Shown: one piece after another, positions 1 to 23,501 of the stretch
How the letters are laid out: each line of letters starts with the position of its first letter
Position numbering within the stretch: the first letter of the stretch is position 1
Virus record (IMG/VR): IMGVR_UViG_3300044799_000355
Span: 1 to 23,501 of that record
Direction: 5' to 3' (one strand)
DNA from: a virus
DNA length: 23,501 nt
Notes under the pieces: generated by a model
What the model was told of the DNA's origin: nothing
What the model saw: only the letters and a program-made list of their open reading frames with translations
Database searches by the model: none
Program-made: the position numbers and the translations under genes

Positions 1-1
1 A

Positions 2-91
2 ACATTATCAAAGATAAATTGGGCCGAGATCGATCCCGATAATATTTATAAATTAGCTGAAACGGGATGGATTCATCCTGAATTAAAATAA
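2..91 (+). CDS. C-terminal end of an unidentified gene (partial)
   Basis: An open frame enters from the left edge and ends at a TAA at 89-91. It encodes 29 residues ending in WIHPELK. The frame runs straight into a bidirectional terminator, which supports it being a real gene end. I do not recognise the family. The composition is AT-rich like the cargo operon at 1556-4328, so it may belong to an early or accessory module. Too little is visible to assign a function. Confidence 0.45.
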   Translation, partial: TLSKINWAEIDPDNIYKLAETGWIHPELK

Positions 92-118
92 AAAGGCAGG
101 TTCATCGCCTGCCCTTTT
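92..118. terminator. Bidirectional rho-independent terminator
   Basis: GGCAGG at 95-100 pairs with CCTGCC at 108-113 around a short loop. A T-run follows on the right (115-118) and an A-run precedes on the left (about 85-94), which becomes a T-run on the minus strand. It can therefore end both the rightward gene stopping at 91 and the leftward integrase transcript stopping at 187. Confidence 0.75.
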
Positions 119-186
119 AGCTTAACTTATGCAACGTTTTTCGACATTCCGCAGCTGCTTAATTCTATTACCTTTGCATAACCCTT

Positions 187-1119
187 CTACCATCCCGCCC
201 GGTCCACCGGCGAGCCCCGCCGGTGCGCCTCAGCCACGTCCTCATCCACTAAACGGATGTATCTCGTTGTGATCGCTATGCCGGCATGCCCCAGGTACTT
301 CGAAATGGTGTAGATGTCTACCCCGTTTCGATACATGGCGATCGCACAACAGCGCCGGAAATCGTGCAGCCCCGGCGCCTTCACGCCCGCGTCCACCGCC
401 CGCCGGCGGACGATCTGCCTCAGCCCGGAGAACGTCAGCCTGTCCTCCTCGTCCGTGGCAAACAGCGGCGAGGATAGCGTCAGGGTTTTGCGACCCTTTA
501 AATACCTCCGTACCGCCCTCCTGCATTTCTCCCCCAATCGTACCAGCCGGAATTTATTCCCCTTACCGTGCCGGATGATCACCTCCCCGCTGGCCAGGTC
601 CACATCCCCCACGTCCAGCGCCACGATCTCTGCCCGCCTGGTGCCCGTATCCACCAGCGTCAGCAAAATCGCCCGATCCCGATCCGCCAGATCGGTCAAA
701 CAGACATCAACCATGCGCTTTACGTTTTCCATGGAAATTCCCAACATCGGCTGCGCCACGACCTTGGGCGGTGCCACCCACTTGATCGGGTTGCGGTATT
801 CCCCCTCGTTTTCACGCTCCCACCATTTCAGGAGCGCCTTGATCGACCGGTAATATACGTGCCGGCCGCCCGGATTATTCCCCTGGGCTTCGAGATATAA
901 CAAAAACTGCCGGATAACATCCGGCGTGAGCTCTTCGAGCTTGATCACCCCCACGTCGTCAAGCCACCCGCAAAACCTGCCCAAAACATCCTTATATAAT
1001 CCGATAGTGCGTGGCGACAACCCCCTTGCCCTGCGTTCCGTCAGAAAATTGCTCACCACATTCCTGACAGTTCCCGCGATGACCTGAAGAATCAGGTGCT
1101 CTACCTCAACTTGAGACAT
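187..1119 (-). CDS. int: Tyrosine recombinase / phage integrase
   Basis: A 310-residue site-specific recombinase of the XerC/XerD/phage integrase family, expected to catalyse attP x attB strand exchange through a covalent 3'-phosphotyrosine. The N-terminal SAM-like core-binding domain covers about residues 18-105 and the catalytic domain about 125-300. The full catalytic set is visible: Arg161 in TGTRRAE, Lys186 in HGKGNK, His252 and Arg255 in LHDFR, His278 in YLGH, and Tyr287 in TTRYI. The length is normal for the family. The ATG at 1117-1119 has a GGGAGG ribosome site about 9 nt upstream. The gene lies directly beside a tRNA-Arg-like segment at 1192-1263, the usual arrangement of integrase and attachment site. 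The start is preceded by a palindrome (1126-1163) that could control expression. Function is confident; the attachment target is inferred from context. Confidence 0.96.
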   Translation of the reverse strand: MSQVEVEHLILQVIAGTVRNVVSNFLTERRARGLSPRTIGLYKDVLGRFCGWLDDVGVIKLEELTPDVIRQFLLYLEAQGNNPGGRHVYYRSIKALLKWWERENEGEYRNPIKWVAPPKVVAQPMLGISMENVKRMVDVCLTDLADRDRAILLTLVDTGTRRAEIVALDVGDVDLASGEVIIRHGKGNKFRLVRLGEKCRRAVRRYLKGRKTLTLSSPLFATDEEDRLTFSGLRQIVRRRAVDAGVKAPGLHDFRRCCAIAMYRNGVDIYTISKYLGHAGIAITTRYIRLVDEDVAEAHRRGSPVDRAGW

Positions 1120-1125
1120 GTTAAA

Positions 1126-1163
1126 CGCCCTCCCAAAACCACCATATATGGGGGTGGAGGGCG
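1126..1163. promoter_or_regulatory. Inverted repeat over the integrase leader
   Basis: CGCCCTCC (1126-1133) is the reverse complement of GGAGGGCG (1156-1163). Between them lies the perfect 10-bp palindrome CCATATATGG (1142-1151). In the integrase mRNA one arm contains the GGGAGG ribosome site, so the hairpin could mask translation initiation. As DNA it could equally be an operator or a recombinase arm site. Visible structure is certain; the role is inference. Confidence 0.5.
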
Positions 1164-1277
1164 CATTCTACCCCTAGATGTGGTGCCTAGGCGCCCCCGG
1201 CGAGATTCGAACTCACAACCACCTGCTTAGAAGGCAGATGCTCTAACCCTCGGACCGTGGCGCAAAAACCACCATAT
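1135..1277. repeat. 13-bp direct repeats flanking the tRNA-like core
   Basis: AAAACCACCATAT occurs at 1135-1147 and again at 1265-1277, one copy on each side of the tRNA-Arg-like segment. Phage attP sites commonly carry short direct repeats (arm-type integrase sites) on both sides of the core, and this pair fits that layout. The spacing between copy starts is 130 bp. Confidence 0.55.
1192..1263 (-). other. tRNA-Arg(TCT) 3' segment, putative attP core
   Basis: On the minus strand the segment folds as the last two thirds of a tRNA. It has an anticodon stem TCTGC/GCAGG with loop CTTCTAA (anticodon TCT, Arg), a 5-nt variable loop, a T arm GTGAG-TTCGAAT-CTCGC, and the 3' acceptor strand CGGGGGC plus G. 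CCA is not encoded. The 5' side is degenerate: the D stem pairs poorly and no GCCCCCG partner for the acceptor exists. A GCGCCAC/GGGGCGC pairing would leave a two-base bulge. This is what a tRNA-derived attachment core looks like: the phage carries the 3' part that restores the host gene on integration. The integrase gene lies just beyond the tRNA 3' end. Alternative: a decayed phage tRNA. Confidence 0.65.
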
Positions 1278-1496
1278 CTAGCCATAGAACTATGTCTGGA
1301 CCCCCGCCTATGGCCGCTTTAATGTGCTATTTATTATTAAAATAAAAGAGTCTGTTGCTCTATCATTATTTAAGGTTGATCATTAATCTCATCAGGGCTG
1401 ACTGTTAGATTATATCATAAAAATTATACCTCAAAAAAGGCCATTCTGGTTTTCGAAATCGAAAGGTTAATGTTCGATTAGAACCGATAAAAACAT
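1278..1496. other. Non-coding region between attachment core and cargo promoter
   Basis: I find no convincing gene here. Visible structure includes the inverted pair GCCATAG (1281-1287) / CTATGGC (1308-1314) beside the attachment core, an AT-rich stretch around 1320-1440, and the operator-like palindromes at 1451-1485. It probably carries the right attP arm and the regulatory region of the rightward operon. Confidence 0.5.
1451..1485. promoter_or_regulatory. Operator-like palindromes upstream of the cargo promoter
   Basis: TTTCGA-AA-TCGAAA (1451-1464) is a perfect 6-bp-arm palindrome. It is followed by GTTC-GATTA-GAAC (1472-1484), nested in GGTT...AACC (1465-1485). Both share a TTCGA core and end 12-46 bp before the -35 box. 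They are plausible sites for a phage repressor or for the ribbon-helix-helix protein encoded at 1915-2130. No binding evidence exists in the sequence itself. Confidence 0.45.
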
Positions 1497-1525
1497 TTGA
1501 CTTTTGTATGTCATAATGATATAAT
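1497..1525 (+). promoter_or_regulatory. Sigma70-type promoter of the cargo operon
   Basis: The -35 box TTGACT (1497-1502) and the -10 box TATAAT (1520-1525) are separated by exactly 17 bp. The predicted start is near 1532, just ahead of an AAAGGA ribosome site (1542-1547) and the ATG at 1556. It should drive 1556-4328 as one transcript. Confidence 0.85.
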
Positions 1526-1555
1526 ATATATATCAATGGATAAAGGAAAATAAAA

Positions 1556-1918
1556 ATGAATATCACAACTCAAAAACAACAAACAAGAGAAAAAGCGCAA
1601 TATTATGTGGAGATATTACAGAAAGAAATGCAGGTTTCGAACTACTACAAAATTGCCAATGATGAGACAGAACGCCAGTATCGCCGGAATGAGGCAAATA
1701 CCTGGCTGCACGTAAAAGAACAGGAAATAAAACAAGCGATAGATATAAGAGACAACATGCCAATACAGGATTATACTGTGATTTCGGTAACCGACTGCTA
1801 CAATGAGCGTGAGACGCTCAAGGCCAATGAATACAAATGGAACCCTGAAAACCGATCATGGTATAAGAAAGTTCTGACGGTGAATGTCGAAGCAGAAATT
1901 GAGGCGATAAAATCATGA
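1556..1918 (+). CDS. Small protein with DUF5710-like C-terminal motif
   Basis: A 120-residue soluble protein, first gene of the rightward operon. The N-terminal 65 residues are charged and helical, with no recognised domain. The C-terminal part contains ETLKANEYKWNPENRSWYKK (about residues 86-105). This resembles the KWxPxxxxWY signature of DUF5710-type modules, which occur in phage and plasmid proteins and are of unknown precise function. The ATG follows AAAGGA with an 8-nt spacer. Its TGA overlaps the next start as ATGA (1915-1918), so the two are probably translationally coupled. The coding sequence is AT-rich like the rest of the cassette. The domain similarity is from memory of the motif and is moderate evidence only. 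Confidence 0.7.
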   Translation: MNITTQKQQTREKAQYYVEILQKEMQVSNYYKIANDETERQYRRNEANTWLHVKEQEIKQAIDIRDNMPIQDYTVISVTDCYNERETLKANEYKWNPENRSWYKKVLTVNVEAEIEAIKS

Positions 1919-2130
1919 AAAAGTTGATCAGCGTCCGTCTTTCAAAATTAACTCTTTGCCAATTGGCGGAATTAGAGCAGGAATTAGGAACCAAACAAGG
2001 CGAAACGATCACCCTGGCAATTGAAAGATTGCATGTAACTATTACTACATCGATCAAAATATTACATGAACAAAAAGATCAAATGAAAAACAATCGGGGA
2101 ATAAATAATGAAAGCATCCTTAAAAATTGA
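1915..2130 (+). CDS. Ribbon-helix-helix-like DNA-binding protein
   Basis: A 71-residue protein. Residues 3-40 fit a ribbon-helix-helix (CopG/Arc/MetJ-type) fold: a short beta strand (KLISVRLS), helix A (LTLCQLAELEQEL), a turn (GTKQGE), and helix B (TITLAIERLHVTI). Proteins of this class bind operators as dimers through the beta ribbon and often autoregulate. It starts in an ATGA overlap with the preceding gene and overlaps the next by 23 nt. The palindromes at 1451-1485 upstream of the operon promoter are candidate operators. It could regulate the cassette or recruit a partner. The fold is inferred from pattern alone. Confidence 0.65.
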   Translation: MKKLISVRLSKLTLCQLAELEQELGTKQGETITLAIERLHVTITTSIKILHEQKDQMKNNRGINNESILKN

Positions 2131-2500
2131 AGCTATAGGCGATAATTCCTTTCAAGAGATGCGATTTTATACAAATATTCTTAATGATGGAGCTCCCGGG
2201 TTAGGTGATCTTCTGGGCGCTCCAAAGCCCGATTATTGGGTGGCTATGATTACTGGATATGATAAAAAATATGGATATTCGCGACAATTTTTAAGGGGCA
2301 AGAAGGATTATAAAAAATCAAACTCAGTTGGCTCGCGTGGTATTTATTTATTCTATTTATTGGATTCTGGTTATATTTATGAAGTAAGCCAACCAATAAC
2401 ATGGCAAAAGACTAGAAGATATTATTGCACTGTAATAGATGATGGTGAAATTATTGAGATCGGAAAGGATTTGGTTGATCAATGGGTAAAAGATCATTAG
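2108..2500 (+). CDS. Unknown protein of the IbrAB-type cassette
   Basis: A 130-residue protein I do not recognise. It is rich in Tyr and Gly, with alternating short strands in the C-terminal half (GIYLFYLLDSGYIYEVSQPI, then YYCTVIDDGEIIEIG), which suggests a small mixed alpha/beta or beta-barrel protein. There is no signal peptide or membrane segment. It overlaps the upstream gene by 23 nt and the IbrA-like gene by 19 nt, so it is embedded in a tightly packed operon and is likely a functional companion of its neighbours. A GGGG stretch lies about 9 nt before the ATG. No catalytic motif is evident. Confidence 0.75.
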   Translation: MKASLKIEAIGDNSFQEMRFYTNILNDGAPGLGDLLGAPKPDYWVAMITGYDKKYGYSRQFLRGKKDYKKSNSVGSRGIYLFYLLDSGYIYEVSQPITWQKTRRYYCTVIDDGEIIEIGKDLVDQWVKDH

Positions 2501-3696
2501 GAATCAATGTGCTGGATGCAGCCAAAGAACGAATAATCTATACGTTTGACCAATTTCCACGCATTTATGTTTCATTCAGTGGCGGAAAAGACAGCACTAT
2601 TATGTTACATTTGGTCATGGATGAGGCAATTAGGCGTGGGCGCAAGGTTGGAGTATTATTTTTGGATTTAGAGGGTCAATATAAATTAACAATCGATCAT
2701 ATTCAAGCTATGTATAATCTTTATGCTGAACACATCGATCCTTATTGGATAGCTCTTCCGATCCACTTGCGCAATGCTGTAAGCATGTATCAGCATCATT
2801 GGATCACATGGGAGCCGGGAAGAGAGAATATATGGATCAGAAAACCACCAGAAATAGCAATAATTGATCAGAATTATTTCCCTTTTTATAGATACAAAAT
2901 GGAATTTGAGGATTTTGTATCGGCATTTGGACATTGGTATAGCCAAAATAAATTATGCGCATGCTTTGTTGGTATTCGCACCGGAGAAAGCCTCAATCGT
3001 TGGCGAACTATTGCATCTACCAAAAAGCAAACCATCGATGGATATAAATGGACCACATGGGTCGGCGAAAGTCTCTATAATATTTATCCGATCTATGATT
3101 GGATTGAAACAGATCTGTGGATTTATCACGGTAAAACCGGCAAACCGTATAATAAACTTTATGATCGGATGTATCAGGCTGGATTAACACTCCATCAAAT
3201 GCGCATCTGCCAGCCTTATGGTGATGATCAACGTAAGGGATTATGGTTATTTCATTTGATAGAACCTGAAACATGGGCGCGTATTGTAGCACGTGTAAAT
3301 GGAGCTAATAGTGGAGCTCTCTATGCAAAGGAAAGTGGTAATATTTTGGGAAATCTACGAATCAGTAAACCAGAAGGGCATACATGGCAATCTTTTGCTG
3401 AATTATTGTTAGAGAGCCTTCCGCCAAAAACAAAAGAACATTTCAAGAATAAAATAGCGGTATTCATCAAATGGTATCAAGATAGAGGATATCCGAATGG
3501 GATACCCGATGAAAGGCCATATAAACAAGAAGCAGCCAGAGAGGTACCATCATGGAGAAGGATATGTAAAATGCTCCTAAGAAATGATTATTGGGCTAAA
3601 GGCATTGGTTTTAGCCAGCATAAAACAGCAGCCTATGAAAAATATTTGAAAATCATGAAGAAACGGAGGCAGCAATGGGGAATATATCCTCCTTGA
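2482..3696 (+). CDS. ibrA: IbrA-like PAPS reductase-family (PP-loop) protein
   Basis: A 404-residue protein of the phosphoadenosine-phosphosulfate reductase/PP-loop ATP-pyrophosphatase superfamily. The PP-loop SGGKDS sits at residues 33-38 and should bind the nucleotide pyrophosphate. Further family landmarks are CFVGIRTGESLNRWRTI (161-177) and YPIYDWIETDLW (202-213). The length matches E. coli IbrA, about 400 residues, and the downstream gene is an IbrB-like protein, so the pair matches the IbrA/IbrB arrangement. In E. coli this pair is known to activate expression of prophage-borne immunoglobulin-binding (eib) genes; the biochemical mechanism is not established to my knowledge. The C-terminal 150 residues are basic and could bind nucleic acid. 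It overlaps the preceding gene by 19 nt and the next by 22 nt. Sulfur chemistry on nucleic acid is possible but speculative. Confidence 0.9.
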   Translation: MGKRSLGINVLDAAKERIIYTFDQFPRIYVSFSGGKDSTIMLHLVMDEAIRRGRKVGVLFLDLEGQYKLTIDHIQAMYNLYAEHIDPYWIALPIHLRNAVSMYQHHWITWEPGRENIWIRKPPEIAIIDQNYFPFYRYKMEFEDFVSAFGHWYSQNKLCACFVGIRTGESLNRWRTIASTKKQTIDGYKWTTWVGESLYNIYPIYDWIETDLWIYHGKTGKPYNKLYDRMYQAGLTLHQMRICQPYGDDQRKGLWLFHLIEPETWARIVARVNGANSGALYAKESGNILGNLRISKPEGHTWQSFAELLLESLPPKTKEHFKNKIAVFIKWYQDRGYPNGIPDERPYKQEAAREVPSWRRICKMLLRNDYWAKGIGFSQHKTAAYEKYLKIMKKRRQQWGIYPP

Positions 3697-4328
3697 TATG
3701 TTCTATAACCGATAAATTCCGCAAGTTAATACCAGAAATACAGGAATTAACTGATGAAGATCGTGTAGAGGCCATTAACCAAATCAAGATTATGTTACAT
3801 GAAATTAGTCCGATGCGCAATGAACCGGTTGATTGTGTTATCTGGGTCCCAATTGATACCGTACAGGCAAACGATTATAATCCAAACCTGGTTGCTCCAC
3901 CAGAAATGCGTCTATTGGAATTAAGTATCGCTGAAGATGGCTATACTCAGCCAATTGTTACCTGGCAGGATAATGGACACCGTGAGGTTGTAGATGGTTT
4001 CCATCGTAACCGCATTGGCAAAGAAAGCAAAAAGATTCGCGATAGAATCAAGGGATATTTACCTGTTACCACAATCAACGATGATCGCACTGACAAAGGC
4101 GATAGGATTGCGGCCACTATCCGACATAACCGAGCTCGTGGAAAACATCTGGTGCAGGGTATGAGCGATGTCGTTTTAGAATTAAAACGACGTAATTGGA
4201 CAGATGATAAAATATGTAATAAATTAGGGATGGATCCTGATGAGGTATTAAGATTAATTCAAATCCAGGGACTTGCCGAAATGTTTGCTGATCAGGAATT
4301 TAGTGAAGCATGGGAAATTGATTTATAA
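3675..4328 (+). CDS. ibrB: IbrB-like ParB/sulfiredoxin-fold protein
   Basis: A 217-residue protein with the ParB-N/IbrB fold. Diagnostic segments in order are NDYNPN (66-71), EDGYTQPI (87-94), VDGFHR (106-111, at the place of the GERR-type nucleotide motif of ParB), ATIRHNRARGKH (147-158), an HTH-like stretch LGMDPDEVLRL (184-194), and FSEAW (209-213). This pattern is typical of IbrB, the partner of IbrA. ParB-family folds bind and hydrolyse CTP or act on DNA; which applies here is unknown. The ATG at 3675 has GGAGG five nt upstream (3665-3669) and lies within the end of the ibrA-like gene, which indicates coupled synthesis. The stop codon TAA overlaps the stop of the convergent lysin gene in the palindrome TTATAA (4323-4328). 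Confidence 0.9.
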   Translation: MGNISSLICSITDKFRKLIPEIQELTDEDRVEAINQIKIMLHEISPMRNEPVDCVIWVPIDTVQANDYNPNLVAPPEMRLLELSIAEDGYTQPIVTWQDNGHREVVDGFHRNRIGKESKKIRDRIKGYLPVTTINDDRTDKGDRIAATIRHNRARGKHLVQGMSDVVLELKRRNWTDDKICNKLGMDPDEVLRLIQIQGLAEMFADQEFSEAWEIDL

Positions 4329-5027
4329 ACTTTCGATCCTGCTATACTCCCTCATCCCCACATTCACCGCAAACCACCAGAAACTACTCCTGGCCCAGAT
4401 ATCCCCATTATTCATCGCCCTGATCTCATCCACCGCGATCGGCGGACAGGTCATATACATCACCCCATAAATCGTCGATGATATCATCGGCGCTGACCTC
4501 ATATTGACCCCGCCCAGCATTTTAGCCGTCTTTTGCCCCTCTACCACTGGTGGGAGAGGGGTTAGGGGTGAGGGCCTGGCCAAAAAAAACAACAACGGAT
4601 TAACATATCCCTTATACCCGCTGGAATCCGCTTTCTCCTTTTTCGGGTCCTTCAATCCCAGGTACAGGTGCGTCCCGGTGGCATAGCCCGTCGCTCCCAC
4701 CGTCCCGATCACATCGCCGGCCTTCACCTTCTGCCCCAGCTCGACGATGATATCCATCAGATGCGCATAATATACCCACCAGCCATTCGGCAGCAGCCCC
4801 CGGATATAGTTTCCATACCCCTCATCCTCGAAACCGACTTTGTTTATCCTGGTATCGCATACCGACAGCACCACATCCCCGGCCCAGCCCGCAAAATCAA
4901 TCCCATTATGGCCAGGGTACGACCAGCCCGGATGCAGGCTCACATCCTGATACCAGGCCGCATTCTCCCCATAATACTGCGTAATGGTGATCGGCTCTCT
5001 TACCGGGTAAACCAGCCCCAAATCCAT
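4323..5027 (-). CDS. M23-family peptidase with SH3-like tail (phage lysin)
   Basis: A 234-residue protein, last gene of the late operon. Residues about 10-145 form a lysostaphin-type M23 metallopeptidase domain: GHNGID gives the zinc ligands His40 and Asp44, and YYAHL gives His89. The usual HxH is HLY (120-122), so the last histidine, normally a zinc ligand, is Tyr. The enzyme may be inactive, use another ligand, or act as a binding module. Residues 151-165 (RPSPLTPLPPVVEGQ) are encoded by a dispersed repeat that sits in frame as a linker. Residues 167-225 look like a bacterial SH3 domain (GGVNMRSAP...IWARS). The position after a holin-like gene suggests peptidoglycan degradation at lysis. 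A tail-tip lysin is an alternative. Confidence 0.85.
   Translation of the reverse strand: MDLGLVYPVREPITITQYYGENAAWYQDVSLHPGWSYPGHNGIDFAGWAGDVVLSVCDTRINKVGFEDEGYGNYIRGLLPNGWWVYYAHLMDIIVELGQKVKAGDVIGTVGATGYATGTHLYLGLKDPKKEKADSSGYKGYVNPLLFFLARPSPLTPLPPVVEGQKTAKMLGGVNMRSAPMISSTIYGVMYMTCPPIAVDEIRAMNNGDIWARSSFWWFAVNVGMREYSRIESL
4535..4576 (-). repeat. Family A dyad repeat, copy 1 (inside the lysin gene)
   Basis: Arms GCCCCTCTACCA / TGGGAGAGGGG are followed by the tail TTAGGGGTGAGGGC. It lies entirely within the lysin coding sequence and is translated as residues 151-165, between the peptidase and SH3-like domains, without disrupting the frame. Confidence 0.85.
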
Positions 5028-5052
5028 TATCTAATCCTCGTCTTTTCTATTT

Positions 5053-5160
5053 CCCCTCTCCCATTTTTTATGGGAGAGGGGCCAGGGGTGAGGGCGTTTT
5101 CCCCTCGCCCTTAGCGGTGGGATTTATCCCACCTAAGGGAGAGGGGCCAGGGGTGAGGGC
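5053..5160 (-). repeat. Family A dyad repeats, copies 2 and 3 (tandem)
   Basis: Copy 2 (5053-5095) has CCCCTCTCCCAT / ATGGGAGAGGGG arms plus the tail CCAGGGGTGAGGGC. Copy 3 (5101-5160) carries the same outer arms with an inner palindrome GGTGGGAT-TT-ATCCCACC and the same tail. They fill the gap between the holin-like and lysin genes. Confidence 0.9.
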
Positions 5161-5163
5161 ATC

Positions 5164-5208
5164 TCCTGGCCAGGGGTGAGGTTAGCGGGGTGATTAATCC
5201 CCCCTTTA
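5164..5208 (-). repeat. Family A repeat fragment, copy 4
   Basis: The tail CCAGGGGTGAGG is followed by the inner element TTAGCGGGGTGATTAATCCC, without the outer arms. It appears to be a rearranged or partial copy abutting copy 3. With copies 2 and 3 it makes a repeat block of about 155 bp between two lysis genes. Confidence 0.7.
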
Positions 5209-5217
5209 TCTTCTTCC

Positions 5218-5625
5218 TCACAATACCATCTTCAAATATTTCAGCCATCCATCTACATTGACCAGTATCTCCGACCAGTATCCCCCCTGGATTACGTCCA
5301 CCGCCACGATAATGGCGATCGTCGTCAGGATGATCAGCGTAAATCTGACGTGTTTTCCACACCAGGCTACAAAATTCCTCCCCGGGTTGGTGCCCCAGAG
5401 CTCCAAAATCCTGGAATGTTGCTCGACCACGACCAGGATTTTTTCGTCGGCGCCCTGCAGGCAGGTTATCTGATCGATCACTATATCTGTCCGCTCGGTC
5501 AGCACTCCTGTATCCTTGAGCACCTCTGTAACCGCTGCCAAGGTCATCCTCTGCGCAACATTGGCCGGTATTTTCTCCTGTTGAAGCAGTAATTGCAGTT
5601 CCGCCAGCATTTCACCATTTGGCAT
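5218..5625 (-). CDS. Small single-TM protein, holin candidate
   Basis: A 135-residue protein with a soluble, partly amphipathic N-terminal region (1-90) and one hydrophobic segment at about 95-112 (FTLIILTTIAIIVAVDVI), followed by a short C-terminal tail. There is no signal peptide. It is encoded directly before the M23-type lysin, the usual place of a holin or of a membrane-anchored lysis regulator, so a lysis role is inferred from position and topology. Its ATG follows an AAGGAATGAAATC leader, similar to that of the tail chaperone gene at 12486. I recognise no specific family. A membrane anchor of the tail tip is a less likely alternative. Confidence 0.7.
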   Translation of the reverse strand: MPNGEMLAELQLLLQQEKIPANVAQRMTLAAVTEVLKDTGVLTERTDIVIDQITCLQGADEKILVVVEQHSRILELWGTNPGRNFVAWCGKHVRFTLIILTTIAIIVAVDVIQGGYWSEILVNVDGWLKYLKMVL

Positions 5626-5646
5626 GATTTCATTCCTTTTTTTATT

Positions 5647-6648
5647 TTAGACGATCCTATAGCTCCCGTGGAACCCCCAGGCGATGTTTGTTGTACCCGT
5701 AACGACACCTTGTAAGCTCATGCGTTTATTGGTACTATCCGCAAATAATCGTGCAACCTCACTGTTGACGTTTGCGGCGGTTCCACTTAAGCACAATGAA
5801 GTCGTGAAATTAGATGCTATTGGTAAAGATATTCCTAAAAGTATCGCGCCCGCTGCGGTAGGGTCGATCGCAACGACCCCATCAAAATGGACTTTATCTC
5901 CAATTCGAAAATAATTGCTGAGATATGCGGTAGCTGCGGCTATATTGGTAGTTTTGGTTAATTCTGGCGTCCAGGTCCCAGGATAAATAACGCCAAGGGC
6001 ATTGAGGATCGCATTACCATCATGGCCGATTGTGATGTCTGTTCCATTCAGATATATTGCGCCGTCATCAGACGCATCAATACTAGCCACTGGTGTAGCA
6101 CCTGAATATGCTATAAGACTTGATGCACCATCTACTACTCCAACTCGCGTATAATTCTTGCCAGTTACTCCATTGTTATAATTATAGACATCTCCAGTAG
6201 GGGAGCCACTGGTGGGATTTAAAAATGTAATTCCATTGGGGGCATATTGACCTGGGTATCCTTCCGCTGTTCCCTGGATAACGCTCATCCCGTCATCATC
6301 TAGGAAAACATTTTCACCGCCCGCGGTAATTCTCCCCAGGGTAATATTCATTCCCGCCTGAAGTATGTCATTAAGCACACAGGCGATGGCATATATATTT
6401 CCGCCATAATCCATGCCCTCGCCGCAGATCCGCACGCCCGAGAAGCCATCCCCCGGTTCTTGCGGATTCTCCGGGTCTAGATGCGATCGGAATTCGAACT
6501 CCGTCAGCGGCTCCAATACATCTGAGACCTCATTCAATTTCTCTATGCCATGTATATCCCGTAATTTCAACGCGGCCACTTCCTGCTGTAATGCCCTCAC
6601 CACGTTTGCTAAATTATCGGGGTTTACGTCTGCCAGATAATCGCTCAT
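5647..6648 (-). CDS. Tail tip / fibre-like protein, putative receptor-binding protein
   Basis: A 333-residue protein with a phage tail-fibre layout: a short N-terminal helical, coiled-coil-like attachment region (about 8-48, with LANVVRALQQEVAALKLRDI), a glycine- and asparagine-rich central part with short strand repeats, and a C-terminal domain from about residue 225. The C-terminal domain has the pattern GTWTPELTKTTN...NYFRIGDKVHFDG...ILLGISLPI. That arrangement is common in beta-sandwich tips of siphovirus fibres that contact host surface sugars or proteins. It is encoded 3 nt after the tail hub gene and before the lysis genes, as expected for a distal tail protein. The receptor is unknown. 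Confidence 0.75.
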   Translation of the reverse strand: MSDYLADVNPDNLANVVRALQQEVAALKLRDIHGIEKLNEVSDVLEPLTEFEFRSHLDPENPQEPGDGFSGVRICGEGMDYGGNIYAIACVLNDILQAGMNITLGRITAGGENVFLDDDGMSVIQGTAEGYPGQYAPNGITFLNPTSGSPTGDVYNYNNGVTGKNYTRVGVVDGASSLIAYSGATPVASIDASDDGAIYLNGTDITIGHDGNAILNALGVIYPGTWTPELTKTTNIAAATAYLSNYFRIGDKVHFDGVVAIDPTAAGAILLGISLPIASNFTTSLCLSGTAANVNSEVARLFADSTNKRMSLQGVVTGTTNIAWGFHGSYRIV

Positions 6649-6651
6649 ACC

Positions 6652-7665
6652 CTATAATTCTCCATCCAGCGTCATCAGAACCTTGTTTTGCGCTTCGTCG
6701 TAAGCCATCGCCGTTATACGGCAATCGCCATTCCAGCCGCGTTGCCCGCCCGGTAGGATCACATTCGATACCTGCACTATAAAGCTGTTCCCGAGCCGTA
6801 AATGGTAAAAAGTATCGCTTATATCCAGAGCTTCGACTGTCAATGTCAGCCTGGGATAAGCCGATCTTTTCAGATAATTGGCCACGTTCGTCTCCAACTG
6901 GCTGGCTTGGCCGGGAATGCCGCTGAATTGCACCACTTTGCTGCGCAGACGATAACGCTCGGCTGAGATCTCGTCGAATTGCGGCTCTGTCTGTGGCCGG
7001 CTGGGGAGTGTGGATTGGTCGCCAACTCCGATGATGCGGTTCCAGATTTCTCCGCTCACACTGGCATCTCTTACATTGATATTACCGCCGCTGCCATCGT
7101 GCAACAGCCATCCGGTATAAATTCCCAGGTATGGCTGTAGATCGAATTGCACGATCAGCCGGCCGTTGGCGTCTAAGGCCGGATAGAACATCATCTCCAT
7201 GCCGGCGTTGCTTGCCAGGGTTTTTAAATGCTCCCAGATCGAGCTCTGATCGAATATTTCTGTCCGTAAATCGTTGTCGTAATGTACGTTGCCTTCGCGT
7301 ATTAATAGATCTTCCTGGTCATTTGCCATGCCGATCAGTTGCATGGCGATGGTCCCGGCCGAACCTGTCAAACTTCCCGGATAATCCTGTGTTCTCAAAG
7401 AAAGCAGATATTCGCAGTTGTAGACGGTCATCGTTCCGGGGATGATCACTTTCCAGGCTGTATCGATCACGCCGCCCCAGGCCGGTAGTTTGGGGTGTTC
7501 GATCATCACCATCCGTCCGAACTGCAGCCAGGTCTGCAGGGCATCGCTGGCCGGCAGGATTATGGTCGCCTGCCCGCCTCCGCCGATCGCCCAGCCACGG
7601 TTGCATATGGCATGTATTTCGCCTGCTGCCTGTCCGTCCAGATCGTAGACCACGATCCTGCTCAT
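6652..7665 (-). CDS. Tail hub / baseplate protein (ReqiPepy6 gp37-like)
   Basis: A 337-residue protein resembling the siphovirus ReqiPepy6 gp37-like group of tail hub proteins. These share the gp27/gpD beta-barrel hub fold and close the tail tube at its tip. Recognisable features are the N-terminal strand pattern with GGGGQATIILPASD (28-41), the FGRMVMIEHP barrel strand, and the C-terminal LTLTVEALDISDTFYHLRLG...VLMTLDGEL section. It begins in an ATGA overlap (7662-7665) with the Dit-like gene and ends 3 nt before the fibre-like gene, so it sits in the distal tail block. A tail-associated peptidase domain is not seen. The family call rests on motif memory and gene order. Confidence 0.8.
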   Translation of the reverse strand: MSRIVVYDLDGQAAGEIHAICNRGWAIGGGGQATIILPASDALQTWLQFGRMVMIEHPKLPAWGGVIDTAWKVIIPGTMTVYNCEYLLSLRTQDYPGSLTGSAGTIAMQLIGMANDQEDLLIREGNVHYDNDLRTEIFDQSSIWEHLKTLASNAGMEMMFYPALDANGRLIVQFDLQPYLGIYTGWLLHDGSGGNINVRDASVSGEIWNRIIGVGDQSTLPSRPQTEPQFDEISAERYRLRSKVVQFSGIPGQASQLETNVANYLKRSAYPRLTLTVEALDISDTFYHLRLGNSFIVQVSNVILPGGQRGWNGDCRITAMAYDEAQNKVLMTLDGEL

Positions 7666-9605
7666 ATCCGCCTCGCATACCAGGATAAGTCGAAATCCAG
7701 TTCGCCGATGTAATCGCTAATCACTTCAAGCTCATTCTCTCCGGCTTTTAGCCTGATCCATACATCTCGGCTTGGATCGTCCAGTTCCAGCGCTCCCAGG
7801 GCATTTGCCCCGTTATAGTTAACAGTATATTCCTCGCCATCCAGGGAAAATACCTTGTCGACCCGCACCGGGAAACATAAATTGATAGCATCCCCGGTGG
7901 CATTGTTTCTCAATATGAAATCGATCAGGACGTTCGATTGTTCCCCGAGCAGCGTTCCCACCGGTAAATTTGTGGTATAAAACTCGACCGTAGTTGTCAA
8001 TATCTCGAAATACGCCTTTGCATTGAGCACGGCTGCCATGCTGCCTATAAAACCAAACCGTATCTTGGCAGCATAGAGGGCTATGGTCTTGTTGTTTTGG
8101 GTGATGTTCTGCCATGTCGATTGCACCGTCGGGATGGCTTCGCTCCAGACGTTGCTCCAATACGTTCCGGTCAAAACGCAGTATTGCAATGTAGCCGGGT
8201 AAACTGTAGCCGGCCATTTCAGGTAATAATATTTCCTGCCCGTGGCGGATACTCTGTAGATCCCGCCTGGGCTGATTAATTGCCAGTAGAATTCTACATA
8301 ACCGGCTTTTGGTTTGCCACCCGATATCCAGCTGCCTGCTTTTATTCCCATCGCCGGATCGCCGCTACCTTCATCGCCCTTGACGATATAAATGTTGCTG
8401 AATGTTCCAACAACTTTGCCTGAATAGGTCCACGATCCCGGCCGGTTTTTGTGGTATGGGTCATAAAAAACCGTAGTAGCATCGTATACCCATTTGGTGT
8501 TATCCGAATCGACCAGGTTGAACACCGGTTTGTCGTTATCGTAAGCAGGGTCGCTGTCGCTGGGGTCATCCACTGCGCTGTTTCCGTAAAAAATATAGAT
8601 CGGCGTCTGGATATACTTGAAGACAGCTCCGGCTAAATGCTCCGCCTGGGCAGTACCCAGAGCGCCCCTTGTCTTGATTTGTAGTTTATAACTTACTATA
8701 TTTTTACTTGTATATTGGAACCATTCTGTCCCGTGGTAGATCAATCCGGATGGAGGCAGGGCCTTGAATATCGTCTGGTTGATGACGGTAAGTGAAAATG
8801 CCAGTTCTGTGACTGTTTCGCTGTCCGAAACCGGTGTCTTCAACACCAGGGAATACCCCGGCCCGATGTTCACATTAAACCAAACTTTAGTAGTAGTCGT
8901 GTTCGGGCCGCCTATCCAGCGATGTACCTGTTTGCCCCCGATCACCACCCGTAGATCGTCGCAATCATCCTGCATTTTTTCGTCATAGATCAATGCGGCC
9001 GTGTTCAGAGTGATGCACCACGGCCTGACGCCATAATTAACCCCCAGCGCGTTCACCAGTTGATATAAATTTTGGTAGGCATAGCCCACTTCCGGCAATT
9101 CTGTAGGTGTGATGTCTACGCTCAGCTTTGTTTCATCGAATCCGCCGACCGTGATCAACTTTTTATCGCCGCTGGCGATCACCTCCCAGGTATCGGTAGT
9201 ATCTTCTTCGACCGCCCGCCAGGTGGATGAGGCCGCCAATAGGATGGCCGTAAAATGATCCGGATAAGTTTTATCCTGCACCAGGCTCTGCACGCTGGCC
9301 TCGATCTGGTAATCGATCGCCTCGTCGTTGAACGTGACCACCAGGTAGCCGTTCGTGCTTGGTTTCAGCCAGGTCTTAAGCTGCGCGATCAGGGCGTAGC
9401 GATCGCTATAATTGCGGATGTAGATGTTGAGCGGGATGTTTTTGATATCCACGCTGTAGACGCCGGCGTACTTTGAATCGGCGTTGGCGAGCTGCACGAA
9501 AATCGGGCTGGCGTTTTGTGGGGAGCCGATCCCCAGCATCATTGCCTCGTAGTCGCTGCCGTCATTGATGTCATTCCCGTCGAAAGTCTTTACCGTCACC
9601 AGCAT
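7662..9605 (-). CDS. Dit-like distal tail protein with DUF2341-type inserted domain
   Basis: A 647-residue protein directly after the tape measure gene, the canonical place of the distal tail (Dit) protein, which forms the ring linking the tail tube to the tip. Residues 1-140 have the Dit N-terminal pattern, including the ADSKYAGVYSVDIKNIPLNI and WLKPSTNGYLVVTFND segments. From about 200 to 360 lies DDLRVVIGGKQVHRWIGG...PIYIFYGN. This resembles DUF2341, a beta-sandwich module of surface and carbohydrate-associated proteins. More beta-rich sequence follows to about 560, then a C-terminal Dit-like segment ending FDLSWYARRI. The protein is much longer than ordinary Dit proteins (about 250-300 residues), so the inserted modules probably decorate the tail tip and bind sugars. 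Confidence 0.78.
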   Translation of the reverse strand: MLVTVKTFDGNDINDGSDYEAMMLGIGSPQNASPIFVQLANADSKYAGVYSVDIKNIPLNIYIRNYSDRYALIAQLKTWLKPSTNGYLVVTFNDEAIDYQIEASVQSLVQDKTYPDHFTAILLAASSTWRAVEEDTTDTWEVIASGDKKLITVGGFDETKLSVDITPTELPEVGYAYQNLYQLVNALGVNYGVRPWCITLNTAALIYDEKMQDDCDDLRVVIGGKQVHRWIGGPNTTTTKVWFNVNIGPGYSLVLKTPVSDSETVTELAFSLTVINQTIFKALPPSGLIYHGTEWFQYTSKNIVSYKLQIKTRGALGTAQAEHLAGAVFKYIQTPIYIFYGNSAVDDPSDSDPAYDNDKPVFNLVDSDNTKWVYDATTVFYDPYHKNRPGSWTYSGKVVGTFSNIYIVKGDEGSGDPAMGIKAGSWISGGKPKAGYVEFYWQLISPGGIYRVSATGRKYYYLKWPATVYPATLQYCVLTGTYWSNVWSEAIPTVQSTWQNITQNNKTIALYAAKIRFGFIGSMAAVLNAKAYFEILTTTVEFYTTNLPVGTLLGEQSNVLIDFILRNNATGDAINLCFPVRVDKVFSLDGEEYTVNYNGANALGALELDDPSRDVWIRLKAGENELEVISDYIGELDFDLSWYARRI

Positions 9606-9636
9606 TAATACCTCTCCTTTTTCTGTTTGTTTCTCT

Positions 9637-9698
9637 CTCCCCTCTCCCTTAGCGGGGGGATTTATCCCCCCTTTGGTAAAGGGGTCGGGGGTGAGGGC
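9637..9698 (-). repeat. Family A dyad repeat, copy 5
   Basis: CCCCTCTCCC arm, inner TTAGCGGGGGGAT / ATCCCCCC palindrome, a degenerate closing arm GTAAAGGGG, then the tail TCGGGGGTGAGGGC. It occupies the gap between the tape measure gene and the Dit-like gene. Confidence 0.85.
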
Positions 9699-9713
9699 AT
9701 TTCACCTTACATA

Positions 9714-11963
9714 TTAATATCTCTTGCTCTTGAGCATCTCGCCTAAACTGCTGCCCTGGCTGCCCTGGATGACGATAGGCGCATAAAACACGTAGCTCTC
9801 GCTGTTTTGCACCCTGGATATGCCTGCTCCGGCAAATGTTGGCGATAACCCCAGTCCCATTCCATTGGTGCCTCTCATGGCCTCGGCTATTGCCTGCTCT
9901 ACTCGCCCTAGTTCTCGTATAAACCCGATTCCCAGGCCGCTCGCCATGTTTTTACCTATGTTGGCAAACACTTTCGATGGAGAATCGATGCCGAGGATGT
10001 CCCAAATGTCGTCTATGATGTCTTGGAACCAATCCAATAGCTGGTTATAGAACCACCAATATTTGGATTGCATGCCGCTCCATAATCCCATCACTATGTT
10101 GACCCCTGCCGCTTCTATTTCTCCAATTTTTCCCGTTATTCCACTTATAACAGATTGCGCCAGATCCCTTGCGGTTTCATAAATGAGTTGACGATTTTGC
10201 CATAATCCATCCGCCAGCGCTTTGATGATATTGATCGCTGCCCTGATTATGGATGGGATGGATGTCAATAATGCGTTATACATGGCCAGTTCTATCCTCG
10301 CAAACGCCGGCACAAAAACAGGTATGGCCTTGACCAGGCCATCGGCCAGGGCATTCAGTAATTTCATGGCTGCATCTACCAGCATGGGTATATTTTGGAT
10401 CAATATCTCCACGATTTTCATGACCACTTCGATGATCGCCGGGATCAGCTTCGGCAGGGCCTCTGATATACCGTTTGCCAGCTCTACGATGATCTGTATC
10501 GCTGCTTCTACCAGTTTGGGCAGTTGGGGTAATATCGCATCTACCAGGGATTTTATGATTTCGATGCCGGCGCGCATCAGGATCGGTATATTCTGGATCA
10601 GGAAATCCACCAGGCTGTTGATGATAGCCACCGCCGCCGGGATTATGGTCGGCAATGACGTAATGATTGCATTGATAATGCCTTGTACGATCGCTAATCC
10701 GGCCTGCAGCATCTCCGGCGCCTTGGCGGCAATGTCTGTGGCAATCCTTGAGAATAAGCCGGTCAATCCTTCTGCCATCTTTCCAAAATCGCCGCCCGAG
10801 CTCTGTACGATCCCAACCAGCTCCTTGAGATATCCGCTGGCCGTATCCACGATGCCGGAAAAAGCCGGCAGGAACATCGTGCTGATCGTCATAGCCATGC
10901 CTCCCAACCCTTTTTTAAGCCCTTGTATCTTATCGTCGAATTCGGCCGCTGCCGCCACGGCCTCCCCGCTCATTACCGCGCCCATCTCGTGCGCTTCTTT
11001 GGTCAATTTTGCCATTTCGCCGGCCCCGGCTTCGATGATCGGGTTCAGTTCCTGGGCCGACTTCCCCAGTATCGCCATAGCCAGCGCATCCCGTTCGGTC
11101 TCATTAGGTATTTTGCCGAGCGCCGTGATCACGTCCGAAAATACGGCTTCGGAATCACGTAGGTTTCCTCCCGAATCGGTTACGGATACCCCCAGCGCCT
11201 TGAATGCATCTGCCGCATCGCCGGTTCCCCCGCTCGCGGATGACATGGAACGGATCATTTTACTCAGCGATCCGGTGATCGTATCCAGGTCTGTGCCGAC
11301 CTGATCGCCGACGTAAGCCAGTTCCTGCAATCGTGTGGTGCTGATGCCTGTTTTTTTGGATAGATCCTCGAGCTCTCCGGCCGTATCGGCCGTTTTGAGC
11401 ACCATGCCGGCAACCGCCACGCCCACCCCAACCACCGCCGCCGCTAATCCCGCCACTGCAGCCACGCCAACTTTCATCGCCGATCCAAGTCCGCCTGCCA
11501 CGTCCCTCAGAGTAATTAGTTTATCCTTGGAAATCTTGCTCTTTTCCCCCAGGTCTTCGACTTTATCCCCTGTTTTACTGGTCTCGCTGCCGGCATCTGC
11601 CAGGGCCTTGTCTGTGTTGCCCAGCTCGACCTGCATCTTATTGAGCGCTTCGGTCTCTTTGTTTACCTTGATCTGCATGTCCTGCGCCGCTTTGGATCCT
11701 TCCCCATGTACGGCGACCATGCGCTCATATTCACCCTGCAAAGCATTGACCTTTTTACCCTGCAGGTCGATCTCCTGGTTCAGCGCCTTTGTACGCATTT
11801 CCAGCCCGCTGGCGTCTTTGGCCCAATCTCCCAGCGCAGCCGCGCTGGACCGGAATCCGCTCTCTACTACCCGGATCTCGCGGTTCAATGTTGATACCGC
11901 CGTCTTGAAATCGGTGGTATCTAATCCAATTTTTCCGCTTAAGCTGGATACCTGGTCGCTCAT
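9714..11963 (-). CDS. Tape measure protein
   Basis: A 749-residue tail length ruler, extended inside the tail tube and released on infection. Residues about 20-130 are a coiled coil. 163-189 is a strongly hydrophobic Ala/Val/Gly segment able to span a membrane. 195-390 is a TP901-type core (GELEDLSKKTGISTTRLQELAYVGDQ). About 400-620 is a run of similar hydrophobic units of the type LPxLIxAAIxIIxxLxxxI. The C-terminus carries DIWDILGIDSPSKVFANIGKNMASGLGIGF-like sequence, seen in many tape measures. At about 1.5 angstrom per residue the tail would be of order 110 nm (a general rule, not measured). The ATG overlaps the stop of the frameshifted GT product as ATGA (11960-11963). Confidence 0.93.
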   Translation of the reverse strand: MSDQVSSLSGKIGLDTTDFKTAVSTLNREIRVVESGFRSSAAALGDWAKDASGLEMRTKALNQEIDLQGKKVNALQGEYERMVAVHGEGSKAAQDMQIKVNKETEALNKMQVELGNTDKALADAGSETSKTGDKVEDLGEKSKISKDKLITLRDVAGGLGSAMKVGVAAVAGLAAAVVGVGVAVAGMVLKTADTAGELEDLSKKTGISTTRLQELAYVGDQVGTDLDTITGSLSKMIRSMSSASGGTGDAADAFKALGVSVTDSGGNLRDSEAVFSDVITALGKIPNETERDALAMAILGKSAQELNPIIEAGAGEMAKLTKEAHEMGAVMSGEAVAAAAEFDDKIQGLKKGLGGMAMTISTMFLPAFSGIVDTASGYLKELVGIVQSSGGDFGKMAEGLTGLFSRIATDIAAKAPEMLQAGLAIVQGIINAIITSLPTIIPAAVAIINSLVDFLIQNIPILMRAGIEIIKSLVDAILPQLPKLVEAAIQIIVELANGISEALPKLIPAIIEVVMKIVEILIQNIPMLVDAAMKLLNALADGLVKAIPVFVPAFARIELAMYNALLTSIPSIIRAAINIIKALADGLWQNRQLIYETARDLAQSVISGITGKIGEIEAAGVNIVMGLWSGMQSKYWWFYNQLLDWFQDIIDDIWDILGIDSPSKVFANIGKNMASGLGIGFIRELGRVEQAIAEAMRGTNGMGLGLSPTFAGAGISRVQNSESYVFYAPIVIQGSQGSSLGEMLKSKRY

Positions 11964-12486
11964 AACCAGTTCACCTCATCACAATATGTTGTGTTTGCTA
12001 AACCGGGCGCTATTTCGCTTTTGTTCCTCTTCCATTTTGGATAATGAAAGATGAATGGCAACAGGCTCTCCATATTGGTCTCGTCTATCTCCTGCAGGCT
12101 CCAACCGAACAGGTCCACCAGTTGGCATTCCAGGTCTAATACCCAATCTCCTGTGTTCTCCGGGGTTATTTCCCCGGTGGGGTAGGGTTTGCGGGCAGCA
12201 AACCACCTGCCTTGGCCACGATCATATTCAAGATCGTCACCATTTCACCCAGGTCTGCGCCGTTGTTCAGATCCTCGATCGAGAATTGATTGCCAAAGGC
12301 GTCTACTACCAGCCCGGCCAGCGTATCGATGTCTTCTTCTTTCAGATCGTCTTTATCGAAACCTCTCGCCAGCTTGATCGCCCGTTTCATGATGCCCCAC
12401 GGGATGATCGACCTGGAGTACGTTCCTTTTACCTCGTCCTCGTTGCCGTATAGCGTGATTTGTATCGGAGTGCCTTCTCTTGGCAT
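11960..12486 (-). CDS. Tail assembly chaperone GT, made by -1 ribosomal frameshift
   Basis: The product begins as chaperone G (ATG at 12486), reads 101 codons, slips by -1 on A_AAC_CCT (12184-12190), then reads 74 codons to the TGA at 11960-11962, giving about 175 residues. The -1 frame encodes a sensible conserved-looking domain (GDWVLDLECQLVDLFGWSLQ ... FHYPKWKR), of the sort found in gpT-like extensions. Its stop overlaps the tape measure start in ATGA. Siphoviruses commonly make G and GT in a fixed ratio to load the tape measure protein during tail assembly. Neither alternative frame gives such a plausible protein. The frameshift is inferred from the signal and frame content and is not shown experimentally. 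Confidence 0.85.
12160..12190 (-). promoter_or_regulatory. -1 frameshift signal: slippery heptamer plus hairpin
   Basis: On the minus strand AAACCCT (12190-12184) is read A_AAC_CCT in the zero frame, matching X_XXY_YYZ. A 6-nt spacer (12183-12178) precedes a hairpin CCGGGG (12177-12172) / CCCCGG (12165-12160), whose 6-nt loop contains the zero-frame stop TAA (12168-12166). Spacer length and stem position are textbook for stimulating -1 frameshifting. Confidence 0.85.
12166..12486 (-). CDS. Tail assembly chaperone G (zero-frame product)
   Basis: A 106-residue acidic protein, mainly helical, between the major tail protein and the tape measure gene. This is the position of gpG-type tail assembly chaperones. 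The pattern IIPWGIMKRAIKLARGFDKDDLKEEDIDTL...FGNQFSIEDL resembles the small chaperones of Gram-positive-type siphoviruses, which coat the tape measure protein until tail tube polymerisation replaces them. The ATG at 12484-12486 follows an AAAGGA site. Translation normally ends at TAA 12166-12168 inside a hairpin, and a fraction of ribosomes is predicted to shift into the GT frame. Confidence 0.87.
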   Translation of the reverse strand: MPREGTPIQITLYGNEDEVKGTYSRSIIPWGIMKRAIKLARGFDKDDLKEEDIDTLAGLVVDAFGNQFSIEDLNNGADLGEMVTILNMIVAKAGGLLPANPTPPGK

Positions 12487-12504
12487 AGTTCATTCCTTTT
12501 CATA

Positions 12505-12610
12505 TCCCCTCTCCCATTTTCCATGGGAAATGGTTAGCGGTGGGATTTATCCCACCGGGATGAAGTTTTCCCCTCTCCTGCTTAGGCGGGAGAGGGGTTG
12601 GGGTGAGGGC
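12505..12610 (-). repeat. Family A dyad repeats, copies 6 and 7 (tandem)
   Basis: Copy 6 (12505-12564) has a CCCCTCTCCCATTTTCCATG arm that is degenerate and the inner GGTGGGAT / ATCCCACC palindrome. Copy 7 (12569-12610) has CCCCTCTCCTGC / GCGGGAGAGGGG arms and the tail TTGGGGTGAGGGC. They lie between the major tail protein and tail chaperone genes, where levels of neighbouring products must differ greatly. Confidence 0.85.
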
Positions 12611-12632
12611 GGATTTATCCTTATTCTCCTAC

Positions 12633-13559
12633 CTACGCCGCAGTTGCAAAATCTTTGGTCACGTCGGCCAAAAGCTGGCCATAGATATCGGTCACACCTG
12701 CCAGAACGGTCAGATAGGTTTTACTGGCCGTCAGATTGTCATCAGGATTGAGCGTAACGGTCTTTTTGTCGGTCGATAGTGTCTTGGTGCAGGCGATCGA
12801 AGCATAGGTATCAGAGCGCACCAGGCTGATGTTGTTGACCGAGCTGCTCAGCAAGGCATTGTTGAACACGAGCACGATGTTGACACTGACCAACTGGTTG
12901 GAAGCTCCATCGGCCGGTGTGATCGAAGACAGTGCGATCGGCGAAGGCGATGCCACGTCTGGCGTCTGTACCTGGCTGAACCAGGTGTCGCCATCGAAAT
13001 CAAGGGTATCTTCGTCGCCCACGACCCGCTTGATGCTGTCGTTGATGTCGCCCAGGTCGAATACGTAGATGGTTTTGATCGCTGTATATTTGATCTGGAT
13101 CGTTTTCGGCGCCGGGCTGTCGGTTTTGCTGGCCTTATCCTCGCTGGGCATGTCGAACCGCCCTTTGAGGAACTGGTAATAGCGATAGCTTCCGTTCGAT
13201 TTTTGCGATCGGAAAGACAGGGCGAAGTACGGCGGTGTGCCGGTATTATCGTACATCCGCCCGGTGGTGGGATCGAACTCGCGCCCGCAAAGCTTCGCCA
13301 GCATCTCCAGCGGGATGTTGGTCACCGTCAGGCTGATGGTCGTTTCCCCTTCGCTGCTCATCGCGTCGAAGGGCTGGTCATCGGCATATTGTGTCTGCCG
13401 GTTTACTGCCGCCTCCTGCGAGGCCTCCACCGCCGGGGCAAAATATTCTGGTGTGTCGGCCACATAAGCATCGGAATCGTCTTGCGTAACTTCGGCGATG
13501 TACAGGTCTTTTAAGCCGACTGCGCTCCTGTACTCACCTGAATCGATTGTGAGAGCCAT
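12633..13559 (-). CDS. Major tail protein with C-terminal Ig-like domain
   Basis: A 308-residue tail tube subunit. Residues 1-205 match a phi13-type major tail protein: an N-terminal VGLKDLYIAEVTQDD segment, SSEGETTISLTVTNIPLEMLAKL (tube strand pattern), and KASKTDSPAPKTIQIKYTAI. Residues about 212-308 form a bacterial Ig-like (Big_5/SbsA type) domain, ITPADGASNQLVSVNIVLVF...KKTVTLNPDDNLTASKTYLTV...YGQLLADVTKDF. Such domains project from the tail surface and are thought to bind weakly to cell-surface glycans. The start has an AGGAGGT ribosome site, the strongest in the region, which suits an abundant structural protein. Position between the tail terminator and chaperone genes agrees. Confidence 0.88.
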   Translation of the reverse strand: MALTIDSGEYRSAVGLKDLYIAEVTQDDSDAYVADTPEYFAPAVEASQEAAVNRQTQYADDQPFDAMSSEGETTISLTVTNIPLEMLAKLCGREFDPTTGRMYDNTGTPPYFALSFRSQKSNGSYRYYQFLKGRFDMPSEDKASKTDSPAPKTIQIKYTAIKTIYVFDLGDINDSIKRVVGDEDTLDFDGDTWFSQVQTPDVASPSPIALSSITPADGASNQLVSVNIVLVFNNALLSSSVNNISLVRSDTYASIACTKTLSTDKKTVTLNPDDNLTASKTYLTVLAGVTDIYGQLLADVTKDFATAA

Positions 13560-13571
13560 ATTTTTAACCTC

Positions 13572-13913
13572 CTAGTTTAGATATACATAATCGAGCGCCA
13601 GGCCGAAATGACCTGTCTCTTGATCGTAAGGTAATTCTCGTTCTGGACCTTTTACAAATCCGGCTGCTTTCATGGCGCCATCCACGTCCGGCAGTTCCAC
13701 CAATCCGTTGTGGCTATACACGGAGATCTGCACCCGGTATGACCTCGCCGTTTCGTCATCGTCGGCATGCTGTTCCGCCACGCCGGATATCAGTGTAGCC
13801 ACCAGGTATAGATCGGGTAAAGTGTCGCCCGTCTCCAGTAGATAAAGATTTTCGGCGTATGGCACATTCAGCGTTGCCAGGGCGTCATCTATCTGCTCGA
13901 AGATAGTCGTCAT
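13572..13913 (-). CDS. Tail terminator / tail completion protein
   Basis: A 113-residue protein between the HK97 gp10-like gene and the major tail protein gene, the standard place of the tail terminator that caps the finished tail tube and joins it to the head. The sequence begins with a helix (TTIFEQIDDALATL), followed by alternating strands (YLVATLISGVAEQHADDDETARSYRVQISVYSHN) and an ending FGLALDYVYLN. This fits the gpU/gp17-like alpha-beta fold, although no diagnostic motif is present. ATG overlaps the upstream stop as ATGA (13910-13913). Assignment rests mainly on gene order and size. Confidence 0.72.
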   Translation of the reverse strand: MTTIFEQIDDALATLNVPYAENLYLLETGDTLPDLYLVATLISGVAEQHADDDETARSYRVQISVYSHNGLVELPDVDGAMKAAGFVKGPERELPYDQETGHFGLALDYVYLN

Positions 13914-14305
13914 AAAACGCCCGCCTTCTTCAACTTCTCACGCTGTGCCTTGCGTGCTTTGGCTTTGTCTTCATCGAAAGCTGGCCGGATGTAAGGCTGC
14001 GCCGGTGTATGCGCCGAGCCATATTCCTGGACGTTACCATAGCGCGCTGTTTCCGCATCGGTCTTTCTGGGCATGCCCACTTCGATGTAATGGAAATTGC
14101 CATCAACTTTTGGCTCGGTGCGCTCCAGGTGTTCGGCCAGGTTTCCTGTCTTCCGTGGTACCCGCCTCAACATCCCATCCAACAGCACGTCGCCCCCGGC
14201 AATGTTGGCCTGGTCGGCCGCTGCGTCCACGTCATGCCCGGCTTTGGCGATCAGCTCCAGGTATTCTTCGAACCCTTTTAGGCTAAAATTTGCCCTGCAA
14301 ACCAT
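13910..14305 (-). CDS. HK97 gp10-like head-tail joining protein
   Basis: A 131-residue protein of the HK97 gp10 family. The family signature is in the C-terminal half: VPRKTGNLAEHLER (54-67), the strand HYIEVGMPRK, and EYGSAHTPAQPYIRPAF (95-111), where the conserved GSxxxPAQPYIRPAF stretch is clear. The C-terminus is Lys-rich. Members act at the head-tail interface or in tail completion. It overlaps its upstream neighbour by one nt (TGATG) and its downstream neighbour by four (ATGA), so it is translationally embedded in the connector block. The exact structural role varies between phages. Confidence 0.88.
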   Translation of the reverse strand: MVCRANFSLKGFEEYLELIAKAGHDVDAAADQANIAGGDVLLDGMLRRVPRKTGNLAEHLERTEPKVDGNFHYIEVGMPRKTDAETARYGNVQEYGSAHTPAQPYIRPAFDEDKAKARKAQREKLKKAGVL

Positions 14306-14658
14306 CAGCCACCTACCGCCTTCTTTATCTTCAGTTCCATATATTCATGCCGTTCCTGGATATCATCGATCGAAACGATATCGTATACCTCGCCGCCTTT
14401 ATCCACTACACAGGTCTCATCCAGTCCGGCCTGATAACGGATCAACACCGTCGCCGCTTTCATTGCGTTCACGGTTTGCGACGACCATACCTCGCTGCCA
14501 TGTACGTTCACCCATTTTGCCAGCACCTGGCCGATTTCGTCATAGCTCGGTATCCGAAATCCGGCAGCAGCGGAACCGCCAGTAATGATGGACCGGCTCT
14601 TCAACGTAATTGGTGTATTCAGCTCGCCCGGGTTGATCATCTTTCCGTTCAGGATCAC
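14305..14658 (-). CDS. Head closure protein (SPP1 gp16-like)
   Basis: A 117-residue beta-barrel-type protein of the phage head-tail joining/SPP1 gp16 family, which closes the DNA channel after packaging. Characteristic segments are MINPGELNTPITLKSRS (7-23), a GQVLAKWVNVHGSEVWSS strand-turn region, IRYQAGLDETCVVDKGGEVYDIVSIDD (73-99), and a final strand ELKIKKAVGG. The order connector, head closure, gp10-like protein, tail terminator is the standard siphovirus order. It starts within an ATGA overlap with the connector gene and ends in TGATG with the next. Confidence 0.87.
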   Translation of the reverse strand: MILNGKMINPGELNTPITLKSRSIITGGSAAAGFRIPSYDEIGQVLAKWVNVHGSEVWSSQTVNAMKAATVLIRYQAGLDETCVVDKGGEVYDIVSIDDIQERHEYMELKIKKAVGG

Positions 14659-15458
14659 AGCTCCTCCACCGACACCAAATAGGCTTTATACCAATTGGCC
14701 GATAGATCGTCCGTAGAAACTTGTTGGATCTGGTCCTTCACCGTGATCACGTCCTCGAAATCTTCAGATTGGTCCCCGCTGACGCCGACCAATCCCACCA
14801 GCGTCGAAACCGTATCACCCACATTCGCGCCGCTCAGCACACACGCCCCGGCGCCGTTTAGACCGAAGAAATACAGATAACTCATCGCTATTACCTCCAG
14901 TTGCACCAGCGCCGCCGACAGGCCAAAGCTCAGCGTCGCCAACCCATTGGCCACCATCGCCGGGTTTTCATGCCACATCACCAACAACATTCTGGCCGCT
15001 GCCTTCGCCTCCGGGCGGATCGTATCATCCGCCGCCCAGTCGTGACCGGTAGCCATTTTGATGTAGGCGTCTATCTGCGGCAGCAACATCAGCATATTAT
15101 CGTCATCTATTTCGCAGCGTAAAACTGCAGCTGCTTCCTCGGTGGTCAGAATGTTCGTTCCCGCCGGTGATTGCCAGGCCGATCCGGTTACCTCATAGAT
15201 GAGATTTTGCTGGTCAACTCCCGTTCCGGTGACTTTGATAGCCAGCGGTCCTGCCATATCTGTCTCCGTAGCCGTAAGGTTATAGCTGTACCAACCACTC
15301 CCGATTTCCTCTTTTGTGCCAACGCCGGCCGCAAATGCGCCGCCGTTTTTCGAGATGGACAGCGAATATCCGCTTCCCAATCCGGTAACTTCCACGCCTG
15401 ATGAATCGAGCAGAACGAAGGAAATTTTTTGAGCCAGATTCAACGCCAGATTGTTCAT
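14655..15458 (-). CDS. Head-tail connector (gp6-like) with extra N-terminal beta domain
   Basis: A 267-residue protein. Residues about 100-190 match the phage gp6/QLRG-type head-tail connector: LTTEEAAAVLRCEIDDDNMLMLLPQIDAYI, then the helices AAARMLLVMWHENPAMV and LSFGLSAALVQLEVIA. This ring sits below the portal. Residues 1-95 form an additional beta-sandwich-like domain (KISFVLLDSSGVEVTGLGSG...GSGWYSYNLTATETDMAGPLAIKVTG) similar to modules in phage adhesion or baseplate proteins. Residues 200-267 are an acidic extension. The protein is much longer than plain connectors (about 100 residues). The start is in an ATGA overlap (15455-15458), and the ribosome site AAGGG lies next to a repeat that encodes the end of the upstream gene. 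Confidence 0.8.
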   Translation of the reverse strand: MNNLALNLAQKISFVLLDSSGVEVTGLGSGYSLSISKNGGAFAAGVGTKEEIGSGWYSYNLTATETDMAGPLAIKVTGTGVDQQNLIYEVTGSAWQSPAGTNILTTEEAAAVLRCEIDDDNMLMLLPQIDAYIKMATGHDWAADDTIRPEAKAAARMLLVMWHENPAMVANGLATLSFGLSAALVQLEVIAMSYLYFFGLNGAGACVLSGANVGDTVSTLVGLVGVSGDQSEDFEDVITVKDQIQQVSTDDLSANWYKAYLVSVEEL

Positions 15459-16591
15459 TTATTTTCCCTTCTCTCTTCTCCCTTCTCCCGCTTTTTGCGG
15501 GAGAAGGGCTGGGGATGAGGGCCTACCTTAGCCAACGCCTTCTTACCACCTAGCGCGGTCGTCAATTTGTCATACTCGCCCAAGTAATTTATATTCTCAT
15601 GGAAAATCCCCAGTTGTGCGCCGGTGTCGTATGCCAGTTTTCCATATTCCAGCAGAAATTGGCGCAGTTGGTTGAGCGCCTCATTGCGCCCGGTTTGTTT
15701 CCAAACGTTCCAGACGTATTCTGCTTTTCCGCTGGCTTTGAACATCTTCTCTCGCACGCCCTCCCCGTCTTGCTGCGCTTGAGCGGAAGTCCGCTCGAAT
15801 TCCTGGCGTGAGATCATGTTGCTTCGTTTGCTGTAGCGTTCGGCTTCCGCCAGCACTGCCGCAGTCTCACCGGTTGCCAGCGCTGCCAGTTCAAAATCGC
15901 TGGTTAGCCTGGCCACGGTCCCAAAATCGTTTTTATACATCGCATCGTCAATTTTTTCTTTGATTCTCGTCAGCGCCAGATCGTTTATCTTCCACGCTTT
16001 ATCGTGGATGGCGGCACGTTGCTCGAAAAATTCTTTACCAATCTGTTTCTCGCCCTCGTATCCATAAATTGGCTGCTCGAATTCGTCTTGCCAACAGCAT
16101 AGTTTTAGATTGATTCCCTTCCCATGCGCAAATCCGATCCAGTAGGCATAATTGATCGCCTGGTATTGGTACTCGGTATTGCTGGTTAGCTCACTACCAT
16201 ATAGGCTGATGTCTGTGTAGCCCAGGTAGATTGCCAGCGCCAGGGCCATAGCCGGGCTGGATCGTAGATATCTATAGGGAATCTGTGCCAGCACCCCTTC
16301 GATGGGATAAGTTACCGAGTTTGGCACTCGCTCATCCGCTTCGATCATGTAGATTTTCTTACCGGGATGCTCTTGTTGTAACCAGGCCCAATGCTCCTTA
16401 TTGTTCCAATTTTCGAGGCTGGTATATACTTCCTTTTTGTGCATCTGTAAACATATGTCCCAACGCGGATATTTCTCTGGCGCCTGTGGAGCTTCATTGA
16501 ATAGCCAGATTTCCACATTTGGGTCGTCCCAGGGGACGAGTTCACGCCCCCTGGGATTGCTGCCCACTATTGCCAATGGGCGGTCTATCAT
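15455..16591 (-). CDS. MptE/DUF115-like Rossmann protein in the head module
   Basis: A 378-residue protein. Residues 1-180 look like the DUF115/MptE-like Rossmann superfamily, which includes motility accessory proteins and sugar- or pterin-nucleotide enzymes: LAIVGSNPRGRELVPWDDPN with a Gly-rich turn, VEIWLFNEAP, SSPAMALALAIYLGYTDISLYGSEL (130-154), and INYAYWIGFAHGKGI. Residues 185-350 are a helical coiled-coil region rich in Glu, Ala and Lys. The enzyme reaction is unknown; modification of capsid or host sugars is one possibility and a scaffold-like role for the coiled coil is another. Residues 357-371 (GPHPQPFSRKKREKG) are translated from a family A repeat, so the C-terminal tail was replaced or extended by repeat insertion. 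TGATG overlap upstream, ATGA downstream. Confidence 0.7.
   Translation of the reverse strand: MIDRPLAIVGSNPRGRELVPWDDPNVEIWLFNEAPQAPEKYPRWDICLQMHKKEVYTSLENWNNKEHWAWLQQEHPGKKIYMIEADERVPNSVTYPIEGVLAQIPYRYLRSSPAMALALAIYLGYTDISLYGSELTSNTEYQYQAINYAYWIGFAHGKGINLKLCCWQDEFEQPIYGYEGEKQIGKEFFEQRAAIHDKAWKINDLALTRIKEKIDDAMYKNDFGTVARLTSDFELAALATGETAAVLAEAERYSKRSNMISRQEFERTSAQAQQDGEGVREKMFKASGKAEYVWNVWKQTGRNEALNQLRQFLLEYGKLAYDTGAQLGIFHENINYLGEYDKLTTALGGKKALAKVGPHPQPFSRKKREKGEERRENK
15480..15522 (-). repeat. Family A dyad repeat, copy 8 (inside a coding C-terminus)
   Basis: CCCTTCTCCCGC / GCGGGAGAAGGG arms with the tail CTGGGGATGAGGGC. It encodes residues 357-371 of the MptE/DUF115-like protein and lies just before the ribosome site of the connector gene. 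It differs from the other copies by A substitutions (AAGGG arms, GGGGATGAGGG tail). Confidence 0.85.
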
Positions 16592-17094
16592 CAGGCCGAG
16601 GCCGATGCTGTCACAGACTTGAAAGTGGTTTGCTTATAGCGCGGCTCGGTGAGACCCAGTACGGCCACCAGGCAGTTGTCCATGTCCGGTGTATCCGTCA
16701 GCAACACGCGCACATAACGGTAATCGTTGGCTGCCAGGGCGTCCGGATCGATTTGGATCCACAGCAGTTTATTATCGTCCGTTGATGGGACAATGCTCAC
16801 CCCATCGGCCGCCGCAGCCGCCGTGATTGCGCCCCAGATATTGGTCCCCAACGCCCCGGATAGGCGGTAATTGAAGGCAATTGCTGCCTCTATCCCGGCC
16901 GGGTCGGTTGCTCCCTGTACCGTTACAACCTCGCGGTCGCCGGACGTGCTGCCATGCACGTTCCCAAAGACGACCAGAAATGCCGCCCGGTGGGCGTATT
17001 TCAGATCCATGTAGCTGCTGGCGGTTGCCATTGTCGTGATATCTTGCGGCGCCAGCAGTGGCACAATATTATCGTACTCAACAAAAGGGTTCAT
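16591..17094 (-). CDS. Small head protein, possible capsid decoration protein
   Basis: A 167-residue protein encoded directly after the major capsid gene. It contains VVPLL-like and AFLVVFGNVHGSTSGDREVVTVQGATDPAG...LLWIQIDPDALAANDYRYVRVLLTDTP, a beta-rich pattern ending in YKQTTFKSVTASASA. The C-terminus ASASA resembles the ASA end of the capsid protein. Size, position and strand content suggest a head decoration or stabilisation protein, or a capsid-associated protein of unknown role. I do not recognise a named family with certainty. Its stop overlaps the next start by one nt (TGATG at 16591). Confidence 0.62.
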   Translation of the reverse strand: MNPFVEYDNIVPLLAPQDITTMATASSYMDLKYAHRAAFLVVFGNVHGSTSGDREVVTVQGATDPAGIEAAIAFNYRLSGALGTNIWGAITAAAAADGVSIVPSTDDNKLLWIQIDPDALAANDYRYVRVLLTDTPDMDNCLVAVLGLTEPRYKQTTFKSVTASASA

Positions 17095-17140
17095 TTTTTT
17101 ACACTCCTTTCTATCTCAACAATTTTCTTCGTTCCGGTAA

Positions 17141-18445
17141 TTACGCCGAAGCGCTTCCCAGTACGACGAACGGGCTGACCGTAGATGAGCCATGCAATGG
17201 AGTCAGGTCGCTATCCCAGGTCGGTTCCCCGTCAATGCGGTAGGTGAAGCGGAAGGCAGTTTCGTCTGTGGTAAATGCTACGTGAATCGAGCTGGCGCTT
17301 GCTACACCCGCTCCATCCTTGTCGATGGTCTGGTATTGGCTTAGGCTTGCCAGCATGATGTCGCCCGATGTGTTCAACGGCTGGCAATACTCGACCGGGA
17401 TCACCGGACAGCCTAACATTGTCCCATATGGAGCGCCGGTAAAACCACCCGGCGGCAGATAAACCGGCATATCGCCGATTACCATCTGTGGCAATTGCGC
17501 TTCTGCATCCGGCGACACCAGCCAGACGTAGTCTTTCACCCCGATCCAGCGCCTCGCCCACATATTCATTATATCTGCAGCTTTGATGTAGGCCGCGGTG
17601 TCTCGCGTCACGGTGACCAGGCACGGGCTATTCATGATGCCCAGAGGTTTTCCTAATCCATCGCCCTCGATGATGGCGTCCTCGACCTGAAAACGCAATT
17701 CCTCGGGAACGATGCGACTGAGCCACGATGCCAGATTGGCGATGTCCTCCAACTGTTCGTCGGTAGCGTAGCATAGCGCCGCCACCTTTTTTAGTTTGAG
17801 CTCGATCTGGCGAAATTTCGGCTTGCTAGTGGTAATCGTACCGGCTTCGGCTATCCAGTACCCGCGCACCCCACCCCATCTCGAACCGGCCACCCGGCTG
17901 CTTTCATCGACTGCGTTGTAAGTCATACTGTTGCCGCTTACCGGGTCCCTCGCCACTCGCCGCAGGATTTCGCCAATGGTGTACATCCTTTCCATGATTG
18001 TTGTGTTTCCCTCTTGTGGCAGCAAATAGCCGCCTTCAGCCGGCACACCCTCGCTCATCCCCGTAGCAGCATCCCTCACCCATAGTCCCTTCAGGCGTGG
18101 ATCTGCTCGTCCGGGATATAGCGCTGCATGTTTTACGGCCATGAAGAACTTCCCTATGTTCTCGAATTTCTGATCGCCTTCATCCCGCGTAACCTGCACA
18201 TTCTCGCCGCTGGGCACCATCATCCGCGCCGGATCGCTGCCCTCCTGCGGCAGGCTGGCCGCCTGCATGGAGATATAAAGCTGGTGCGCCTCGTGCGCAT
18301 CTGCCCTGGCCTTGTCGAGCTGCGGGCGCAACGCTAGAGCTTCATCCGTTTTGCCCAACTCGAACAGGTCATTTATTTGAGACGCTATGCTTTGCACCTG
18401 CGCCTCGGCCACATTTGTGGCGTCGTAAAACTTTTTGAGAGACAT
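17141..18445 (-). CDS. Major capsid protein, HK97 family
   Basis: A 434-residue HK97-fold capsid protein that forms the icosahedral shell. Residues 1-60 are a helical coiled coil (VQSIASQINDLFELGKTDEALALRPQLDKA), acting as the delta (scaffolding) domain that the prohead protease removes. The mature part probably begins near residues 105-132, before SEGVPAEGGYLLPQE. The P-domain helix is VPEELRFQVEDAIIEGDGLGKPLGIMNS, with the characteristic GDGxGxPxGI signature. A-domain strands follow (YVWLVSPDAEAQLPQMV; YGTMLGCPVIPVEY). There is an AAGGAAGGG ribosome site about 5 nt from the ATG. It follows the protease gene by 18 bp, the usual order portal, protease, capsid. Confidence 0.95.
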   Translation of the reverse strand: MSLKKFYDATNVAEAQVQSIASQINDLFELGKTDEALALRPQLDKARADAHEAHQLYISMQAASLPQEGSDPARMMVPSGENVQVTRDEGDQKFENIGKFFMAVKHAALYPGRADPRLKGLWVRDAATGMSEGVPAEGGYLLPQEGNTTIMERMYTIGEILRRVARDPVSGNSMTYNAVDESSRVAGSRWGGVRGYWIAEAGTITTSKPKFRQIELKLKKVAALCYATDEQLEDIANLASWLSRIVPEELRFQVEDAIIEGDGLGKPLGIMNSPCLVTVTRDTAAYIKAADIMNMWARRWIGVKDYVWLVSPDAEAQLPQMVIGDMPVYLPPGGFTGAPYGTMLGCPVIPVEYCQPLNTSGDIMLASLSQYQTIDKDGAGVASASSIHVAFTTDETAFRFTYRIDGEPTWDSDLTPLHGSSTVSPFVVLGSASA

Positions 18446-18463
18446 CTTTACCCTTCCTTTCTT

Positions 18464-19651
18464 CTAGATTAGAATCTTCGCTTCACAGCGCAGGCGCTCT
18501 ACCTCACGCTGATATTCCTCGTTTTCCGGGAATTGGGTTTGTATAGGCGGATCAATGACCCGCCCTTCCGAAATAAAGGTTTTCCTAACCTCTTCCGGTA
18601 CGTGCGCATAATTTCTGAGTACCGCGTTCGCTGCTTCCGCCCGTCGCGCTTCGATCTCGGTTTTCGTCCAATGCCTGCCAGGCGCCATATTGACGTAAGC
18701 TGCCTGGTTGCTGATAGGCACACCCGGCGCGCTGATCACCTCATCCGCAAATTTTAGATCCACCGCCTGGCGCGCCGTCATCCATGTTTCGTCGCTCATC
18801 ATGTGCCCCAGGCGTGCCTTACTCATTCCGGTTTTGTTCATATAAGAGTCCAGGATCCCGTCTTTGATCGTTTCCAGCTCGTTCAGCAGGCCATATAGGT
18901 CATCGATGTTCAGGCAGGCGAAACAAAAACTGACTATTGGATCGTGGATCATCATATAGGCCGATTCCTGCATCAGCAGCCGCTTACCGGATAAGGCCAC
19001 GATCGTAGCCGCGCTCGCTGCGATGCCATCCACCCGCACCGTCACGTATCCGGGATAATCCAGGATGATCGCCCGCATCATTGAGGCAGCAAACACATCA
19101 CCGCCATAGGAATTAAGTTTGATCAAGACCGGTCGCCCATTGCCATACTTATACAGATCGTCCCGGAACATTTTCGGCGTTATATCGTCCTCGAACCAGG
19201 AATATTCCGAGATAAACCCGTACAGCTCCATCGTGGTCTCTTCGTCCCCATCGCCGTTGATCACGTTCGTGAAGCTCCAAAACGGCTCGTGCGGCTTGGC
19301 ATTTCCTTCGATACACCGTATCGGTTGCTTGTAGGGGCGGGTCTTTGACCCGCCCTGGGGCACCGATCCGCTTTCCACATTCTCATCGCTCGCCTGGTCT
19401 TTGGGGATCCCCAATATCAATGAAACCGAATCCTTTACGATGACCTGAGTGCGGTAATCGAATTCACTATCATCCGGGTCGTATTGCCGCCACCGCCATT
19501 GTGTCTCAGTTTCATCGAGACCGTCGTCGTAATAATCGTGGCTTTTTATCCACTTCCTCGAGCTGGCCTTGGTCCAACCCGCCTCTTTTTCAAAAACCAC
19601 CGATTGCGTGTGTTCTTTACCCGTTTCGGCTTTTCTTCCAACTTCAGGCAT
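18464..19651 (-). CDS. ClpP-type (S14) prohead protease with repeat-derived insertions
   Basis: A 395-residue maturation protease. Residues 15-80 form an N-terminal prohead-associated domain (AGWTKASSRKWIKSH...TETQWRWRQYDP...DYRTQV). Residues 138-310 form a ClpP-fold serine protease with Ser213 in DGIAASAAT, His236 in MMIHDP and probably Asp287 in MSDETWMTARQAVDLKFADE. It should cut the capsid delta domain during head maturation. Two segments are encoded by dispersed family B repeats in frame: residues 99-108 (QGGSKTRPYK), between the two domains, and 362-371 (EGRVIDPPIQ), near the C-terminus. Residues 325-344 (GRHWTKTEIEARRAEAANAV) match the N-terminal motif of the small terminase. The GGAGGT ribosome site lies within the end of the portal gene, with an 8-nt overlap. 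Confidence 0.9.
   Translation of the reverse strand: MPEVGRKAETGKEHTQSVVFEKEAGWTKASSRKWIKSHDYYDDGLDETETQWRWRQYDPDDSEFDYRTQVIVKDSVSLILGIPKDQASDENVESGSVPQGGSKTRPYKQPIRCIEGNAKPHEPFWSFTNVINGDGDEETTMELYGFISEYSWFEDDITPKMFRDDLYKYGNGRPVLIKLNSYGGDVFAASMMRAIILDYPGYVTVRVDGIAASAATIVALSGKRLLMQESAYMMIHDPIVSFCFACLNIDDLYGLLNELETIKDGILDSYMNKTGMSKARLGHMMSDETWMTARQAVDLKFADEVISAPGVPISNQAAYVNMAPGRHWTKTEIEARRAEAANAVLRNYAHVPEEVRKTFISEGRVIDPPIQTQFPENEEYQREVERLRCEAKILI
18541..18566 (-). repeat. Family B repeat, degenerate copy (inside protease gene)
   Basis: GTATAGGCGGATCAATGACC followed by CGCCCT aligns to the other two family B copies with a few changes. It encodes residues 362-371 of the protease. The GGCGG / CCGCC arms pair. 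Confidence 0.65.
19331..19356 (-). repeat. Family B repeat (inside protease gene)
   Basis: GTAGGGGCGGGTCTTTGACC followed by CGCCCT. The arms GGGCGGGTC and GACCCGCCC pair perfectly. It encodes residues 99-108 (QGGSKTRPYK). I know this repeat type as widespread in Chloroflexota and some other genomes. Confidence 0.85.
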
Positions 19652-20864
19652 GTCTACCTCCTACCTTACCCATGTTCATCGGTATATAATGATCGTCTCC
19701 GCCCTCATAGGCGCTCATATCGTTGATCTGTCGCGCCTCGTTGGGGGTCATCTGACCGCTCAAAATGTTCTTTTCCAGATATTCCGCCCGTGTCTTGGCA
19801 TCTGTCCGTAATAACACGTCCCGATTGAAGCGTAAATATATATAATTCTGCTCTTCCTCGCTCAGCCATTGCAGCATGGCGGTCTGTTCGAACTGCACCA
19901 GGTACGGGTCCAACGTCGTGGCCAGGTAATCCAGGCTCTGCTGCTCGTTCGAAGCATACGATTGCTTACCTCGATCCAGCTTATAGAGCGGTACGCCGAA
20001 GAAGTTGGCGATCTCCAGGTCGTTCTCCTGGATTGATTCCAGGAACTGAACGTCCACCATCTTCATCGTGATCGGCTCGAATTTAGCCACTTTTTCGTCC
20101 AAGACTGCCAGGCCATAGGCCTTCGAAGTGCCACCCAGGGCATCCTGGAACGTTCTACGTACTTTTTCCCGCGCATCCTTATTCAGCTCGCCTTTCATAT
20201 ACATGACGCCGGACGGGTTCATCCCCTGGGCATAAAACCGGCCTTGAGTCTCATAGGCGCCCATCTGCCGCCCCAGCGTTTCACGTGCATAGGTGATCAC
20301 CGATCGCCCGTTGATCCCGTCGGTCGAATTGATCAATAAGTGCATTACTTCATTGTATGGGAGATATTTATCATCTCCCCTGGCGAAGATGGTCTGATAC
20401 CAGATCTCGCCGGTTTTAATATCAAAAAGGGGCCTGGTCGTATTAGCATTGAGTATAAAAAGCTCCTCACGTTGCCCAACCAATCGCGGAGGTTTCCATA
20501 CATAGGCATTTCCCCAACAGACTAGCCATTGCATGATGGTTTTCTTGAAAACAAACGGCGTCATCCAGCGATTTGGCGAGATCTCCAATAGCCAGGCGAT
20601 ATTAGTTGGCCGGTTATTCGGCCTTACACGATCGATCTGCCCCGCCAACCGGCTGATGAACGTTTGCAGCGGCATTTTCGCCAGGTCGTCGCTCAAAATG
20701 TTGATACAACGATATGCAGTCGCTACATTTTTACTGGTTTCGACCGTTACATTCTGGCCGGAAATCGTTGGATATTCCAGATTATCGACCAGCTCTGGCA
20801 CAATCCAAGTAGTCGGCGCGACCCCATTTTTAAATATTCCGCGTACTAAATTGCTAATGATCAT
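19644..20864 (-). CDS. Portal protein, HK97 family
   Basis: A 406-residue portal subunit. Twelve such subunits form the ring through which DNA enters and leaves the capsid. Typical sequence includes TAYRCINILSDDLAKMPLQTF near the N-terminus, EISPNRWMTPFVFKKTIMQWLVCWGNAYVWK, a helix with AQGMNPSGVMYMKGELN, and the C-terminal ANFFGVPLYKLDRGKQSYASNEQQSLDYL...ILSGQMTPNEARQINDMSAYEGGDD block that is diagnostic for this family. I chose the ATG at 20862-20864. It overlaps the stop of the preceding 50-residue gene as ATGA, and the 38 codons upstream in frame only read that gene in another frame. It overlaps the protease gene by 8 nt. Confidence 0.94.
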   Translation of the reverse strand: MIISNLVRGIFKNGVAPTTWIVPELVDNLEYPTISGQNVTVETSKNVATAYRCINILSDDLAKMPLQTFISRLAGQIDRVRPNNRPTNIAWLLEISPNRWMTPFVFKKTIMQWLVCWGNAYVWKPPRLVGQREELFILNANTTRPLFDIKTGEIWYQTIFARGDDKYLPYNEVMHLLINSTDGINGRSVITYARETLGRQMGAYETQGRFYAQGMNPSGVMYMKGELNKDAREKVRRTFQDALGGTSKAYGLAVLDEKVAKFEPITMKMVDVQFLESIQENDLEIANFFGVPLYKLDRGKQSYASNEQQSLDYLATTLDPYLVQFEQTAMLQWLSEEEQNYIYLRFNRDVLLRTDAKTRAEYLEKNILSGQMTPNEARQINDMSAYEGGDDHYIPMNMGKVGGRHA

Positions 20865-21013
20865 TGCTTTCTGTTCCCTATTCCGATCAATATTCCGATC
20901 AATATACACATACCTCCGCCTACAAACCAGGTGGCCACCGGTAATATTTGATAAGTCCCATACAATATCAGTCCACAACCCACTAACAACAACCCATCAT
21001 CCAGATATTTCAT
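20861..21013 (-). CDS. 50-residue two-helix membrane protein
   Basis: A short ORF with a strong GGAGGG ribosome site (21023-21028) 9 nt before the ATG (21011-21013) and a TGA that overlaps the portal start as ATGA. The sequence has two hydrophobic stretches: residues 7-26 (GLLLVGCGLILYGTYQILPV) and about 28-46 (TWFVGGGMCILIGILIGIG), ending in basic NRKQ. This gives a two-TM hairpin topology. Genes like this occur before portal genes in many siphoviruses, with unknown function. Possible roles are anchoring the packaging site to the membrane or an accessory holin. No family is recognised. Confidence 0.75.
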   Translation of the reverse strand: MKYLDDGLLLVGCGLILYGTYQILPVATWFVGGGMCILIGILIGIGNRKQ

Positions 21014-21028
21014 CCGTTCGATCCCTCC

Positions 21029-21054
21029 GTAGGGGCGGATCGTGCCCGCCCTGC
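21029..21054 (-). repeat. Family B repeat (intergenic)
   Basis: GTAGGGGCGGATCGTGCCCG followed by CCCTGC, the same family and orientation as the copies inside the protease gene. It lies directly upstream of the ribosome site of the 50-residue membrane protein. Confidence 0.75.
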
Positions 21055-21150
21055 TTTCATTCGTTCAATCCGTTCCTGCTAAGCAAAGTATTTTGTTTTC
21101 CCCAGCTGGGGAAAATCGATTATCTTTGCATATATAACCTTTGCCTCTCT

Positions 21151-21208
21151 CCCCTCTCCCGAAGGGGGGATAAATCCCCCCTTCGGGAGAGGGGCCGGGG
21201 GTGAGGGC
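21151..21208 (-). repeat. Family A dyad repeat, copy 9, perfect 21-bp hairpin
   Basis: The arm 21151-21171 (CCCCTCTCCCGAAGGGGGGA plus T) is the exact reverse complement of 21174-21194, with only AA between. The tail CCGGGGGTGAGGGC follows at 21195-21208. It is the most intact copy in the window and stands between the large terminase and the portal-side genes. In RNA it would form a very stable hairpin. Confidence 0.92.
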
Positions 21209-21229
21209 CTTCCCATTTCACCTCATCAC

Positions 21230-22951
21230 TCACATGCCCCATTCCTCATCCAATATCTGATCGCTGATGTCCTCCGGCTCGATTTCCTTCAACGCTGGTA
21301 ATCGCACCATCGCATTGATCACCGCCGCAGCCAGGTCGATCCGCTGCGTGTCGCTGATATTTTTCTTCGACAGTTTGATGTTCTCGTTGCTGTCCTGTAC
21401 CTGGACCGCATTGGCCAGGCACCATTTCAACAACGGCGATCCGTCGTGGATCAGTTTGCCCGTGGCCGCCAGCTCCCGGAACAGCTTGGTCGGCTCGCTC
21501 AGCGTGCGCACACCCTGGCGCACTTCGATGGTCGTATATCCCTCCGCCTGCATTTGGTTGGCTAGGTGCGTCGCGTTGTAAGGGTCGAACGCCACCTCAT
21601 GGATTTTCCAGCTGTGCTCCAGCTCGACGTCATGGATATGCGTCAGGATTGCGTTATAGTCGGTCACATCCCCTTCCGTAACCGTGATCCAGCCACCTGC
21701 CGCCCAATCCCGATATGGCACCCGGTCCGTCTTTTCATGCCGCGCGATCGCCTCCTCCGGGATAAAACCATGCGCCGTAATTGCCACTTTATCAAGCTCC
21801 GGCAACCAGAAAACAAATCCATCAGCCGTCAGGTCGATCTTCTTCGAAAGGTCGAGCCCGGCGATACATTGCAAGCCGTGGGTGAGCCGATAGAATTCCT
21901 CCTGCGTAACTTTCAACTTATCCCAGTCGTTCATATACTCACCCATATAACTGTTCGCGCTTGCAGTCGTCCAAATATTCAGATTTTTCACCCGGAACGT
22001 GCGGATCTTGGCCGGATCCTTACTTCCAAAGGCCTCATCATGCTGAGTCTTCAGCCTGGCCAGGCCGTCCGGTGTGGATGCCCGCAGAGGGTTGGCCTTG
22101 ATCCATAATTTCGGATTATGTTCGTCGTCTTCCGCATCCAGCTCCCGGATCATAATAAAATAACGTTCGTTTTGGATGATGCCTTGCAGAATTTGCTTAC
22201 AATAAAGGTATTCCCGGTGACAAGGATTGTTTTCCGCCTCCATCCCGGCGGTCGTAATGATCAACATGATCGCCTGGCTGCGTTGTCCCCAGGACGAGAA
22301 AAGCAGGTCATGGATTTCCGACGTAGGGTGTGCGTGGTATTCATCCAGGATCACCCCGGATGGGTTTAAACCGTCCTTGTTTTTGGTGTCCTTCGAAAGA
22401 GCCTTGAGCTGGCCATCTCGGCTGATGTGGCTGATCTCATAATCCCTGATCCTCAACCGTTTGCGTATGTCCGGGCTTTTCTGCGCCATCGCCTTGGCTG
22501 CTTTATAGATGATTCGAGCCTGCTCCCGATCCATCGCTGCACAATACACCGCTGGATTTTCTTCCTGGTCCCCAGCCATCAGGTATAGCGCCGCACCGGA
22601 CATCAGTGTTGATTTCCCATTTTTCCGGGCAATCTGTATATACGCCTTTTCAAACCGGCGCATACCGGTCTCACGCTGCACCCAGCCAAATATCATGCCC
22701 AGGTCAAATTTCTGAAATAGCGTCAACTTGATCGGCTGCCCGGCCTTTGGTCCCTCTAGATGATGGCAATACCCGAACCAGGTATAGATTCGATTGGCCC
22801 GCTCCTCATCAAATTTCCATGGGAATCCTTTACCGTCCTGGCGCTCCAGATCGTTCAGATGGCGCTGGCAGGCCAGCAATTCCGAATGCCCGGCTACTCG
22901 CCGCCCACTAACGACGTTCTGCGCATACTGCGTACTTGGATGGATAGTCAT
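21230..22951 (-). CDS. terL: Terminase large subunit (packaging motor and nuclease)
   Basis: A 573-residue phage terminase_1-type large subunit that drives DNA into the prohead and cuts concatemers. The N-terminal ATPase has Walker A ARKNGKST (108-115) and Walker B VILDEYHAH (200-208). The C-terminal RNase H-like nuclease has acidic residues Asp367 (GLDLS), Asp456 (AFDPYNA) and Asp539 (RIDLAAA). I chose the ATG at 22949-22951, 9 nt after GGGG (22961-22964); the ATG at 22957 is also possible. The frame continues to a GTG at 23014, but that extension overlaps the small terminase gene and adds a segment unlike the family. The gene lies downstream of terS with a short gap. Confidence 0.95.
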   Translation of the reverse strand: MTIHPSTQYAQNVVSGRRVAGHSELLACQRHLNDLERQDGKGFPWKFDEERANRIYTWFGYCHHLEGPKAGQPIKLTLFQKFDLGMIFGWVQRETGMRRFEKAYIQIARKNGKSTLMSGAALYLMAGDQEENPAVYCAAMDREQARIIYKAAKAMAQKSPDIRKRLRIRDYEISHISRDGQLKALSKDTKNKDGLNPSGVILDEYHAHPTSEIHDLLFSSWGQRSQAIMLIITTAGMEAENNPCHREYLYCKQILQGIIQNERYFIMIRELDAEDDEHNPKLWIKANPLRASTPDGLARLKTQHDEAFGSKDPAKIRTFRVKNLNIWTTASANSYMGEYMNDWDKLKVTQEEFYRLTHGLQCIAGLDLSKKIDLTADGFVFWLPELDKVAITAHGFIPEEAIARHEKTDRVPYRDWAAGGWITVTEGDVTDYNAILTHIHDVELEHSWKIHEVAFDPYNATHLANQMQAEGYTTIEVRQGVRTLSEPTKLFRELAATGKLIHDGSPLLKWCLANAVQVQDSNENIKLSKKNISDTQRIDLAAAVINAMVRLPALKEIEPEDISDQILDEEWGM

Positions 22952-22979
22952 CACCATAAGCCCCAGGCTCAGCACTAGC

Positions 22980-23441
22980 TCAAGAATCAAACGTGTCATT
23001 AAATTTATCAACACGTTTTTCTGCCTTCCGTTTTGCCAGTCGTGCCCTTCCGCCCGGCGTCAGTCCCAGCTTGTCCGCGTACATGGCCATGATTCGAGCC
23101 CAGGCCTGCAGCTCCTTCACCTTGTCCGGATCCGGCTCCGTCTGTTTCGCCAACGCCTTGCTGGCCCTTCGGTACTGCACATAAGCGTCGCAGTACACAG
23201 CCAGCATTTCCGTATCCAGGTTGTCCAGCAGGTCGATGCCCTTCAACCGGTATCGCACCTGGCGCCATACACCCCGCGCCTCTGCGCTTAACCATTTCGG
23301 CGCCACCAATGTGACTTTGCTTTTGCGCCTCATGCTCTCTGCTGCCGCCCGTCGCTCTTCGACCTCGGCCTTCGTCCAATGCTTCCCACCGGCTTTGCCG
23401 CCGGGTGTCATCATGTTTGCGGATATGGTTTTGGTTGGCAT
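22980..23441 (-). CDS. terS: Terminase small subunit, P27-type
   Basis: A 153-residue DNA-recognition subunit that selects the packaging site and regulates the large subunit. Residues about 42-130 follow the P27 family pattern: KVTLVAPKWLSAEARGVWRQVRYRL, then the helical DLLDNLDTEMLAVYCDAYVQYRRASKALAK and ELQAWARIMAMYADKLGLTPGGRARL. This includes the LGLTPxxRxRL ending typical of the family. The basic N-terminal segment contains GGKHWTKAEVEERRAAAES (18-36), matching a stretch near the C-terminus of the prohead protease. The ATG at 23439-23441 lies 3 nt after the stop of the upstream ORF; the ribosome site AGGT is weak, so coupling is likely. Confidence 0.92.
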   Translation of the reverse strand: MPTKTISANMMTPGGKAGGKHWTKAEVEERRAAAESMRRKSKVTLVAPKWLSAEARGVWRQVRYRLKGIDLLDNLDTEMLAVYCDAYVQYRRASKALAKQTEPDPDKVKELQAWARIMAMYADKLGLTPGGRARLAKRKAEKRVDKFNDTFDS

Positions 23442-23444
23442 AAT

Positions 23445-23501
23445 TCATGGCTTACCTATTAATTTAACAGTCTCCATCGGGGAATATTTCACAAGGAAAG
23501 C
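23445..23501 (-). CDS. C-terminal end of an unidentified gene (partial)
   Basis: The minus strand is open from the right edge to TGA at 23445-23447, encoding 18 residues ending METVKLIGKP. The stop is 3 nt before the small terminase start, so the two are probably in one operon. In many phages the gene before terS is an HNH endonuclease or a DNA methyltransferase, but nothing in these residues decides it. Confidence 0.4.
   Translation of the reverse strand, partial: AFLVKYSPMETVKLIGKP

Follow-up and report, generated by a model that had tools for sequence, protein, structure and literature searches.

Introduction

The closest described counterparts of the locus reported here are the IbrA/IbrB pairs of Escherichia coli (ECOR-9 island) and of phage PhiR5_2, which belong to the same two protein families and are encoded in the same order by overlapping genes. 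The IbrA of PhiR5_2 is 52% identical to the IbrA studied in this work. As cited in later papers, Sandt (2002) reported that IbrAB activates the eib genes of prophages in strain ECOR-9, and this is the only phenotype reported for the pair. By name, IbrAB is already well known in phages, and published work also treats it in Asgard archaeal and Flavobacterium elements.

E. coli K-12 YbdN/YbdM is likewise a pair of a DUF3440 PAPS-reductase-like protein and a ParB-like protein (PMC9068703). Unlike the locus analysed here, ybdNM is chromosomal, is accompanied by a LysR regulator and has no third gene; it belongs to the CitR regulon and lies near citrate genes (PMC9068703). The chromosomal enterobacterial IbrA proteins are about 46-50% identical to ours.

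Two DNA modification systems have a related composition. The DndC/DndB pair of phosphorothioation also joins a PP-loop enzyme to a ParB-superfamily partner, and in the 7-deazaguanine system DpdA/DpdB a modification enzyme is found with a ParB-like ATPase (PMC12839542). In phage phiFN37, IbrAB and a ParB-like/TGT pair are located close together.

In this work we analysed a virus record from IMG/VR (IMGVR_UViG_3300044799_000355, positions 1-23,501; the whole stretch of 23,501 bases is called the window). Its ibrA-ibrB pair is joined to the gene of a 130-residue protein, p130, and occupies the interval between a phage attachment site and the lysis genes, whereas the E. coli-type loci contain neither p130 nor the unrelated protein X that is described below.

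Results

Layout of the cassette

The window runs from an integrase gene through an att-like site and a minus-strand late operon to the terminase genes at its right end. Table 1 summarizes the features around the cassette, which consists of five plus-strand open reading frames (1556-4328) with overlaps of 4-23 nt between neighbours and is located between the attP-like core and the endolysin gene. The coordinates and strands thus confirm the five-gene overlapping operon, opposite in direction to the late operon, that a previous reading made from the letters of the window (the sequence-only reading) had described. The ibrB and endolysin genes converge tail to tail with an overlap of 6 nt, so that ibrB stops within the last codons of the endolysin gene. 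The same reading had given the operon its own promoter, and the promoter-like site bears this out: a site of equal quality is found in 0.9% of dinucleotide shuffles of the intergenic region, and in 0.1% when the TG of the extended -10 element is also demanded.

Table 1. Features at the left end of the window, numbered from its first base.
Feature	Position	Strand	Evidence and remarks
Tyrosine integrase	187..1119	-	Phage_integrase 1.8e-30; adjoins the att site
attP-like site	1190..1261	-	3' 59 nt (1190-1248) of a tRNA-Arg (TCT) gene; 5' part diverged
Sigma70-type promoter-like site	1497..1525	+	TTGACT-17-TATAAT, extended -10 (TG), 11/12
120-aa protein	1556..1918	+	DUF5710-like C-terminal motif below threshold
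71-aa ribbon-helix-helix (RHH)-like protein	1915..2130	+	Sequence pattern only
p130, 130 aa	2108..2500	+	phrog_26647 1.4e-5
IbrA, 404 aa	2482..3696	+	PP-loop ATP pyrophosphatase domain (SGGKDS at 33-38) and DUF3440
IbrB, 217 aa	3675..4328	+	ParB/Srx-like; DGFHR and NRARG motifs
M23 endolysin	4323..5027	-	Peptidase_M23 2e-21; end of the late operon

Attachment site and foreign composition

A degenerate tRNA was found by cmscan with the Rfam tRNA model on the minus strand at 1192-1261 (29.7 bits), while ARAGORN calls no tRNA at this site. Positions 1190-1248 match tRNA genes of four unrelated genomes at 75-81%, and the match covers exactly the 3' 59 nt of these genes, three of which are complete tRNA-Arg (TCT) genes. 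Judged by its sequence, this is the look expected of an attP that carries the 3' part of a tRNA gene. The att site separates the integrase from the cassette, and after integration the latter would therefore occupy the prophage end distal to the integrase.

The cassette also differs in composition from the phage. The GC content is 37.7% in 1280-4328 versus 52.7% in the rest of the window, and the lowest value of any other stretch of equal length downstream is 49.7%. At third codon positions, GC is 27-44% in the five cassette genes versus 60-74% in the genes of integrase, endolysin, tape measure, capsid, portal and terminase. Because of this difference the cassette is, on compositional grounds, taken to be horizontally acquired, foreign cargo. 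The break falls at the att site and at the end of ibrB, and together with the adjoining tRNA-derived site it upholds the proposed position of the cassette as cargo beside the attachment site.

Comparable placements were found elsewhere. In a related phage, G001, p130-ibrA-ibrB is placed likewise relative to a minus-strand late operon, with an integrase upstream that is 32% identical; the ends of the G001 contig overlap in sequence. In Lactobacillus and Streptococcus phages, ibrAB is located between the lysis genes and the cro/antirepressor genes. In many other phages, however, it is part of the early DNA-replication region; the cargo location thus recurs without being universal. Tail, integrase and terminase queries retrieved no close relative of the window phage, with or without the cassette, except one short fragment that overlaps the terminase end.

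IbrA and IbrB

Profile matches support the names proposed for the pair from the letters. IbrA matches phrog_2302 (1e-89), DUF3440 (8e-34; 117 bits, cut-off 25) and PAPS_reduct (2.6e-15; 57 bits, cut-off 22.5), which by sequence criteria makes it a full member of the DUF3440 family, and IbrB matches phrog_2159 (6e-73). In an AlphaFold2 model of IbrA (pLDDT 88), the first 260 residues are nearest to FAD synthase, the ATP-sulfurylase subunit CysD, and APS and PAPS reductases, with Z of 14-16. The predicted fold is therefore a PP-loop of the PAPS-reductase/FAD-synthase type without the reductase catalytic tail: the C-terminal cysteine tail of PAPS reductase is absent, and the PP-loop domain continues into DUF3440. 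The score against the PAPS reductase equivalog TIGR02057 is only 28.9 bits for a cut-off of 254, and that against the DndC equivalog is 27.2 bits for a cut-off of 290.4. Weak profile matches were also obtained to DndC (2e-7) and BrxP.

From an alignment of 60 IbrA relatives, the invariant residues include S33, GKDS 35-38, D62, E64, R166, E169, S170 and R173, as well as Y202, P203, Y205, D206, D211 and W213. IbrA of the window thus retains the complete PP-loop and the motifs R..ES..R and YP.YDW...D.W. Cysteine occupies at least 90% of the 60 rows at two columns only, C243 and the column of residue 372, and the window IbrA lacks the latter; no conserved multi-cysteine Fe-S ligand set was found in these rows. 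With C243 as the sole near-invariant cysteine kept, sulfur chemistry by this protein appears doubtful.

The IbrB family has the invariant motifs N.YNPN, DGFHR and NRARG, and a search of solved structures with its profile hits ParB, Noc and SbnI. At 1e-3, ParB_N (PF02195) is matched by 20 of 32 family members, while the IbrB of the window taken alone is sub-threshold. These matches place IbrB, as far as sequence can tell, in the ParB/Srx superfamily. The two genes rarely part: ibrB adjoins ibrA in 165 of the 167 loci fetched by IbrA. Records matching IbrA number 216 from phages and 724 from plasmids.

p130, the third component

Among the loci fetched by IbrA, 22 of 167 contain p130, nearly always directly upstream of ibrA and overlapping it. 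A stronger test of linkage is the reverse search. When viral contigs were scanned with p130 alone, 28 loci were obtained (four repeat loci already fetched by IbrA), and ibrA-ibrB is located just downstream in 27 of them. The Chlorobiaceae phage CV-1-33 (MT192033) also carries a p130-IbrA-IbrB set. The one exception is locus L206; p130 without ibrAB is also seen as a weak relative in Streptococcus phage PH15. On the other hand, p130 is absent from the ibrAB and ybdNM loci of E. coli and Klebsiella, and the 130-residue protein is indeed, as had been suggested, an extra component missing from the E. coli pair.

The family of p130, phrog_26647, has no function assigned in its annotation. The AlphaFold2 model of p130 has a pLDDT of 93, and a Foldseek search gave no PDB match at E < 0.01, the matches elsewhere being uncharacterised viral models; the absence of a PDB match does not prove a new fold. 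A nuclease of the AFV1 ORF157 type was considered from a weak fold match with Z of 4.7, the best in a second comparison (VIA); profile comparison lent it no support, as hhalign gave a probability below 1% both for the single sequence and for a three-member family.

A proposed exchangeable slot beside ibrAB

A second small protein of about 130 residues, X, which is unrelated to p130, was found in 70 of the loci fetched by IbrA. In most of them the gene for X separates ibrB from ibrA or precedes ibrA; 10 loci encode X as a fusion with IbrB. No locus of this set contains both p130 and X (22 and 70 loci, respectively), and none of the new p130 loci does. On the IbrA tree the p130 and X labels need three changes, so the slot has changed its occupant repeatedly, though in few independent events. 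Deep branches of the tree add another arrangement: 32 loci there have neither p130 nor X, and in 12 of them a SNF2-like helicase is encoded directly upstream of ibrA. Helicases beside ibrAB also occur in Lactobacillus, Streptococcus and Fusobacterium phages. Neither small protein accompanies the enterobacterial pairs, among them those of E. coli phage PhiR5_2 and of chromosomal ybdNM-type loci. As a side result, p130, X and a phrog_27058-like protein do not form one family, as no relation among them was seen with hhalign.

Among the neighbours of viral ibrAB, the most prominent are DNA methyltransferases, exonucleases, helicase loaders and primases. Genes of this kind are a constant feature of early phage regions, and the census, made without a control set, is suggestive only.

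The two upstream genes

The remaining two genes behave differently from p130. The 120-aa protein resembles DUF5710 at E 0.065, which is below the curated cut-off, and it has no relatives in the viral_contigs set or in any fetched locus. For the 71-aa protein, the phrog_876 transcriptional repressor is matched at E 0.011, with no Pfam RHH match and no PDB sequence match. The domain labels given to the two proteins from the letters are weakened to that extent. The gene upstream of p130 varies among loci, and few of these genes are RHH-like, as judged by eye only: that of the window, a short gene in locus L089, the C-terminal part of a protein in locus L190 and the start of a long protein in G001. 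A probable role for the 71-aa protein is repression of its own operon.

The sequence-only reading had made its proposal depend on the co-occurrence of the upstream genes with ibrAB, and the outcome is divided: p130 co-occurs, while the 120-aa gene does not and the RHH-like gene is found only sporadically, and neither of these two is supported as a conserved part. When the five-gene order was checked in other phages and elements, only p130-ibrA-ibrB was found to be kept.

Discussion

The reading that we tentatively prefer, as a real possibility short of a probability, is that the cassette is lysogenic-conversion cargo for a three-subunit p130-IbrA-IbrB complex which acts on nucleic acid, probably by modification. 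The complex would be made from the cassette's own promoter. IbrA would bind ATP in its PP-loop and activate a substrate by adenylylation, and IbrB would be its partner, an NTPase from the ParB/Srx superfamily; p130 would be a dedicated small subunit that sets the target or specificity, in the slot filled elsewhere by X or the SNF2-like helicase. The target would be nucleic acid, most likely DNA, modified by the complex, and the altered prophage gene expression in E. coli may then be a consequence of this modification.

Counted for this modification complex are the p130-ibrAB linkage, the p130/X exclusion, the X-IbrB fusions, the SNF2-like helicase and the neighbouring genes, together with the IbrA fold, the weak DndC profile match, the ParB and SbnI matches of IbrB and the GC break. 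Against it, no DndA-like desulfurase, methyltransferase or nuclease is encoded inside the cassette. It is favoured because a PP-loop and ParB/Srx pair in replication, helicase and methyltransferase company resembles the logic of DndC/DndB and DpdA/DpdB. IbrAB belongs to neither system: the cassette has no DndA, D or E and no conserved multi-cysteine Fe-S set, its DndC score is 27 versus 290 bits, and IbrA is not of the TGT type. The earlier suggestion that the cassette modifies or senses nucleic acid thus stands in the form of an inference, drawn from the helicase, methyltransferase and replication neighbours and from PP-loop plus ParB/Srx chemistry.

A transcriptional co-activator is the next best explanation, less likely than the modification complex and still credible. 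Here IbrB would bind DNA in the manner of ParB, IbrA would sense ATP or an adenylyl-nucleotide, and p130 would tune the choice of promoter, with no modification involved. Such a pure regulator remains credible because the E. coli phenotype, the only one reported, is the activation of prophage eib genes in ECOR-9, and because plasmid copies of ibrAB lie near adhesin genes and PerC, LysR and AraC regulators; the matches of the IbrB profile to ParB and Noc point in the same direction. The CitR and citrate context of ybdNM and the plasmid neighbours fit a regulator equally well. However, the complete PP-loop and the two further motifs kept in IbrA are more than a sensor needs, and the recurrent SNF2-like helicase and replication-module context also argue against it.

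Somewhat further down we place an anti-phage (superinfection) system, which would sense or mark incoming DNA, or drain nucleotides through the ParB/Srx enzyme. We consider it unlikely. The cargo site by attP, convergent with the lysis genes as in G001, would suit such a function, as would the position between lysis and cro/antirepressor genes in the Lactobacillus and Streptococcus phages and the weak DndC and BrxP matches of IbrA; degradation of nucleotides has been proposed for DndB, a ParB superfamily protein (PMC10853773). However, no PADLOC system was matched as a whole, many carriers hold ibrAB in the early replication region rather than at a cargo site, and the cassette is without an effector nuclease. 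A PAPS-reductase-like metabolic enzyme of auxiliary sulfur or nucleotide metabolism, to which the PAPS_reduct match and the name used in phage annotations would lead, is highly improbable given DUF3440 in place of the cysteine tail after the reductase domain, scores far under the reductase cut-offs and the near-constant company of ibrB.

Returning to the modification complex, a wider version, which we regard as speculative and rather improbable, is that complexes built around a conserved IbrAB core make up an undescribed family that modifies nucleic acid, its chemistry being an adenylylation-driven DNA modification outside Dnd, Ssp, Dpd and BREX. The interchangeable partners would be p130, X, or the SNF2-like helicase with another small protein. 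The searchable literature yielded no description of p130 or X in the role of dedicated partners, or of their mutual exclusion; within it, a dedicated, exchangeable third subunit of IbrAB appears to be undescribed.

To our knowledge, the pair has for 20 years been described only as activating prophage genes of E. coli, and yet hundreds of sequenced phages and plasmids encode it. A third subunit dedicated to IbrAB, whose place is taken in other loci by an unrelated protein and never shared with it, would provide a concrete complex to purify, and it suggests an activity directed at DNA more than simple regulation. How IbrAB alters prophage expression, a long-standing question, may thereby become testable.

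Late genes of the window

The GC-rich repeat GGGAGAGGGGNNAGGGGTGAGG is scattered in the window in copies with at most 3 mismatches, and shuffles gave zero copies. Most copies are located in the intergenic gaps of the late genes, while one lies within the endolysin ORF. The ibrB and endolysin genes overlap tail to tail, and so late transcription could enter ibrAB and read it in antisense. The final 21 residues of the window terminase are matched at 100% by a 5-kb contig from a different metagenome (L212, IMGVR_UViG_3300032163_000863), which, by this match, is possibly the same phage found elsewhere.

Neighbours of ibrAB in other loci

A gene for a GNAT-type acetyltransferase repeatedly adjoins ibrA and ibrB or sits between them (9 loci). 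Two archaeal IbrAB loci, L135 and L154, adjoin gene families common to both, one of which, in L135, is of the RAMP superfamily (Cas7-like). Within 8 kb, Fusobacterium phage phiFN37 carries an integrase gene and the ibrA-ibrB pair, together with genes for a small protein, a helicase, a further ParB-like protein and a queuine tRNA-ribosyltransferase. The last enzyme is Dpd-like, and the locus may represent an adjacent pair of nucleic-acid modification modules.

Features of the window and of the compared loci
Feature	Locus	Positions
GGGAGAGGGGNNAGGGGTGAGG repeat copies	window	4552-4573, 5072-5093, 5137-5158, 9675-9696, 15499-15520, 21185-21206
ibrB/endolysin overlap	window	4323-4328
GNAT-type acetyltransferase at ibrAB	L020, L052, L057, L063, L078, L128, L158, L166, L167	
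Archaeal IbrAB-locus neighbours	L135 (Heimdallarchaeota)	5957-6796
Archaeal IbrAB-locus neighbours	L154 (Methanophagales)	1308-2015
Integrase, ibrAB and queuine tRNA-ribosyltransferase genes	L209 (phiFN37)	1680-9296

Follow-up and report, generated by a model that had tools for sequence, protein, structure and literature searches.

The window, as we call the whole stretch of 23,501 nucleotides analysed here, is a 23.5 kb virus record whose terminase, portal, ClpP-type protease, capsid, major tail protein and tape measure genes lie on the minus strand. A tail assembly chaperone gene, G, is located between the genes for the major tail protein and the tape measure protein, as in a lambda-type G/GT pair, and is followed by a second reading frame, T, in the -1 frame. 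The features of this region are given below in the order in which they are read.

12633..13559, minus strand: major tail protein, the upstream neighbour (phrog_88, E 1.2e-41)
12166..12486, minus strand: G, zero-frame tail assembly chaperone of 106 aa; start ATG 12486-12484, stop TAA 12168-12166
12184..12190, minus strand: slippery heptamer A_AAC_CCT, in phase; shared without change by 28 of the 31 non-redundant loci
12178..12183, minus strand: 6-nt spacer ACCCCA, read from the sequence; in most relatives the stem begins about 5-8 nt past the heptamer
12160..12177, minus strand: hairpin CCGGGG-AAATAA-CCCCGG, probably stimulatory, whose loop contains the zero-frame stop; from folding z-scores and covariation
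11960..12183, minus strand: T, the -1-frame C-terminal extension, with 74 aa beyond the shared Pro; stop TGA 11962-11960; conserved domain in 31 of 31 loci
9714..11963, minus strand: tape measure protein (PHROG tape measure, E 3.5e-51); its start overlaps the T stop (ATGA)

G matches the Pfam family Phage_TAC_19 (PF23857; E 7.4e-14, 52.3 bits against a cut-off of 27 bits), as do its counterparts in all nine relatives scanned, which places it in a family of tail assembly chaperones. Its AF2 model has a pLDDT of 83.5, and the best structural matches are predicted phage proteins, some of them annotated as tail assembly chaperones; among solved structures in the PDB, no match at E <= 0.001 was found. 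After the shared proline, the -1 frame runs for 74 residues (YPTGE...NWL) up to the stop that overlaps the tape measure ATG (11963-11961), and the predicted GT junction peptide spans ANPYPTGE / ANPYPTGEITPENTGDW. Comparison of the window T with Pfam and PHROG gave no significant match, and none to a named T family, and the prediction of its structure has a low pLDDT of 64. The +1 frame also holds an ORF, as the original prediction had pointed out while doubting its content; it is 75 aa long (11979-12206) and has no Pfam or PHROG match.

Several other elements of the window were recorded along the way. Several copies of a palindromic REP-like repeat (TTAGCGGTGGGATTTATCCCACC and GGGAGAGGGG..GGGGTGAGGGC) lie at 4549-4575, 5041-5165, 5182-5204, 9638-9703, 12494-12609, 15468-15522 and 21148-21213; most are at the borders between genes, others inside genes or at gene ends. 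One of the copies is met by the C-terminus of a 378-aa protein without a Pfam match inside the head module (15455-16591, minus strand). A 53-nt repeat with 85% identity lies in the ClpP-like gene (18628-18680) and in a small gene upstream of the terminase (23336-23388), both copies encoding a similar HWTKxExExRRAxA segment. Outside the tail module, the plus strand carries a gene for a PAPS-reductase/DUF3440 protein followed by one for a protein with weak, below cut-off similarity to ParB_N (2482-4328).

The final codons of G are GCA AAC CCT ACC CCA CCG GGG AAA TAA, in which A_AAC_CCT (12190-12184) stands in X_XXY_YYZ phase and is the sole in-phase heptamer of this type in the gene. The hairpin downstream consists of the stem strand CCGGGG (12177-12172), the loop AAATAA (12171-12166) and the stem strand CCCCGG (12165-12160), all on the minus strand. 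These coordinates bear out the original prediction of a G stop in the loop of a 6-bp hairpin and of a -1 frame of 74 codons ending in ATGA; the distance of 6 nt that it gave is correct from the heptamer to the hairpin and incorrect for the zero-frame stop, which comes 15 nt after the heptamer. In-phase X_XXY_YYZ motifs of any kind occur once per ~256 codons in the window, and one would fall by chance within the permitted region of ~26 codons in about 10% of cases. Thus, the signal for a frameshift from the single genome is weak, and it is the comparison across relatives that settles the predicted frameshift at the level of sequence.

Relatives were collected by two routes. A search with the major tail protein gave 10 loci, nine of which extend to the chaperone region, and in all nine a T-like domain is found in the other frame. 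A search with a T alignment gave 33 viral and four genome loci, the latter in Anaerolineae or other Chloroflexota MAGs. Removal of near-duplicates left 31 loci (the window and 30 diverged ones), with one further locus, L022, in which G and T share a frame, counted apart. The GT fusion and the terminase yielded no useful relatives as direct queries, and tblastn found no match to T in isolated phages. In the tree of loci, the median end branch is 0.53 and AAACCCT is present on both sides of the midpoint root. The hosts of these viruses are probably Chloroflexota bacteria, an assignment that for the window itself comes from the related loci, some of which lie in Chloroflexota MAGs. Some relatives carry additional genes next to T: L009/L017/L047 and L011/L016 have, between T and the expected tape measure position, an extra ORF (VLVFCPTY...) that by eye looks like a glycosyltransferase, and L005/L024 have between T and the tape measure gene an ORF (STKGFEEYLERIVAAGKDIDAAA...) that by eye resembles window 13910-14305 and HK97 gp10-like tail components.

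T lies in the -1 frame relative to G in all 31 non-redundant loci. Over the 2377 codons of T in these loci, the -1 frame contains no stop, against 110 in the zero frame and 119 in the +1 frame. The original prediction had looked to relatives both for stops in the -1 frame, none of which interrupts T in the 31 loci, and for conservation of the heptamer and stem, both of which are kept in position across highly diverged relatives. AAACCCT is found in 28 of the 31 loci, CCCAAAT in one, and the imperfect GGACCCT in the two members of one clade (L018 and L019), where P-site re-pairing would be poor. The exceptional CCCAAAT locus (L016, C_CCA_AAT) has a sister, L017, whose CCCAAACCCT contains C_CCA_AAC and A_AAC_CCT as overlapping in-phase motifs, and a similar in-phase overlap, GGGAAACCCT, is present in L020 and L049. 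In raw counts, uncorrected for the shared ancestry of what are deeply diverged loci, the base 5' of AAC is A in all 28 AAACCCT loci, closing eight different codons, while A makes up 15% of third positions in G; likewise, the slip-site proline codon is CCT in 28 of 28, while CCT accounts for 4 of the 60 Pro codons in G. In L030, the -1 frame is shut directly 5' of AAACCCT and the zero frame ends 9 nt past it, and because both frames close around the heptamer, a shift in this locus is confined to AAACCCT. These patterns indicate that T is under selection at the protein level and the heptamer under selection at the nucleotide level. A Shine-Dalgarno-like motif shortly upstream of the heptamer, of the kind that stimulates -1 frameshifts of the dnaX type, was seen in 13 of 31 loci, compared with 6.6 +/- 2.7 in control windows, an excess confounded by a conserved A-K-A peptide.

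Folding of the 45 nt that begin 3 nt past the heptamer was compared with dinucleotide shuffles in the 31 loci, and nearly all of them fold better than their shuffles. The mean z is -2.4, with 26 loci below -1 (Wilcoxon p 1.3e-8) and the window itself at -1.8, and neighbouring windows fold less well (median rank 0.011 for the segment); a few loci (L023, L046) have a weak hairpin or none. The stem sequences vary, from CCGGGG/CCCCGG in the window to TCCCATCTCC/GGAGATGGGA in L013, CTCCGGA/TCCGGAG in L032 and CCGGCTG/CAGCCGG in L030, and in many loci the zero-frame G stop lies inside the hairpin. Across 10 loci with similar hairpins, the stem columns covary: pairing holds in 95% of cells, and there are five double changes, a count reached in 1 of 500 shuffles; this subset was picked for similar geometry, which makes the count supportive and not independent. 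Within the same subset, sliding one arm by a single column lowers pairing from 95% to 55-60%. A conserved hairpin is thus present downstream of the heptamer, with a putative stimulatory role.

Lambda slips on GGGAAAG, and the heptamer at the present locus is AAACCCT. Lambda G/GT, which has counterparts in many dsDNA tailed phages, otherwise shares with this locus the position between the major tail protein and the tape measure, a -1 shift late in G, toward its 3' end, and an overlapping T that is read in the -1 frame (PMC5009743). Further differences are that in many of the present loci the G stop falls within a conserved hairpin and that T here has no significant match to a named family. In systems of this type a stimulatory RNA structure downstream is frequent and not obligatory, GT is made at a low level, and both products act in assembly and do not enter the virion. 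The order major tail protein, G, T in the -1 frame and tape measure also recurs in distant Firmicutes phages, in modules linked to this locus through similarity of the major tail protein or G (Butyrivibrio Arian, Parageobacillus NIIg3.2, phi105 and Paenibacillus Wanderer). Their heptamers are different: AAAAAAC in Arian and Wanderer, and an in-phase GGGAAAG in the overlap of NIIg3.2; in phi105 G, no in-phase X_XXY_YYZ was found. The T proteins of NIIg3.2 and phi105 show weak similarity at the WxxxxIDExDI region (hhalign probability 23-32%).

The G/T pair is almost certainly a lambda-type G/GT tail-chaperone -1 frameshift, in which the slippage itself, how frequent it is and the role of GT are inferred. 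The majority of ribosomes would read G through to its stop, while a minority would pause at the hairpin when AAC is occupied by tRNA-Asn and CCU by tRNA-Pro; both tRNAs would then slip back by one base, re-pairing with AAA and CCC, and reading would enter T to give a GT protein of 175 aa. Lambda G forms a coat on the tape measure, and lambda T makes contact with the major tail protein (PMC5009743); by analogy, G would play the same coating role here and the T part would recruit the major tail protein. The slip would set the G:GT ratio, which on the lambda analogy would matter for tail assembly.

A variant of this explanation is that the slip involves mainly a single tRNA, tRNA-Pro on the A-site C_CCU, with P-site re-pairing from AAC to AAA barely needed. 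In an E. coli survey, C_CCU is among the six tetramers that are shifty with a strong stimulator and ranks fourth among tetramers (PMC4066793), and L018 and L019 retain CCCT behind GGA. This variant is nevertheless unlikely, given that the invariant A before AAC persists while the codon it closes varies, so that P-site re-pairing seems to be selected, and that L016 has lost CCCT and carries C_CCA_AAT instead. Translation of T as a separate gene from its own start, by internal initiation or by termination-reinitiation near the G stop, would suit the tight packing of tail genes and the GTG or TTG codons in the T frame of L013, L020, L024 and L032. It is very improbable and was rejected on start codons, since no ATG, GTG or TTG was found before the conserved core of T in the window and in most loci; it also leaves the conserved AAACCCT, and the A before a variable codon, unexplained. 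The in-frame locus counts against it as well: in L022 (IMGVR_UViG_3300027740_000020, 1632-2174), G and T form one open frame of 181 aa without AAACCCT. Still less probable is slippage of RNA polymerase, i.e. transcriptional realignment giving a mixed mRNA population, with the same protein output as ribosomal slippage; known cases use long runs, of over 7 A or over 8 T (PMC3711429), and it was rejected on run lengths, the runs in the heptamer being at most 3 bases, while the conserved hairpin 5-8 nt past the heptamer fits a ribosome. Finally, the window is a metagenomic contig, and a frame break by sequencing or assembly error, or in a decayed gene, may be considered, a reading virtually eliminated by conservation of the same -1 relation in 31 diverged loci from many samples.

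The fusion in L022 indicates that the G and T parts can act as one protein, and in that phage either GT alone would be made or G would be made in another way.

The G/GT frameshift is ordinary in kind and well known in tailed phages; the unusual part is the heptamer. In the E. coli survey, A_AAC_CCU was among the 64 X_XXZ_ZZN motifs tested and is absent from both the high-efficiency list and the 21 motifs used for gene searches; CCN A-site codons were on average less shift-prone than AAN and UUN, and A_AAC_CCA remained below threshold even with a strong pseudoknot (PMC4066793). AAACCCU has been proposed, as a putative site in a single sequence, near a stop codon with downstream structure in a toti-like virus, an insect-associated dsRNA virus without homology to the phage locus (PMC7150801). 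As a slip site of a tail chaperone, AAACCCT is unusual and strongly conserved, and its novelty is provisional. Tail frameshifts were originally surveyed by Xu, Hendrix and Duda (2004); in the open-access text searched, we found no phage tail gene described with AAACCCT.

The host tRNAs offer one possible reason for this choice. The tRNA-Pro(GGG) carries A32/U38, and among 60 genomes from the class to which a related MAG, G003, belongs, this detection pattern found it in 46, and not in G003 itself. With tRNA-Pro(GGG), a slip from CCU to CCC would turn a G-U pair into G-C, which lends plausibility to the A-site half of the slip. We raise, tentatively and as a possibility more doubtful than not, that this Chloroflexota phage lineage settled on A_AAC_CCU because moving from CCU to CCC gives the host tRNA-Pro(GGG) one more Watson-Crick pair, so that a motif weak in E. 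coli is usefully slippery there. If this is true, the rules for slippery sites would be host-specific.

In annotation, T is missed by gene callers in this group because it mostly lacks its own start codon. A slip site that places CCU in the A site, kept for so long, questions the A/U preference of the usual heptamer consensus, and its naturally diverged forms are on offer for testing slippery rules beyond E. coli. Moreover, the in-frame fusion of G and T in L022 is a natural test of whether a separate G is always needed.
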